Positions 1 through 64,000 of a stretch of 64,000 nt of DNA are shown here, one piece after another. The notes under the pieces are model-generated. The model searched no databases and had not been told where the DNA came from. It saw nothing but the letters and a program-made list of their open reading frames with translations. The position numbers were made by a program, and so were the translations under genes. The stretch lies in the NCBI GenBank assembly GCA_002798295.1, contig NWQT01000017.1, positions 1-64,000 on the forward strand, read 5' to 3'. This DNA is from Lysobacteraceae bacterium NML07-0707. GTDB taxonomy: Bacteria; Pseudomonadota; Gammaproteobacteria; Xanthomonadales; Xanthomonadaceae. Positions within the stretch are counted from its first letter, which is position 1. The number at the start of each line of letters is the position of its first letter.

Positions 1-195
1 CAATGTGCTGGAGTTGAAACAAGGACAAGACCGACACATTTGGGTGGTGTTTCAAGATATCCGATTGGATATAAAGATTTTTACGTAAATACAGGCAGGA
101 TTTATGGTTTTCTAATGTCTATCTTGGATGGCTATCCATTTGACTTGGCAGAGAAGCTAAGAGAGAAGGAGGTGGATAATGATTGCTGCAGATAA
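1..195 (+). CDS. unknown protein, C-terminal 64 residues only
   Basis: The frame is open from the first base and stops at a TAA at 193-195, so only the C-terminus is visible. It is hydrophilic, with a Tyr/Gly-rich stretch (HLGGVSRYPIGYKDFYVN) and a charged tail. I do not recognise the family. Base composition is AT-rich, unlike the 60-65% GC genes from 5.4 kb on, which suggests an accessory or transferred segment. Its stop overlaps the start of the next gene by 17 bases, so the two are probably co-transcribed. Confidence 0.5.
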   Translation, partial: QCAGVETRTRPTHLGGVSRYPIGYKDFYVNTGRIYGFLMSILDGYPFDLAEKLREKEVDNDCCR

Positions 196-496
196 AGTGG
201 TTAAATTTATTGGTGCAGTATGTGTTTTCATTTATTGGATGATTGCGATTTTTGCTGTTTTTATTTTTAAGCAAAAATATTCCATGCATGAGGTTACTAC
301 AAGCTTCTATTTTTCTGTTATGGAGTCAAACTTTTTATTGGTGTTTGGCTGGTTGAGCATTTTTTCATTTTTAATATTTATTTTAAATAAAATATTTGTA
401 AAAGCCAATGTCTTGGGATTTGTTATTTATTTTGCTTACTTTTTGATTGTATATTGCGAGTTTGCTGTTAATTCTGTTTGTCATTGCTTTTCTTGA
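179..496 (+). CDS. small hydrophobic membrane protein, unknown
   Basis: This encodes 105 residues with three hydrophobic segments (about residues 8-31, 46-68 and 74-95), so an inner-membrane protein is likely. GAGAAGGAGG lies just upstream of the ATG as a strong ribosome binding site. The gene overlaps the end of the preceding frame, as in an operon. It is AT-rich like the 3-4.8 kb gene and unlike the chromosome further on. I do not recognise a family. An accessory surface-polysaccharide or phage-related locus are both possible settings, but neither is shown. Confidence 0.5.
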   Translation: MIAADKVVKFIGAVCVFIYWMIAIFAVFIFKQKYSMHEVTTSFYFSVMESNFLLVFGWLSIFSFLIFILNKIFVKANVLGFVIYFAYFLIVYCEFAVNSVCHCFS

Positions 497-569
497 TATT
501 TTTTAAGTTTTGTTTTGGTTTTTTGTGAGGGCGCGTGATTTTTGCTAATGGACATCGTAGCCTTCCCCG

Positions 570-1060
570 TCAAGCAGACAGTTGTAAAGGAGAATTTGCC
601 CGTTCGCATTGTTGGCGAAAGACGCTCGGTGACAGGTTGCCGAGCGACTCATGCGGGCGTTCTTCGTTGTAGCTTTGCAGCCAAAGGTCGGTGATGTCAC
701 GCACCTGCTCAAGATCCTCGAACAGGTGCGCGTCCAGCACTTCGGTACGATAGGTTTTGTTGAATCGTTCAATGTAAGCGTTTTGGTTCGGCTTGCCTGG
801 CTGGATGTAGCGCAGTTCGACGTGATGCTTGCGACACCAGTCGACCAGGCTTTGTGCGGTGTATTCAGGGCCGTTGTCACAACGAATGGCCTTGGGCAGG
901 CCGCGCCATTCACGCAGTTGTTCCAAAGTGCGGATCACCCGTTCAGCCGGCAGACTGGTGTCTATCTCAATGGCCAGGGCTTCACGCACGCCTTCGTCCA
1001 GTACATTGAAGGTGCGGAAGCGGCGGCCACCGTAGAGCGTATCCGCCATGAAGTCCATCG
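570..1060 (-). pseudogene. IS3 transposase OrfB, C-terminal part (outer IS)
   Basis: This is the C-terminal part of an IS3-family DDE integrase core. It starts at MDFMADTLYGGRRFRTF and carries CDNGPEY, with the second catalytic Asp, and the HHVELRYIQPGKPNQN...ERFN block with the catalytic Glu. The N-terminal part lies beyond the inner element at 2278-2663. Joining the two across the ATCG duplication gives NTLWSMDFMAD in frame, so the gene was intact before the insertion. The element is now inactive unless the inner copy excises precisely. Confidence 0.85.
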
Positions 1061-1116
1061 TGTAATGACCCACTGATTTCCTGCTCAGGTGTTACCTTCA
1101 CTAGAGGAGACACCCA

Positions 1117-1431
1117 ATGAGTGCAGTAATGGACGAAGCAATCAAACGTTGGACAGCACGGCGCAAGTCGGCGCTGGTGCTTGAGATCATCCAGGGCAAG
1201 ACGACGGTGGCCGAGGCAAGTCGTCAATTTGACCTGACCCCGGCAGAGGTTGAGGCTTGGGTAGAGGACGGCAAGCGTGGCATGGAGAATGCCTTGCGCG
1301 CCAAGCCCGAGGACGTTCGCCAGCAGTACGAGCGCCAGCTCAAGGAATTGCAGGAAGCTTATGGCGAAGCCATGCTGGAGCTGCGCGCCCGAAAAAAGTT
1401 GCAATCCCTGCTGGGTACGGACGAGACCTGA
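1117..1431 (+). CDS. IS3-family transposase OrfA (inner IS)
   Basis: This 104-residue protein has an N-terminal helix-turn-helix (KSALVLEIIQGKTTVAEASRQF) followed by a charged helix that resembles the leucine-zipper region of IS3 OrfA proteins. AGAGGAG precedes the ATG. The sequence CGA AAA AAG contains the slippery heptamer A AAA AAG at 1392-1398. In IS3 elements this causes a -1 frameshift that yields the OrfAB transposase, and the orfB frame is indeed -1 relative to orfA. The OrfA stop TGA overlaps the ATG of orfB at 1431. Confidence 0.85.
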   Translation: MSAVMDEAIKRWTARRKSALVLEIIQGKTTVAEASRQFDLTPAEVEAWVEDGKRGMENALRAKPEDVRQQYERQLKELQEAYGEAMLELRARKKLQSLLGTDET

Positions 1432-2249
1432 TGGTCACGATCCAGCAGGGGCTTCGGGAAGATGGTTTTGAAGTGTCGATGGTCAAGCTGTGTCGCTGGT
1501 TCGGCGTGGCCAGGCGCAGTGTGTACTACCGGCCAACCCAGGCGGCACCGAAGGTCAATCCAGCTTTAGCCGAGCCGATCAAGGCACTGATTGAGGCCGA
1601 GCCCTCGTTCGGTTATCGCACCGTGGCCGGTTTGCTTGGGATGAACAAGAACACGGTGCAACGCATCTTCCAGCTCAAGGGCTGGCAGGTGCGCAAGCGT
1701 GCAGTGGGACGACGGCCACGTATCCAGGCGCTGCCTTCGGTCGCTACTGCCCCCGACCAGCGTTGGGCGACCGACCTGTGCCGGGTATGGGGAGGACGTG
1801 ATGGCTGGCTGACGTTGGCACTTGTTATCGATTGCCATACCCGGCAATGGCTGGGCTGGCATCTCTCACGCAGCGGCAAGGCCAGTACCGCGGTGGCGTC
1901 ATTGGAGCAGGCACTGATTGCCCGCTATGGCACGCTCGGGCGTGTGCCTGAGCCGTTTCTGCTGCGTTCGGACAACGGCCTGGTCTTCACCAGCCGCGAT
2001 TACACGCGGCTGGTTCGCAGCTACGGACTGCAGCAGGAATTCATCACCCCGCATTGCCCGCAGCAAAACGGCATGGTGGAACGCCTCATCCGCACCCTCA
2101 AAGAGCAATGCGTACACCGTCACCGCTTTGAGAGCCAGCAGCATGCCATGCGTGTGCTGGGCGACTGGATCCAGTTCTACAATCACCGACGCCCGCATCA
2201 GGCGCTCGGCATGAAAACACCCGCTCAAGCGTATGCTTTAGCAGCATGA
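1431..2249 (+). CDS. IS3-family transposase OrfB (inner IS)
   Basis: This DDE integrase is about 272 residues from the ATG at 1431. The frame is open back to 1257, in line with OrfAB fusion by frameshifting at 1392-1398. The N-terminal HTH_21-like region (CRWFGVARRSVYYRP) and the rve core are present: the first catalytic Asp in DQRWATDLCRVW, the second in LRSDNGLVFTS, and the Glu in QQNGMVERLIRTLKEQ. It ends with the usual YNHRRPHQALGMKTPAQAY tail. No damage is visible, so it is probably functional. Confidence 0.88.
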   Translation: MVTIQQGLREDGFEVSMVKLCRWFGVARRSVYYRPTQAAPKVNPALAEPIKALIEAEPSFGYRTVAGLLGMNKNTVQRIFQLKGWQVRKRAVGRRPRIQALPSVATAPDQRWATDLCRVWGGRDGWLTLALVIDCHTRQWLGWHLSRSGKASTAVASLEQALIARYGTLGRVPEPFLLRSDNGLVFTSRDYTRLVRSYGLQQEFITPHCPQQNGMVERLIRTLKEQCVHRHRFESQQHAMRVLGDWIQFYNHRRPHQALGMKTPAQAYALAA

Positions 2250-2277
2250 CCTGTGCAGAAAGTGGTGGGTCATTACA

Positions 2278-2663
2278 ATCGACCACAAGGTATTGGCTTG
2301 CATTGGCACCTCCAGTGTTTGTTTCTCCCGCATCGGCAGGCGCTTCTTCGTTCGGCGCGGCAGATTGAGTTTGAGTTGGCAGTACACCCGCCAGACCCGC
2401 TTGTGGTTCCAAAGGTAGCCATCCAGGCGCAGGCGCCGGAAGCGCTTCCAGAAGCCCCATCGCCCATGCCGTGCGACCAGCCCCTGCAATGCCTCAATGA
2501 CGTCGGTATCCCGTGTCTTTGTCGCCGTCACTGCTCGATACCACGAGGCCTTCGCCAGACCGCTGGCGCGGCACGCCCGTTGCACCGACACGCCATGCTC
2601 GACCACCAGAGCCTGCGCCAACTCGCGCCGCTCTAGCGGTCCCAGTGCTCCTTGCAATGACAT
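2278..2663 (-). pseudogene. IS3 transposase OrfB, N-terminal part (outer IS)
   Basis: This is the N-terminal portion of OrfB of the outer element, with the HTH_21 region (CRASGLAKASWYR) and a linker (WNHKRVWRVYCQLKLNLPRRTKKRLP). It runs to NTLWS, where the inner element interrupts it. The rest of the protein is at 570-1060. The reading frame opens inside orfA, as is usual in this family. Confidence 0.85.
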
Positions 2664-2907
2664 CCTTCAAGGCATGAATCTCCAGCGCCTGCTCAGCATA
2701 CAAGCGCTTGAGACGACTGTTTTCAGCCTCAAGCTCGCGCATACGCGCCAACTCCGCCACATCCATGCCGCCATAGCGGCTCTTCCATTTGTAGTACGTC
2801 GCCACGCTGATGCCGTGGCTACGCACCAGATCCTTGATGGGAATGCCTGCATCGCCCTCCTTCAGGATCCCCACAATCTGGGATTCAGTGAACTTGCTCT
2901 TGCGCAT
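2494..2907 (-). CDS. IS3 transposase OrfA (outer IS)
   Basis: It starts MRKSKFTESQIVGILKEGD, the characteristic opening of IS407-type OrfA. The HTH is KDLVRSHGISVATYYKWKS, followed by a heptad helix (ELARMRELEAENSRLKRLYA). The homologous part ends near residue 87 (HALKDVI). The frame then continues for about 50 residues of out-of-frame OrfB sequence. The OrfB frame opens at 2663, offset in a way that does not fit a simple -1 shift, so an indel may already have damaged this copy. Confidence 0.8.
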   Translation of the reverse strand: MRKSKFTESQIVGILKEGDAGIPIKDLVRSHGISVATYYKWKSRYGGMDVAELARMRELEAENSRLKRLYAEQALEIHALKDVIARSTGTARAARVGAGSGGRAWRVGATGVPRQRSGEGLVVSSSDGDKDTGYRRH

Positions 2908-3047
2908 CAGAACGCTCCTTCAGTCATCCTCATAGACTGCCAAAAGTTCTCCTTTAGAACTGTCTCAATTGAGGGGAAGGCTACGAGGAGTATACTTTAT
3001 GACCCACCTGCAGCTCATCGAAAATCATTCAAACAGTAACCAGCCTG

Positions 3048-4820
3048 CTAATTTCCTTCATAACCTACAAGGAACGCACCCAGAACACGTTTATCCGGAC
3101 TCCCGGGAACGACCTCTGGAACAGGATAAATCCTAAAGTAAATCGACCCTTGTTTTTTCCCAATATCCAGCTTAAATTCAGAAGATCCATGAATCAACAG
3201 ATGGCGCGCCAATTCGCTACCATCTGAATCTAAAACAAGCAGCTCTCTCTCAGCGAGATTCTCCGGGTGATAGAAATAAAGTGAAATACGCTCCAAGCAC
3301 CCAGCTGTCTTCAGCTCTGATTCGGCAGACATCCATCTGCCACCAGGCTCTTCAGCAAACCACCCTTTGCCAAAGGAAAAAGGAGATTCATCACAAGATA
3401 TGTTTCTTATCCCTGAAAATATTGAAAGGCGACGTTTTCTCTGAATATCAAATGCAGAGCGAACCGAATCCACATTATGCCCCTGAAAAATTGAAACCAC
3501 ATTAGCATCAACTTCACCAGCCAAGGCCGCCTGCCTCATGGCATCAAAGCTATATGCACGATAAGGCGCTTTTTGCCACTCATGAAACTGAGTAACCCCT
3601 TGCCCAACAAAAAATAATATGACGCACATACCCCAAAGAACCTGAACTAATCGCCAACCAGGCCCTTCTTCTTTACCCATCTTATTAAGAACCACCCAAG
3701 AAGCACCAATAAAAACGAGAACATAATCCATGAAGTATCTTGATGCCTGGGAAAGACTTGGGTCACTTGCCCCCCTAGAAATAGCAATAGAGAAAATACA
3801 ACCAATTCCGTAAACCATTATCACATAAGGAAAAAAAACTTCTCGCCTGTGATCAAGAACAGCTCTTATCAACAAAATAGAGCACAACAAAAAAAGAACC
3901 CCACCCCCAAAGTAGCAAAAATATTCTGGCACTCCGATACTTTGTGAAACCTCCACCCCCCAAAAAACGGAAAAAAATCCCAGCACAAAGGATTTTATAG
4001 AATTGAACATCCATCCATCCCCAGAGACACCATGCCCCCCAGAAGAAACGCCAACTCCATTACCCAGAAAAACATAGAGCGCAATTGATAAAATAATAAA
4101 TGCACCAGGAATCAAAGCCCGAAGAGGCCTGCCCCCACCTTTTCGAAAGAATAAGGCCAGCATAAAAACACAAGCCAGCACAAAAGCATAGGACCACCCC
4201 ATTCCAACCAGAAGAATGATAGGCAAAGAAAGAAGTCCTGCAAGCAACGGATAACCCAACCCTACACTTTCCTGCCTCAACGAAAAGGCCAAAAAAATAA
4301 AATAAGAAATAAAAATAATATTTTTTAAAAAAAGAGTCAAGCCAAAATCGAGAGTCATAACCTCGAACGAGGCAAGACTGTACATTGAAATCAATAAAAT
4401 CAAGAAAAAAAGCAAATCCCGGAGCCTCATCCGAATCTTGTCTTCACCCCCAAGCGTATAGACTATGGCGATCATGATAGCCGTTGCGCAAATGACCCAA
4501 CCACTGGCAAGATTGGCCAGCAGTATATCTAAATTGAAAATTTCCACATTTGAATTCAAAATAAATTGAGCTATCAAACCGCGATGAGCACCAGTCGCCC
4601 AAACATCTCGAATACTGATATTTCCTCGCTCCATCTCATCGTAGTATGTAATGAGACGAAGAGTGTCCATATAAGCAACATCCGGCGTCACGATACCAAC
4701 ATAACCGTGATGATAGAAAACACATACAGCAACGGAAAAAGCCAAAAACAGCAAAAGCGATGCAACAGGAGTCAATTTCCACCAGGCTCCGAGATCCGCC
4801 CCATGAGATCTAAAACTCAT
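3048..4820 (-). CDS. large polytopic membrane protein, possible surface-polysaccharide role
   Basis: About 590 residues from the ATG at 4820, which has GGAG upstream; an upstream ATG at 4865 lacks one. There are roughly eleven hydrophobic segments in the first 420 residues and then a soluble C-terminal domain of about 150 residues. A DVAYMDTLRLITYYDE motif follows the first membrane segment. This layout is seen in GT-C-type glycosyltransferases and in O-antigen or exopolysaccharide membrane proteins, but I recognise no signature. The gene is AT-rich against its chromosomal neighbours, and the outer IS lies just past its 3' end. Both suggest it was acquired horizontally. Confidence 0.7.
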   Translation of the reverse strand: MSFRSHGADLGAWWKLTPVASLLLFLAFSVAVCVFYHHGYVGIVTPDVAYMDTLRLITYYDEMERGNISIRDVWATGAHRGLIAQFILNSNVEIFNLDILLANLASGWVICATAIMIAIVYTLGGEDKIRMRLRDLLFFLILLISMYSLASFEVMTLDFGLTLFLKNIIFISYFIFLAFSLRQESVGLGYPLLAGLLSLPIILLVGMGWSYAFVLACVFMLALFFRKGGGRPLRALIPGAFIILSIALYVFLGNGVGVSSGGHGVSGDGWMFNSIKSFVLGFFSVFWGVEVSQSIGVPEYFCYFGGGVLFLLCSILLIRAVLDHRREVFFPYVIMVYGIGCIFSIAISRGASDPSLSQASRYFMDYVLVFIGASWVVLNKMGKEEGPGWRLVQVLWGMCVILFFVGQGVTQFHEWQKAPYRAYSFDAMRQAALAGEVDANVVSIFQGHNVDSVRSAFDIQRKRRLSIFSGIRNISCDESPFSFGKGWFAEEPGGRWMSAESELKTAGCLERISLYFYHPENLAERELLVLDSDGSELARHLLIHGSSEFKLDIGKKQGSIYFRIYPVPEVVPGSPDKRVLGAFLVGYEGN

Positions 4821-5410
4821 CAAGATTATCTCCACGAAATGCAAAACAAAATTAAAAAATACCAAAATCTGATAGAAAATTTCCTACAATAAAACCATGA
4901 CCCATATAGACCTGTTAAGATTTCTCTCTTGGAGCACCAAAAAACAAACCATCGAAAATCAAAAAATGAAAACAGACAACAGCCGATTCTTTACCAAATC
5001 CAACCTGCTCATTTTGTCTCCAATTATAAATGGAAGCACTCGGTCAACTTAACAGTCACATATTAACTCTGCAGTATATTCGGTTGAAGTTTGCAACATT
5101 TAAAGATTTTCAGATACTTACAGACATCTTCTTCAGGATGCTGTGCTCAGCAATTCATCGCCAACAGCGGAGCCAATTAACCAAAAATAGCCTATGCTTC
5201 CATGCGTTGTATTTGAGAGAGTTCCAATCATGGGGATAGGAGATCGCCACAAACAATGTCAATTCGACCAGTAACTAAAACCATCTGTATCCCCAAACTA
5301 CAATTTTTGAAAAATTTAAAAATAATATTCAACTAGCAAGCAATCAGCCTACTCAACGCGACACACATAGCCATGCTCTATAGATGGCAACAATCCAATC
5401 AATTAGAGAA
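4821..5410. other. AT-rich intergenic stretch, no gene seen
   Basis: About 590 bp of AT-rich DNA lies between the start of the membrane protein gene and the end of pckG. The longest open frame (5030-5239, plus strand) has no ribosome binding site and unlikely composition. The part next to 4820 must hold the promoter of the minus-strand gene, but I could not choose a clear -35/-10 pair. The change to higher GC at about 5.41 kb marks the edge of the accessory segment. Confidence 0.5.
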
Positions 5411-7165
5411 TCAGTTCAATTGTCCGCAAATACGCTGCTGTTCAGCCTTCAGTGCTTCAGGCATGCGCGGGCCGTATTCCTCAAGGTATTCGCCGATGCT
5501 GGCAAATTCTGCCGCCCAGCCTTGCCGGTCGTAGTCGAACAGCTTTTGCATGGCCTCATCATTCAGGGCAAGGCCGTCGAGGTTGATGTCGGCGGGATTG
5601 GGCAGGTGGCCGATCGGGGTTTCCTGGCTGCCCACGCTGCCAGCCACGCGCTTTAGCATCCACTCCAGCACGCGCATATTGTCGCCAAAGCCCGGCCACA
5701 GGAAGTCGCCGTCATCGCCCTTGCGGAACCAGTTGACGTGGAAGATTTTCGGCAACTTGGCGCCAGCCTTGTCGAACGACAGCCAGTGGGCAAAATAATC
5801 AGCAAAGTTGTAGCCGCAGAACGGCTTCATCGCCATCGGGTCGCGGCGCATCACACCCACGGCACCGGTGGCCGCTGCGGTGGTTTCCGAACCCATCGCC
5901 GCACCAATCAGCACGCCATGCGTCCAGTCACGGGCCTCGAACACCAGCGGCACCAGCGAGGCGCGACGCCCGCCAAAGACGATCGCGGAAATCGGCACCC
6001 CGGCCGGGGCTTCGGCTTCCGGCGCGTAACTGGGGCACTGTTTGGCGCTGACGGTAAAGCGCGAATTGGGGTGTGCAGCCGGTGTGCCAGCCTCGGCGTT
6101 GAACGGATTGCCCTTCCAGTCGGTAACCGGCACGCGCTTGTCCAGTCCCTCCCACCACGGCTGGTTGTCGTCAGTCACCGCCACATTGGTGAAGATGGTA
6201 TTGCGCTGGATCGAGGCCAGGGCATTGGGGTTGGACTTGGCCGAGGTGCCCGGCGCCACGCCAAAAAAGCCGGCCTCGGGGTTGATGGCATACAGGCGAC
6301 CATCGGCTCCGGGGCGCATCCAGCAGATGTCATCGCCAATGGTGGTGATTTTCCAGCCATCGCGGACATAGCCTTCGGGCGGAATCAGCATGGCGAGATT
6401 GGTCTTGCCGCAGGCGCTGGGGAAAGCCGCGGCGATGTAGTGCTTCTTACCCTGCGGGTTTTCGATGCCCAGAATCAGCATATGCTCGGCCAGCCAGCCT
6501 TCGCTGCGCGCCTGATGGCTGGCGATACGCAGGGCGTGGCACTTCTTGCCAAGCAGCGCATTGCCACCGTAGCCGGAGCCAAAGGACTGGATTTCCAGGG
6601 ACTCGGGGAAGTGCATGATGAAGCGCCGCTCCGGGTTCAAATCGCCGGTGGAGTGCAGCCCCTTGACGAACTGGCCTTCGCGCTCGATGCGTGCCAATGC
6701 CGCCTGCCCCATGCGGGTCATGATGCGCATATTCGCCACCACATAGGGCGAATCGGTGATTTCCACCCCGCAGCGCGACAGCGGCGAATCAATCGGCCCC
6801 ATGCAGTACGGCACCACATACAGGGTGCGGCCCTTCATGCAGCCGGTAAACAGCGCACGCATCTTGGCACGCGCCTCGTCCGGCGCCATCCAGTGATTAT
6901 TGGGGCCGGCATCGTCACGCTCTGTGGTGCATACAAAGGTCAGATGCTCCACGCGCGCCACATCGTCCGGATGCGAGCGGTGCAGATAACTGCCCGGGTG
7001 CGTGCTTTCGTTGAGTTTGAGCAAGCTGCCATCGGCCAGCATCTGCTCGATGAGTTTGGCGTTTTCAGCATCCGAGCCATCGCACCAGTGGATATGGTCG
7101 GGCTGGGTAAGCTCGGCGATTTCTTCAACCCATTGGTTCAGGGCGGGCAGTTGGCTGGTCATCAT
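5411..7165 (-). CDS. pckG: phosphoenolpyruvate carboxykinase (GTP)
   Basis: This cytosolic enzyme converts oxaloacetate and GTP to phosphoenolpyruvate, the first step of gluconeogenesis from TCA-cycle carbon. The 584 residues fit the GTP-type family. The P-loop is AAFPSACGKTNLAM (residues 247-259), followed by the TTIGDDICWM metal-binding region and FGGRR. Translation can start at either of two tandem ATGs (7165 or 7162). The TetR gene lies 26 bp upstream in the same direction, so the two may be co-transcribed. With fadE divergent from them, fatty-acid breakdown and gluconeogenesis would be under linked control. Confidence 0.96.
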   Translation of the reverse strand: MMTSQLPALNQWVEEIAELTQPDHIHWCDGSDAENAKLIEQMLADGSLLKLNESTHPGSYLHRSHPDDVARVEHLTFVCTTERDDAGPNNHWMAPDEARAKMRALFTGCMKGRTLYVVPYCMGPIDSPLSRCGVEITDSPYVVANMRIMTRMGQAALARIEREGQFVKGLHSTGDLNPERRFIMHFPESLEIQSFGSGYGGNALLGKKCHALRIASHQARSEGWLAEHMLILGIENPQGKKHYIAAAFPSACGKTNLAMLIPPEGYVRDGWKITTIGDDICWMRPGADGRLYAINPEAGFFGVAPGTSAKSNPNALASIQRNTIFTNVAVTDDNQPWWEGLDKRVPVTDWKGNPFNAEAGTPAAHPNSRFTVSAKQCPSYAPEAEAPAGVPISAIVFGGRRASLVPLVFEARDWTHGVLIGAAMGSETTAAATGAVGVMRRDPMAMKPFCGYNFADYFAHWLSFDKAGAKLPKIFHVNWFRKGDDGDFLWPGFGDNMRVLEWMLKRVAGSVGSQETPIGHLPNPADINLDGLALNDEAMQKLFDYDRQGWAAEFASIGEYLEEYGPRMPEALKAEQQRICGQLN

Positions 7166-7191
7166 ATGGCTCTCAAGGTTGGGCGGGGAAA

Positions 7192-7782
7192 TCAGGCGCG
7201 CTGCGGAATCAGCGTGGTCATCACATGGGCAACATAGTCTTCAAATTCTTCGCGCTGCATATCGCGCTGGCCCAGCTGCAGGTTGAGCTGCAAAAAGCCG
7301 ACATAGGCCGCATAAGCAAGGCGCGCGCGATGCTGGGCGGCGATGGTATCCAAGCCTGCCTGGCGGAAAGCCGCAGTCAGATAGTCCATGCGCCGTTTGG
7401 AAACCCGGCTTATCACCGGCTGCACTGCAGGATGATCCAGTGACTTCAGCAGCTCGCTGTAAATCACATGCGACTGCACTTCGTTGGCCACCAGTTTGAA
7501 TAGCGCCCCCAAACGCTCGGCGGGATTATCCAGCGCCTCCAGCGGGGCGAATACGACCGCCTGCTCATGCGTTTCCCAGCGCTCCAGCGCCGCCTGCAAC
7601 AGCGCATCACGGGAAGGGAAGTGCCAGTAAAAGCTGCCCTTGGTGACACCAAGGCGACGCGCAAGCGGCTCCACCGCGACCGCAGACACACCTTGTTCGG
7701 CGATTTGTTCCAGTGCGGCAGCAGCCCAGTCATCTGCACTCAGGCGGCCATTGCGCTCAGCTCTTGGCGATGTTTCATTCAT
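7192..7782 (-). CDS. TetR-family regulator, probable control of fadE and pckG
   Basis: This 196-residue protein has an N-terminal TetR DNA-binding domain (ALEQIAEQGVSAVAVEPLARRLGVTKGSFYWHF, about residues 23-56) and a helical ligand domain. It is divergent from fadE and runs into pckG 26 bp downstream. The intergenic region carries a perfect inverted repeat and related half-sites. The likely role is to sense acyl-CoA or a fatty acid and repress fadE, possibly with its own operon. The ligand is inferred from neighbours only. Confidence 0.85.
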   Translation of the reverse strand: MNETSPRAERNGRLSADDWAAAALEQIAEQGVSAVAVEPLARRLGVTKGSFYWHFPSRDALLQAALERWETHEQAVVFAPLEALDNPAERLGALFKLVANEVQSHVIYSELLKSLDHPAVQPVISRVSKRRMDYLTAAFRQAGLDTIAAQHRARLAYAAYVGFLQLNLQLGQRDMQREEFEDYVAHVMTTLIPQRA

Positions 7783-7794
7783 GTTTCAATTAAA

Positions 7795-7921
7795 CCATAC
7801 GCAAGGGAATAATCCGCGCCTATCGGGCATGGTTTTCATTCCCGCAGTGCAGCTTGACAGCGGGCAAAGTTGTCCATACCTTCGCGTATGGAAACGCGAT
7901 TTTGATTCACCTTTGCGTATT
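7795..7921. promoter_or_regulatory. divergent promoter region with repeated operator-like sites
   Basis: A perfect inverted repeat TCCATAC-N6-GTATGGA lies at 7873-7892. Related half-sites of the form CATACGC(A/G)AAGG occur at 7795-7807, at 7879-7891 (inverted) and, in a weaker match, at 7910-7921 (inverted). A good -35 for fadE, TTGACA, is at 7854-7859, which puts the -10 inside the palindrome. Binding there would block fadE. The 7795 copy lies just upstream of the tetR start, as autoregulation would need. Confidence 0.55.
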
Positions 7922-7952
7922 CATCTTGATAACTGCCCGCGCCGGAGTGTCC

Positions 7953-10409
7953 ATGAGCATCGCCATCCCCTTTATCGTGATTTTGCTTGCCGCTGGCCTG
8001 TCGGCCTACCACCGCTGGCGTCTGGCGGTATGGGCGGCGTTGACTGCCACGGCGCTCCTGGCTTGCTGGCTGCTGGGCACTCACCCGGTTGCCACACTCA
8101 CCGCCAGCATCCTGGCCGCACTGATCGCGCTGCCACTGTTGATTGCACCGCTGCGCAAGGCGCTGATTACTTCGCCGCTGTTGAAGTTCTATACGCGCAT
8201 CCTGCCGCCGCTGTCCGATACCGAGCGCACCGCACTGGAATCGGGCACGGTCGGGTTCGAGGGCGAGCTGTTTTCCGGCATGCCCGACTGGCAGGCCTTG
8301 CTGGCGCAGCCCAAACCCGAGCTGACCGCAGAAGAACAGGCCTTCCTCGATGGCCCCACCGAAACGCTTTGCCAGATGGTCAATAACTGGGAAATCGACC
8401 ATGTGCGCGCCGACCTGCCGCCCGAGCTTTGGGACTACATCAAGCGCAACAAGTTCTTCGGCCTCAACATCCCCAAGGAATACGGCGGCCTGGGCTTCTC
8501 TGCGCTGATGAACCACAAGGTGATTCAAAAGCTGGCATCCATCAGCTCGGTGGTCAGTTCCACGGTGGGCGTGCCCAATTCGCTGGGTCCTGCCGAACTT
8601 TTGATGCACTACGGCACCGAGGAGCAAAAGCGCCACTACCTGCCGCGCCTGGCCGATGGCCGTGAGGTGCCCTGCTTTGCCCTGACCGGCCCGTTTGCGG
8701 GCTCGGATGCCACGTCCATCCCCGATTACGGCATCGTCTGCGAAGGCGACTGGAATGGCGCCAAAGTAGTCGGCATCCGACTGACCCTCAACAAGCGCTA
8801 TATCACCCTGGCGCCGGTGGCAACGCTCATTGGCGTGGCCTTCCGCATGTATGACCCGGACGGCCTTCTGGGCGATGTCAAGGACATCGGCATCTCGCTG
8901 GCACTGGTGCCGCGCGATACCCCGGGGCTGGAAATCGGCCGCCGCCACTTCCCGCTGAACTCACCATTCCAGAATGGCCCGATCAAGGGGCGCGATGTCT
9001 TCGTGCCGCTTTCGCAGCTCATTGGCGGCGAAAACTACGCCGGGCAGGGCTGGCGCATGCTGATGGAATGCCTGTCGATTGGCCGCTCCATCACCCTGCC
9101 TTCCACCGCCAGCGGCGGCGCCAAGATGGGTGCGGTCACCGTCGGCAGCTATGCGCGCATCCGCAAGCAGTTCGGCCTGTCCATTGGCCGCTTTGAAGGT
9201 GTGGAAGAAGCCCTCGCCCGCATCGGCGGCCATGCGTTCGCCATCAGTGCCCTGTCCGAAGCCACGGCCGCTGCCGTGGCGCGCGGCGAAAACCCGGCGG
9301 TTCCTTCCACCATATCCAAATATCACTGCACCGAAATGGGGCGGCTTGTTGCCAAGGATGTGATGGATATCGTCGGCGGCAAGGGCATTATTCTGGGGCC
9401 GCGCAATTTTGCCGGTCGCGCCTGGCAGGCTTCGCCGATTGCCATCACCGTGGAAGGCGCCAACATCATGACCCGCTCGTTGATGATTTTCGGCCAGGGC
9501 GCCATCCTCTGCCACCCGTGGGTGATGAAGGAAATGCGCGCGGTGCAGCTGGAAAGCCCCAGCGCGCGGCTGGATGCCTTTGATGGCGCACTGTTCGGGC
9601 ATATCGGCTATGCCATTTCCAATGCCGTGCGCAGCTGGTGGTTTGGCCTCACCGGCGCGCGCTTCGGCACAGCGCCCGGCGATGCCTATACCCGGCGCTA
9701 TTTCCGCAAACTCAACCGCTATTCGGCCAATCTTGCCCTGATGGCCGATGTCTCGATGCTGCTGTTGGGCGGCAAGCTGAAGTTCAAGGAATCGCTGTCC
9801 GGCCGTCTTGGCGATGTGCTCAGCCAGCTGTATATCGTCAGCAGCATGCTGAAACGCCATCAGGATGCAGGCTATCCGGAAACCGACCAACCGCTGCTGG
9901 CCTGGGCCGTACATGATGCGGTCAACAAGATTGAAACCGCGCTGTCCACCGCACTGCGCAACTTCCCGGTGCGGCCGATGGCCTGGCTGCTGTGGCCGAT
10001 TATTTTCCCCTGGGGTCGCCGCGCACAGGCGCCTTCCGATCGCCTGGGTCACAAAGTCGCCAGCATCCTGATGAATCCCGGCGATGCCCGCGAGCGTCTG
10101 GCCAAAGGCGTATTCACCACCCCCGGCGAAAACAACCCGGGCGGGCGCATCGTCAGCTATCTGCCGGACTTTGTGGCTGCCGAGCCGATTGAGCGCAAGT
10201 TCATGAAGGCGCTGAAGAACAGCGACATCGAAGCCCTGGAGTTTGAAGATCAGCTTGAAGAAGGCGTGAACGAGGGCTGGATTACCCTGGACGAAGCCCG
10301 TCAGCTCTACCACCTGCGCCAGCTCACCCTCGACACCATCATGGTGGATGACTTCGACCCGGAAGAACTGCGCTCGGCAGGCTTTGCAGCGCTCAAACAC
10401 CCCACATGA
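7953..10409 (+). CDS. fadE: acyl-CoA dehydrogenase FadE
   Basis: It catalyses the first step of fatty-acid beta-oxidation, oxidation of acyl-CoA to trans-2-enoyl-CoA. The 818-residue length from the ATG at 7953 (GGAG upstream) matches the long FadE family (about 814 in E. coli). Two N-terminal membrane segments (residues 3-40 and about 50-70) are followed by an acyl-CoA dehydrogenase core with CFALTGPFAGSD, and then the C-terminal extension (DUF1974) typical of FadE. An upstream in-frame start at 7854 has no good ribosome binding site. Regulation by the divergent TetR protein is likely. Confidence 0.95.
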   Translation: MSIAIPFIVILLAAGLSAYHRWRLAVWAALTATALLACWLLGTHPVATLTASILAALIALPLLIAPLRKALITSPLLKFYTRILPPLSDTERTALESGTVGFEGELFSGMPDWQALLAQPKPELTAEEQAFLDGPTETLCQMVNNWEIDHVRADLPPELWDYIKRNKFFGLNIPKEYGGLGFSALMNHKVIQKLASISSVVSSTVGVPNSLGPAELLMHYGTEEQKRHYLPRLADGREVPCFALTGPFAGSDATSIPDYGIVCEGDWNGAKVVGIRLTLNKRYITLAPVATLIGVAFRMYDPDGLLGDVKDIGISLALVPRDTPGLEIGRRHFPLNSPFQNGPIKGRDVFVPLSQLIGGENYAGQGWRMLMECLSIGRSITLPSTASGGAKMGAVTVGSYARIRKQFGLSIGRFEGVEEALARIGGHAFAISALSEATAAAVARGENPAVPSTISKYHCTEMGRLVAKDVMDIVGGKGIILGPRNFAGRAWQASPIAITVEGANIMTRSLMIFGQGAILCHPWVMKEMRAVQLESPSARLDAFDGALFGHIGYAISNAVRSWWFGLTGARFGTAPGDAYTRRYFRKLNRYSANLALMADVSMLLLGGKLKFKESLSGRLGDVLSQLYIVSSMLKRHQDAGYPETDQPLLAWAVHDAVNKIETALSTALRNFPVRPMAWLLWPIIFPWGRRAQAPSDRLGHKVASILMNPGDARERLAKGVFTTPGENNPGGRIVSYLPDFVAAEPIERKFMKALKNSDIEALEFEDQLEEGVNEGWITLDEARQLYHLRQLTLDTIMVDDFDPEELRSAGFAALKHPT

Positions 10410-10473
10410 GGGCGAACACCGCCGTCCTGCCGCTCGGCCTATAGCCTTAGGGTTTGTCCTGTTCCATCTGGCA

Positions 10474-10510
10474 TTCTGGAAGCTGTTGCCTAACCACACA
10501 GCTTCCAGAA
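10474..10510. terminator. perfect 13-bp hairpin between convergent genes
   Basis: TTCTGGAAGCTGT at 10474-10486 and ACAGCTTCCAGAA at 10498-10510 are separated by 11 bases. It lies between fadE and the convergent glycosyltransferase gene. No T-run follows on either strand, so a bidirectional transcription block or an RNA-end structure is more likely than a classic intrinsic terminator. Confidence 0.55.
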
Positions 10511-10631
10511 CAGCACACGCACCAACCGCACCGTCCTCCAGATACCCAAGCTGCACCTGATATGGGTGTTTTTCGGTATGGCCGCGCCTGTCTTGCCCTG
10601 CCTCCGGTATCGCACTCCCGCTGGCGGCACT

Positions 10632-11660
10632 TTATTTGGCATAGCCCTCAAGCCGGTAAAACGCTTCGATCTGCGCCAGTTTGTCGTCGATGCGGAACTG
10701 TTGCATCGGGTATTCGCGGCGCGGAGGGCGATTCTGATAAGTCTCCCGCAGGGCGGTGGCCAGCGCATCGATATCGTCAATCGGCAGCAGCGGTGTCGCG
10801 ATCACGGTTTGCAGATGGCGGGCGCCCTGGCTGGCACTGGCGATGATGGGAAGGCCGCTATCCATGGCTTCGAGCAGCACCAGGCCGAATGGCTCACTGC
10901 GCGCTGCGGAAACAAAGACATCAAAGGCCTCCAGCCAGTCACGCGGCCGGGAAACAAAGCCGGGCATCAATACGTTATCGGGTGCCTGCGCTCGCAATGC
11001 CTGCCAAGCGCTGCCCTGACCCGCAATCAGCAGGCGGGCATCGGCTGGCAATGCCGCACGCTGCCAGGCGGCGAGCAACACATCCAGCCCTTTGCTGTGC
11101 TCCACCCGACCCAGCGCGCCAAATACCCAGGCATCTTGGGCAATGCCATGTGCCGTGCGCAGCTGTTCGCGGGCACCGCTTGTGGGGGGCTGCGGCAATG
11201 TCCAGTTGTCGATTTGCACGCTGCGCGCGCGCATATCGGCGGGCATTTCCTGCAACTGCCAGGGCGCGATGGCAATCAAACCATCCAGCCCTTCATGCTG
11301 CTGGGGTTTGTAGCAGATATGCAAGGTGGCGATACGCCGGGTACGGGTGCCGCGCAAGCCTTTCAACGCGCGTGCACCGCCGGACAGATGCGCATGGGCA
11401 ATATCTGGCTGCAATTTTTTCAATATCCGTCTGGCCTGCCAAATGGCAAAAAAATCGCCTACCACAATGGTCTTTACTTTGGGTGAGAGCCTTGAGGCGA
11501 TGGCATCGGCGCGGTCTTGGGCACCGGCGCGGCGCAAAATCATGCTGACATCGTGCCCGGCTTCGGCCTGGGCATTGGCAAGCTCAACGGCATGACGCTC
11601 ACTGCCGGCAAAGCGCCGGGTCAGCAATAGATGGGCGATGGAAAGCGGCGAATCATTCAT
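10632..11660 (-). CDS. GT4-family glycosyltransferase
   Basis: The GT-B fold glycosyltransferase has an N-terminal acceptor domain (LLLTRRFAGSERHAVELANAQ) and a C-terminal nucleotide-sugar domain with GRVEHSKGLDVLL and the family EX7E motif in SEPFGLVLLEAMDSGLP. It is about 342 residues from the ATG at 11660; an upstream ATG at 11681 is also possible. It is divergent from a GT2 gene whose start lies 32 bp away. A role in LPS core or another surface glycan is likely; the sugar is unknown. Confidence 0.85.
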   Translation of the reverse strand: MNDSPLSIAHLLLTRRFAGSERHAVELANAQAEAGHDVSMILRRAGAQDRADAIASRLSPKVKTIVVGDFFAIWQARRILKKLQPDIAHAHLSGGARALKGLRGTRTRRIATLHICYKPQQHEGLDGLIAIAPWQLQEMPADMRARSVQIDNWTLPQPPTSGAREQLRTAHGIAQDAWVFGALGRVEHSKGLDVLLAAWQRAALPADARLLIAGQGSAWQALRAQAPDNVLMPGFVSRPRDWLEAFDVFVSAARSEPFGLVLLEAMDSGLPIIASASQGARHLQTVIATPLLPIDDIDALATALRETYQNRPPRREYPMQQFRIDDKLAQIEAFYRLEGYAK

Positions 11661-11692
11661 CTGCCAAGTGTCGCATGACATACTGCACCGCC

Positions 11693-12460
11693 ATGCATAC
11701 CCAAGTGCCCAAGTTGCCGCTTTCTGCGGTCGTCATCACCCATAACGAAGCTGACCGTATTGGCCGCTGCGTGGCTTCGCTGTTGCCGGTCTGTGCCGAG
11801 GTCATTGTGCTCGACTCCGGCTCCAGCGATGACACCGTGCAGATTTCCCGCGATTTGGGCGCACGCGTTGAGCACCGCGACTGGGATGGCTTTGCCCGGC
11901 AGAAAAACGCTGCCATCGCCATGGCTTCAAAAGATTGGGTGATTCTGCTCGATGCCGATGAGTGGCTAGAAGCCGATGCACAACAGGCATTGCGCGCATT
12001 GTTTGCCAGCGAGCTGGAAAGCGCCGATGTCTGGCTGCTGCAGCGGCGCACGCACTGGCTGGGGCAGCCGATGCGCTACGGCAGCTTCAGCCGGGAGCCG
12101 ATTGAGCGCCTGTTCCGCAGCCATTTGCGCCATGCGGATTTGCCGGTGCATGAATATCTGGACACGCAAGGCCAGCGAGTGCGCGCAAGCCAAATACGAT
12201 TGGAGCACGATACCGCGCGCAACGCCCGCGAATACCGGGAAAAACTCGCCCGCTATGCCGCACTCTGGGCCAAGGCGCGAGCGGGAAAACGCGGTGGCGC
12301 TGTACGCGGTTTTCTGGCCGCAGCCGCGTATGCCATCAAGAACCTGATTTTGCGCGGCGGCATTCTGGATGGCCGCAAGGGGCTGGCCTTCCACCGCGAA
12401 CATATGCGCTATGCGGCGTTGAAGTACCGTCTATTATCAGAACAAAATGAGCGCCACTAG
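11693..12460 (+). CDS. GT2-family glycosyltransferase (LPS-core type)
   Basis: This GT-A glycosyltransferase has SAVVITHNEADRIGRCVASL at the N-terminus, VLDSGSSDDT, and the metal-binding DxD-like LLDADEWLE. FSREPIERLFR and the C-terminal helices resemble WaaE/KdtX-type enzymes that add glucose to LPS inner core. An alternative start at 11675 adds six residues. The 3' end overlaps the convergent GT39-like gene by 4 bp. Function in LPS is inferred from family resemblance and neighbours. Confidence 0.82.
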   Translation: MHTQVPKLPLSAVVITHNEADRIGRCVASLLPVCAEVIVLDSGSSDDTVQISRDLGARVEHRDWDGFARQKNAAIAMASKDWVILLDADEWLEADAQQALRALFASELESADVWLLQRRTHWLGQPMRYGSFSREPIERLFRSHLRHADLPVHEYLDTQGQRVRASQIRLEHDTARNAREYREKLARYAALWAKARAGKRGGAVRGFLAAAAYAIKNLILRGGILDGRKGLAFHREHMRYAALKYRLLSEQNERH

Positions 12461-14124
12461 CGCTGCATGGGCATGCAACCCGGCAAGCTGGCATCGGCCG
12501 GAGCCAGATACCAGCTGCGGCGGTTGTAGATACCCATGGCGGTCAGGCTATCGAGTTTGAAGCAGGTGTCGATGGCTTCATTTTCCACAAGCAGCCAACG
12601 TTGCCCGGGGTGTTCGGCCTGCCAGGCACGGGCATCACGCAACTGCAATGCCACTTCGCGCTTGAAGCCAAAGGTACGTGCCGCGCGGTCGGCCATCAGC
12701 AGGTTCTGCTCCTTCCAGGCCACCAGTGCCAGTTCTGCATCTTTGCCGATGTGCTGCCCGGTTGCATGCATCAGCCCGTGCGCCGAGCTGGCATCGTTCA
12801 AGACCGGGTAGCCTATCAGGCTGTAACTCAGCCACAGTGCGGCCAATACGGCATTCAGGCTGGCAACGCCGCGTACAGATTTGAAAAACAAAGCGGCCAG
12901 CAATCCGGCTGCGCCTGCAATGGCCAGCATCCAGCCCAGAGCATTGCCGTTTTCAGTGCCGGCAATGGCGGCCAGCTTGGCTTCAAAGCCCGGCTGTCCC
13001 AGCGCGACGGCAAGACCGCCGGCGAGCAGGATGGCGGCAAATGCCAGTGCCGTGACGAAGGCGATGCCGCGCACGGCCGGACGACGGCTGACATCCGCCA
13101 GCCACGGCCCCATGGCCAGACACAGCAGCGGCAGGGCGGGCAGGATATAGACCTCGCGCTTGCCGCTGGAAAACGAGAAAAACAGCACAATCAGCGCCAC
13201 GCCTGCCAGCGGCAGCAGGATGCGTGCATCGCGCGCGCGCAGCGCAGCACGCCACTGCGGTATCACCCAGGGCAGGGCAAAAATCGCCGGCAACCACTGC
13301 GTCGCCATCACCTTGATGAAGTAATACCAAGGTTGATGGTGATGCCAGGCATTGGCGTAGCGCTCGGCGGTTTGCTTGAGCAGGATATTGTCGGCATAAG
13401 CCTGATACAGCGGGTCCTGGCTGGTTTTGACCGCCCACAGCATCGGCAGCAGCCAGGCCAGAATTGGCAGCAACAGCATGCCGATACCGCCCAGCCATTG
13501 CCGGGTGTGCACCCGTGTGATGCCCGGCCAGTTCCGCCGCCATGCCCAGGCCGCAGGCAAGAGCAGCAGCAGCGCCACCACGCCCACGCCTTTACTGATG
13601 ACACCAAGCCCGGCGGCGCCCCAACCGATATACCACCAGCGTGCATCCGAGCCTTGCAGCAAGTGCCGTAACAGGCCATAGGCCGAAAGCGTGGTACAAA
13701 ACAGCAGCAACGGGTCAATCTGCGCGCGCTTGGCCTGGAAGGTGAACTGCACGGCAAACAGCAGCGCCCAGGCGGCATAGGCGCCTGCCTCGTCATTCCA
13801 TAGCCGACGCCCAAGGTCACGCACCAGCGCCAGCGTGCCTACCGAGGCCAGCAAGGTAGGCAGCAAGAAAGACAGACGCAGGCTGCCGGTGATGGAAAGC
13901 AATACCGCCTGCAACCACATCAACAGCGGTGGTTTGTCCGGGTACAGTTCATCACCGCGCATCGGGAACAGCCACTGGCCGCTTTCCACCATCTGCCTTG
14001 CCACCAGCGCAAAGCGCGGCTCATCGGCAGGCCAGGGGTCACGCAAACCCAGCCCGGCAAACAGGATGATGGTGGTGGTCAGCCAGAACAGCAAGCGCTC
14101 ACGGCGCGCATCGAAAGTCATCAT
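12457..14124 (-). CDS. ArnT/PMT-like membrane glycosyltransferase
   Basis: This multi-spanning GT-C protein has about 11 membrane segments. The first loop, DPWPADEPRFALVARQM, holds the acidic residues typical of the ArnT/GT39 family, followed by LYPDKPPLLMWLQA. Such proteins transfer a sugar from polyprenyl phosphate on the periplasmic face, for example aminoarabinose to lipid A. The tandem ATGs at 14124/14121 make the likeliest start; 13 more codons are open upstream. About 555 residues fits the family. The C-terminal periplasmic domain is short. The substrate is not known. Confidence 0.85.
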   Translation of the reverse strand: MMTFDARRERLLFWLTTTIILFAGLGLRDPWPADEPRFALVARQMVESGQWLFPMRGDELYPDKPPLLMWLQAVLLSITGSLRLSFLLPTLLASVGTLALVRDLGRRLWNDEAGAYAAWALLFAVQFTFQAKRAQIDPLLLFCTTLSAYGLLRHLLQGSDARWWYIGWGAAGLGVISKGVGVVALLLLLPAAWAWRRNWPGITRVHTRQWLGGIGMLLLPILAWLLPMLWAVKTSQDPLYQAYADNILLKQTAERYANAWHHHQPWYYFIKVMATQWLPAIFALPWVIPQWRAALRARDARILLPLAGVALIVLFFSFSSGKREVYILPALPLLCLAMGPWLADVSRRPAVRGIAFVTALAFAAILLAGGLAVALGQPGFEAKLAAIAGTENGNALGWMLAIAGAAGLLAALFFKSVRGVASLNAVLAALWLSYSLIGYPVLNDASSAHGLMHATGQHIGKDAELALVAWKEQNLLMADRAARTFGFKREVALQLRDARAWQAEHPGQRWLLVENEAIDTCFKLDSLTAMGIYNRRSWYLAPADASLPGCMPMQR

Positions 14125-14192
14125 GGCGCGCAGGATAACCGCAAAACTTGCCCGCCCGGCCAAAGATTACCCGCACCGGGCAGGCGCTGTCA

Positions 14193-15386
14193 TCAGGGAA
14201 TCAAGCTCACCGGGGTGCCTTGCGACACGGCGCTGGACACCTGCAGCACTGACCAGTTGGTCATGCGGATGCAGCCATTGGAGTGGCTCTTGCTGATATT
14301 ACCGGGTTCAGGGGTGCCGTGAATGCCGTAGTGCGGTTTTGAAAGCCCCATCCACATCACCCCGACCGGGCTGTTGGGGCCAGGCGGCAGGGTGGCGCGC
14401 GGGCCGGGGGCGGCGCCTTTGAAAAGCGCCGGGTTGTAGTTGTAATGCGGGTTACGCGCCACGCTACGCAGCTCCCATTGGCCGATCGGCAGCGGGTCGC
14501 GCACGCTGCCCGTGCTGACCGGGAATTGGGCATAGACCTTGCCCTCATGGTTGATGAGCATCAGCAGTTTGGCCGCATCCGACACCACAATCCGGGTGGC
14601 CTGTGGCAGCGCCGGAATATCCAGCACATTCGGCACAATGATTTGCGTACCCGCGCGGCTCATGTCCACACCAGGGTTCAGTGCTTGCAGGGCAGCCGGA
14701 CGGATATGGAATTTCTCGCCCAGCGCTTCGAGCACATTGTTGTAGGACAGCGCCGGCAGCCTGGCCTTGCCATACATGCTGCCCGGAATCGAGCGGAACG
14801 GGCCTTTCACATCCTGCTCAGTCAGCACATAGTGCTGCAAGGCCGGGCCATATTTTTCCAGCGCATCCCAGGTTTCTTCATCCAGCCGACCGCTCACTGG
14901 CAGTCCGGCAAGGCGCTGGAAGCCGCCAATGGCGCGCACGGTATTGGTGCCGCTGCGACCATCGATTTCGCCGGGCGATACCCAGGCTCTATCCATCAAT
15001 ACCTGCGCGCGCAGCAGGCCAATGAAGCCTTCGCGCTCATTGTGGATATCTGCTGCCATGGGCGCTGGCGGCGGCAGTGGCGGCTCGGCCTGTTGCAGCG
15101 ACTGCGCATCACGCTCGGGCAGCGGCTCCTCATCCTGGGAGAGCACCTGCGCCTCGGCCTCGGCTGTCACCTCGTCTTCGGGCGGCAGCGGCTCGGGTGC
15201 AGGCTCCGGTGGCGGCACTTGAGGCTGTGGTTGTGGCTCCTGTTCGGGCACTTGCTCAGGCGGCTGCGGTTGCGGTTGCGGCGGCGTTTGTTGCAGTGCG
15301 ATAGGGGTTTGCGGGGCAGCCGCAAGCGGCGGCACAACCATCAGCGCCGCCAGCGCCACACTGAAAATACGGATGGGTGAAAACAT
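14193..15386 (-). CDS. L,D-transpeptidase with Pro/Glu-rich linker
   Basis: This periplasmic YkuD-family enzyme cross-links peptidoglycan or attaches proteins to it. From the ATG at 15386 (GGAGAGGAG upstream) there is a signal peptide (IFSVALAALMVVPPLAAA), about 90 residues rich in Pro, Gln and Glu, a peptidoglycan-binding-like region (GRSGTNTVRAIGGFQRLAGL), a LysM-like stretch, and the YkuD domain. The catalytic motif is present: HGTPEPGNISKSHSNGCIRM with the active Cys in SNGC. The long linker probably spans from membrane or periplasm to the wall. Confidence 0.93.
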   Translation of the reverse strand: MFSPIRIFSVALAALMVVPPLAAAPQTPIALQQTPPQPQPQPPEQVPEQEPQPQPQVPPPEPAPEPLPPEDEVTAEAEAQVLSQDEEPLPERDAQSLQQAEPPLPPPAPMAADIHNEREGFIGLLRAQVLMDRAWVSPGEIDGRSGTNTVRAIGGFQRLAGLPVSGRLDEETWDALEKYGPALQHYVLTEQDVKGPFRSIPGSMYGKARLPALSYNNVLEALGEKFHIRPAALQALNPGVDMSRAGTQIIVPNVLDIPALPQATRIVVSDAAKLLMLINHEGKVYAQFPVSTGSVRDPLPIGQWELRSVARNPHYNYNPALFKGAAPGPRATLPPGPNSPVGVMWMGLSKPHYGIHGTPEPGNISKSHSNGCIRMTNWSVLQVSSAVSQGTPVSLIP

Positions 15387-15513
15387 CGAGCTCCTCTCCG
15401 GGGATGGGCATCCTGCCAGGCAGTTGATGCGAATCATATGATGAAAATGGATTTGTCGGCCAAAGCCGCGCGCCGTATCCTGTCACGCAGTTTGACTACT
15501 GAATCTGAATGCC

Positions 15514-15750
15514 ATGTCCGACACCCCACCCGACCGCCTCAGCAATGACCCGCGCAGCAAATTTTATGACCCGACCCTGCTGGAGCGCGGCATTGGCATC
15601 CGCTTCAACGGCGAGGAGCGCAACAATGTCGAGGAATACTGCATCAGCGAGGGCTGGATTCGCGTCGCCGCAGGCCGCGCCCTGGATCGTCGCGGTCAGC
15701 CAATGACCGTCAAGGTCAAGGGCACGGTAGAGGCCTATTTTCGTAGCTGA
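15514..15750 (+). CDS. DUF3297 family protein
   Basis: This 78-residue soluble protein starts MSDTPPDRLSNDPRSKFYD and continues EERNNVEEYCISEGWIRV, the usual DUF3297 pattern. The family is small and conserved in Xanthomonadales and other Proteobacteria; its function is unknown. It stands alone on the plus strand between the L,D-transpeptidase gene (divergent) and xerC (convergent, 1 bp apart). Confidence 0.85.
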   Translation: MSDTPPDRLSNDPRSKFYDPTLLERGIGIRFNGEERNNVEEYCISEGWIRVAAGRALDRRGQPMTVKVKGTVEAYFRS

Positions 15751-15751
15751 T

Positions 15752-16642
15752 TCAATCGGCGCCTGATTTCTTGCGGCGCGCGCGCGGATGCGCGCCGTCG
15801 TAAACCTTGGACAGATGCTGGAAATCCAGATGGGTATAGATCTGGGTGGCAGCGATATCCGCATGTCCCAGCAGCTCTTGCACGCCACGCAAGTCGCCGG
15901 AGGACTCCAGCACATGCGTGGCAAAGCTGTGCCGCAGCAAATGCGGATGCACGCGTTTGTAAATCCCCTGACGCGGCGCCAGCTGCTTGATACGCAGCTG
16001 CACCGCCCGCTGGCTAATGGGTTTTTCACGGCTGCGGCCGGGAAATACCGGACTATCCGGCGCGCCCTGTGATTCGGCCTGCCATTGCTGCAAAGCCTTG
16101 CAGGCATAAGAGCCGACCGGCACGATGCGCTCACGGCTGCCTTTACCCAGCACTTGCACAAGGCCCTGGGCAAAATCCAGATCACGCCAGCACAGCGCGC
16201 ACAATTCCGAAAGGCGCAGGCCGGAGGAATAAAACAGCTCCAGCATCGCCCGGTCGCGCGTGCCCAGCGGCACGTCCTGCGGCACCTCCACCAGCTGCAT
16301 GGCCTCATCCACATCCAGTACCTGCGGCAGTTTGCGTGCCGCCCTGGGGGCGCGGATGCCCGCCGCCGGATTGCTCCGAAGATGGCCGGACTTCAGCATC
16401 CACGCAAAAAAACTGCGGCAGGCCGAGAGTCTTCTTTGCACACTCCGGGGCGAGAGGCCACGGCGATGCTCGGCAGCGATAAAGGCGCGAATATGCTCGC
16501 CATCAAGCGCCGCCACATCAGTGATGGATTGCTTGCCGCACCAGTCCTGCAAGGCCGCCAGATCACGGCGATAAGCATCCAGTGTATGCGCCGACATGCG
16601 CCGTTCCACTTGCAGATGGGCAAGAAAGTCTTCAATACCCAT
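15752..16642 (-). CDS. xerC: tyrosine recombinase XerC
   Basis: With XerD it resolves chromosome dimers at dif during division. It has an N-terminal SAM-like core-binding domain (FLAHLQVERRMSAHTLDAYRRDL) and a C-terminal catalytic domain with the full set: Arg in SSGLRLSELCAL, Lys in GKGSRER, HLLRHSFATH (HxxR), LGHADIAATQIYTH with His and the nucleophile Tyr. The start at 16642 fits XerC alignments; an ATG at 16678 would overlap DUF484 by 19 bp. It is last in the lptM-dapF-DUF484-xerC string. Confidence 0.95.
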   Translation of the reverse strand: MGIEDFLAHLQVERRMSAHTLDAYRRDLAALQDWCGKQSITDVAALDGEHIRAFIAAEHRRGLSPRSVQRRLSACRSFFAWMLKSGHLRSNPAAGIRAPRAARKLPQVLDVDEAMQLVEVPQDVPLGTRDRAMLELFYSSGLRLSELCALCWRDLDFAQGLVQVLGKGSRERIVPVGSYACKALQQWQAESQGAPDSPVFPGRSREKPISQRAVQLRIKQLAPRQGIYKRVHPHLLRHSFATHVLESSGDLRGVQELLGHADIAATQIYTHLDFQHLSKVYDGAHPRARRKKSGAD

Positions 16643-16659
16643 CGCCTGATCCAAGCCGC

Positions 16660-17340
16660 TTAGGCCGCCGCCTGCCATCTGCCCAGCGCCGCCGCAAAGG
16701 CCTCGCCCATCATCCGCAAGAACAGCGTGCCCATGCCGGGGAAAAAGCGGTTGGGGTCGCGGCTGCCGACGGCAATCAGGCCAATCCCCGGCAAGGCCAG
16801 CAGGGCGCTGGACTGCACTTCGGCTGCCTCATCGGCATACAGCAGCGTGTTTTTGTCCGGGTTCAAACGCCCGCACAGCGGCTCGCCACTGGCCAGCACA
16901 TCGCGGAATGGTTGCAGCGCCTCATCGCTTTCCGGCAGATAGCGCAGCCATGGCGTTTCTTGCAGGCCCTCGACCGGCTGGAACAGCACCAGCCGCACCA
17001 AATCGCCATGAAAATCCTCGGTAAGACTGGCCGCCATCGCCTGCACGGTATCGGCGGCGCCAGACTGTGCCATCAGCGTCAGGGTGAGCTGATGGCTGCG
17101 CACGGCAAGACGCTCGTTTTCCTGGGCATTGGCAAACAGCTCATGCAGGCGACGGTTCAGCTCGCGGTTCTTGTCGCGCAGCACATCCAGCTGATAGCTG
17201 GCCAGCGAAGCCGTGCCGCCGTTTTGCCGCGGCACGCTCAGAATCATCGCAAGGTCGGGGAACTGGCGCAGAAAATCGGGATGACGACGCAGCCAGGCGG
17301 CCACTTCATGAGCGCCGGATTTTTCTTCTTTGTGACTCAT
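16660..17340 (-). CDS. DUF484 (GAF-like) protein
   Basis: About 226 residues from the ATG at 17340, which overlaps the dapF stop as ATGA. The N-terminal helix [18 protein letters not shown] and [24 protein letters not shown] are DUF484 hallmarks, followed by a GAF-like fold. The family is nearly always encoded between dapF and xerC in gammaproteobacteria; its role is unknown. The overlap implies translational coupling to dapF. Confidence 0.92.
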
Positions 17341-18191
17341 GCAGCAACAGACTCCATAAAACGGGCATCGATGACACCCTGATAAACAAACGTGGCCGGC
17401 CCCTGCATCAAAATTCCGACAGAAGGCTCCGGCCACTCGATATGCAATAGGCCGCCGGGCAAATCCACCTGCACGCGACGCGCAATACGCCCGCGCTGCA
17501 TCAGGATGGCCGCAGCCGCGCAAGCGCCGCTGCCGCAGGCCAGCGTTTCTCCGGCACCGCGCTCGTAAACCCGCAGGGCAATATGAGTGGGGCTCAAGAC
17601 TTCGGCAAAACCGACATTGACCGAATCCGGGAAATAATCGCTGCCTTGCAGGGCGCGTGCGGTAGGCGCGATATCCAGACGCGCAAGCCCGGTGACTTCC
17701 AGCAAGGCATGCGGGTTACCCATCGAGGCGGCGCCAATGCGGTAACTTGCGCCGCCGATTTCGAGCGCATATTCATGCGCGGCATTCGCAAAGCCCTGCA
17801 GCGGAATATCCGCGGGTGCAAAACGCGGAACGCCCATGTCGATACGCCACTGCCCATCGGCCATGCGCTCAGCCCGATGCAGGCCGGCGGGGGATTCCAG
17901 CAGCAACTCTGTAGCGGCCGTGCCGGTTTGCCGCGCATACCAGGCAGCCACACAGCGTGCGCCATTGCCGCACTGCCCGGCCAGGCTGCCATCGGCATTC
18001 CAGATGCGATAGCGCACATCCGCCTTGGGCGATGTTGGCAGCTCGATGGTCAAAATCTGGTCGCAGCCCACGCCACGCTGGCGGTCAGCCAGCATGCGGC
18101 AAAACGCGGCACTGGGTCCGGCTTCACCGGCGCGCAAGTCCAGCACGACAAAATCATTGCCTGCGCCGTGCATTTTGCAAAAAGCCTGCAT
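17337..18191 (-). CDS. dapF: diaminopimelate epimerase
   Basis: It converts LL-diaminopimelate to the meso form for lysine and peptidoglycan synthesis. The 284 residues open with [14 protein letters not shown]. The two catalytic cysteines are visible in [16 protein letters not shown] and [11 protein letters not shown]. It sits 3 bp after lptM and overlaps DUF484 by 4 bp, so the four genes form one operon. Confidence 0.97.
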
Positions 18192-18194
18192 GGC

Positions 18195-18362
18195 TTAGCG
18201 GCCGCCCTCATCCTGGCTGGCGGCGCTATCGGGCGCGGGCGCCTGCTCTGCGGGGGCTTCCACCGGCACCGGCTTCTGCGGCAGGGTCAACGGGCCTTTG
18301 TTGCCGCAGGCAGCCAGAACCAAAATCAGGGCAATGGGGATAAGGCGAAGAATGTTTTTCAT
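18195..18362 (-). CDS. lptM: small lipoprotein LptM (YifL-like)
   Basis: A 55-residue outer-membrane lipoprotein from the ATG at 18362: a basic start, a hydrophobic stretch and the lipobox LAAC, then GNKGPLTLP, the conserved core of LptM. In E. coli LptM helps LptD fold and form its disulfides. Its place directly before dapF is conserved. The C-terminus is rich in Pro, Ala and Glu. An IS remnant begins about 55 bp upstream, so its original promoter may have been replaced. Confidence 0.88.
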   Translation of the reverse strand: MKNILRLIPIALILVLAACGNKGPLTLPQKPVPVEAPAEQAPAPDSAASQDEGGR

Positions 18363-18502
18363 ATGCAGATGGTACTCAAAGCCGCCCTGCTCGGGGTGAG
18401 GCCAAAGCAAATGTAATCGTAGTCTTCCCCCCTAAGCTCCCCCAATCACCAGACACTGCATAAGTAGAACTTTCTGGCCTGATTCCCCAGCCAGGCGTTT
18501 TC

Positions 18503-18789
18503 ATGAAGAAGTCCCGTTTTACTAAAGACCCAGATCGTTTCCATCCTCAAGCAAGCTGATGCCGGTGTCCCCGTCAAGGATATCTGCCGGCAATCCGGCA
18601 TCAGCATGCCGACTTCACAAGTGGAAGTCGAAGTACGGCGGCCTTGAGTCCTCCGAGCTGCGCCAAATCAAAGACTTAGAAGCGGAGAATGCCAGGTTTA
18701 AACGGCTGTATGCCGAGCTGGCGCTCGACAACGCAGCAATGAAGAATTTGCAGAGCCGGCGCAGAAACGTGAGGCGGTGCGGTATCTGA
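18503..18789 (+). pseudogene. IS3 transposase OrfA, frameshifted
   Basis: The start MKKSRFT is typical of IS407 OrfA, but the frame is lost within a few codons. The family sequence resumes in another frame (QIVSILKQADAGVPVKD, then ICRQSGISMPT), and after a second shift continues WKSKYGGLESSELRQIKDL and NARFKRLYAELALDNAAMK. At least two indels make it a pseudogene. Confidence 0.85.
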
Positions 18790-19373
18790 CCCAGGTACAC
18801 GCCCGCCCCCTGAGCCGGTCCTGCGAATGTGTCGGCCTGTCACGGGCTGCCTGGTATCGATCGCCACTGCACTGGACAGTGCGCGATGCCGAGATCATCG
18901 CAGCACTCACCGAGCAGGTCGCCACACGTCCCAGTCGCGGCTTTTGGAAGTGCTGCCAGGTCTTGCTGCGTATGCAGCCAGATTGGAATCACAAACGGAT
19001 TTATCGGGTCTACACCGCCATGCAGCTCAACCTGCATCGCAAGGCCAAACAACGCTTGCCCAGACGCGAACGCGCGCCGCTATACGTTCCGAAGCAGCCG
19101 GACATCGTCTGGTCGGCTGACTTCATGGCCGATGCGTTAGCTTGTGGCCGCCGCTCCCGAACCTTCAACGTCGTCGACGACTTCAACCGAACGTTCCGGG
19201 AGGACGTGCTGGATCAACACCTGTTCACCCGCCTCGATGATGTGCGCGAAGCCGCCTCTGGATGGATGATCGAGTACAACCAGGCGCGTCCTCACGACGC
19301 ACTCGGCCATCTCACCCCCACCGAATACCGCAATCATCTCGCCGGAAGTTCTACTTTTGAAATGTATGCTTGA
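18777..19373 (+). pseudogene. IS3 transposase OrfB with internal deletion
   Basis: The HTH_21 part and linker are intact (LSRAAWYRSPLHW, NHKRIYRVYTAMQLNLHRKAKQ), as is the first-Asp region (DIVWSADFMADAL). The frame then jumps from TFNVVDDFN directly to RTFREDVLDQHLF. Family members have about 75-80 residues between these points, including the second catalytic Asp and the Glu. The junction is at a short DFNR/RFNR-like repeat, so deletion between microhomologies is likely. It cannot be catalytically active. Confidence 0.88.
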
Positions 19374-19387
19374 CGGGGAGGCTTACG

Positions 19388-19714
19388 GAGCAGACGCTGC
19401 TCGCCCAGAATATCCGCCTCCAGCAAGGCTTGGTCGCGGGCAACATAGCTGCATTCGGCCACTTGCATCTGGCTGATGATGCCGGTGGCCGGGGCAAGAA
19501 TCATCGCCATGCCTTGACTGGGTACCAGATGGCCGCTGACTTGCGCGCGGCGGGTATAGCTGCCAAAAAACAGGAACAAGCCAATGGTCAGCGCGGCCAG
19601 TGCAGCAAAGCCGGTCAGCACCCATAGCGGCAGCGGTTGCGCCAGCGAAATACTGCCCAGCCAGCTACCGCGTTTGGCTTGCAAAGCCTCTTGCCGGAAA
19701 AGTGCCTGATTCAT
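19388..19714 (-). pseudogene. HlyD/CvaA-type secretion protein, N-terminal fragment
   Basis: It opens with a cytoplasmic stretch, one membrane segment (LWVLTGFAALAALTIGLFLFFGSY), TRRAQVSGHLVPSQGMAMILAPATG and IISQMQVAECSYVARDQALLE. This is the start of a periplasmic adaptor of the kind that works with peptidase-containing ABC exporters for bacteriocins such as colicin V. Only about 105 of some 400 residues remain; the IS remnant ends the frame. No exporter ABC or bacteriocin gene is nearby, so the system appears lost. Confidence 0.8.
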
Positions 19715-19952
19715 CCCTGAACAACTGATGAGTGAAAGTGAGGGCGCAGTATTACGTACGCCACCGTATTCAGGAAATAGTCGTGAATGACTTTTTGTGT
19801 GATTTGTTCCGTAAATCTGAAAATTGACTGCCGGTTTTTGCGGCTTGCCCTATACAAGGCCTCCCGAGAACGAAAATCCCGTCAGACGCTGGCACCCAGC
19901 CAGCACCCGTTCAAAGGCTCTAAGATGAGCCTCTTTTGATTCCGGCCTGTCC

Positions 19953-21596
19953 ATGAGCCTTACGCTTGCCCTGATTCTGGTTTTGGCCGCCGCATTGCTG
20001 GCGGCATTGATTGTCTGGCTGCTGCTTGGTAGTCGTCATGCGGCGCAGATGCAGCTTCAGCAAAGTACGCATTTGCAGGCGCTCTCTGCCACCCAGCAGG
20101 AGTTGGCCGGGCTGGCCGAAAAGCACAAAATCAGCCAGCAGCAATACCTGCAAGCCGAGCAACAGCTGGCATCGGTGCAGGCGGCATTTTCCGAGCAGCA
20201 GCGGCAACTGGTCGAGTCACAAACGCTCAACAAGCAACTGCCGCAATTGCAGCAGCAACTGGCCGATTACAGCCAACGCTGGCAGGCAGGCGAGCAGCGC
20301 GCGCTGGACTTGCAAAGCCGCAACGCCGCAGCCCAGACACAGATTGCCCATCTTGAGCAACAGGCACAGGCGCTTGCTGCGCTGCGTGATGAGTACGCCC
20401 AGTTGCAGCAAACACTGGAGCAAACCCGCGTGGAAAACGAGCGGCTGCGCACGCAATGGCGGCAGGCGGAGCAGACGCAGGCAGAAAAGCTGGCGCTACT
20501 ACAGGACGCCCGTGAAAGCCTGGGACATCAGTTCCAGCAGCTTGCGCAAAAGGTACTGGAAGAAAAATCGCAAAACTTTTCCCGGCAAACCCAGGAGAAT
20601 CTCGGCCAACTGCTGAACCCGCTGAACCAGCAAATCAGCCAGTTCGGCCAGCTTATCCAGAACACCTATGAAAAAGACACCCGCGAGCGCAGCGCGCTGG
20701 AAGTCGAGCTCAAGCGCCTGCAAAGCCTCAATACCCAGCTGCATGGCGATGCCAAGGCGCTGACCCAGGCGCTCCTGGGCAGCCGCAACAAAACCCAGGG
20801 CAACTGGGGCGAAATCATTCTGGAAAGCGTGCTTGAGCACTCTGGCCTGACCCGCGGGCGGGAATACATCGTGCAGGCGGCCAGCACCCGTCAGGAAGAC
20901 GACGGCAGCATCCGCCGCCTGCAACCGGACGTGCTCATCAACCTGCCGGATGGCAAACAAATCGTCATCGACAGCAAGGTGTCACTCACCGCCTATGTGC
21001 GTCATGTCAAGGCCGAAGACGCCGCCAGCGCCGAGGCCGCCCTGCGCGAACATGTCGCCAGCGTGCGCGGCCATATGCGCGAGCTGTCACTGAAGAACTA
21101 CAGCCAGCTCGATGGCGTGAACACGCTGGACTTCGTATTCATGTTCATCCCGGTGGAGCCGGCCTACCTGCTGGCGCTGCAACACGACGACAAGCTGTTC
21201 AATGACTGTTTTGAAAAACGCATCATGCTGGTCGGCCCCAGCACCCTGCTTGCCACCTTGCGCACCATCGCCAATATCTGGCGTAACGAGCAACAAAACC
21301 GCAACGCCCAGGAAATCGCTAATGAAGGCAGCAAGCTCTACGACAAATTCGTGGGCTTTGTGGAAACGCTGGAAAGAGTCGGCAAAAACCTGAATCAGGC
21401 GCAAAACGATTACCAGCAGGCGTTCTCTCAGCTCTCCGAAGGGCGCGGCAACTTGGTGCGGCGCGTGGAAAAATTGAAGGCGCTGGGTGTCAGAAGCAAA
21501 AAAAACCTGAGCACCGAATTACTGGAAAAAGCCGAGCACAACCACTTGCAGGCACTCAACGCGCCTTTGGCCGAAGACAAGGAAGAAAACGCATGA
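19953..21596 (+). CDS. rmuC: RmuC family DNA recombination protein
   Basis: The 547 residues have an N-terminal membrane anchor (LTLALILVLAAALLAALIVWLLLG), about 180 residues of Gln/Glu-rich coiled coil, and the RmuC nuclease-like domain (GNWGEIILESVLEHSGL, LQPDVLINLPDGKQIVIDSKVSL) with the Asp/Lys of a PD-(D/E)xK core. RmuC limits DNA inversions at short inverted repeats in E. coli. The stop overlaps the first ATG of the oleD repeat region (ATGA at 21593-21596), so it leads the oleD-ubiJ-ubiB string. Confidence 0.93.
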   Translation: MSLTLALILVLAAALLAALIVWLLLGSRHAAQMQLQQSTHLQALSATQQELAGLAEKHKISQQQYLQAEQQLASVQAAFSEQQRQLVESQTLNKQLPQLQQQLADYSQRWQAGEQRALDLQSRNAAAQTQIAHLEQQAQALAALRDEYAQLQQTLEQTRVENERLRTQWRQAEQTQAEKLALLQDARESLGHQFQQLAQKVLEEKSQNFSRQTQENLGQLLNPLNQQISQFGQLIQNTYEKDTRERSALEVELKRLQSLNTQLHGDAKALTQALLGSRNKTQGNWGEIILESVLEHSGLTRGREYIVQAASTRQEDDGSIRRLQPDVLINLPDGKQIVIDSKVSLTAYVRHVKAEDAASAEAALREHVASVRGHMRELSLKNYSQLDGVNTLDFVFMFIPVEPAYLLALQHDDKLFNDCFEKRIMLVGPSTLLATLRTIANIWRNEQQNRNAQEIANEGSKLYDKFVGFVETLERVGKNLNQAQNDYQQAFSQLSEGRGNLVRRVEKLKALGVRSKKNLSTELLEKAEHNHLQALNAPLAEDKEENA

Positions 21597-21878
21597 AAAT
21601 TCTGGTGACAGGCGGTGGGGGGCGAGCCGCTGCGCCTGCACGCACCCACAAGGTGCGTGCGCAGTGGGCGAGCGCCATGCATCGACGCATGGCCGGATGC
21701 CACCGCCAGGGATGGCTCAATGTGAGAACAATGAAATGAAGATTCTGGTGACAGGTGGTGGGGGGCGAGCCGCTGCGCCTGCACGCACCCACAAGGTGCG
21801 TGCGCAGTGGGCGAGCGCCATGCATGGACGCATGGCCGGATGCCACCGCCAGGGATGGCTCAATGTGAGAACAATGAA
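21593..21878 (+). repeat. two tandem 143-bp copies carrying the 5' end of oleD
   Basis: Two direct repeats of 143 bp (21593-21735 and 21736-21878) each begin with the first 29-30 bases of oleD (codons [10 protein letters not shown]). Each then carries about 113 bp of foreign-looking sequence with the hairpin CGCACCCACAAGGTGCGTGCG and a GCCATGCATGGACGCATGGC-like inverted repeat. Each ends GAGAACAATGAAATGA, where the stop TGA overlaps the next ATG. Each copy would encode a 48-residue peptide. The true oleD starts at 21879. The copies differ at only a few positions, so the duplication is recent or kept uniform. Confidence 0.85.
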
Positions 21879-22877
21879 ATGAAGATTCTGGTGACAGGCG
21901 GTGGGGGTTTCTTAGGCCAAGCCCTCTGCCAGGGCCTGCGCGCGCGCGGCTTTGAGGTTGTCAGCTTCAACCGCAGCCATTACCCGGCGCTGGATGAAAT
22001 CGGCGTTACCCAGATTCAGGGCGATTTGGCCAGCCGCGATGCCGTGATTCATGCCGCCAGCGGCTGCAACGCCATCTTCCACAATGCCGCCAAGGCCGGC
22101 GCCTGGGGCAGCTATGCCAGCTATCACGCGGTGAATGTCACCGGCACCGAGAACGTGCTGGCGGCCTGCCGTGCGCATGGTATTGGCAAACTCGTGTACA
22201 CCTCGACGCCCAGCGTGACCCATCGAGCTACGCATCCGGTGGAAGGCGGCACTGCCGATAACGTGCCCTATGGCGAAAATCTCAAGGCACCGTATGCGGC
22301 CACCAAGCAGATAGCCGAGAAAATGGTGCTGGCGGCCAACAGCACAACCCTTGCCACCGTGGCGCTGCGCCCGCGCCTGATTTGGGGAGTGGGCGACAAC
22401 CATCTGCTGCCGAACCTGGTCAAACGCGCCCATGCCGGAAAACTGGCGCTGGTAGGCGATGGCCAGAACCTGATTGACACCACCTATATCGACAATGCCG
22501 CCGAGGCGCATTTCGCCGCCTTCGCGCATCTGGCTCCCGGCAGCGCCTGCGCCGGGCGCGCCTATTTCATCAGCAATGGCGAGCCGTGGACGCTGGAAGC
22601 CACCTTGAATGCCCTGCTCAAAGCCGCCGGTGCGCCGCCGGTCAAGCGCAAGATTCCGTTCCGCGTGGCTTATGCCGCAGGCTGGCTGGCAGAAAAACTC
22701 TGGCCGCTCATCCAGCCCGATGGCGAGCCGCCGATGACGCCATTCCTTGCCGAGCAACTTGCCACCACCCACTGGTACAGCATGATCCCGGCGCAGCAAG
22801 ACTTCGGCTACCGCCCGCAAGTGTCCATGACCGAAGGGCTGCGGCGGCTGGCGCTGGCTCATAAAATGCCCGCATGA
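21879..22877 (+). CDS. oleD: OleD, 2-alkyl-3-ketoalkanoate reductase
   Basis: This NAD(P)H-dependent short-chain dehydrogenase (3-beta-HSD/epimerase type) reduces the OleA product 2-alkyl-3-ketoacid to the beta-hydroxyacid in long-chain olefin synthesis. The 332 residues show the Rossmann motif [41 protein letters not shown], the YxxxK pair in [11 protein letters not shown], and [16 protein letters not shown], all OleD-like. Its stop overlaps ubiJ by ATGA. It is 9-12 kb from oleA/oleB, with no oleC in the window. Duplicated start codons lie directly upstream. Confidence 0.88.
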
Positions 22878-23497
22878 ATATTTCTTTGCCCTTCAATTGG
22901 AAAATTCCGGCAGGCCGCGCCCTGCAATTGGCCTTGAACCGTGCGCTGGCGCTGGACGAAGACACGCGCGCGGCGCTGGCTCCCCTGCAAGGCCGGCAGG
23001 TGCAGCTGCATATGCAATCGCCGCCGCTGGCACTGGCCATCACCGTGGTGGATGGCGCGCTACAGGTAGGGCCGGCCAGTGGCGAGGCCGATTTGTCGGT
23101 GCGTGCCAGCCTGTCCGCACTGTTGCGACAATTGCCGCCGCTGCGCCGCGACGATGCCGCGCCGGTCGGGCAGTTGCGTATCGAGGGCGATGCCGAGCTT
23201 GCGCGCCGCCTGCAAAAACTGGCCCAAGGCTTTGAACCGGACTGGGCCGAGCCATTGACGCGGGTATTTGGCGATGTGTTGGGCATGCAGATGGCCAATG
23301 GCTTTGCCTTCGCCCTGCGCCGCGCCAAAACTGCGGCACAGGGCTTTGCCAGTGACAGCGCCGACTGGCTGACCGAAGAGTCCCGCGTGGTGGTGGGGCG
23401 CGAAGAACTTGCGGCATTTCATGAAGATGTCGATGCCATCCGCGATGATGTCGAGCGTCTGGCCGCACGCATTGCGCGCCTGGGAGCTGGCGCATGA
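22874..23497 (+). CDS. ubiJ: UbiJ, SCP2-domain ubiquinone biosynthesis factor
   Basis: The 207 residues have an N-terminal SCP2 lipid-binding domain ([43 protein letters not shown]) and a C-terminal helical part ([28 protein letters not shown]). UbiJ helps organise the soluble Ubi complex for coenzyme Q synthesis. It overlaps oleD upstream and ubiB downstream by ATGA, so the three should be translated together. ubiE, usually next to ubiJ, is not here. Confidence 0.88.
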
Positions 23498-25161
23498 AGT
23501 CGGCACGCCGCATCTGGCGGATAGGCCGGGTATTGCTGCGCTATCGGCTGGATGCGCTGCTTGATGGCACAGCCGCCGAGCGCTGGTTGAAGCTGGCGCG
23601 TCCGTTTGTGCCGCGCGCCAGCGCCGATGTGCAAGCCATGCCGCGCGGCCAGCGGCTACGCATGGTGTTGCAGGAGCTGGGGCCGATTTTTGTCAAAGCC
23701 GGGCAAATTCTCTCCACCCGCCGCGACCTGGTGCCCGCCGATGTGGCCGACGAGCTGGCGCTGCTGCAAGACCAGGTCAAGCCTTTTGATGGCGATCAGG
23801 CGCGCGGCATCGTTGAAGCATCGCTCGGTCAAAGCATTGAAGCGCTGTATTCGCGCTTTGACACCACGCCGCTGGCTTCGGCCTCGATTGCCCAGGTGCA
23901 CGCCGCCACCCTGCACGATGGCCGCGAGGTGGTGGTCAAGGTGCTGCGCCCCAATATCCGTAGCCAGATTGAAGGCGATATCGCCCTGCTGTACGACCTG
24001 GCCGCCGTGGTCGAGCGCACCCATCCACGCGCAGACAAAATCCGTCCGCGTGAAGTGGTAGCGGAAATCGAATCCACCCTGGCGGCCGAGCTTGACCTGC
24101 AACGCGAAGCCGGCAACGCCAGCGTGCTGCGTCGCAACTGGCTGGAAAGCGGCGATTTGTACGTGCCGGAGGTCATCTGGACACATACCAGCGAGCGGGT
24201 AATGACGCTGGAGCGTGTGTACGGCATCCATAGCGATGATGTGGCCGCGCTCGACAATGCCCGCATCGACCGCAAGGCACTGGCAGCCAAAGGCGTGCGC
24301 GTGTTTTACCAACAGGTATTCCGCGACAATTTCTTCCATGCCGATGCCCATGCCGGCAATATCTGGGTCGATCCTGACCCGGCGCGCGCAGCCAACCCGC
24401 GCTTCATCGCCCTGGATTTCGGCATCATGGGACAGCTCTCGCGCGCCGACCAGTATTACCTGGCGGAGAACTTCATGGCGATTTTCAACCGCGACTATCG
24501 CCGTATTGCCGAACTGCATGTGGAAGCGGGCTGGATGCCTTCGCATGTGCGCATCGACGAGCTGGAGGCCGCCGCGCGCGCCATTTGCGAGCCGTACTTC
24601 ACCCGCCCGCTGTCGGAAATCTCACTGGCCGAAGTGCTGGCCAAGCTGTTCCGCATGGCACAGCGCTACCAGCTCACCTTGCAGCCGCAGTTGATTCTGC
24701 TGCAAAAAACCTTGCTGAACATCGAAGGGGTGGGCAGGCAACTCGACCCGCAGATCGACATCTGGGCGGTGGCAAAACCGGTGCTGGAAACCATCCTGCG
24801 CGAGCGCTACAGCCCACGCCGGCTGCTGCGCGAAGCCAGGCAGCGCCTGCCCGAATGGATGACCCGCGCCCCGGACATGCCCGGCCTGGTTCACGACTGG
24901 CTGAAACAGCAAGTCCACGGCGGCCACCTGATTCAGATGCAATCCGAAGATGTGCGCGTGCTCTCCAAAGACCTGCACATCATGCAAAAACGCATGATTT
25001 CCGCCGTGCTGGGCGCAGGCCTCTTGATTGTCGCCAGCGTCCTGTACGGCCTGGATGCCGGCGGTCCACGACTTGCCGGCATCCCCGTTGCCACCTGGAT
25101 TGCCGGCCTTGGCGGCATCTGGGCACTGTTTGCCGCCTGGCCAAGACGGCGGGTGAAGTAA
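23494..25161 (+). CDS. ubiB: UbiB, atypical kinase for ubiquinone synthesis
   Basis: This ABC1/ADCK-family ATPase is needed for coenzyme Q synthesis. The KxGQ motif ([19 protein letters not shown]), the Ala-rich loop ([17 protein letters not shown]), the nucleotide-binding Lys (VVVKVLRPN) and the catalytic HADAHAGN...[10 protein letters not shown] are present. Two C-terminal membrane segments (about residues 500-550) anchor it. The 555 residues match the family. It ends just before a strong terminator. Confidence 0.95.
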
Positions 25162-25166
25162 CCATA

Positions 25167-25197
25167 AAAAACGGCTCCATAGTATGGAGCCGTTTTT
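25167..25197. terminator. bidirectional intrinsic terminator after ubiB
   Basis: A perfect 14-bp stem AAAAACGGCTCCAT / ATGGAGCCGTTTTT has a 3-base loop. T-runs follow on both strands, so it can end transcription of ubiB and of the convergent M28 peptidase gene. Confidence 0.92.
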
Positions 25198-25217
25198 GTA
25201 GGTGATGAAATTTGCGA

Positions 25218-26913
<1,696 letters not shown>

Positions 26914-26915
<2 letters not shown>

Positions 26916-26948
26916 CGGTACTCCAAGGAGTGGCTATGGAGTACCGAT
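26914..26948 (-). promoter_or_regulatory. hairpin covering the M28 ribosome binding site and start
   Basis: Read on the minus strand, ATCGGTACTCC, 13 bases, then GGAGTACCGAT forms a perfect 11-bp stem. The GGAG Shine-Dalgarno and the first two bases of the ATG are in the 3' arm. A second ACTCC in the loop can also pair with the same GGAG, so two exclusive structures are possible. This may be an RNA switch or thermometer; a DNA operator is the main alternative. Confidence 0.5.
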
Positions 26949-26977
26949 GATAGCCCGCTGCAACGGCTAACGTGCCG

Positions 26978-27826
26978 TTAATCGCGTGGCGGCGTTGGGG
27001 TGTTGAAGCGCACGGCGGTGGCGCCATGAATGTTGCCGGTGCGTGCGGTTTCATGCACATACAGTTTGACTTCGTGCTCAAAGCGCAGCGCGCCTTCCAC
27101 CACCGCATCGGGGCCGATGACGATGCGCGGGGTGCGGGATCGCAATTGCTTGCCAAGGTCAAGGCGAAGGCTGCCGACTGAAATGACGCTTTCGGGCTTT
27201 TTCACCATCAACCCGCCTTTGACATGCGTGCCGATACCCACGGTGACATCGCCCGCATAGGTGATGACGTCACCCTCTACCGTGCTGCGCACCAGGCCAA
27301 TGCTGCCGCTGGCAGTTTCCACGTCGCCCGCGACCTGGCTGCCGCTGCCAATGAAAATGCCGCCACTGACGCTTTCCACTTTTCCGCTGCGGTTGTCGCC
27401 CTGCAATCGCACTGCGCCACTGACCGTTTCCAGTTTGCCCAGTTGGCTGGCGGTGCCGGCACTGATGCTGCCGCTGACCGTTTCCACATCTCCGGCGCGC
27501 ACATGGGCGCCAAACATGATGTCGCCGCTGACCGACTCCAGCTTGCCCACGCGCGCACTTTCGGCCACTTCAATAGAACCACTGACGGTTTCCACATCCT
27601 GCGCTTCTACATGGCGCGCCAATTGCACACGGCCGCTGACCGATTCCACGTTGCGCACGCGCGCGCCCTCGGCAATTTCAATGCGGCCGCTGACCGATTG
27701 CAGATGACCCGCCTGGCTACCCGCTGCGATACGGATGGGCTTGTTTGCCTCGTTGTAATCCTGCTGCGCCAAACTGGCCGCAGGGGCGAGTGCCAGAACC
27801 AGCAGTAAAGGCAATGTCTTGTTCAT
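26978..27826 (-). CDS. exported beta-helix-like repeat protein
   Basis: The 282 residues begin with a signal peptide (LPLLLVLALAPAASLAQQ). Eight or so repeats of about 18-20 residues follow, of the form VESVSGRIEIAEGARVG (residues about 40-200), as in polymer-forming cytoskeletal (bactofilin-like) and DUF4097-type beta-helix proteins. A non-repeated C-terminal part follows. It is probably periplasmic or on the outer surface; I cannot assign a function. A short GTCTCC/GGAGAC hairpin (27832-27851) covers its Shine-Dalgarno. It is divergent from gpmI. Confidence 0.75.
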   Translation of the reverse strand: MNKTLPLLLVLALAPAASLAQQDYNEANKPIRIAAGSQAGHLQSVSGRIEIAEGARVRNVESVSGRVQLARHVEAQDVETVSGSIEVAESARVGKLESVSGDIMFGAHVRAGDVETVSGSISAGTASQLGKLETVSGAVRLQGDNRSGKVESVSGGIFIGSGSQVAGDVETASGSIGLVRSTVEGDVITYAGDVTVGIGTHVKGGLMVKKPESVISVGSLRLDLGKQLRSRTPRIVIGPDAVVEGALRFEHEVKLYVHETARTGNIHGATAVRFNTPTPPRD

Positions 27827-27903
27827 AAGGCGTCTCCTGGCAAGGGGAGACTACAATTCCACATCGCCCGGTTTTGGGCATCTGCCAAAAGTCATTGCTC
27901 ACC

Positions 27904-29439
27904 ATGTCCAGCAACCCGCATCCCAAGCCCGTCGTCCTGCTGATTCTGGATGGCTGGGGCTATCGTGAAGACCCGACCGACAACGCGCTGGCCGCAGCGC
28001 ATATCCCCAATTGGGACAAACTCTGGGCAGGGCGCCCGCATACGCTGATTCATACCGAAGGCCGCCATGTCGGGCTGCCGGACGGGCAGATGGGCAATTC
28101 CGAAGTCGGGCATATGAATCTGGGCGCCGGGCGCATCGTCTATCAGGATCTGACCCGCATTGATGCGGCGATTGAGGATGGCAGCTTCTTTGAAAACCCG
28201 GCACTGCGCGCGGCCTGCGAGAAGGCCAGCGCCAATGGCGGCACCCTGCATGTGATGGGGCTGCTCTCGCCCGGCGGCGTACACAGCCACGAGTCACACC
28301 TGTTTGCGATGCTGAAACTGGCGCAGCAAATGCAGGTGCCGCAGGTGGCCGTGCATGCGTTTCTGGATGGCCGCGACATGCCGCCACGCTCGGCCAGAGC
28401 CAGCCTGGAAGCATTGCAGGCGCTTTGCGCACAGCTTGGCAATGCGCGCATTGCCAGTGTCAGTGGCCGCTATTACGCGATGGATCGCGACAAGCGCTGG
28501 GACAGGGTGCAGCGCGCCTGGGATGCGATGGTGGAAGCCGATGCCAGCCTGCACGCCGACTCTGCCATTGCCGCGCTGGAAGCGGCCTATGCCCGCGATG
28601 AAAACGATGAATTCGTGCAGCCCACGGTGATTGGCAGCGGTGCCAAATTTGCCGATGGCGATACGGCGGTGTTCATCAACTTCCGCGCCGACCGTGCCCG
28701 GCAACTGGCCGCAGCCTTTGTGCAACCGGATTTTGATGGCTTTGCCGCCCGCCGCCCGCAGTTGGCCGCGTTCGTCTGCCTGACCGAATACGATGCCAGC
28801 CTGCCGGCGAGCCTGGCCTTTCCGCCGGAAAATCTCACCAATACCCTGGGCGAGGTCATGCAGGCGCAGGGCAAGACACAGCTGCGTATTGCCGAAACCG
28901 AAAAATACGCGCATGTGACGTTCTTTTTCAGCGGTGGGCGCGAGGCGCTATATGCAGGTGAAGAGCGCATCCTCATCCCCAGCCCGCAAGTGGCGACCTA
29001 TGACCTGCAACCGGAAATGAGCTGCCCGGAGCTGACCGAAAAACTCACCGCCGCCATTGAAAGCGGCCAGTACGATTTGGTGGTATGCAATATCGCCAAC
29101 CCGGACATGGTTGGACATACCGGGGTGATGGCCGCCGCCATCCAGGCCGCAGAAGCGGTGGATAACGCCATCGGCGCGGTGGTGGCTGCGGTGGAAAAAA
29201 TGGGCGGCGCACTGCTGATTACCGCCGACCACGGCAATCTGGAAATGATGCGCGATGCACAAACCGGCCAGCCGCATACCGCGCATACCGTGGGGCCGGT
29301 GCCGCTGATTTATGTCGGCACGCGCCAGGCCAGCCTGCGTCGTGGCGGCGCGCTGCGCGATGTCGCCCCGACCCTGCTGGATTTGCTCGGCATCGAAAAA
29401 CCTGCCGAAATGACCGGCCAGAGTCTGCTCGGCGCATGA
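27904..29439 (+). CDS. gpmI: 2,3-bisphosphoglycerate-independent phosphoglycerate mutase
   Basis: This manganese enzyme interconverts 3- and 2-phosphoglycerate in glycolysis and gluconeogenesis. The 511 residues from the ATG at 27904 show [18 protein letters not shown], the phosphorylated Ser in [21 protein letters not shown], and the second metal-site residues in [11 protein letters not shown] and PHTAHT. Ten extra codons are open upstream without a better ribosome site. It overlaps envC by ATGA, so the gpmI-envC-ctpA order is a transcription unit. Confidence 0.96.
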
Positions 29440-30716
29440 AGCCCACACTCGCCCGCCTTGGCCTCACTGCGCTGATGACCTGTGCCGTGGGCATGGCGCT
29501 GGGGCAAGACCTGCGCCAGACCGAGCGCAAACTGCAGCAGTTGCGTGGCGAGTTGCAACAAATCGGCCAGGAGCGCCGTCGCCTTGAGGGTGAACGTGGA
29601 GAAGCCGCACGCGCCTTGCGCGCAGCGGACGAGTCCATTGCCCGCTCCGCACGCGCCCTGGCACAGACCCGCGAGGCCATCAGCCGCGAGCAGGCACAGC
29701 TGGCCGAGCTGGAGGCGCGCAATGCCCATCTTGAAGCCCGGCTTGCCAATCAGCGGCAGCAGCTGGCGCGCTGGGTGCGCGCGGCCTATCTCACCGGCCC
29801 GGAATCGGCCTTGAAGGTGATGCTCTCGCAAGACCAGATTCAAGAAGGCCAGCGTGACCTGGCCTATTACGGCGCCTTGCAGCGCCAGCGTGCTGCGCAG
29901 ATCCGGGCGATTTCCGAGCAGCTGGATGAAGCCAGGGCACTGCAACAGGCCATCGCCGACAAACAAGTACGACTGGCCGAGGCACGCCAAAAACAGCAGG
30001 CCGAACTTGCCGAGGTGGAAAAGCAGCGCAGCGAACGCGCCGAACTGCTGGGCAAGATTGACAGCCAGTATCAGGACAAGCGCAGCCGCGAGCAGGCGCT
30101 GGGACAAGATGCCGCCGCATTGGAGCAACTCCTTGCCCAGCTGCGCGCCACCGCCGCACGCGCCGAGCGTGAGCGCCGCGAGGCCGCTGCGCGCGCCCGC
30201 CGTGAGCAGGCGGCTGCCGAACGTCGTGCGCAACAGAGCGCTGCCCGTAGTCGCAATGAAAACCGCACCACGCGCTCGCGGCCAGGCGCAACGGCCAGCC
30301 GTCCGGCACCGCGCCCGGCTCCTGCGACCCCAGCGACCGTGGGCGGTGCTGGCTGGCCGCTCAATGGCCAGTTGCTGGCAAGTTTTGGCGGCACCATGCC
30401 CGATGGCGCGCGCAGCTCGGGGCTGCTGATTGCCGCCGCCGCAGGGGCGCCGGTGCGCGCCGTCGCCGATGGTCAGGTGGTGTTTGCCGAATGGATGAGC
30501 GGCTATGGCCTGCTGTGCATCATCGACCACGGCAATGGCTATATGAGCCTGTATGCCCATAACGATGCGCTGATGAAAGATGTCGGCAGCCGTGTCAGGC
30601 GCGGCGATACCATCGGCAGTGTCGGCAATTCTGGCGGGCAGGGACGGCCTGCGCTGTACTTTGAACTGCGCCGCGCCGGTCGCCCGGTCAATCCCAATGT
30701 CTGGCTGCGGCGCTGA
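29436..30716 (+). CDS. envC: EnvC-like amidase activator (degenerate LytM)
   Basis: In cell division EnvC activates periplasmic amidases AmiA/B. There is a signal peptide ([17 protein letters not shown]), a long coiled coil (residues about 25-255) broken by an Ala/Pro-rich linker, and a LytM (M23) domain at the C-terminus. The LytM zinc site is degenerate: [11 protein letters not shown] replaces the HxxxD region and LYFELRR replaces HxH, while LYAHND keeps one His. Loss of the site is the EnvC pattern, so it should act as an activator and not a hydrolase. ctpA follows in the same operon. Confidence 0.9.
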
Positions 30717-30762
30717 CCTGCCTGACGCATAATCCTTTCATTCCTTGTCAGAGCTGTTGCCG

Positions 30763-32079
30763 ATGCGCCTTCGTCCCCTGATTCTTGCCGCCGCCCTTAT
30801 CTTTGCCCTGCCCGCAATGGCACAGCAAAACGCGGCTCCAGGCCCGGCAGCGGCGATGGATGAGCGCCGCAGCCGCCATGTGCCGCTGGATGAAATCCGT
30901 TATTTCGTCAGCATCTATAACGCCATTCGCGAAGCCTATGTCGAGCCGGTGGCAGACAAAAAACTGATGCACTCGGCATTGCGCGGCCTGCTGCTCGACC
31001 TTGACCCGCACAGCGTGTATTTCGATGCGCAGGCGGCCAAGGATTTCAACGAAGACACCATCGGCGCGTATGAAGGCGTGGGCGTTGAATTGCAACAACA
31101 GCCAGGCCCGGTACTGAAAATCATCGCCCCGCTGGAAGGCGGGCCTGCCGAACGCGCCGGGCTGCGCTCGGGTGACATCATCACTGCCATCGACGGTCAG
31201 GCCATCAATGACGCCACAGGCAGCACGCCACTGCGCGGCGTGGCCGGCAGTGAAGTGAAGGTCACAGTGCAGCGCGAAGGGCGCGCGCCTTTCGAGGTCA
31301 GCCTGAAGCGCGAACGCATCCAGCTGCAAAGCGTGCGCAGTCGCATGCTGGAGCCAGGCTTTGGCTATATCCGCATCAGCCGCTTCCAAACCGGCACCGG
31401 TGAGGACTTTGGCAAAGCGCTGCAAACACTGCAGACACAGGCTGGCGTGCCGCTCAAGGGAGTGTTGATTGACCTGCGCGGCAATCCCGGCGGCCTGCTC
31501 GGGCCTGCAGTAAAAATCGCCGATGACTTGCTGGATGAGGGCCTGATTGTCAGCACTCGTGGCCGCGCGCCCAATAGCGAAATTCGCAACCATGCCAGCC
31601 CCGGTGATTTGCTGGCAGGCACCCCGGTCATGGTATTGCTCGATGCCGGCTCTGCCAGCGCCTCCGAAGTCCTGGCCGCTGCCCTGCGCGATAACCGCCG
31701 CGCCCGCATCATCGGCAGTCGCAGCTTTGGCAAAGGCTCGGTACAGAGCTTTTTGCCGCTGCCCAATGGCGATGCGGTCAAGCTGACCACCGCCCGCTAC
31801 TACACGCCCAGCGGACGCTCGATTCAGGGGGTGGGCATCGAACCGGATGTTGTTTTGCTGCCAGAAAATGAAACCGCCCCCAGCCACTATAGCGAAGCCA
31901 GCCTGCCTGGCCACCTGCAAGGCGAGGACGAGCCTGAAAGCAAGCTGGCCGGAGAAAACGCCGGCCATGTATTGCCCGGCGATGCGCCTATCCAGGCGGC
32001 GCTGGCCGAATTGAAAAACCCGGGCAGCCTGCCGCAACCCAAGGCTCCCCATTCAGAAGATAAGACTGCCGCTGAGTAA
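30763..32079 (+). CDS. ctpA: S41 carboxyl-terminal processing protease
   Basis: This periplasmic protease has a signal peptide (LRPLILAAALIFALPAMA) and a PDZ domain (GVGVELQQQPGPVLKIIAPLEGGPAERAGL). The S41 catalytic domain has the Ser in LDAGSASASEVLAA and the Lys in GSRSFGKGSVQSF. About 438 residues from the ATG at 30763, a normal length. Its place after envC is common in gammaproteobacteria, suggesting a role in controlling cell-wall hydrolase activity. It converges with oleB, 3 bp apart. Confidence 0.94.
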   Translation: MRLRPLILAAALIFALPAMAQQNAAPGPAAAMDERRSRHVPLDEIRYFVSIYNAIREAYVEPVADKKLMHSALRGLLLDLDPHSVYFDAQAAKDFNEDTIGAYEGVGVELQQQPGPVLKIIAPLEGGPAERAGLRSGDIITAIDGQAINDATGSTPLRGVAGSEVKVTVQREGRAPFEVSLKRERIQLQSVRSRMLEPGFGYIRISRFQTGTGEDFGKALQTLQTQAGVPLKGVLIDLRGNPGGLLGPAVKIADDLLDEGLIVSTRGRAPNSEIRNHASPGDLLAGTPVMVLLDAGSASASEVLAAALRDNRRARIIGSRSFGKGSVQSFLPLPNGDAVKLTTARYYTPSGRSIQGVGIEPDVVLLPENETAPSHYSEASLPGHLQGEDEPESKLAGENAGHVLPGDAPIQAALAELKNPGSLPQPKAPHSEDKTAAE

Positions 32080-32082
32080 AAC

Positions 32083-33000
32083 TCAGGCCAGCGGGTTGGC
32101 ATCCAGAAACGCGCGGATCATCCCCGGCAATTCTTCGCGCTTGTCTTCCAGCACATAGTGGCTGGCATCCGGGTAAGCCTGCACCTCGGCATGGGGCAGT
32201 GCCTTCTGGAAGCCGGCCAAGAAGTGATGGTCAAACACGAAGTCGCGCAAACCCCAGCCAATAAACGCCGGGCGGTCGGCATAGCTGGGCAGTTTTTCCG
32301 CTGCTGCCTGCAACAACGGCCAGGCACGGTCGCGTGCATCCAGCGGAATATCCTGCATGAAGCGCAGGGTGGCGATGGCGTCCTGCCAGCCGTCGTACAC
32401 ACTGGAATAGGCTTGCTTGATGGCAGGCTCCAGAATCCGCACCGTGCCGAAGGCCGCAGCGCCACGCGCAAACAGGTTGAAACGGCGAATCAGCCAGCCA
32501 CCCAGGCGCGAATGCCTGCCCATGGCGATCTGCCAGGGCATCGGCTTTTCTGCCGGCAGCGGAAAGGCCGCGGTATTGGTGATGACCAGCCGCTTGATTT
32601 GCTCGCCATGCTGCAAACCCCAGCCAAAGCCAATCATGCCGCCCCAGTCGTGTACGGCCAGGGTCAGCGACCCGTTGATACCCAGATGCTTCAGCAAGGC
32701 ATCGACATCCTCAATACGTGAGGCCAGGGTGTAGTCATAGCGCGGCTGTGCGCCTTTGGCATCGTCCGGCTTGTCCGACAGACCCATGCCGATATGGTCA
32801 GGCACGATGCAGCGATACTTGTCGCGCAACGCCAGTACCAGATGCCGCCAGTAATAGCTCCACGACGGATTGCCGTGCAGCATCAGCACCACCTCGCCAT
32901 CGCGCGGGCCTTCGTCCAGATAGCGCATCCAGATGCCCGGCCGCACCTCCAGGCGCTGCGGCTTGAAGGGATAGTCGGGGCGGTAAACTGTCGTTGTCAC
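32083..33000 (-). CDS. oleB: OleB, beta-lactone decarboxylase
   Basis: This alpha/beta hydrolase of the haloalkane dehalogenase type decarboxylates the cis-beta-lactone made by OleC to a long-chain cis-olefin. The 305 residues show HGNPSWSYYWRHLV, GMGLSDKPDDA and the nucleophile Asp in LAVHDWGGMIGFGW, with the His near the C-terminus in DASHYVLED. It is 13 bp downstream of oleA, the usual order. oleC, normally next, is absent; ctpA converges instead. Confidence 0.9.
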   Translation of the reverse strand: MTTTVYRPDYPFKPQRLEVRPGIWMRYLDEGPRDGEVVLMLHGNPSWSYYWRHLVLALRDKYRCIVPDHIGMGLSDKPDDAKGAQPRYDYTLASRIEDVDALLKHLGINGSLTLAVHDWGGMIGFGWGLQHGEQIKRLVITNTAAFPLPAEKPMPWQIAMGRHSRLGGWLIRRFNLFARGAAAFGTVRILEPAIKQAYSSVYDGWQDAIATLRFMQDIPLDARDRAWPLLQAAAEKLPSYADRPAFIGWGLRDFVFDHHFLAGFQKALPHAEVQAYPDASHYVLEDKREELPGMIRAFLDANPLA

Positions 33001-33013
33001 GGCAACAGGCTGC

Positions 33014-34030
33014 TCACCACACCACTTCGGACATGGTGCAGTTCAGCCCCGAGCCGATGCCGAGCAGGGCGATGCGGTTGCCTTTCTTCAGGCGACCGGC
33101 CTGCTTGAGCTTGGAGAGCACAATCGGCACGGAAGCTGGGCCAATATTGCCGTGCTCGCCGAAAATGGTCATGACTTTTGCCGGGTCAATGCCCAGGCTC
33201 TGAATCAGGCTCTGGGTATGCACTTTGCTGACCTGGTGCACCACGAACTGGTCAATCTCCTGCACCGCCCAACCCATGGCTTCACGGGCGACATTGAAGG
33301 TCTTTTGCGCCAGTTGCATGCCCTGAATCAGCAGCTGCCGGGTATCGGTCACCATGCGGTCGAGGTTGCCGCGACACAGGGTGTTCCATTCGGTCGCAGA
33401 GCGGGTCACGCCGCCTTTGTAGCGCGGCGCGTCCGGGGCAAGCTCGGCGCGTGCCAGCACCATCGCCGCCGCCCCGGAGCCCAGCGTCAGTGTTGCCAGC
33501 TCGTTGCGGAATTCTTCTTCGGTCGAATCCGGGCGCAGCATGCGCTCGATGGTTTTTTCGTAAGCCAGGTCAGCGGTTTCGCCATCCACGACCAGCGCGT
33601 AGTCGATTTCGCCACGCTCCAGCATGCGCGCGGCCATGTCCATGCCATTGACAAAGGCAAGGCACGCATTGGCAACGTCATAGTTTTGGCAGGTATCGGC
33701 CACTTTCAGATTGCCCGCCACGATGCTGGCGGTGGACGGCTCCAGATAGTCGCGGCTTACCGAAGTGCTGACCAAAAGCCCCAGCTTGTCCGCGCTGATG
33801 CCGGCATCCTGCAATGCCAGCACACCGGCTTCAGTCGCCGCATCGCTGGAGAGCTTGTCGCTGCCCCACAGGCGGCGGGCATGAATCCCGGCAATGTCTT
33901 TCAATACATCCACACGGATACCCAGCCGGTCAAGCGTGGGCTTCAGGCGCTCGTTGATTTCCTCAGAGGTAACCTTGTGCGGCGCATCCACATGCGCGAT
34001 ACCAACGATGGCGACATTATTGAAAAGCAT
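33014..34030 (-). CDS. oleA: OleA, head-to-head acyl-CoA condensing thiolase
   Basis: OleA joins two fatty acyl-CoAs to a 2-alkyl-3-ketoacid, the first step of long-chain olefin synthesis. The 338-residue KAS-III-like fold has Cys123 in VANACLAFVNG, Glu97 in SRDYLEPSTAS (the OleA-specific base), His in FVVHQVSKVH and Asn in EHGNIGPAS. A -10-like TAAAAT lies at 34062-34067, about 30 bp upstream. A hairpin separates it from the sulfide module. Confidence 0.93.
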   Translation of the reverse strand: MLFNNVAIVGIAHVDAPHKVTSEEINERLKPTLDRLGIRVDVLKDIAGIHARRLWGSDKLSSDAATEAGVLALQDAGISADKLGLLVSTSVSRDYLEPSTASIVAGNLKVADTCQNYDVANACLAFVNGMDMAARMLERGEIDYALVVDGETADLAYEKTIERMLRPDSTEEEFRNELATLTLGSGAAAMVLARAELAPDAPRYKGGVTRSATEWNTLCRGNLDRMVTDTRQLLIQGMQLAQKTFNVAREAMGWAVQEIDQFVVHQVSKVHTQSLIQSLGIDPAKVMTIFGEHGNIGPASVPIVLSKLKQAGRLKKGNRIALLGIGSGLNCTMSEVVW

Positions 34031-34085
34031 GGCGGCGAGCTGGTCAGAAAAAGACCGGCGATTTTAGCAGAAATAGCACCCGAGA

Positions 34086-34113
34086 CGCCGAGCCCGGTAC
34101 CCTGGGCTCGGCG
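34086..34113 (-). terminator. hairpin between DUF1641 gene and oleA
   Basis: CGCCGAGCCC and GGGCTCGGCG form a perfect 10-bp stem with an 8-base loop, right after the DUF1641 stop. No U-run follows directly. It probably ends or slows transcription from the upstream module before the oleA promoter. Confidence 0.6.
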
Positions 34114-34119
34114 AGTATG

Positions 34120-34563
34120 TCAATCTTCTGGCATCGGCATCGCCATCAGCCGTGCCTGCCGACCAAGAAGACGCAGAAGGCCGATCACCACCAGCAAGCC
34201 ACGCCGCACATCCTGATCGCGATTGATGAGCCCAATTGCCTGCCAGACACTCGGTAGTTGCGTGCTGTCAGCAGCCTGTTCCAACGCATATTCCATGCCG
34301 TTGTGGAGATTAAACATGGCCGAGCTGGCCTCCTCGAAGCCGCGGGCAAGCTTCTGAATCATCGCATCATCGGCCAGATCCACCACATCGGCCAACGCCG
34401 AGAGCGCATCCACGCCATTGTGCAGACGGCCGCTTTGCAGCAGCGGTGCCAGCTTGTCGATCAACGCCGCCAGCCCGGCCAGGGTGGCTGGATCATTGAA
34501 CTGCGGATTGCTGACGAAGAACTTTTCCAGTGTATTTCCAGATTGCATGTCATTCGTGTTCAT
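34120..34563 (-). CDS. DUF1641 family protein
   Basis: About 147 residues from the ATG at 34563, which has GGGAGGGAG upstream; the frame is open further but the upstream part overlaps the flavoprotein gene. It contains LAALIDKLAPLLQSGRLHNGVDALSALADVVDLADDAMIQ and an AIGLINRDQDVRRGLLVVIGLLRLLG tail, the DUF1641 pattern. Such proteins are often encoded next to sulfide:quinone-reductase-like flavoproteins, as here. They may anchor or partner the enzyme; the function is not known. Confidence 0.82.
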   Translation of the reverse strand: MNTNDMQSGNTLEKFFVSNPQFNDPATLAGLAALIDKLAPLLQSGRLHNGVDALSALADVVDLADDAMIQKLARGFEEASSAMFNLHNGMEYALEQAADSTQLPSVWQAIGLINRDQDVRRGLLVVIGLLRLLGRQARLMAMPMPED

Positions 34564-34577
34564 GTCTCCCTCCCGGC

Positions 34578-35777
34578 TCATACCATGCCCCGAGCCACCG
34601 CCCAGTAGCCACCACGGTTGAACGCCTTGCGCATCAGCCCGCCGATCTTGGTCGGCGGTGTTGGCAGTACATCCACCTGATAGTCGTACCAAAGCGGCAT
34701 GCCAGCCTCCAGCCCCATCTGCGCGACCGCCTGAACCCGGCCATCGTATTCGGCCACGGTCTGACCGATACGCATCAGCCCGGCGATGTTGTCGCAAACC
34801 ACCGGCGACTGGTTGTGACAACTACCACCGGCCTTGCTGATCGGCAGATCCACGGTATCGCCCATAACAAACACATTGGGATGACCTTCCAGTTGCAGGC
34901 TGGCGCGATCGGTCGGCAACCAGCCTTCATTGTTCGGCGCCTGCGAGATGCCGGAATTGAGTACCGCATCCACCGCGCGGATCGGTGGGGTCTGCATCAG
35001 GATGTCGAATGGCTCAGCCTCGCCTTCCTCCGAATACGCCACTTTCGCCTTAGCATCCACCCGCTGCAGAGTGAAGCCGCGTTTGTGGATGATGCCCTTG
35101 GAATCGAAGATCGCCGGCAATACTTCACAAGTCGCCTTTTGCAGGAACAGACAGTTACGCAACAGCTGCGAAACGGTCGGATAGGTATAGACAATCTCCA
35201 CCTGCTCGCGCACGCCGCGACGGCGCAGATATTCATCCAGCATCAGCGTGGTTTCGATCGGTGCGATACCACACTGGTGCGGCACATTCGGCGTGGTCGG
35301 GAAAGTCACGCCAATGAACACCCGACCACGTTCCAACTGCGAAAGCTTGCGGTAAAGCTGCATTGCCGGGGCATGCAGATAGAAATGATCTCCAGCTTCG
35401 CGCAGGCCGGGAATGCGCTCGGGTACAGGCACGCAGCCGGTGGACACCACCAGATAGTCGTAATCACGCACGCCTGCCGATGCCAGTCGCAGCCGGCTGT
35501 TGGCGAACTCGAAACCTTCCACCTCATCGATCAGCAGATTCACCTCTGGACGCAACAGGCTAAAAAGCGGTCGCCGCAGCTCATTCTTGTAGAACATGCC
35601 AAACGCCACATACATGAAAGCCGGTTTGTAGTAATGCCAGGGGTTGTTGGAGACCAAAGTAATCCGCACCTTACCGCGGCGGATTTCCGGTCTGAGTTTG
35701 GCGACCAAATTGTTGGCGGTCATAGTGCCGCCGATGCCGCCACCGACGACGATGATTTCCTGCAAGCTTGAAGACAT
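34578..35777 (-). CDS. sulfide:quinone oxidoreductase-like flavoprotein
   Basis: The 399 residues fold as an FAD/NAD(P)-dependent disulfide-reductase-like enzyme. The dinucleotide motif is EIIVVGGGIGGTMTANNL (residues 8-25) and the FAD-binding GDTVDLP is near 307. Cysteines lie at 115, 169, 209, 217, 320 and 328. Cys169 and Cys320/328 sit roughly where SQR has its redox pair. The C-terminal MPLWYDYQVDVLPTPP region resembles SQR. Its likely job is oxidation of sulfide or persulfide with electrons to quinone. It lies between an IscU-like gene and DUF1641. Confidence 0.82.
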   Translation of the reverse strand: MSSSLQEIIVVGGGIGGTMTANNLVAKLRPEIRRGKVRITLVSNNPWHYYKPAFMYVAFGMFYKNELRRPLFSLLRPEVNLLIDEVEGFEFANSRLRLASAGVRDYDYLVVSTGCVPVPERIPGLREAGDHFYLHAPAMQLYRKLSQLERGRVFIGVTFPTTPNVPHQCGIAPIETTLMLDEYLRRRGVREQVEIVYTYPTVSQLLRNCLFLQKATCEVLPAIFDSKGIIHKRGFTLQRVDAKAKVAYSEEGEAEPFDILMQTPPIRAVDAVLNSGISQAPNNEGWLPTDRASLQLEGHPNVFVMGDTVDLPISKAGGSCHNQSPVVCDNIAGLMRIGQTVAEYDGRVQAVAQMGLEAGMPLWYDYQVDVLPTPPTKIGGLMRKAFNRGGYWAVARGMV

Positions 35778-35816
35778 GGCAATCTCCTTTGGTATAGGGT
35801 CAATGCATCAGGTCAG

Positions 35817-36281
35817 TTACTTGCTCCCTGGTGTTGTCCCGGCTTGATTTCCATCCGCCAGGGTGAATAGCTGTGCCAGTGCGTCCAGCGGCAGCAAAGC
35901 CGCCGCATGCCGGGCAGGCATGGCATGCGCCAGCGCGAATACCTCGAACTCGGGCCAATCACAATGTCCCTCGCCCTGTTGCAGCAATTGCCGCAATTGC
36001 TCGCGTACCCGCAAAATTTCCGCCTGCCCAAGCCCTGGCACATGCTGCAGCACGATCGCGGTAGACGCCTGCCCAAGTGCACAGGCGCGCACCCGGTAAC
36101 CAAGCGCATCCACCCGGCCATCACGGATCAGGGCATCAAGGGTCAGCTGGCTACCGCATAACGGGCTGGAGACGGCCACCGACAGAGCCGGTGGCGAAGC
36201 CAGACGCACATCACGCCGAACCCGCGGCGTATGGGTTTTCAGCGCCTGATAAAGGTGATCGGCATCTTGCCGAGGATCCAC
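35817..36281 (-). CDS. IscU/NifU-like Fe-S scaffold protein
   Basis: The 154 residues have the three scaffold cysteines at 42 (SSPLCGSQLTLDAL), 67 (VRACALGQAS) and 107 (GEGHCDWPEF), spaced like IscU Cys37, 63 and 106. The residue after CG is Ser where IscU has Asp. It starts at a GTG with AAGGGG upstream. It leads the module, 39 bp before the SQR-like gene. No IscS or other Isc partner is nearby. It may take persulfide sulfur made by its neighbour, or protect against it; this is inference. Confidence 0.75.
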   Translation of the reverse strand: MDPRQDADHLYQALKTHTPRVRRDVRLASPPALSVAVSSPLCGSQLTLDALIRDGRVDALGYRVRACALGQASTAIVLQHVPGLGQAEILRVREQLRQLLQQGEGHCDWPEFEVFALAHAMPARHAAALLPLDALAQLFTLADGNQAGTTPGSK

Positions 36282-36391
36282 GGCTGCATCCCCTTCGCAA
36301 ACGTGCTTGGCAGGAATCTACCGCAATCATGATCGCCAGTCTTGCTGCATGACAGCAGCCGGTTAGCGACGCCAATCTGGAATCCACAGGC

Positions 36392-36700
36392 TTAGCGTGC
36401 GCAACGCCAGGCCGCAAAGCGCTGCATACCTTCAACCGGTTCGCTCAGGGGGTGAATATCGGTCGCCGGCATTGTCACTGCCCTGTTGCGCGCCAGTGTT
36501 TCCAGCTCCTCAGTCACCTTGATGGCATTGCGACGGTACAGCGAAACCTTGTCAGTTACTTCCACCTCAATTTCCCCCACAGGCTCACAACCTTGCGGCG
36601 CAGCACGCAAAACCCGCACCTTCTGAGCCTCGGGTTGAATCGGCACCCAAGTGCAGGCGGTCAGTGTCAGGACAAAGGCAGCAGCAACGGCAAGGCGCAT
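36392..36700 (-). CDS. DUF4156-like small lipoprotein
   Basis: About 102 residues from the ATG at 36700 (TGGAGAG upstream). There is a signal peptide with lipobox LTLTACTW, then VPIQPEAQKVRVLRAAPQGCEPVGEIEV, resembling DUF4156 lipoproteins, whose role is unknown. The remaining two cysteines (CEP and WRCAR) could form a disulfide. A terminator-like hairpin lies just upstream of the ribosome binding site. Confidence 0.75.
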   Translation of the reverse strand: MRLAVAAAFVLTLTACTWVPIQPEAQKVRVLRAAPQGCEPVGEIEVEVTDKVSLYRRNAIKVTEELETLARNRAVTMPATDIHPLSEPVEGMQRFAAWRCAR

Positions 36701-36722
36701 CGGACTCTCCAAAGTAAAACGA

Positions 36723-36749
36723 CAATGCCCGCCATTGTGGCGGGCATTG
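36723..36749 (-). terminator. hairpin after M16 peptidase gene, before DUF4156 gene
   Basis: CAATGCCCGCCA and TGGCGGGCATTG form a perfect 12-bp stem with a 3-base loop. On the minus strand it is followed by TCGTTTTACTTT, a T-rich tail, so it is a good intrinsic terminator for the M16 gene. It ends less than 15 bp from the next ribosome binding site, leaving no room for a promoter between them. Confidence 0.8.
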
Positions 36750-36828
36750 GGTAACAAATGGAACATTCACCACGATTTCGTTCAGTAAATACTGCTCCGT
36801 CGACACTTCCCCGCCGGAGCATCGTGGC

Positions 36829-39681
36829 TTACTTCCTGCTTGCCACCGGCTTGCCGTCGGCATCGAGGATGGTGACTTCGCCCAGGTTCAGGGCGCGTAC
36901 CGGGGCTTCGATCTTGCCCAGGTCGCCGACCACTACCCAGACCAGATTGTCCGGGTTGAAGCTGGCAGCGGCGGTATTGGCATCGGCCACACTGAAGGCC
37001 TCGACCTCGGCATTGCGCAGCGTCACCCAGTTGTCGGGGCGGCCATAGCGGACAATGCCGTTGATGGTGCTCATCACCGCCCTGCCGGTTTCGTAGGCGC
37101 CGGGCTGGCTGCGCAGTTCGTTATTCACCACCTTGGTGACTTCTTCCTGCCGCGCCGGTGCCTTGCCACTGGCGTATTCGGCAAACTCGCGCCGGATTTC
37201 AGCCAGCGATTCGGCGGTCTTGTCGATTTGCACCGGGGCGCTGGCCAGCCACGGACGCTGGCCGAGGGCGCTGACCAGCATGGTGCGCGCCCCATATGAC
37301 CAGTGCTTGTCCTCGCGCAGGTTCATGTTGAGCCGCGAGGTAAAGGTGCCGCCGATGATGTCATTGCTCATCTCAAGACGGGTAGCCCCGGCATCACGGC
37401 TGGAAGGCACCAGCTTGCCGACCATGATGTTGGCCTGAATGGCGCCGGGCTGGTCAATCAGGTACACCCGCGCCTGCCGGGGTGCGTCCACCTGCGGCAA
37501 GGCCACCGGCTGCGCCACGGCGCCTTCGCCCTTCCAGTCACCCAGATGTTTGTTCAGAAGCGGTACGATTTCTTCAAGCGTGGTGTCACCAACCACCAAG
37601 AGGGTGGCCGCTTCCGGGCGCAGCCAGGTTTTCTGGTAGGCCAGGAGGTCATCGCGGCTGAGTGCCTTGATGGCGTCCTCGGTGCCACTGCCAGTGAACG
37701 GGATGGCATACGGATGACCTTCGCCGTAGAGCAGCGGCGGCAGCACACGCTGTGCCACGCTGCCGGGATTGGCCTTTTCCTGGGCAATGCCAGCCAGCCA
37801 TTGTGCGCGCACGCGCTCGATATCGGCGGCATTGAAGGCCGGGCGGCGCAGCATGTCGGCATACAGCGCCAGCGAAGCATCGAGGTTCGACTTCAGCGCC
37901 GAGAGTGAGACACTGCTGCCATCCAGATTGGCGCCGGCACCCAGTTGTGCGCCCAGCGATTCCGCACGCGCCTTGAAGCTCAGTGCATCCAGCGCGCCTG
38001 CGCCTTCATCCAGCATGCCCATGGCAAAACTGGCGCGCCCCAGCTTGGCACCGGCATCGGACGCATAGCCGCCGTGGAACTGGTAGCTCATCTGCACGAC
38101 CGGGATGTCATGACGCTCGGCCAGCACCACGGTGGTGCCATTGGCGAGTTTGGCGCGTTGCAGCGCCGGGAATTTCAGTGCCGGGAAATCCGTTACCTGC
38201 GGCACGCCCTGGCTGCGATCGACCTGTGCTGCCGTGGTGCGGTATTTGCGATCGGGCGCGGGCAGATTGAACGGAGCCGGCTGCACGCTGGCCTCTTCCA
38301 CCAATGCCGTGCGCTCACCCGGTGCAATCACGAAGGTATGGCTGGGATTGCTCAACCAGCGTTGCGCGGTCTGCTGCACGCTGGCCGGTGTCGCTGCGGC
38401 GATGGTGCGCTGGCTCTCATCCAGACAACCCGGCTTGCCGGTATAGATGGTGCAGGAAGCCAGAATATCGGCCTTGCCGCCAAAACCGCCGATGCGCTCC
38501 ATGCCGCGCACCAGCGAGGCATTGTGGTCGGTCTTGGCGCGCGCCAGCTCCTCAGCGCTGGGGCCTTCGCGCAGCAGCTTTTGCAGCTCCTCGTCAATCG
38601 CCGCTTCCACCTTGGCGACATCCACGCCGGGCTTGACCATCGCCTGAATCATGAACAGGCCAGCGAGCTGACTGCCCATATTGCTGGTGCTGATGCTGTC
38701 CACCAGTTGATCCTGATACACCAGACGCCGATCCAGACGCGAAGTCGTGCTGCCCCCCAGCACTTCACTGAAAAGGTCGAGCACATCGCTTTCGCTGCTG
38801 GTGTTCTGCGGCACATGCCAGACCCGTGCCAGCAGCGTCTGCGGCACCTTGTCCTGCATCTCGGTACGGCCATTGCCCGCCATCTTCGGCACGTTCACCG
38901 CCGGCTGCGCCAGACTCGGCCCGGCAGGGATATGACCAAAGTACTTCGTCACTTTTTCCCGGGCGGTGGCAACATCAATATCGCCCGCCAGTACCAGCAC
39001 CGCGTTGTTCGGGCCATACCAGGCGCGGAACCAGTTTTTCACATCGTCCAAAGTGGCGGCATTGAGATCGTTCATCGAGCCGATCACGGTGTGGTGATAC
39101 GGATGTCCCTTGGGATACATCGTCCGCAGCATGGTTTCATAGAGCTGGCCATAGGGACGGTTCTCACCTTGGCGCTTCTCGTTCTGCACCACGCCGCGCT
39201 GCTCGTCCAGAGTCTTCTGGTCGATGGCGCCAAGCAAATGCCCCATGCGGTCAGACTCCATCCACAACGCCATGTCCAGCGCCGTGGTCGGCACGTTCTG
39301 GAAGTAATTGGTGCGGTCGCTGTTGGTGGTGCCGTTCATGTCGGTGGCGCCGGCCTGCTCGAACGGCGCGAAATATTCGCCGGGATGGTTTTCCGAGCCG
39401 TTGAACATCAGGTGTTCAAACAGATGCGCAAAGCCGGTACGCCCGGCCGGCTCATCCTTGCTGCCGACGTGATACCAGACATTCACCGCCACAATCGGCG
39501 CCTTGCGGTCGGTATGCACCACCACCCGCAGGCCATTGGGCAGAGTGAAAGTTTCATGGGGCAGATTCACTGCAACCGCGGGCTTGGCGGACTGTGCAGG
39601 CGCGGGAATGAAGCTGCCACCAAGGGCAGTGGCAAGCGCAAACGCCAGTGCAGCCATGCGCGGAGCGGATTTGAGCATCAT
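36829..39681 (-). CDS. M16-family zinc peptidase (pitrilysin-like), two domains
   Basis: About 950 residues, a two-domain M16 protein. The first domain has the inverted zinc motif HxxEH in FAHLFEHLMFNGSENHP with the distal Glu in DEQRGVVQNEKR. The second domain, from about residue 510, lacks it, as usual. A signal peptide (LAFALATALGGSFIPAPAQS) sends it to the periplasm. The start at 39681 has AGGA at good spacing; ATG 39690 does not. It probably degrades peptides in the envelope. It is a single-gene unit with its own terminator. Confidence 0.93.
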   Translation of the reverse strand: MMLKSAPRMAALAFALATALGGSFIPAPAQSAKPAVAVNLPHETFTLPNGLRVVVHTDRKAPIVAVNVWYHVGSKDEPAGRTGFAHLFEHLMFNGSENHPGEYFAPFEQAGATDMNGTTNSDRTNYFQNVPTTALDMALWMESDRMGHLLGAIDQKTLDEQRGVVQNEKRQGENRPYGQLYETMLRTMYPKGHPYHHTVIGSMNDLNAATLDDVKNWFRAWYGPNNAVLVLAGDIDVATAREKVTKYFGHIPAGPSLAQPAVNVPKMAGNGRTEMQDKVPQTLLARVWHVPQNTSSESDVLDLFSEVLGGSTTSRLDRRLVYQDQLVDSISTSNMGSQLAGLFMIQAMVKPGVDVAKVEAAIDEELQKLLREGPSAEELARAKTDHNASLVRGMERIGGFGGKADILASCTIYTGKPGCLDESQRTIAAATPASVQQTAQRWLSNPSHTFVIAPGERTALVEEASVQPAPFNLPAPDRKYRTTAAQVDRSQGVPQVTDFPALKFPALQRAKLANGTTVVLAERHDIPVVQMSYQFHGGYASDAGAKLGRASFAMGMLDEGAGALDALSFKARAESLGAQLGAGANLDGSSVSLSALKSNLDASLALYADMLRRPAFNAADIERVRAQWLAGIAQEKANPGSVAQRVLPPLLYGEGHPYAIPFTGSGTEDAIKALSRDDLLAYQKTWLRPEAATLLVVGDTTLEEIVPLLNKHLGDWKGEGAVAQPVALPQVDAPRQARVYLIDQPGAIQANIMVGKLVPSSRDAGATRLEMSNDIIGGTFTSRLNMNLREDKHWSYGARTMLVSALGQRPWLASAPVQIDKTAESLAEIRREFAEYASGKAPARQEEVTKVVNNELRSQPGAYETGRAVMSTINGIVRYGRPDNWVTLRNAEVEAFSVADANTAAASFNPDNLVWVVVGDLGKIEAPVRALNLGEVTILDADGKPVASRK

Positions 39682-39821
39682 GTGGAACATCCTGTGGTTT
39701 TGAAACGATTAATGTTAAGCCCTGCCCCTGCCAGGCGCACGGGTCGAAAGTCATGTCCCTCCACCCTTGACCTTGCCCGCTTCTGCGCCACCATAAGCAA
39801 CCCCGAATACAGGAGCCTGTC

Positions 39822-40493
39822 ATGGCCAATATCCTCATCACCGGCGCCAATCGCGGCATCGGCCTTGCGCTGACCCGGCTATACCGTGAACGCGGCGATA
39901 CGGTGTATGCCGTCTGCCGCAATACCAGTCCGGCGCTGGCGGCCAGTGGCGCCCAGGTCATCGACGGCATCGACATGCGCGATGCCGCCAGCATCGCCCG
40001 TCTGCCGGAAGTGCTCACCGGGGTGCAGCTGAATACGGTGATTCTCAATGCCGGGATTTTCAGCAATGAAACGCTGGACAAGCTGGATGATGCCGCGCTC
40101 ACTGCCATCCGCCAGCAGTTTGAAGTCAATACCCTGGGGCCGCTACTGACCGCCCATGCCGTACTCGGGCAACTGGGCGAAGGCAGCAAGCTTGCCATCA
40201 TCACCAGCCGCATGGGCTCGGTCAGCGATAACGGCTCCGGGGCGTATTACGGCTATCGCGCCTCCAAGGCGGCGGTCAATGCGGTAGGCAAGTCACTGGC
40301 GGTGGATTTGGCCGCGCGCGGCATCGCCGTCTGCCTGCTGCATCCGGGTCTGGTGGCGACCGAGATGGTTGGCGGCAAGGGCGATGTCAGCCCGGAACAG
40401 GCTGCCGAAGGCTTGGCCGCGCGCGTGGATGCGCTGAATCTTGCCAATACCGGCAGCTTCTGGCACGCCAATGGCAGCGCCCTGCCCTGGTAA
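39822..40493 (+). CDS. short-chain dehydrogenase (SDR family)
   Basis: The 223 residues show the classical SDR motifs: TGANRGIGLALTRLY at the N-terminus, the NAG-type motif (LNAGIF), ITSRMGSVS and YGYRASKAAVN with catalytic Tyr and Lys. It is probably a cytosolic NAD(P)-dependent oxidoreductase of unknown substrate, resembling the CsgA/carbonyl-reductase group. AGGAG lies upstream of the ATG. trmL follows 8 bp downstream. Confidence 0.9.
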   Translation: MANILITGANRGIGLALTRLYRERGDTVYAVCRNTSPALAASGAQVIDGIDMRDAASIARLPEVLTGVQLNTVILNAGIFSNETLDKLDDAALTAIRQQFEVNTLGPLLTAHAVLGQLGEGSKLAIITSRMGSVSDNGSGAYYGYRASKAAVNAVGKSLAVDLAARGIAVCLLHPGLVATEMVGGKGDVSPEQAAEGLAARVDALNLANTGSFWHANGSALPW

Positions 40494-40501
40494 CTGCCGC
40501 C

Positions 40502-40969
40502 GTGTTCCATATCATCCTGCACCAGCCGGAAATCCCGCCCAACACCGGCAATGTGATTCGCCTTGCCGCCAATACCGGCTGTCAGCTGCATCTGGTCAAG
40601 CCTTTGGGATTTTCGCTGGAGGACAAGCAGCTGCGCCGTGCCGGGCTGGACTATCACGAATACGCCACGCTCTGCCTGCATGAAACCTTGGCCGATGCAT
40701 TGGCAGCAGTGGCGCCGGGGCGAGTGTTCGCACTCTCCACCCGTGGCACGGTGCGCCATGACCAAATGGACTACCAGCCCGGCGACGCCTTCCTGTTTGG
40801 CAGTGAAACCGCCGGGCTGCCACAGACTGTGCTGGACGCCATTCCGGCCATACAACGCCTGCGGCTGCCGATGCGCCCGGACAACCGCAGCCTGAATCTT
40901 TCCAATGCCGTTGCGGTGGTGGTGTTCGAGGCCTGGCGCCAGCAGGGCTTTGCCGGGGCAACCCAATAA
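40502..40969 (+). CDS. trmL: tRNA (cytidine/uridine-2'-O-) methyltransferase TrmL
   Basis: This SPOUT enzyme methylates the wobble base 34 of tRNA-Leu. The 155 residues start at GTG: MFHIILHQPEIPPNTGNVIRL. The SAM-knot motifs are present: FLFGSETAGLP and LRLPMRPDNRSLNLSNAVAVVV. It converges with a TetR gene 12 bp away. In E. coli trmL is near gpsA and secB; here those genes are about 7 kb away. Confidence 0.95.
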   Translation: MFHIILHQPEIPPNTGNVIRLAANTGCQLHLVKPLGFSLEDKQLRRAGLDYHEYATLCLHETLADALAAVAPGRVFALSTRGTVRHDQMDYQPGDAFLFGSETAGLPQTVLDAIPAIQRLRLPMRPDNRSLNLSNAVAVVVFEAWRQQGFAGATQ

Positions 40970-40981
40970 GCCGGTGTGCGC

Positions 40982-41614
40982 TCAATCGCCCATCAGGCGT
41001 GGCAGCACATCGTGCAGCATGGCCTCGACGGCGGCCATGTCCATCTCCGGCTCGCGTACCAGCCGTTGCTTGAGACCATCGATGAGGGCGCGCAGGGCGA
41101 GGCTGCGGGCGGCGATTTTTGCCGGTGGCACGGCAAAGCCGCCTTCGGCCTGCGGGCGGCTCATCCATTCGGCAATCGCCGCATCAATCTGCTGGCTGAA
41201 GCGCGCCAGCACTTCGGCAATCAAGGGGTCACGGCGTGATTCGGCGGTGATTTCCAGCTTCAGCGTCGGCTCCAGCGGCATATCGCCGCCCGACCCGGCC
41301 AAGTGGCAGGGTTGGGCAAGAATTTCCATCACACACGGCACAGGCGGCCGGGTGTCTTGCTGGCGCGCCTCGATGTCTGCGGCCAGAGCCTGCATCTGTG
41401 CCTCGACGATGCCGTGAATCAGCTCGGACTTGCTGCTGAAATAGCGGTAGATAAGGCCGGCGCTGATGTCGGCGGTTTCGGCGATTTGCGCCATGCTGGC
41501 CGCATGGAAGCCACGCTCGGCAAAGCACTGCCGGGCGGCATCGAGGATGCGCTGACGTTGTGCCTGGCTATGTGCTGCCCGGCGGGTACGGGCAGTCTGG
41601 CTGGGCTTGCTCAT
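40982..41614 (-). CDS. TetR-family repressor of the RND efflux operon
   Basis: The 210 residues have an N-terminal TetR HTH (QRILDAARQCFAERGFHAASMAQIAETADISAGLIYRYFSSK). It is the last gene of the efflux operon; its ATG overlaps the outer-membrane gene stop (ATGA). Being inside the operon gives it autoregulation through the palindrome at 47439-47456 upstream of the first gene. The inducer is unknown. Confidence 0.9.
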   Translation of the reverse strand: MSKPSQTARTRRAAHSQAQRQRILDAARQCFAERGFHAASMAQIAETADISAGLIYRYFSSKSELIHGIVEAQMQALAADIEARQQDTRPPVPCVMEILAQPCHLAGSGGDMPLEPTLKLEITAESRRDPLIAEVLARFSQQIDAAIAEWMSRPQAEGGFAVPPAKIAARSLALRALIDGLKQRLVREPEMDMAAVEAMLHDVLPRLMGD

Positions 41615-43002
41615 GGGCTGTTATCCGCCTCTACGCCGCCGCCCAGCACCTGATACAGAGTGATGCGATTGGCTTGCTGGGCAAGGCGGACGGCAATGGC
41701 GGCCTGCTCGGCGGCATAGCGGGTGCGCTGTGCATCAAGCAGGGTGAGGTAGCTGTCACGACCGGCATCGCGCCGCGCCGTGGAAAGCTGCTCGGCCTGA
41801 CGCGCGGCTTGCAGCAGGTTTTCTGCCGCTGCGCGGCGCTCGTTCAACGCTTGTTCCTGCACCAGGGCATCGGCAACTTCGCGGAAACCGCTCTGGATGG
41901 CTTTTTCGTAAGCCGCCAGCGCCATATCACGGTTGGCCTCGGCCACTTTCAGATTGGCGCGCAGTGCCCCGCCCTGAAAAATCGGGATATTGATTTGCGG
42001 CATGAAGCGCCAGAAGCGGGTTCCGGCATCAAACAGGCCGGAGAGTTCACCACTCTGCGTACCGGCACTGCCGGTCAGGCGAATGGAGGGGAAAAACGCC
42101 GCACGCGCCGCACCGATATGGGCGTTGGCGGCCAGCAGACTGTGCTCGGCTGCGCGGATATCGGGACGGCGCAACAGCACTTCCGAAGCCAGTCCGGCAG
42201 GCACGGGGCTAAGGGCGATGTCGGTATCGCGCAGCCCCTGCGGCAAGTCGGCTGCAGCCAATGGCGTGCCTGCCAGCAAGTCCAAGGCATTGCGGTCAAG
42301 CTGCACCTGCGCCGCATAACGCGCCACATCGCCCCGGGCAGTTTCCACCTGGGCGCGCATCTGCGCCAGCTCCAAGCCGCTGACGGCGCCCAGCTCATGA
42401 CGACGCTCGGTCAGCCGCAGGGTTTCCTGATAGGCATGCAGAGTGTCCTCGGCAATGGCTTGCAGGCTTTGGTCGGCCGCCAGCGTCAGCCAGGCGCGGC
42501 TGACTTCGGCCACCAGACTCAGTTGCGCAGCGCGGCGATTTTCTTGCTGCGCAAAGAACTGTTGCACGGCCGCCTGGCTCAAATTGCGCACCCGGCCAAA
42601 TAAATCCAGCTCAAAGCTGGCCAGCCCCAGCGATGCGCTATAGCTCTCGGTCACTGGCGCATCACCGCCAGCGCGGGTTTGGCTGAGACTGCCGCCCACA
42701 GACGGCAGGCGCTCGGCCCGGCTGATTCGGTATTGGGCGCGGGCACGCTCGACATTCAGCACCGCCACGCGCAGGTCACGGTTATGGGCAAGGGCTTGTT
42801 CGACCACGCGCTCAAGGCGCGCGTCCTGCAACACGGCGCGCCAATCCAATGTGCTGACATCGCCGGTCTGCCGGCCTTCGATGCCCTGCCATTGCGCCGG
42901 GATGCCTGTTTCAGCAGCCGGCGTGGCCGGCACCAGGGTGGCGCAGCCCGCCGTGGAAAGCGCGGCCACAAGTGCCAGTGTCAGACCATGAGGCTTAAAC
43001 AT
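41611..43002 (-). CDS. TolC/OprM-type outer-membrane efflux lipoprotein
   Basis: About 463 residues from the ATG at 43002, which overlaps the RND stop by 8 bp. A lipoprotein signal ([13 protein letters not shown]) is followed by two outer-membrane efflux domains with the long alpha-barrel helices, and [11 protein letters not shown]-like repeats of the NodT/OprM group. It forms the outer-membrane channel of the tripartite pump with the two upstream genes. Confidence 0.93.
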
Positions 43003-46000
43003 GGGAAATATCTCCTTGGTCGGCGGCCGGTTTTTTATTGCGGGCAAACAGGCGCACCACCACCAGATAGAACAACGGGATAAAGAAGATGCCGAGCACC
43101 GTGCCGACAATCATGCCGCCAAGCACGCCGGTGCCGATGGCGCGCTGCGCCGCCGAGCCAGCGCCGCTGGCCAATGCCAGTGGCAGCACGCCAAAACCGA
43201 ATGCCAGCGAGGTCATGACGATGGGACGCAGCCGGTCACGCACTGCCATCATGATGGCTTTGACCAACTCGGTGCCCGATTCGTAATACTGCTTGGCAAA
43301 CTCGATAATCAGCACCGCGTTCTTGCTGGTCAGCCCCACGGTGGTGAGCAATCCCACCTGGAAATAGACATCGCGATCAAGCCCGCGCAGGCCGGTGAAC
43401 AGCGCCGCGCCCAATACCCCGAGTGGCACCACCAGCAGCACCGCGGTCGGCACCGACCAGCTTTCATACAGTGCGGCCAGACACAGGAACACGATCAACA
43501 GCGACAGCGAGTACAGCAGCACAATCTGGCCGCCTGCTTCGCGCTCCTGATAGGAGGCCGCCGTCCATTCCAGCCCGACGCCTTCGGGCAGCTGTGCAAC
43601 CAGCCGCTCGACCTCGGCCATCGCCTCGCCGGAGCTGACGCCGGGCTTGGCCGTGCCTTCCAGCGACATGGCGCCGGCACCGTTGTAGCGTTGCAGGCTG
43701 GGCGAGCCAAATTCCCAGTGCGAGCTGGCGAATGCCGAGAACGGCACCATCTGCCCCTGGTTATTGCGTACCGACCAGCGCAGGAAGTCATCCGGCGTCA
43801 TACGGAACGGCGCATCGGCCTGCACATACACGCGCTTGACCCGGCCGCGGTCGATGAAGTCGTCGATATAACTGCCGCCCCAGGCGGTGGCCAGAGTGCT
43901 GTTGATGGTGGCGGGGGAAAGCCCCAGCGCCTGCGCCTTGGCCTGATCCACCACCACGCGCAGCTGCGGGGCATCTTCCATGCCATTGGGGCGCAGGCTG
44001 CCGATATAGCCTTGCTCCTTGGCCGCAGCCATGCCCAGCAACTGGTTGCGCGCTGCCAGCAGCCCTTCATGCCCCAGCCCGCCGTTGTCGGTGAGATAGA
44101 ACGAAAAGCCCGAGCCGGTACCCAGCCCCATGATGGCGGGCGGCGCAATCGGAATCATGAAGGCATCGCGGATTTGACCAAGCCCCGGCCAGGCGCGGCC
44201 GACGATGGCAGGCACCTTGGCGGCCTCGGCCGTGCGCTCACTCCAGTCTTTCAGGCGCACAAAGCCCATGCCCATGTTCTGCCCCTGGCCGGCAAAGCTG
44301 AAGCCGGTCACGGTAAACACCGAAGCGACATGATCCTTCTCTTTTTCAAGGAAGTGCTGCTCCAGCTGCTTGATGGACTCAAGCGTGCGTTCCTGGGTGG
44401 AACCCACCGGCGTTTGCGCCAGCACCATCACCATGCCCTGATCTTCTTCCGGCAGGAAGCTGGTGGGCAGGCGCAGGAACAACCAGCCACCCAAGGTGCC
44501 GATGACCGCAAATACCAGCATGAAGCGCCACGGACGCTTCAGCATCCCGGCCACACCGCGCTGGTATTTTTCACTGCCCCTGTTGAACAGGCGGTCAAAC
44601 CAGGCAAGGAAGCGCCCCACCGGGCCGTTGCCATGGTGGTGCGCCTCGCCCTTCTGGATGGGTTTGAGCATGGTGGCGCACAGCGCCGGGGTCAGCACCA
44701 TCGCCACCAGCACCGAGAACGCCATTGCGGTCACGATGGTGGCGGTGAATTGCAAATAGATGGTGCCGGTGGAGCCGCCCATGAAGGCCATCGGCACGAA
44801 CACCGCCGAGAGCACCACGCCGATGCCCACCAGCGCACCGGTAATCTGCGACATCGACTTTTTCGCCGCCTCTTTCGGTGAGAGGCCTTCTTCGCGCATC
44901 AGACGCTCGACGTTTTCCACCACCACGATGGCATCGTCCACCAGAAGGCCAATCGCCAGCACCATGGCGAACATGGTCAGCATGTTGATGGTGAAGCCCA
45001 GCGCATACAGCACCGCAAAGGTGCCAAGCAGCACCACCGGCACGGCGATGGTGGGAATCAGCGTGGCGCGGAAATTGCCCATGAACAGGAACATCACCAG
45101 AAACACCAGCAGTACGGCTTCTGCCAGGGTCTTCACCACGCCATTGATGGACACGCGCACGAAGGGCGAGGAATCAAACGGCACCTCCCACTTCAGCCCT
45201 GCCGGAAAGCTGGCCTCCATCCTGGCAAGTTCGGCACGCACGGCATCGACGGTGTCCAGTGCATTGGCGCCGGTGGCCAGGCTCACCGCCATGCCGCTGG
45301 CCGGCTGGCCGTTGTAGCGGCTGATGCTGTCGTAGCTTTGCGCGCCCATTTCCACCCGCGCCACATCGCCCAGGGTCAGGCGCGAGCCATCAATGCCACT
45401 GCGCAGGATGATGGCGCGGAACTCCTCCGGCGTGCTGAGCCGTGACTGCGCAGTGATGGTGGCATTGAGCTGCTGTCCCGGCACGGCCGGCGCCGCACCG
45501 AGCTGCCCCAGCGTGACCTGGGCATTTTGTGCGCGAACCGCTGCCGTCACTTCCGCCACGGTCAGGCCATAGGTATCGAGCTTGCCAGGGTCGAGCCAGA
45601 TACGCATCGCATACTGGGTGCCGAATTGCTGGGTTCCCCCCACCCCCGGCAGGCGGGCGATGCGGTCAACCACGTGACTGGAGATGTAATCGCCAATCTC
45701 GTCATTGCTCATGCTGCCATCTTCGGAGATGAAGCCAATCACCATCAGAAAGCCGCTGCGCCCCTTGCCGACGCTCACCCCCTGCTGCTGCACTTCCTGC
45801 GGCAACAGGGGTGTGACTGCCTGCAATTTGTTCTGCACCTGCACCTGGGCAATATCCGGGTTGGTGCCGCTGGCAAAGGTGAGATTGATGCTGGCCGCGC
45901 CATTGGCCGAGCTGCTGGAGGTCATGTACAACAGCCCATCCACACCGCGAATGCCCTGCTCCAGCACCTGGGTGACGGCATCTTCCACCACCTTGGCCGA

Positions 46001-46156
46001 AGCCCCGGGATACACCGTACTCACCGAGACTTGCGGCGGGGCAATATCCGGGTATTGCTCGATGGGAAGCTGGCGAATCGCCATGATGCCGGCCAGCATC
46101 AGGATGATGGCGATCACCCAGGCAAAAATCGGCCGGTCAATGAAAAAACGTGCCAT
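42995..46156 (-). CDS. RND efflux transporter (HAE1, AcrB/MexB-like)
   Basis: The inner-membrane drug/proton antiporter, 1053 residues, starts [23 protein letters not shown]. The central membrane helices carry the proton-relay acidic pair in [36 protein letters not shown] and the second-half [16 protein letters not shown] are family-typical. It lies 15 bp downstream of the adaptor gene. The HAE1 type exports hydrophobic drugs, detergents and dyes; the exact range cannot be read from the sequence. Confidence 0.97.
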
Positions 46157-46171
46157 CTGCGCGCCTCCTGC

Positions 46172-47383
46172 TTAGTTGCCAGCGGTCTGGGCAGCTGGCT
46201 TGTCAGCACTGGCGCCCACCGGTGCAGATGGCTGCGCGCCTGCTTCCTGCGGCACCACTTCGGCGCCGGGGCCAATCTTCTGGAAGCCGGCCACAATCAG
46301 CTTGTCACCGGCGGCCAGCCCCGATTCCACCAGCCACTTGTCGCCAATGGCGCGGCTGACCTTGACCTCACGCGGCTCAACCTTGTTTTCGGCATTCACC
46401 ACCAATGCCGTGGCATTGCCCTTGGCATCGCGGCTGATGCCCTGCTGCGGCGCCAGCAGCGCCCCCTGGCGCTGGGCATTGGTCAGGCGCGCCTTGACGT
46501 ACATGCCCGGCAGCAACAGTTGTTCCGGGTTTGGCACCACCACGCGCAACAGCACACTGCCGGTCGCCGGGTTGACCGTGGCTTCGGCAAAACGCAGCTG
46601 CCCGGCATGCGGGAACACGCTGCCATCTTCAAGCAGGATGTCCACCGGCACACTGCCGCTGGCCTGCGACTGGCCGCCTTCGATTTCACGGCGCAGCTGC
46701 AACAGCTCGCTGCTTGATTGCGTCACTTCCACATACATCGGGTCAAGCTGCTGGATAGTGGCAAGCGCCGTGCCCTGCGCGGCGGTCACCAGCGCACCGC
46801 GGGTCACCGCCGAATGGCTGATGCGACCGCTGATGGGCGCCGTCACGCGACTGAAGCCCAACGGCACCTGGGCGCTTTGCAGCTGGGCGCGCGCAGCATT
46901 GACATCCGCCTGGGCCTGCCGCAGCACCGCCTGCGCGGCTTCATCCTCCTGACGGCTGACCGCATCAATCTTCACCAGCTCTGCCGAGCGCTCGGCATTC
47001 AGGCGCGCCGTGGTCAGCGCCGCCTGCGCACGCGCCAACGATGCCTGGGCACTGTTGGCCGCCGCCCGGAAAGCCGTCTGGTCGATTTGATACAGCACTT
47101 GCCCTGCGCGCACGCTGCCGCCTTCATTGAACATCAGGCGCTCGACGATGCCGCTGACCTGAGGACGCACCTCGGCCAGCTGCGAAGCATTGGCGCGCCC
47201 GGCCAGCTCCCGGGTCAGCGCCACGTTTTCCGCCTTCAAGGTCACCACCGTGACCGGCATCGGCGGCGGCGCCCCCTGCTGCTCAGGCGCCTTGTCACAG
47301 GCCGCAAGAAAAAGAGAAGATGCAATCAATGTTGACAGCGCGGTGCCGCGCAGGGTTTTGGAAGCCATGGCTTGCTTGCTCAT
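46172..47383 (-). CDS. RND periplasmic adaptor (AcrA/MexA-like)
   Basis: About 403 residues from the ATG at 47383; a start five codons later is also possible. It has a lipoprotein signal (LIASSLFLAACDK) and the HlyD-like core (ELAGRANASQLAEVRPQVSGIVERLMFNEG). A coiled-coil hairpin at residues about 100-170 and a C-terminal barrel follow. The tail is rich in Ala, Gln and Pro. It is the first gene of the pump operon, downstream of the palindromic operator. Confidence 0.95.
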   Translation of the reverse strand: MSKQAMASKTLRGTALSTLIASSLFLAACDKAPEQQGAPPPMPVTVVTLKAENVALTRELAGRANASQLAEVRPQVSGIVERLMFNEGGSVRAGQVLYQIDQTAFRAAANSAQASLARAQAALTTARLNAERSAELVKIDAVSRQEDEAAQAVLRQAQADVNAARAQLQSAQVPLGFSRVTAPISGRISHSAVTRGALVTAAQGTALATIQQLDPMYVEVTQSSSELLQLRREIEGGQSQASGSVPVDILLEDGSVFPHAGQLRFAEATVNPATGSVLLRVVVPNPEQLLLPGMYVKARLTNAQRQGALLAPQQGISRDAKGNATALVVNAENKVEPREVKVSRAIGDKWLVESGLAAGDKLIVAGFQKIGPGAEVVPQEAGAQPSAPVGASADKPAAQTAGN

Positions 47384-47436
47384 CAAATGAAAAGAATGGG
47401 CACGCCGATAGCGCACCCGGATATGAAAACGCAAAA

Positions 47437-47465
47437 ATAGTGAATGAACATTCACTCATTGTCAA
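47437..47465 (-). promoter_or_regulatory. efflux operon promoter with palindromic TetR operator
   Basis: On the minus strand a perfect -35 TTGACA (47460-47465) is followed 17 bases later by a -10-like CACTAT (47437-47442). The spacer contains the palindrome AGTGAATG-TT-CATTCACT (47439-47456), the kind of site AcrR-type TetR repressors use. Binding would block RNA polymerase. The operator is about 55 bp upstream of the adaptor start. Confidence 0.75.
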
Positions 47466-47470
47466 CCACG

Positions 47471-47502
47471 AAAAATGCCCGCATCGATCTGCGGGCATTT
47501 TT
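47471..47502. terminator. bidirectional terminator after gpsA
   Basis: A perfect 13-bp stem AAAAATGCCCGCA / TGCGGGCATTTTT has a 6-base loop and T-runs on both strands. It ends the rhodanese-secB-gpsA unit just before the efflux promoter. Confidence 0.9.
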
Positions 47503-47589
47503 GACTTGGCAAGTCAATATGGCGTGCTTGGCAAACAAGCTATCCGGTGGCAAGCCACGAATAGCGGGCGCAGCCGCTTTCAGCGACTT

Positions 47590-48624
47590 TCAGGAAAACA
47601 GCGTGCGCGGGTATTCGGGTTTTTGCTCACGGGCAAGTAGCTGCCGCAGCCCTTCCTCGGGCGTGACCTCGCCATGCAACACTTGCTGTACGGCGCGGGA
47701 AATCGGCAATTCCACGCCGTGCTTGTCTGCCTGACGCATGACTTCGTCGGCGGTCTGGATGGATTCCACCACCTGGCCGATTTCACGCACGGCCTCATCA
47801 ATGCTCTGCCCACGGCCAAGCGCCAGTCCCAGCCTGCGGTTGCGGGACAAATCACCGGTACAGGTCAACACCAGGTCGCCAAGGCCGGCCAGCCCCATCA
47901 GGGTTTCGGGCTTGGCGCCGATGGCCTGTGCCAGCCGCAATACTTCATTGAGACCTCGGGTAATCAAGCCCGCACGGGCATTGAGACCCAGCTCCATGCC
48001 ATCGGCGACGCCGGTGGCGACCGCCAGCACGTTCTTCATCGCCCCGCCGAGCTCGGCACCGACCATGTCGTTGCCGGTATAGGCGCGGAATGCCGGGCCG
48101 TGCAGGGCTTCGGCCACGGTCTGTGCAAACGCGGCATTGTCCGAATGCACGGTCAGGGCGGTAGGCAGTCCCAGAGTCACCTCTTTGGCGAACGAGGGGC
48201 CGGTAACCACCGCAAGCGGTACATCCGATCCCAGAATTTCTGCGGCCACTTCATGCAGAAAACGCCCGGAGCCAGGCTCGAAGCCTTTGGTGGCCCAGGC
48301 CACCCCAGCTGTCTGCGGGCGCAGGGGCGCCAGTTTTTGCAGGGTTTGCGCAAAGGCATGGGATGGCGTCACCACCAGTACCCAGGCAGCACCTGTCAGG
48401 GCAGCGGCCAAGTCAGTGGTGGCACGCAGGGTGTCCGGCAGGGCGATGCCGGGCAGATAGCGCGGGTTTTCATGCTTACGGTCAATGGCGGCGGTGATAC
48501 TTTCATCACGCCCCCACAACGTCACCTCATGACCATGGCGCGCTAGGAGCGCCGCCAACGCCGTACCCCATGAGCCTGCGCCGAGGACGGCGACAGGCTC
48601 TTTCTTAGCAATGCCTTGCGTCAA
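47590..48624 (-). CDS. gpsA: glycerol-3-phosphate dehydrogenase (NAD(P)+)
   Basis: It makes sn-glycerol-3-phosphate from dihydroxyacetone phosphate for phospholipid synthesis. The 344 residues have [18 protein letters not shown] for NAD(P) binding, [10 protein letters not shown], and the catalytic Lys in [16 protein letters not shown], and FMGLAGLGD-like [16 protein letters not shown]. It is 14 bp downstream of secB, as in many gammaproteobacteria. Confidence 0.96.
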
Positions 48625-48638
48625 GCCAGTGCTTCCGC

Positions 48639-49169
48639 TCAGGCGTTGCCAGCGGTTTCGCTGGACTGGTTGAGTTCACCCTGCCCTTCTTGCTGCTGGG
48701 CAAGGCGCTGACGCAGGCCTTCGGCATACAGGGCTTCAAAGTTGATCGGCTGCAATTGGAAAGGAGGGAAGCCGCCATTGCTGATCAGTTCACTGATGGC
48801 CGAGCGCGCATACGGGTAGAGAATCGACGGACAGTGCGCGCCCAGCATGGCATCCAGACCTGCGGGGTCAAAGCCGGAGAGGCCAAACACACCGGCCTGC
48901 TGCACATCGGCCAGATAAGCGGTCTTATCGCCCAGCTTGCAGGTCAAGGTTACGCCCAGGATGACTTCAAATGCGGTGTCATTGAGCTGGGTGACACGCT
49001 GGTTGAGGTTCATCGACAACTCGGGCTGGCCTTGCTCGTTGAACATCGCCGGGGCATTGGGCGATTCAAACGAAACATCGCGGGTATAGATTTTCTCGAC
49101 CGAGAAGCTGGCGCCCTGCTGCTGGGGCTGTTCGGTAGCGGCGGCGCCGTTGACGTTTTCTTCGGACAT
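48639..49169 (-). CDS. secB: protein-export chaperone SecB
   Basis: This cytosolic tetramer keeps precursor proteins unfolded for SecA. The 176 residues have an acidic Gln-rich start and the core [28 protein letters not shown] and [30 protein letters not shown], which are nearly invariant in SecB. It lies between the rhodanese gene and gpsA, the conserved yibN-secB-gpsA order without grxC. Confidence 0.97.
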
Positions 49170-49255
49170 GATGGACTCCGTAGGGTGGGTAATGAGGGGT
49201 TAGACGATAGACGTGGGGATTGTCACACGCCCGGACAAGGGGCGCGCAGTATTTT

Positions 49256-49687
49256 TTAGTGCTTGCCTTTGACCAGCGGCAGGCCGGCCTGCTCCCAGGC
49301 ACTGATGCCGCCATCGAGCACATAAACCTTTTCAAAGCCCGCCTTGACCAAACGCTTGGCTGCACCGACCGCAGTCATGCCGGTCTTGCAGACCACCACC
49401 ACCGGCAGCGACTTGGCCGACGCCAGCTGCTTGTTTTCCGGGTCAAACTGGCTCATCAACACGTTTTTGGCGCCAGCAATATGCCCTTGCTGAAAATCAT
49501 TGATGGCGCGGATATCCACCACCAAGGCGTTTTCGCGGTTCACCAACGCGGTGAGCTCGGCAGGCTTGAGCGCCTTGAAGCCCTGCCAGAAGCGGGCAAG
49601 CTCGGTATAAATAAGCGCCAGGGTAATCCCCGCCAGAGCCAGCGAAAGCAGCGGATGGCGGGCAAAAAAAGCAAACAGCTCAGTCAC
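49256..49687 (-). CDS. YibN-like membrane-anchored rhodanese
   Basis: About 143 residues from a GTG at 49687; a TTG at 49708 is the alternative. One membrane segment (HPLLSLALAGITLALIYT) precedes a rhodanese domain with the active Cys in VVVVCKTGMTAVGAAKRL. This matches E. coli YibN, also encoded upstream of secB. Its substrate is unknown; links to Sec-dependent membrane biogenesis have been suggested for the E. coli protein. Confidence 0.88.
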   Translation of the reverse strand: MTELFAFFARHPLLSLALAGITLALIYTELARFWQGFKALKPAELTALVNRENALVVDIRAINDFQQGHIAGAKNVLMSQFDPENKQLASAKSLPVVVVCKTGMTAVGAAKRLVKAGFEKVYVLDGGISAWEQAGLPLVKGKH

Positions 49688-49745
49688 GGCAGGAATCCGT
49701 TGATGCAATGAAAGCGGGCGATTTTGACACAGTGCCGGGCAAGAC

Positions 49746-50156
49746 TCACTGCCCGCCCCACAAATCCGGCAGGCCGGAAGTCAAAAACCAAGTCTTGCTG
49801 GCGACATCCCAACGCCAGACTTCCTGATAGCGCAGCTGGCGCTCGCTCATGGTGTGGCGATTGGCGACACCGATTTCAATCATGCGCACTGCCCCGCCAT
49901 CGGCCGTGGCCTCGCTGCTCAATACCCGGTAGCTGGTGATCTGAATCTGCTTCCAGCGATTGCGCTCGATTTCACTCATTTCACCGCGGGCGCGCAACTC
50001 CGGTGCCAGCTGTGACCAGGCGCCATCCAGATCACCCCAGCGAATGGCCGCCGAATAGGCATATTGCGCACGCTCCAGAGCGCTGGTCTGATTGCCGCTG
50101 CTGGCACAAGCAGCCAGCCCTATCGCCAGCAGAATCGGGACAAGGATTTTTTTCAT
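49746..50156 (-). CDS. small lipoprotein, unknown
   Basis: About 136 residues from the ATG at 50156, with GGAAATGGTG upstream. A lipobox (LLAIGLAACASS) follows a basic, hydrophobic start, then an ALERAQYAYSAAIRWGDLDGAWSQLAPE helix and a beta-rich region ending KTWFLTSGLPDLW. It resembles a NTF2-like fold but I cannot name a family. It lies just after the thioesterase gene. Confidence 0.8.
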   Translation of the reverse strand: MKKILVPILLAIGLAACASSGNQTSALERAQYAYSAAIRWGDLDGAWSQLAPELRARGEMSEIERNRWKQIQITSYRVLSSEATADGGAVRMIEIGVANRHTMSERQLRYQEVWRWDVASKTWFLTSGLPDLWGGQ

Positions 50157-50191
50157 TTTCACCATTTCCAAGGGCAGACTCGCCGATTGTG

Positions 50192-50665
50192 TCATGCGCA
50201 GGCGCTTGCCGCCGAGGCACAGGGCAATGCCACATAACGGGCACTCAAGGTGCAGGCCGGCGTGCCATCGGCAAGCGCAACCGAGACCTGCAACTGGATG
50301 CGCGCCTTGCCGCGCGCCGCAAACGTGTCGATAAAGGCTTGCAGCGCCTGTGGCGACTGTGCCGTGGCATGCGCCAGCAGGTCAGCCTTCACCGGGTGCA
50401 GATATTTCACCTCGCTATCAGCCACATAGACATCCGCCTCGAAACCCGCGCGCAGCAATTGCGTGGAGGCCAGCGCCCAGCCGGCCAGCGTCATCAGCGC
50501 CACCAGCGAGCCGCCAAAAGCGCTGTCCTTGTCATTGAGATTGGCCGCCAGCGGTGCAGACAGGCTCAAATCGTCATTGCCGATATCGGCAATGCGCATC
50601 TGCATCATGGCGACCGGCGGCATCGCCGCCATCTTGCCTTGCAGCCAGGCGTGAATATCGCGCAT
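50192..50665 (-). CDS. hotdog-fold thioesterase (YiiD C-terminal-like)
   Basis: About 157 residues from the ATG at 50665. The hotdog pattern is LAANLNDKDSAFGGSLVALMTLAGWALASTQL and the edge strand DVYVADSEVKYLHPVKADL. This is the YiiD/putative thioesterase family. Its acyl substrate is unknown. It is divergent from hemD, 72 bp apart, and the lipoprotein gene follows. Confidence 0.85.
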   Translation of the reverse strand: MRDIHAWLQGKMAAMPPVAMMQMRIADIGNDDLSLSAPLAANLNDKDSAFGGSLVALMTLAGWALASTQLLRAGFEADVYVADSEVKYLHPVKADLLAHATAQSPQALQAFIDTFAARGKARIQLQVSVALADGTPACTLSARYVALPCASAASACA

Positions 50666-50737
50666 GAGCACTCCCCCAAAAAGCTGCAGATGGTAATGGC
50701 TCTTTCATTTCCTGCCGTCAAAGCGTCCAATGTTGAT

Positions 50738-51502
50738 ATGAGCGATAGCCGATTTTTGCTGATTTCATTGCGCCCCCGTGGTGAGCACGCCGCATTGCGC
50801 CGCGTGGCCAGAGCCCATGGCGGGCAGGTCTTGGCACTCTCACCCTGGCAGATTGAACAGTTGGCCGATGCGCCTGCGCGCGCCGCACTTGCCCAGGCAA
50901 TGGCCTGCCCGCAGGTGATTTTCACAAGTCCCGCCGCCGTCAAGGCCGCCGTGGCTCTGGAGGCGTTTGCCCCGGACTGCCGTGCGCAATGCCTGGCCGT
51001 GGGTGAAGGCACACGCCGCGCCCTGCTGCGCGCCGGCCTGCAGGAGGCCATCGCCCCGGCACGGATGGACAGCGAAGGCTTGCTGGCGCTGCCGGAACTT
51101 GCCCAGCTGCCCGCAGGCGCACAGGTCGGGCTTGTCACCGCGCCGGGGGGGCGCGGCCAAATCCTGCACCAATTGCAGGCGCGCGGCATCGACGTGCGGC
51201 GCGCCGATATCTACCGGCGCAGACCGCTGGCGCTGTCCGCACGCGACCACGCACGCCTTGCCCAAGCTCTGACAACAGACAGGCCGCAGTATCTGGCACT
51301 CTCCAGTGGCGAGGCGTTTGAACATATCCTTACCCTGCTGCCCGATACACTCTTGTCCACATTGCGCGAGAAGGTCGGCATCATCGCTGCCAGCGCGCGC
51401 CTTGCCGCACTGGCCCGGCAGCGGGATTTCCAAACCCATGCCATTGCCGCCAGCGCCCGCCCAGGCGATTTGCTCGCTGCACTTCAACATCCGGAAAATT
51501 GA
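50738..51502 (+). CDS. hemD: uroporphyrinogen-III synthase
   Basis: It cyclises hydroxymethylbilane to uroporphyrinogen III in haem and sirohaem synthesis. About 254 residues from the ATG at 50738; ATG 50696 is also in frame. It shows the weakly conserved bilobed HemD pattern: VIFTSPAAVKAAVALEAF, GLVTAPGGRGQILHQLQARG and YLALSSGEAFEHIL. It overlaps the polA start by one base. hemC is not next to it. The family diverges quickly, so the name rests on these motifs and length. Confidence 0.85.
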   Translation: MSDSRFLLISLRPRGEHAALRRVARAHGGQVLALSPWQIEQLADAPARAALAQAMACPQVIFTSPAAVKAAVALEAFAPDCRAQCLAVGEGTRRALLRAGLQEAIAPARMDSEGLLALPELAQLPAGAQVGLVTAPGGRGQILHQLQARGIDVRRADIYRRRPLALSARDHARLAQALTTDRPQYLALSSGEAFEHILTLLPDTLLSTLREKVGIIAASARLAALARQRDFQTHAIAASARPGDLLAALQHPEN

Positions 51503-54243
51503 TGAAAAAACTGGTTCTGATTGATGGCTCGTCCTATCTGTATCGTGCCTTCCATGCCCTGCCGCCCCTGACCAATGCCGCAGGCGAGCCGACCGGCGCG
51601 CTGTTTGGCGTGGTCAATATGCTGCGCGCCCATATCAAGGAGGCACCTGATTACATCGCCTTCGTGATGGATGCGCCCGGGCCGACCTTCCGCGATGCGC
51701 TGGATGCCCAGTACAAGGCCAACCGTCCGCCGATGCCGGATGATTTGCGCGCGCAGATCGAGCCGCTGATGGCAATCGTCGCCGCATTGGGGCTGCCAAT
51801 TCTGCGCCACAGTGGGGTCGAGGCCGATGATGTCATCGGCACGCTGGCGCAGCAGGCCGCCGAAGCCGGTGTTGCGGTCATCATTTCCACCGGTGACAAG
51901 GACATGGCGCAACTGGTACGCCCCGGCGTGACGCTGGTCAATACCATGAGCGGCAGCCGCATGGATAGCCGCGAGGCGGTGATGGACAAGTTCGGCGTAC
52001 CGCCCGAGCGCATCGTCGATTATCTGTCGCTGATGGGCGACAAGGTGGACAACATCCCCGGCGTGGACAAATGCGGGCCCAAAACCGCCGCCAAATGGCT
52101 GGCCGAATACGGCTCGCTCGATGGCGTTATCGAAAACGCCACCCATATCAGGGGCAAGGTCGGGGACAACCTGCGCGCCGTGCTCACGCGGCTGCCGCTG
52201 AACCGTGCGCTCGCCACCATCCGCACCGACGTGGAATTACCGCAGCGCTTTGATGCGCTCACCCCAAGCGCTGCCGATGAAGTCGCGCTGCGCACGCTGT
52301 ATGGCCGTTATGGCTTCAACCAGGCCTTGCGGGAACTGGACGGCACCGCCCCTGCCGATAGCAGCAAAAAGGCCACGGGCAACATCCGCATGCCGGCAGA
52401 AAAAGCCACAAGCGCCATCGACCCGGCGCTTGGCGTGGCGGGGCAATACCAGACCGTGCTCAGCCGCGCCGAGCTGGATGCCTGGCTTGCCAAGCTCGCC
52501 GACGCACCGCGCTTTGCCTTCGATACCGAAACCGACAGCCTGGACGCCATGCGCGCCCATCTGGTTGGGATAAGTCTTGCCACCACCGTGGGCGAGGCCT
52601 GCTATATCCCGTTGGCGCATCAATATCCCGGCGCGCCAGCGCAATTGCCGATGAGCGAAGTACTCGATGCGCTGCGGCCGTTTTTTGCCGATGCCGGCAA
52701 GCCAAAAATCACCCAGAACGGCAAATACGACCTGCATGTGCTGCGCCGCCATGGCGTTGAGGTGGCAGGTCTTGCCGATGACAGCCTGCTGCAAAGTTTC
52801 GTGCTCGACTCCACCCAGCGGCATGATATGGACAGTCTGGCCAAACGCCTGCTGGGCATCGACACCATTGCCTATACCGATGTGGCCGGCAAGGGCGCCA
52901 AGCAAATCTCGTTTGCCGAAGTGCCGCTGGATACCGCCACCCGTTACGCTGCCGAAGATGCCGACATCACCCTGCGGCTTGCACAGGCGCAGATGGCACA
53001 ACTGGCCGAAGTCCCCGCGCTTGCCCGGGTTTACCGGGAAATCGAAATGCCGCTGCTGCCAGTGCTGGCGCGTGTCGAAGCGCATGGCGTACTGATTGAC
53101 AGCGAGGCGCTGCGCCAGCAATCGGCCGATCTTGGCCGGCGCATGCTCGATGCCCAGCAGCGCGCCACGGACATCGCCGGACGCAGCCTCAATATGGATT
53201 CACCCAAGCAAATCGGCGCCCTGCTGTATGACGAGCTGAAACTGCCGGTATTGGTGAAAACCCCGGGCGGCGCGCCCTCCACCAACGAAGAAGCGCTGGA
53301 GGCGATTGCCGATCAACACGAGCTGCCGCGCATCATTCTGGAATATCGCGCACTCACCAAACTGCGCAATACCTATACCGACAAACTGCCGGGCATGATC
53401 AACCCGGATACCGGCCGGGTACATACCAGTTACAACCAGGCCGGCGCCGCTACCGGGCGACTGGCCTCCTCCGACCCCAATCTGCAAAACATCCCGATTC
53501 GCAGCGAGGACGGCCGCCGCATCCGCCGCGCCTTCATCGCCGCGCCCGGCTGTCAGCTGCTGGCCTGCGACTATTCGCAAATCGAGCTGCGCATCATGGC
53601 GCATCTGTCCGAAGACCCGGCGCTGATTGCCGCCTTCGAAAAAGGCGCGGACATCCACCGCGCCACCGCCGCTGAAGTATTTGGCAAGCCCATCGATAGC
53701 GTCGATAGCGATGAGCGCCGCGCCGCCAAAGCCATCAACTTCGGCCTGATTTATGGCATGAGCGCCTTTGGTCTGGCGCGCCAGCTGGGGGTCACGCGCG
53801 GCCAGGCACAGGACTATATCGCGCTGTATTTCAGCCGCTATCCCGGCGTGCGCGATTACATGGAACGCACCCGCGAGCAAGCCCGCGGCCAGGGCTTTGT
53901 GGAAACCGTGTTTGGCCGCCGCCTGTATCTGCCCTATATCCACTCACGCAATCAGGCACAGCGCGCTGGCGCCGAGCGCGCCGCCATCAACGCGCCGATG
54001 CAGGGCACGGCTGCGGACATCATCAAGCGCGCGATGATCGCCATCGATACCTGGCTGCAAGCACAGGCAAACCGCGCCCGGATGATCATGCAAGTCCATG
54101 ACGAATTGGTGTTCGAGGTGGAAAACGACTTCCTGCCTGAATTGACGACCGAAGTCAGCCGCCGGATGAGCGCTGCTGCCGAACTGCGTGTACCGCTGGT
54201 CGTGGACTGTGGCAGCGGGCAAAACTGGGACGAAGCTCACTAA
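51502..54243 (+). CDS. polA: DNA polymerase I
   Basis: It fills gaps and removes RNA primers in replication and repair. The 913 residues carry a 5'-nuclease domain (LVLIDGSSYLYRAFHALPPL, GVEADDVIGTLA, YLSLMGDKVDNIPGV), a 3'-5' exonuclease with the intact DxE (FAFDTETDSLDAM), and a polymerase domain with motif A CDYSQIELRIMAHLS, motif B RRAAKAINFGLIYGMSAFGL and motif C MQVHDELVFEV. The ATG at 51502 overlaps the hemD stop. A small-RNA gene follows it. Confidence 0.98.
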   Translation: MKKLVLIDGSSYLYRAFHALPPLTNAAGEPTGALFGVVNMLRAHIKEAPDYIAFVMDAPGPTFRDALDAQYKANRPPMPDDLRAQIEPLMAIVAALGLPILRHSGVEADDVIGTLAQQAAEAGVAVIISTGDKDMAQLVRPGVTLVNTMSGSRMDSREAVMDKFGVPPERIVDYLSLMGDKVDNIPGVDKCGPKTAAKWLAEYGSLDGVIENATHIRGKVGDNLRAVLTRLPLNRALATIRTDVELPQRFDALTPSAADEVALRTLYGRYGFNQALRELDGTAPADSSKKATGNIRMPAEKATSAIDPALGVAGQYQTVLSRAELDAWLAKLADAPRFAFDTETDSLDAMRAHLVGISLATTVGEACYIPLAHQYPGAPAQLPMSEVLDALRPFFADAGKPKITQNGKYDLHVLRRHGVEVAGLADDSLLQSFVLDSTQRHDMDSLAKRLLGIDTIAYTDVAGKGAKQISFAEVPLDTATRYAAEDADITLRLAQAQMAQLAEVPALARVYREIEMPLLPVLARVEAHGVLIDSEALRQQSADLGRRMLDAQQRATDIAGRSLNMDSPKQIGALLYDELKLPVLVKTPGGAPSTNEEALEAIADQHELPRIILEYRALTKLRNTYTDKLPGMINPDTGRVHTSYNQAGAATGRLASSDPNLQNIPIRSEDGRRIRRAFIAAPGCQLLACDYSQIELRIMAHLSEDPALIAAFEKGADIHRATAAEVFGKPIDSVDSDERRAAKAINFGLIYGMSAFGLARQLGVTRGQAQDYIALYFSRYPGVRDYMERTREQARGQGFVETVFGRRLYLPYIHSRNQAQRAGAERAAINAPMQGTAADIIKRAMIAIDTWLQAQANRARMIMQVHDELVFEVENDFLPELTTEVSRRMSAAAELRVPLVVDCGSGQNWDEAH

Positions 54244-54336
54244 ATGAGAAGTTCATGCCGAAACCATTGAAAATAAATGAAAATTTAACACCCGGATTCA
54301 GCCTGCATCCATGTCCATCGTGCTTAACTATCGCCC

Positions 54337-54461
54337 GTCAGATGCAATGTCTGACGCCGATCACTCCCTCTCCCCTGGAGTTGATCTTATGAGTGGCATC
54401 CCTCCCCAAGATGCCGCTCTCTCCCCTGCCCCGCCCGGCTCCCCCTCCGGCGGGGCTTTTT
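54337..54461 (+). ncRNA. sX13-like small RNA downstream of polA
   Basis: About 125 bases just after polA fold into four stem-loops: GTCAGA/TCTGAC (54337-54355); GATCACTCC/GGAGTTGATC with loop CTCTCCCCT (54359-54386); GGCATC/GATGCC with loop CCTCCCCAA (54395-54415); and GCCCCGCC/GGCGGGGC with loop around CTCCCCCT (54428-54456), followed by T5. Three C-rich loops, the polA locus and the size of about 115 nt match what I recall of Xanthomonas sX13, an sRNA that binds G-rich ribosome sites. A TTAACTAT -10-like sequence is at 54324-54331. Confidence 0.8.
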
Positions 54462-54537
54462 AATGTCCGGGCCATTAGAATCACGTCCATCTTGATAAAG
54501 CGATACAATTTCCGCCTTTCCCAATCAGGCCGCCGCG

Positions 54538-55362
54538 ATGCTCCCCATCAGCTTTGAAATTTATCCCCCCAAAAACGATGACCAGCGCGCCCAGCTTGAC
54601 CGCACCCTGGAAAAGCTCAAGGCATACCAACCGCAGTTCATCTCCTGCACCTATGGCGCAGGCGGCTCAACCCGCGAACACACTGCCGAAACCGTGCAGC
54701 TGCTGGGCAGCAAACATGGACTCGAAGGCGTGCCACACTTGACTTGCATCGGCAGTACACGCCAGGAAATCATCCAGCTGCTGACACACTACCAACAACA
54801 AGGCGTGCGCCGTATCATCGCGCTGCGCGGTGATATGCCCTCGGGCATGCTTGACCCGGGAGAGCTGCGCCATGCCAGCGACCTGGTAACGCTTATCCGT
54901 GAATCATTCGGCCAGCACTTCCATATCGAAGTCGCCGCCTACCCGGAAACCCACCCACAGGCGCGCGATGCACTGGCCGATATCGAAAACTTCAGGCGCA
55001 AGGTGGATGCCGGCGCCGACAGCGCCATCACCCAATACTTTTACAACGCCGATGCCTACTTCCGCTTTGTCGATGATGTACGCGCCCGTGGCGTGGAGGT
55101 GCCGGTGGTGCCGGGCATCATGCCGATTTCCAACTTCAGCCAGCTGCAACGCTTTTCCGAAAGCTGCGGCGCAGAAATCCCGCGCTGGGTGGTACAGCGG
55201 ATGCGCGCATTCGGGGATGATAGCGGCGCAATCCGCGAGTTCGCCGCTGACTTGGTCGCTGCACTCTGCCAGCGGCTGATTCACGGCGGCGTACCGGGTC
55301 TGCACTTTTACACCCTGAACCTGGCCCGCCCGGTTGGCAACATTTTGAAGCGTTTGCAGTAA
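54538..55362 (+). CDS. metF: 5,10-methylenetetrahydrofolate reductase
   Basis: This FAD enzyme reduces methylene-THF to methyl-THF, the methyl donor for methionine. The 274 residues start MLPISFEIYPPKNDDQRAQLDR and include SCTYGAGGSTREHTAE, LRGDMPSG and VVPGIMPISNFSQLQRFSE. It sits 76 bp after the sX13-like terminator. CTTGATAAAGCGATACAAT (54491-54509) carries a possible -10, TACAAT. Confidence 0.95.
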   Translation: MLPISFEIYPPKNDDQRAQLDRTLEKLKAYQPQFISCTYGAGGSTREHTAETVQLLGSKHGLEGVPHLTCIGSTRQEIIQLLTHYQQQGVRRIIALRGDMPSGMLDPGELRHASDLVTLIRESFGQHFHIEVAAYPETHPQARDALADIENFRRKVDAGADSAITQYFYNADAYFRFVDDVRARGVEVPVVPGIMPISNFSQLQRFSESCGAEIPRWVVQRMRAFGDDSGAIREFAADLVAALCQRLIHGGVPGLHFYTLNLARPVGNILKRLQ

Positions 55363-55374
55363 ATTGCCGGGGTG

Positions 55375-55950
55375 ATGCCCTACTTTGCCACCGTCTTGCT
55401 ACTCGCCTTGGCCTTCAATGCCAATGCGCAAAACATCCGCCGCTGCACCGCAGCCGACGGCAGTCTGGTATTGACCGACAAACCTTGCCAGTCCATCGGC
55501 GCTATCGAGCACACCCCACGCCCTTTGCCCAACATGAAACCGCGCCATTCCGCCCCCCTTCTGCGTCCCGGCAAACCACCGCCGCTGCGTGATAGCTGCA
55601 TCCGCAGCCTGGAGGAGTTGCGTGGTGAAGTCGCTGCCGCCATTGATCTGAAGGATGCCAATCGTCTGTCCGGGGTTTATCACTGGCCGGGGCAAACCCA
55701 CCGCAGTGGCGAAGCCATCCTGCAACGGCTGGAGCGCATCGTGCAGCGGCCACTGATTGATGTTATTGCTGTCGGCGGTGGCGAATCGGAGCCACAGTGG
55801 CAGGAAAACGCCGATGGCGAGCTGACTCCGCTGCCTGCCAGACGTCATCCCCCTACGGGTCTGCGCGTATTGCAGTCCAATGGCTTTGGCAGCTCTGCGG
55901 TGACTTTCAGCCTGCGCCGACATATGGGCTGCCTTTGGATCAGCCTGTAA
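55375..55950 (+). CDS. DUF4124-domain exported protein
   Basis: About 191 residues from the ATG at 55375. A signal peptide (FATVLLLALAFNANAQ) precedes a short DUF4124-type domain with paired cysteines (RRCTAADGSLVLTDKPCQ), then a Pro-rich linker and a domain of unknown fold ending HMGCLWISL. It is 12 bp after metF. The function is unknown; DUF4124 proteins are common in Xanthomonadales envelopes. Confidence 0.8.
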   Translation: MPYFATVLLLALAFNANAQNIRRCTAADGSLVLTDKPCQSIGAIEHTPRPLPNMKPRHSAPLLRPGKPPPLRDSCIRSLEELRGEVAAAIDLKDANRLSGVYHWPGQTHRSGEAILQRLERIVQRPLIDVIAVGGGESEPQWQENADGELTPLPARRHPPTGLRVLQSNGFGSSAVTFSLRRHMGCLWISL

Positions 55951-56006
55951 ATTTGCTGCCCTGACGATTGCAGGCGAAAATGCGCCTCCACTCACAGGAG
56001 CCGCAT

Positions 56007-56918
56007 ATGAACTACCCCGATTGGATCTGGCACAACGGACAAATCAAACCCTGGGCCGAAGCCACCACGCATGTCATGGCACATGCCCTGCATTACGGCT
56101 CGTCGGTGTTTGAAGGCGTGCGCAGTTATGACACGCCCAATGGCCCGGCCATTTTCCGCCTAACCGATCACAACAAGCGACTGTTTGCCTCGGCACGCAT
56201 TTACGACATGCCGATGCCGTACTCACTGGAGGAAATCAACGCCGCCTGCCGTGAGGTGTTGAAGAAGAACGGCTTTACCGCTGCCTATCTGCGTCCCTTC
56301 GCGTTCCGCGGACTGGGCGGCTTTGGCCTGTCGGCCGACACCCCAGTGGACATGTCGGTGGCAGCTTGGAAGATGGGTGCCTATCTGGGCGAGGGCGTGC
56401 TGGAAAACGGTATTGATGCCTGTGTTTCCAGCTGGCAGCGTTTTGCCCCGAACACCATCCCCGCAGGTGCCAAGGCGGGCGGCAATTATCTTTCCGGGCA
56501 GCTGGTCGCGCGCGAAGCCCGCCGCCTCGGTTTTGGCGAAGGCATTGCGCTCGCCGCCACCGGCCTGCTCAGTGAAGGCGCAGGTGAAAACCTGTTCTTG
56601 GTGTTCAATGGCGAGCTGCATACCACCCCGGTCAGCGCCGCGCTTTTGAACGGCATCACCCGCAATACCATCATCACCCTGGCGCAGAAAGCAGGCATCA
56701 AGGTGGTGGAGCGCGATCTGCCGCGTGAATACCTGTATCTGTGCGATGAGCTGTTCATGTGCGGCACGGCAGCGGAAATCACGCCGATCCGCTCGGTCGA
56801 TGGCCGCGTGATTGGCGAGGGCGTGGCCGGCCCCATCACCCGGCAGATGCAAAAACTGTTCTTTGGCTTGTTCGACGGCACCACGCCCGACGAACACGGT
56901 TGGTTGGAATACGTCTGA
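56007..56918 (+). CDS. ilvE: branched-chain amino-acid aminotransferase
   Basis: This class-IV PLP aminotransferase makes leucine, isoleucine and valine. The 303 residues from the ATG at 56007 (AGGAG upstream) include HYGSSVFEGVRSY, the PLP Lys in GAKAGGNYLSGQ, LLSEGAGENLFLV and ELFMCGTAAEITPIRSVDGR. An upstream in-frame ATG at 55968 has no ribosome site. A terminator follows. Confidence 0.96.
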   Translation: MNYPDWIWHNGQIKPWAEATTHVMAHALHYGSSVFEGVRSYDTPNGPAIFRLTDHNKRLFASARIYDMPMPYSLEEINAACREVLKKNGFTAAYLRPFAFRGLGGFGLSADTPVDMSVAAWKMGAYLGEGVLENGIDACVSSWQRFAPNTIPAGAKAGGNYLSGQLVAREARRLGFGEGIALAATGLLSEGAGENLFLVFNGELHTTPVSAALLNGITRNTIITLAQKAGIKVVERDLPREYLYLCDELFMCGTAAEITPIRSVDGRVIGEGVAGPITRQMQKLFFGLFDGTTPDEHGWLEYV

Positions 56919-56935
56919 ATCGCACCCCAAGCAAG

Positions 56936-56960
56936 ACCGCGCACAATAGCGCGGTTTTTT
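56936..56960 (+). terminator. intrinsic terminator after ilvE
   Basis: ACCGCGC, a 6-base loop, GCGCGGT, then six T residues: a clear intrinsic terminator for ilvE, placed 17 bp after its stop and just before the convergent hom stop. Confidence 0.9.
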
Positions 56961-56965
56961 ACTCC

Positions 56966-57991
56966 TCAGCCGCTGATAGCTTGCAGCACATCATCCAGAA
57001 GCGCAGCAGCGGTCACCTCTGCTCCCGCGCCGGCGCCCTGGATGACCAGCGGCTGTGGGTGATAGCGGTCGGTCCAGATGGCAACACGGTTGTCAGTGCC
57101 TGCGCCCTGTGCCAATGGATGGCTGGCGGGCAGTGATTCCAGGCCAACGCGAGCCGTGCCGTTTTCAAAGCGGGCAATGAACTTCAGCACTTCGCCGCGC
57201 GCATGGCTGGCCTTGCATTGTTCCGCCAGTGCAGCATCCAGTTGCGGCAAAGCCGCATCCAGCTGTGCCAATGGCAGTGCAGCCAGTGCCGGTGGCACCA
57301 GTGACTGCACCTTGACCGCTTCTGCTTCCAGAGCGAATCCGGCGCTGCGGCAAAGAATCAGCAATTTGCGGCGCACATCTTCGCCGGAGAGGTCATCGCG
57401 CGGGTCGGGCTCGGTATAGGCTTGCTCACGGGCGCGACGCACCAGCGCCGAAAACGGCTGACTGCCGTCAAACTGATTGAACAGCCAGGCCAGCGAGCCG
57501 GACAACACCCCGGCGATGGCGTGGATGGCATCGCCGCCCTGACGAAGCCGGCGGATTTCCCGAATCAGGGGCAGCCCCGCACCGACTGTGGCGCTATCAC
57601 CGTAATGGCGACCAGGCAGCTTGCGTGCAGCATCAATCGCCTGCCAACGGGCAAGTGCTGCGCCCTGCCCCAGTTTGCAGGCGGTGACGACAACCGCGCC
57701 GGCCTCCAACCACTGGGCATGGCGCGCGGCAACCTCATCACTGCTGCTGGCATCCACCACTACATCGCCTGCGGAAAAGTCGTGTTCTGCCAGCCAGTTG
57801 CTGCTTGCGGGTGGCGCTTGCCGCAGCCTTTCCAGCACCGCCGTCACATCGGCTGCCACCGGCAGCAAGCCACGCGAATTGGCAATCGCGGCAATCGGCG
57901 GCAATGCCACCCCGGCTTTTACAAGTCGCGCATGACGCTGCACCAAGGCGCTGCCGACCGTGCCGGTACCGAGCAGAATCAGGCGTTTCAT
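56966..57991 (-). CDS. hom: homoserine dehydrogenase
   Basis: It reduces aspartate semialdehyde to homoserine for methionine and threonine. The 341 residues have the NAD(P) motif LLGTGTVGSALVQRH, TACKLGQG with the catalytic Lys region, and GDSATVGAGLPLIREI with GVLSGSLAWLFNQF. There is no ACT domain and no aspartokinase fusion. Its ATG overlaps a 43-codon small ORF (ATGA), which in turn overlaps the MetX-like gene. All are under the SAM-I riboswitch. Confidence 0.92.
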   Translation of the reverse strand: MKRLILLGTGTVGSALVQRHARLVKAGVALPPIAAIANSRGLLPVAADVTAVLERLRQAPPASSNWLAEHDFSAGDVVVDASSSDEVAARHAQWLEAGAVVVTACKLGQGAALARWQAIDAARKLPGRHYGDSATVGAGLPLIREIRRLRQGGDAIHAIAGVLSGSLAWLFNQFDGSQPFSALVRRAREQAYTEPDPRDDLSGEDVRRKLLILCRSAGFALEAEAVKVQSLVPPALAALPLAQLDAALPQLDAALAEQCKASHARGEVLKFIARFENGTARVGLESLPASHPLAQGAGTDNRVAIWTDRYHPQPLVIQGAGAGAEVTAAALLDDVLQAISG

Positions 57992-58119
57992 GCGGCCACC
58001 TTGTCCAGCGCCTTGCGCATGTCAGCCAGCAAGTTTTCGCTTGCTTCAATGGGAAAGTTCATATCGATACCGGCACGCATCGTGCGCGCGGCAAACTGGG
58101 GCTGGGTCATTTCAATCAT
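57988..58119 (-). CDS. 43-residue unknown ORF coupled to metX-like gene and hom
   Basis: A 43-codon frame starts ATGATTGAAATG and ends TGA within the hom ATG (ATGA). Its start overlaps the MetX-like stop by 8 bp. The peptide is hydrophilic with an acidic amphipathic C-terminal helix (ASENLLADMRKALDKVAA) and MTQPQFAARTMRAG near the start. Overlaps on both sides and sense codon use suggest real translation. I do not recognise it. It could be a small regulator, a complex partner, or the end of a deleted gene. Confidence 0.55.
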   Translation of the reverse strand: MIEMTQPQFAARTMRAGIDMNFPIEASENLLADMRKALDKVAA

Positions 58120-58843
58120 CCAGAGCAGTATTGAGGGCAGCGGCAATCGCCGCAGTTTCTTTCAAATAGGCCGCATGGCCATGTACGGAGACGATTTTTT
58201 GCAGCCACGCATTGGGCGCGCGCACTGCCAGTTCCGCCAGTGTCCTGGCCGGCGCCAAGCTATCCCCTTCCACCGCAATAAGCCCGAGCGGCACGGCGAT
58301 TGTTTCCGGGCGAAGTGCATGAGTGGCGATGCCAATGCCGGCCCTGGCCCATTGCACCGCGCACAGCGTATGCGCGCCGCTGATGGCGATAACCCGCTCG
58401 GCCAGGCGGGCATGGCGCGCAGCAAACTGCAAGCCCACCAGCGCCCCGTAAGAAGCGCCAATGAAAGCGCGCGCCGGCGGCAGCCCCAACGCCTTGCAAA
58501 CCGACGCGATGGCATCGGCCTGGGCAGCGGTACTGGTGTTCTCCAGCCAGTTGATAGCCAGAACCCTATGGCGACTTAGCAAATCGGCATGTGCCTGCCA
58601 CCAGCCGGGTATTGCATCCAGGTCATTGCCGCATACATGGCGGCCTTCATTGAAACCGCCGGCCACAATCAGCAGCGGCGCATCCGCGTGGCCGGCCAGC
58701 TCCCAGGCGATGCCCACATCCTGCCCGCCTATTGGGCAACGCAGCTCGCCACGCCGGCTGTGCGGCGCAGGCTGCCATTCCACAGCAAACTGGCAGTGGA
58801 TCTGGGCAGATTCGGCATTGTCAAAAGTGGCAAACAGACTCAT
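58112..58843 (-). CDS. MetX-like homoserine O-acyltransferase, short form
   Basis: An alpha/beta-hydrolase of 243 residues from the ATG at 58843 (GGGAG upstream). The MetX-type oxyanion region is GGFNEGRHVCGN, the nucleophile elbow is AFIGASYGALVGLQFA, and HGHAAYLKE may hold the His. It lies under a SAM-I riboswitch and is linked to hom, so homoserine acylation (acetyl or succinyl) for methionine synthesis is very likely. It is about 100 residues shorter than classical MetX because most of the lid is missing. Confidence 0.78.
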   Translation of the reverse strand: MSLFATFDNAESAQIHCQFAVEWQPAPHSRRGELRCPIGGQDVGIAWELAGHADAPLLIVAGGFNEGRHVCGNDLDAIPGWWQAHADLLSRHRVLAINWLENTSTAAQADAIASVCKALGLPPARAFIGASYGALVGLQFAARHARLAERVIAISGAHTLCAVQWARAGIGIATHALRPETIAVPLGLIAVEGDSLAPARTLAELAVRAPNAWLQKIVSVHGHAAYLKETAAIAAALNTALDD

Positions 58844-58846
58844 GGC

Positions 58847-58871
58847 AGGACTCCCTGGGCGATCGAGTCCT
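58847..58871 (-). promoter_or_regulatory. Shine-Dalgarno-masking hairpin of the metX-like gene
   Basis: On the minus strand AGGACTC and GAGTCCT form a perfect 7-bp stem with an 11-base loop. The Shine-Dalgarno GGGAG spans the loop end and the 3' arm, 8 bases before the ATG. It is downstream of the SAM-I aptamer, so it is the probable expression platform for translational control. Confidence 0.65.
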
Positions 58872-58902
58872 GCGGCTGCAAACGTCGGGCTGCCGGCAAG
58901 CA

Positions 58903-59018
58903 GCGCAACCATCTGCGCGGTGAACGCCTCACCGCAGGAATTGGCACCTTCGGGAATATCCCGGGTTGCCTCGGCTTCAAAGGGCCTGTCCCTCCGCCGA
59001 TCTCGATGGATGGCGCGC
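58903..59018 (-). promoter_or_regulatory. SAM-I (S-box) riboswitch
   Basis: The minus strand carries the SAM-I core in order: GGCGGAGGGACAGGCCC, TTGAAGCC, GAGGCAACC, a small hairpin CGGGATATTCCCG, AAGGTGCCAATTCC and a GCGGTGAGGCGTTCACCGC hairpin. CCATC near the 5' end and GATGG near the 3' end close P1. The aptamer binds S-adenosylmethionine. It lies about 60 bp upstream of the MetX-like gene, and the Shine-Dalgarno hairpin between them suggests translation is turned off when SAM is high. Confidence 0.93.
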
Positions 59019-59108
59019 AGCATGTCAGCCACCCTGAAAAAAGTCAATCGCTTTATGCGCATGAAGCGATTTTTGTTTGGCATGCACAATCCGGCGATAC
59101 TGCTGTCC

Positions 59109-59936
59109 ATGTTTACCCGCCCCGCCTTCGCCCTGTCCTGCCTGCTGTTTGCCGGCATGCCCGCCAGTATCGCGGCGCAATGGCTGTCCTGGCCTCCCAA
59201 ACCCGCAGCCCACAGACCTGCACCAGCCGCACCACCTGCCGCTGCGGTACGGCTGCATATCGAGAGCCGCCACACGCTGCAGCGCATCTGGGTGGAAAAC
59301 GACCTGCATGGCCCGGTGCAAGTGCGCATCGAAAGCCCTCAGCCACTGCCCGGACTCCCCGTACAGCGCATCCTCGACACACCAGGGCGATATCTGCTTG
59401 CCGAAGTGGCGCAAACTGCCCGGCTGGATTTACGGCTCACCGCCACACCCGGCGCAGCAGCCAAACACCAGTCAGACTATTTGTATGCCTACCCCTTGCA
59501 GCTGGACGACATCCGCATCAGCCAACTGCCGGGCGCTGCATTCAGCCATCACGATGCAGAAAATCTTGATGCCATTGATTTTGCCGCAGCCATCGGCACA
59601 GCGGTCATCGCTGCCCGTGATGGCCTGGTGATGCAGGCCGAGGATCGCTTCAGCGACCATGGTGGACAGCGCGATGCCGTCAATCTGGTTCGCATCCTGC
59701 ACGAAGATGGCAGCATGGCGGTATATGCCCATTTGCAGCAGCGCAGCCTGCAAGTACGCGCCGGGCAGCGTGTCCGCCGCGGTCAATTCATCGCCCGCAG
59801 CGGCAATTCCGGCTATTCCACCGCCCCGCATCTGCACTTTGTCGTGCAGGTCAATAACGGCCAGCAGCTGCAATCGGTCCCCTTCCGCATGGACAGCCCC
59901 AAGGGCGAGCTGCGCCTGCCGCGTGTTGTGGATTGA
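59109..59936 (+). CDS. M23-family (LytM) peptidase
   Basis: About 275 residues from the ATG at 59109. A signal peptide ([18 protein letters not shown]) is followed by about 130 residues without clear homology and a LytM domain. HLHF (the HxH pair) and VYAHL are present, and the first zinc-ligand region reads [14 protein letters not shown], typical of active M23 peptidases of the Asn/Asp type. It probably cuts peptidoglycan cross-links. Its upstream region is shared with the divergent riboswitch. Confidence 0.85.
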
Positions 59937-59984
59937 GCCCTCTTCAACGTGGTGGACAAGCATGCCCACCCTACACACGCACCG

Positions 59985-59990
59985 TATAAT
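59985..59990 (+). promoter_or_regulatory. TATAAT -10-like site upstream of prfC
   Basis: A perfect TATAAT lies 44 bp before the prfC ATG. No convincing -35 is at the right distance, so the promoter is tentative. The sequence before it, GGTGGACAAGCATGCCCACC, is an imperfect hairpin and probably a dispersed repeat. Confidence 0.4.
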
Positions 59991-60033
59991 TTGCGCTTTC
60001 GTTTCCAACGGGCGGCGCGCTGTCGCCAGAAGC

Positions 60034-61638
60034 ATGTCCGAAATCCAGCAAGAAGCCGCAAAGCGGCGCACTTTCGCCATCATCTCCCACCCCGACGCGG
60101 GCAAGACCACGCTGACCGAAAAGCTGCTGCTGTTCGGTGGCGCCATCCAGATGGCCGGTTCGGTCAAGGGGCGCAAGGCGGCGCGCCATGCCACCTCCGA
60201 CTGGATGGCGCTGGAAAAGGAGCGCGGCATCTCGGTCACCAGCTCGGTGATGCAGTTCCCGTATCAGGGGCGCATCGTCAACCTGCTCGACACCCCCGGC
60301 CACGCCGACTTCGGCGAGGACACCTATCGCGTGCTCTCGGCAGTGGACTCGGCGCTGATGGTGATTGACGTGGCCAAGGGCGTGGAGGAGCGCACCATCA
60401 AGCTGATGGAAGTCTGCCGGCTGCGCGACACCCCCATCATGAGCTTCATCAACAAGCTCGACCGCGAGGGCAAGAACCCGATTGAATTGCTGGATGAGGT
60501 GGAGAGCATCCTGAAAATCCAGTGCGCGCCGGTGACCTGGCCGATCGGCATGGGCAAGCGCCTGCGTGGCGTGGTGCATTTGATTAGCGGTGAGGTGCAT
60601 CTGTACGAGGCGGGCAAGAACCACACCCGCCAGGATTCCACCATCTACCCGTCGCTGGACGACCCGCGCGTGCTGGATGCCATCGGCGCCGACATGCTCG
60701 CCGAGCTGCGCGAGGAGCTGGAGCTGGTGGAAGGTGCATCGCACCCGTTTGACCGGGAAAAATATCTGGCAGGCGAGCAGGCGCCGGTGTTCTTTGGTTC
60801 GGCGGTGAACAATTTTGGCGTTGAGCCGCTGCTGGATTTCTTTGTCGAACATGCACCGCCACCGCAGGCACGCGCCACCACCGGCCGCACGGTCGAAGCT
60901 GGTGAGGAAAAACTCACCGGCTTTGTGTTCAAGATTCAGGCCAATATGGACCCGCAACACCGCGACCGCGTGGCCTTCATGCGCGTGTGCTCGGGCAAAT
61001 TCAGCGCCGGCATGAAGGCCTTCCAGCCGCGCACCGGCAAGGAAGTCAAGCTCGCCAATGCGCTGACCTTCATGGCGTCCGACCGCGAAATCGCCGCCGA
61101 GGCTTATCCGGGCGATGTCATCGGCATCCACAACCACGGCACGATTGCCATTGGCGATACCTTTACCGAAGGCGAGCTGCTGGCCTTTACCGGCATCCCC
61201 AATTTCGCCCCGGAACTGTTCCGCCGCGCCCGGCTGCGCGACCCGCTGAAGCTCAAGCAATTGCAAAAAGGCCTGGCGCAGCTCTCCGAGGAAGGCGCCA
61301 CCCAGTTCTTCCGCCCGCTGATGAGCAATGACCTGATTCTGGGCGCCGTGGGCGTGCTGCAGTTCGATGTGGCCGCCTACCGCCTGAAAGACGAATACGG
61401 CGTGGATGCCAGCTTCGAGCCGGTACAAATCGCCACTGCCCGCTGGGTGAAGTGCGAAGATGCCAAAAAGCTGGAGGAGTTCCGCGAGAAGAACGCCATC
61501 AACCTGGCCGTGGATGCCGCCGGCGAGCTGGTCTATCTCGCCCCCAGCCGGGTCAACCTGCAACTGGCCGAGGAGCGCGCCCCGGCAGTGCAATTCCTTG
61601 CCACCCGCGAACATGCCCATCACGAAACGCTAGCTTGA
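60034..61638 (+). CDS. prfC: peptide chain release factor 3
   Basis: This GTPase removes RF1/RF2 from the ribosome after termination. The 534 residues from the ATG at 60034 have the P-loop [27 protein letters not shown], the G3 motif [16 protein letters not shown] and NKLD in [12 protein letters not shown]. The C-terminal domains include [19 protein letters not shown]. The longer frame upstream is out of the gene. A 17-bp hairpin follows the stop. Confidence 0.97.
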
Positions 61639-61639
61639 G

Positions 61640-61677
61640 CGCTTACCAGCCCTCCTCCTCAGGAGGGCTGGTAAGCG
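61640..61677. terminator. 17-bp hairpin between prfC and CBS gene
   Basis: CGCTTACCAGCCCTCCT and AGGAGGGCTGGTAAGCG form a perfect 17-bp stem with a CCTC loop. It lies between convergent genes, 2 bp after the prfC stop and 8 bp from the CBS-protein stop. No T-run follows on the plus strand. Confidence 0.7.
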
Positions 61678-61684
61678 TGCTTGT

Positions 61685-62107
61685 TCAACTGTAAATATAG
61701 TCCTGCAAATGGCGCAGCTCTTGCTGCTGGTCTTCAATGACCGCCTTGACCAGGTCGCCAATCGACACCAGCCCCACCACTTGTTTGTGCTCGACGATGG
61801 GCAGGTGACGAATGCGTCTTTCTGTCATCAATTGCATGGAGTGCTCCACACTGTCGGTCAGCCGCCCACACAATACCTGGCGACTCATCACCTCGCTGAC
61901 CGGGGTATTGGCCGAGGCGCGCCCCAGCAGCACCACTTTGCGGGCATAGTCGCGTTCGGAAAAAATTCCGACCAGCTTGCCTGCATCCATCACCAGCAGC
62001 GCGCCGATATGTTTTTCGGCCATCATCCGCAGCGCATCAATCACAGGGGCATCCGGCGCTATCCAGGCCACTTCCTTGTTTGCCTTGGCTTCGAGCAGTT
62101 GTTTCAT
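61685..62107 (-). CDS. paired CBS-domain protein
   Basis: About 140 residues from the ATG at 62107, which overlaps the GT2 stop as ATGA. Two CBS motifs fill the protein: APVIDALRMMAEKHIGALLVMD...VGIFSERDYARKV and TDSVEHSMQLMTERRIRHLPIVE...VVGLVSIGDLVK. Such Bateman modules bind adenosine nucleotides. It is last in an operon with mtgA and GT2, but what it regulates is unknown. Confidence 0.88.
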   Translation of the reverse strand: MKQLLEAKANKEVAWIAPDAPVIDALRMMAEKHIGALLVMDAGKLVGIFSERDYARKVVLLGRASANTPVSEVMSRQVLCGRLTDSVEHSMQLMTERRIRHLPIVEHKQVVGLVSIGDLVKAVIEDQQQELRHLQDYIYS

Positions 62108-63090
62108 CTGGCGCATAACGGCTCCTTGGCTGTGGACAGGTTTTCAGCATACGCCGGTTCGGCCGCCGGCTGCCAATCCGCCAGCAGATACAGCGGGCGT
62201 TGCTTGACCTCCAGATACATGCGGCCGAGGTACTCGCCAATCGTGCCCAGCGCCGTCAGTTGCACGCCGCCCAGGAACAAAATCACCGCCATCATCGTTG
62301 GCCAGCCGGCTACCGGGTCGCCATACAGCAGCGCTTTGGCGACCACGAACAGTCCGTAACCCATCGCCAGCACGGCCGTCATCAGCCCCAGATAAGTCGC
62401 CACCCGCAGTGGGATGGTGGAAAAACTGGTGATGCCTTCCAGCGCAAAATTCCATAGTCGCCAGAAATTGAATTTGCTCTTGCCTGCCACGCGGGCTTCG
62501 CGCTGATAGCGGATTTCCGCGCTATTGAAGCCCACCCAGCCGAACAGGCCTTTCATGAAGCGATGGCGCTCGCGCAACTGCCGGAGTGCGGCCAATGCGC
62601 GCGCTGAAAGCAGGCGAAAATCACCGGTATCTTCCGGAATCGGCGTAGGCGAGAGTCGTGCCATCAGCCGATAAAACATGGACGCACTGGCACGCTTGGC
62701 GATGGTTTCGCCTGCACGCGCCTCGCGCCTGCCATAGACATTGTCAAAGCCTTCGCGCCATTTGCCGACAAACTGCGGAATCAGCTCCGGCGGGTCTTGC
62801 GCATCGGCATCCAGAATCATCGCCGCCCCCTCGTGCACTTGGTCAAGCCCGGCAGTCAGGGCGATCTCTTTGCCGAAATTGCGCGACAGGCGCAGCAGCG
62901 CCACTTGCGCATCTTCTGCGGCTAGCCGCTGCATCACCTGCCAAGTGGCATCACTGCTGCCATCATCGACATACAGCACGCGGGTCTTGATACCCAAGCC
63001 ATCGAGTACTGGCCGCAGCCGGGCATGCAGCAGGGGCAGAGATTCTGCTTCATTGAAAGCCGCTACCACGACGGTCAAACATTCAGTCAT
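62104..63090 (-). CDS. GT2 polyprenyl-phosphate glycosyltransferase (GtrB-like)
   Basis: The 328 residues have an N-terminal GT-A domain (LTVVVAAFNEAESLPLLHARL, LYVDDGSSDATW, MILDADAQDPPELIP with the DxD-like DADAQD) and two C-terminal membrane segments (YLGLMTAVLAMGYGLFVV, MMAVILFLGGVQLTALG). This matches GtrB/DPM1-type enzymes that load a sugar on undecaprenyl phosphate. It overlaps mtgA and the CBS gene by ATGA. A GtrA flippase or GtrC transferase is not seen. Confidence 0.92.
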   Translation of the reverse strand: MTECLTVVVAAFNEAESLPLLHARLRPVLDGLGIKTRVLYVDDGSSDATWQVMQRLAAEDAQVALLRLSRNFGKEIALTAGLDQVHEGAAMILDADAQDPPELIPQFVGKWREGFDNVYGRREARAGETIAKRASASMFYRLMARLSPTPIPEDTGDFRLLSARALAALRQLRERHRFMKGLFGWVGFNSAEIRYQREARVAGKSKFNFWRLWNFALEGITSFSTIPLRVATYLGLMTAVLAMGYGLFVVAKALLYGDPVAGWPTMMAVILFLGGVQLTALGTIGEYLGRMYLEVKQRPLYLLADWQPAAEPAYAENLSTAKEPLCAR

Positions 63091-63815
63091 TGCAACTTTT
63101 CCAAATAAGCCTTGCCACCGATATTGCCCATCTGTCGCTGGATGGCGCGCGCGCGCCGCTGCACATAGGCGCCGGGTTTGGCAATACTGTAGCGCTTGGG
63201 GTTGGGCAGCACTGCCGCCATGCGTGCCGCCTCGGCAGGCTGTAGCGCCACGGCCTCTTTGCGGTAGTAAGTCCGCGCCGCTGCCTGTGCGCCATACACG
63301 CCATCACCAAACTCGGCGACATTGACATACATCTCCAGAATGCGTGTTTTCGGCCAGAAAAGCTCCATCCAGAAGGTGTAATAGGCCTCCAGCGCCTTGC
63401 GCAGCCAGCGATTCCAGCCACTACCGCGCCATAAAAATAAGTTTTTGGCCGTCTGCTGGCTGATGGTGCTGCCGCCACGGATACGCTTGCCCTGCTGATT
63501 GGTTTGCATGGCCTTTTCAATCGCGCCCCTGTCAAAGCCCCTGTGCTCGGCAAACAACTGGTCTTCGGCGGCAATCACCGCCACGGGCAGGTGCGGCGAA
63601 ATATCCTGCAAGTCGCGCCAGTCGTAGGCAGTACGAAAGCGCCAGTCACCCGCACGCCAGGCATCCATCTGACGAATCAGCATGAAGCTGGAAAACGGCG
63701 GCTCCACCACCCGCAACGCCAGCACCTGCACAACCGGAAAGGCCAGTGCAAACGCCAGCAGCCATGACATGCGCCGCAGCCAATGCCGCTTTTTGCCTGC
63801 TTGCACTTTACTCAC
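63087..63815 (-). CDS. mtgA: monofunctional peptidoglycan glycosyltransferase
   Basis: It polymerises lipid II glycan strands. The GTG at 63815, with GGGGGCGC upstream, gives 242 residues, the E. coli MtgA length; the open frame beyond it overlaps hslO. There is an N-terminal membrane anchor (LRRMSWLLAFALAFPVVQVLAL) and a GT51 domain with AAEDQLFAEHRGFD (catalytic Glu), RGGSTISQQTAKNLFLW and the second catalytic Glu in RILEMYVNVAEFG. The GT2 gene follows with an ATGA overlap. Confidence 0.95.
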   Translation of the reverse strand: MSKVQAGKKRHWLRRMSWLLAFALAFPVVQVLALRVVEPPFSSFMLIRQMDAWRAGDWRFRTAYDWRDLQDISPHLPVAVIAAEDQLFAEHRGFDRGAIEKAMQTNQQGKRIRGGSTISQQTAKNLFLWRGSGWNRWLRKALEAYYTFWMELFWPKTRILEMYVNVAEFGDGVYGAQAAARTYYRKEAVALQPAEAARMAAVLPNPKRYSIAKPGAYVQRRARAIQRQMGNIGGKAYLEKLQ

Positions 63816-63872
63816 CGCGCCCCCATAAGAGAATTCATTGATAATTATGCCGCCTCGCTTGCACTCTCCCCG

Positions 63873-64000
63873 ATGAACGACAACATCCCCAATCCGCTGA
63901 CCGTTTTTCTGCTGCCCGAAGCCGGTGTGCGCGGCGCGCATGTGCGCCTGGACAGCGCCTGGCAGAGTATTGCCGGCAAGAGTGATGCAAACGGCAAAAC
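63873..64000 (+). CDS. hslO: Hsp33 redox chaperone, N-terminal 42 residues
   Basis: Only the start is in the window. It reads LTVFLLPEAGVRGAHVRLDSAW, which fits the Hsp33 opening, where LFxxxxVRGxxVxLxxxW is conserved. Hsp33 is a cytosolic chaperone switched on by oxidation of a C-terminal zinc centre, which lies past the edge. The gene is divergent from mtgA. The name is tentative because so little is visible. Confidence 0.65.
   Translation, partial: MNDNIPNPLTVFLLPEAGVRGAHVRLDSAWQSIAGKSDANGK

Follow-up and report, generated by a model that had tools for sequence, protein, structure and literature searches.

An sX13 gene downstream of polA

The window, by which we mean the whole analysed stretch of 64,000 nucleotides, contains a short element that lies after polA and before a metF-like gene, all on the same strand. 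The features of this locus are as follows.

51499 to 54243, + strand: polA, the upstream neighbour (open reading frame with tblastn relatives; name read from the translation)
54325 to 54331, + strand: possible -10 element TAACTAT (proposed from alignment with the TATA of relatives)
54336 to 54462, + strand: sX13 sRNA gene of about 125 nt (RF02232, model R1 and fold; 5′ end predicted)
54336 to 54356, + strand: 5′ stem-loop with arms 54336-54343 and 54349-54356 and loop GCAAU at 54344-54348 (fold and covariation)
54359 to 54386, + strand: stem 1 with C-rich loop CUCUCCCCU at 54368-54376 (fold and Rfam alignment)
54391 to 54419, + strand: stem 2 with C-rich loop CCUCCCCAA at 54401-54409 (fold and Rfam alignment; the stem covaries in part)
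54428 to 54461, + strand: terminator, a stem at 54428-54456 followed by T5, with C-rich loop CUCCCCCU at 54439-54446 (fold and covariation)
54538 to 55362, + strand: metF-like gene, the downstream neighbour (open reading frame; name read from the translation)

The first-pass annotation had proposed an sX13-like small RNA (sRNA) gene at this place, and had named a run of the Rfam sX13 model and a covariation check in relatives as ways to examine the proposal. Using cmscan with Rfam 15, we found a match to RF02232 (sX13) at 54346-54462 that spans the whole model and, at 57.1 bits, exceeds the gathering score of 50. This is at the low end of the scores that pass the threshold, the top member reaching 141.2 bits. 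Elsewhere in the window, just one further Rfam match reaches its gathering score, a SAM riboswitch (RF00162; 58906-59012, - strand, 89.9 bits). The proposal is upheld by this match, and also by conservation of the element across the family and by compensatory changes in its stems, both described below.

The predicted fold of 54337-54461 consists of four consecutive hairpins followed by five T-nucleotides, with apical loops that read, from 5′ to 3′, GCAAU, CUCUCCCCU, CCUCCCCAA and CUCCCCCU. The four stem-loops and T5, and the C-runs in three of the loops, are thus present just as first described. With a minimum free energy of -55.9 kcal/mol, the element is far more stable than its dinucleotide shuffles (mean -32.55, z -7.08), none of 200 of which was as stable as the native sequence. 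Two traits by which sX13 copies are recognized are present: three stems with C-rich apical loops including a terminator, in the predicted fold, and a polA gene upstream on the same strand. A covariance model trained only on the window's family (model R1; 72 sequences, 5′ stem included) gives 94.2 bits at 54334-54462, the window being part of its training set. In simple scans of 54100-54600, no sigma-70 consensus site was detected, and a terminator search listed no site, not even the stem and T5 at 54428-54461. Judged from its sequence and predicted structure, the element is a genuine copy of sX13, which is an already known family.

Conservation in the family and the polA neighbourhood

In a tblastn search with PolA, the closest named loci listed were from Thermomonas hydrothermalis (70%) and Lysobacter (68%), though near records may be omitted from this list, and we take the window's family to be Xanthomonadaceae/Lysobacteraceae. 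RF02232 was found in 38 of 60 relatives, namely in 34 of 36 genomes of the window's family and in 4 of 24 from elsewhere in the order. A larger sample gave matches in 237 of 247 family genomes, with the gathering score reached in 195 of the 247. When only genomes with at least 90% completeness and at most 5% contamination are considered, the number is 221 of 224. With laxer filters, a weak match emerges in two of the three well-assembled misses (G074 and G112) but not in the third (G216).

We extracted 124 sX13 loci, picked for spread rather than as a full list. Of these, 114 have a polA gene upstream on the same strand, with a spacing of 85-417 nt in 111 and of 817, 2161 and 2279 nt in the other three. 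At the locus with the largest spacing (L233, genome G245), an open reading frame that we read as transposase-like lies between polA and sX13, and the sRNA is retained. The remaining ten loci, among which are copies in genera g3, g5 and g53, have no polA in the fetched stretch. The available text of PMC3771888 describes sX13 as always downstream of polA, which thus seems not to be true for every copy. The sX13 genes without polA are often second copies (L007/L111 in G018, L125/L112 in G020, L160 in G147 and L228 in G232). By our own reading of the neighbouring frames, L125 is flanked by hemF and plsB, and L122 also adjoins a hemF-like gene.

The closeness of the polA end to the element, together with the absence of a consensus promoter in 54100-54600, would fit an element that is only the 3′ end and terminator of the polA mRNA, with no separate sRNA. 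We regard this as very improbable, because four conserved stems and conserved C-rich loops exceed what a terminator comprises, and because the same form is kept in copies away from polA (e.g. L111, L112 and L125). Moreover, the Xanthomonas orthologue is described in the available text of PMC3771888 as an abundant separate RNA with phenotypes.

A conserved 5′ stem and the start of the RNA

The available text of PMC3771888 gives sX13 a length of 115 nt and an unstructured 5′ region, and places the start of its gene 175 bp after the polA stop codon. In one of our loci (L127), which is taken to be Xanthomonas from its RF02232 score of 141.2 bits, exactly 175 nt separate the polA stop codon from Rfam position 1. 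The published 5′ end thus corresponds to Rfam position 1, and to 54346 in the window. Position 54346 is the centre of a symmetric hairpin, and the hairpin at 54336-54356 straddles the published and Rfam 5′ end.

We analysed this hairpin in 118 of the 124 loci, having dropped four outside the family and two whose match starts differently. Over the seven pairs at distances 3-9 from the centre, the 85 unique sequences give 595 cells, of which 495 are Watson-Crick, 83 G-U and 17 other; the innermost pair is U-G in 65 of the 85. We then placed eight pairs (distances 3-10) on a PolA protein tree of 109 loci, where 843 of 872 cells are paired and 41 branches have both sides changed with the pair kept. 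When the partners were slid by 1-3 bases as a control, only 182-399 cells were paired, with 0-4 double-change branches. A MAFFT alignment of 72 sequences agrees, with 98.3% of the stem's cells pairing versus 24.2-49.8% in slid controls, and with double changes in six of the eight pairs. The stem is also predicted unprompted by RNAalifold. The window itself carries one such double change, since the pair 54338/54354 is U-A, a combination found in 7 of the 85 sequences, 64 of which have A-U. The check for covariation thus reveals conserved stems and compensatory double changes.

In 48 of the 118 loci, a TATA precedes Rfam position 1 by 19 nt. This spacing from the published end suggests a start near the foot of the 5′ stem; as the scan for a consensus promoter was empty, the promoter argument rests on column conservation. 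The start at 54337 given in the first-pass annotation is a better fit than Rfam's 54346, because it includes the 5′ stem.

These observations suggest that sX13 probably has four stems, and that its primary RNA is probably 8-10 nt longer upstream than published. Transcription would start at the foot of the 5′ stem, at about 54336-54338, and the stem could shield the 5′ end of the RNA. The published end, which falls inside the loop of this stem, might then be a processed or truncated end. The available text of PMC3771888 reports that a lac-promoter construct of the published sX13 complemented in Xanthomonas, and that a construct without the first 14 nt did so too, which makes the 5′ stem dispensable for that activity.

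The symmetry could instead reflect a DNA palindrome or operator over the start site, with no RNA stem and with transcription starting at 54346 as annotated. The published 5′ end does sit at the centre of the palindrome. In addition, if the innermost pair is set aside, G-U cells are not clearly above other one-sided departures, and at distances 4-10 there are 17 one-sided changes from pair to pair versus 13 to a non-pair. Yet the arms vary freely while remaining complementary, as the 41 double changes attest, whereas in a protein-binding site one would expect the bases to be preserved. The U-G that predominates in the innermost pair would be a mismatch in DNA, and the TATA block is too far upstream for a start at 54346. 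We therefore consider the palindrome improbable and favour an RNA stem. Both Rfam 15 and the functional paper use a structure that would be corrected by the extended 5′ boundary, from which a different primary transcript is also predicted.

Further upstream, a conserved block extends from about -49 to -33 relative to Rfam position 1 (about 54297-54313 in the window), with consensus TTCACGAAC..ATC.ATG. A TTCACGA-like match is present in 79 of 117 unique sequences, in 64 of them at -49. A site for a regulator or a sigma factor is one possible explanation of this block. A family promoter resembling those of ECF sigma factors (GAAC near -44, GTC near -23) was also considered, and was dropped as the window sequence has no GAAC.

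Mechanism and targets

In the available text of PMC3771888, repression of reporters by sX13 needs both its C-rich loops and G-rich motifs of the target. These motifs are located at or near translation starts, and protein synthesis is lowered. Loop 2 is important for two targets and several regions for a third, and Hfq is not required. The mechanism is underpinned by mutants of the loops and of the targets.

The loops of the window's RNA resemble the C-rich loops of Xanthomonas sX13. By analogy, the window's RNA probably silences mRNAs through these loops: the three C-rich loops would pair with G-rich sites near the start codons of mRNAs and, if the available Xanthomonas findings (PMC3771888) carry over, this pairing would lower protein synthesis with no need of Hfq. 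One published target was looked up. In the hfq gene of the window's genome, we found no GGGG between about 100 nt upstream and about 200 nt downstream of the likely GTG start. As the published site is missing in this genome, hfq is not supported as a conserved sX13 target.

Taking structure and mechanism together, we consider it highly likely that 54336-54462 encodes an sX13 sRNA of about 125 nt that has an extended 5′ stem and that acts by pairing of C-rich loops with G-rich sites.

Similar RNAs beyond the family

Model R1, trained as it was on one family, was then applied to more distant genomes, using E-values that are rough for this model as for model R2 below. Within the order, 93 of 200 genomes have a match at E ≤ 0.001, 36 of these (by row count) in the window's family. 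A search of 686 kb, made up of the window and 80 named polA loci, gave 27 matches at E ≤ 1, all of them past polA and on its strand. At E ≤ 10, 26 of 28 matches in 75 of the loci (L036-L110) lie 38-801 nt past polA, a zone that makes up about 5% of the sequence searched. The two exceptions are at L089:4930, 1651 nt past polA, and at L070:1117, on the opposite strand. The 26 matches fall in 21 loci, one of which (L036) is within the order and 20 of which are outside it, as far as record names tell.

Folding of 27 such matches gave at least two hairpin loops with CCC in 23, and the 5′ hairpin in some but not all. Hairpins with CCC in the loop occur at 0.92 per window in the 500 nt past polA (73 loci) versus 0.32 in 548 other windows, whereas hairpins with GGG in the loop are not enriched in the same windows (0.26 versus 0.29). 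At gathering score, Rfam names only 3 of 17 R1 spots, all as ErsA (L085, L088 and L097), and the other 14 are unnamed.

In the class, 30 of 369 genomes have an R1 match at E ≤ 0.01. Of these, 25 lie outside the order, and about four chance matches are expected if the rough E-values hold. A polA gene is 34-712 nt upstream on the same strand in 16 of the 25. Among the remaining nine, the match in L280 is at a contig edge, and L283, L289 and L294 represent one genus and have good architecture. The other five (L291, L292, L295, L297 and L298) are probable false positives; the letters of L292 resemble part of a tRNA. An apical GCAA in the 5′ hairpin is common to several matches outside the order and the window's family.

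Tandem sRNA copies are present past polA at several loci: four each in L276 and L286 (G584 and G691, of one genus), three in L036, two or three in L047 and two in L065.

Association with polA or engB

A second model, R2, was trained on 54 R1 matches, including those from 16 genomes of the class. In 66 polA loci outside this training set, all 14 matches at E ≤ 10 (in 13 loci) are 55-315 nt past polA on its strand. Six of the matches are in Pseudomonas-type loci and score 23-28.3 bits. Since 12 of the 13 loci had already been matched by R1, this is not a blind test.

Across the class, R2 matches 161 of 369 genomes at E ≤ 0.01, in 125 of 272 genera. Among the matches listed, R2 hits at least 127 genomes outside the order, in 93 of which polA is listed as well. 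Of these 93 genomes, 54 have the RNA on the polA strand and no more than 3 kb downstream of the gene, and in 48 the distance is no more than 500 nt. It is not so placed in the other 39, in four of which it adjoins the polA 3′ end on the opposite strand. We searched for EngB (TIGR03598) in 40 genomes, comprising the other 35 exceptions and five genomes with unlisted polA, and 29 have it above the cut-off. In 24 of these, the RNA gene and engB converge, 23 times within 641 nt and once at 1668 nt. In the other five, the RNA is once beside engB on the same strand, and four times on another contig. The window's genome also has engB on another contig. In Herbaspirillum aquaticum (L318) and Undibacterium hunanense (L323), the match is between a gene with an EngB motif and one that we read as hemB-like. 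In a search of 14 further named genomes, R2 gave a match at E ≤ 0.05 in eight; it found nothing in Burkholderia peredens, Xenorhabdus, Methylomonas, Hahella, Pseudocolwellia and Methylophaga.

These patterns lead us to lean towards the view that sX13, ErsA, anti-hemB and many unnamed RNAs are one ancient sRNA gene of Gamma- and Betaproteobacteria, situated between polA and an engB gene that is convergent with it. Such a gene would consist of a 5′ stem, stems with C-rich loops and a terminator with a C-rich loop. It would have stayed with one of the two genes where polA and engB separated, and formed tandem arrays of up to four copies in some lineages. The same reading holds that the 5′ end described for sX13 falls within a conserved stem, which would make the primary RNA longer than published.

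A less likely but still substantial alternative is that the R1 and R2 matches outside the order are not homologous, and that unrelated sRNAs or terminators look alike due to C-rich loops that resemble anti-Shine-Dalgarno sequences. The alphaproteobacterial ar14 model (RF02344) scores 38.3 bits at 54353-54461 of the window, below its gathering score of 58.8, and this cross-match keeps convergence on C-rich loops a live rival. Several Rfam families with C-rich loops also cross-match the same spots. Furthermore, matches in Pseudomonas-type loci are weak, Burkholderia peredens and five other genomes are missed by R2, and 39 of the 93 listed genomes lack the expected placement near polA. On the other hand, a model trained on a single family placed 26 of its 28 matches in a zone immediately past polA and on the polA strand that makes up about 5% of the sequence searched. 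Of its matches in 25 class genomes outside the order, 16 lie beside polA. Most of the tested exceptions to the polA link of R2 (24 of 29) proved convergent with engB. Finally, L276 has sub-threshold matches to the sX13, ErsA and anti-hemB models alike. On balance, we prefer a single family over chance resemblance.

Our search of the PMC library found no paper that names both ErsA and sX13 and, among the records listed, no title or abstract that links the sX13, ErsA and anti-hemB families; one paper, PMC3771888, has sRNA together with the phrase 'downstream of polA'. Within the literature thus covered, neither the 5′ stem nor a polA-engB family was found in print. If the family is real, the separately named regulators sX13, ErsA and anti-hemB become comparable, copies found without annotation can be annotated and tested, and the persistence of such an RNA at this locus becomes a testable question.

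Comparison with known sRNA families

The window's RNA is most like sX13 (RF02232) of Xanthomonas campestris pv. vesicatoria, as described in the available text of PMC3771888, in its locus, its three stems with C-rich loops, its terminator and its size. It differs from the published RNA in that we count a conserved 5′ stem where the paper calls the 5′ region unstructured, and in that the published hfq site is absent from the window's genome.

ErsA/Pseudomon-1 (RF01719) and Spot 42 (RF00021) had been mentioned in the first-pass annotation as also lying by polA, and we located both downstream of polA in the loci examined. Neither is among the four Rfam matches at E ≤ 5 on 53900-54900. ErsA has a C-rich loop in its terminator, and the R1 and R2 matches coincide with it in L085, L088 and L097, with weak scores of 11-28 bits. 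However, according to the available texts of PMC5819304 and PMC8575079, ErsA pairs through an unstructured U-rich region and depends on Hfq for its action. Spot 42, which is downstream of polA in L071 and L090, gave no R1 or R2 match, and is described in the available text of PMC3771888 as an Hfq-dependent regulator of carbon metabolism. ErsA has been called a functional orthologue of Spot 42 (PMC8395346, available text).

Anti-hemB (RF02837) scores above threshold at three matches outside the order, beside polA in L290 and L299 and beside engB in L305. On the window, it reaches 14.1 bits, below its gathering score of 49.5, and R2 has no match in Burkholderia peredens. The alphaproteobacterial ar7 resembles sX13 in its C-rich loops and in its location at polA (PMC3771888, available text). 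The same text notes the polA locus that sX13 shares with Spot 42 and ar7, and asks whether other bacteria have such RNAs.
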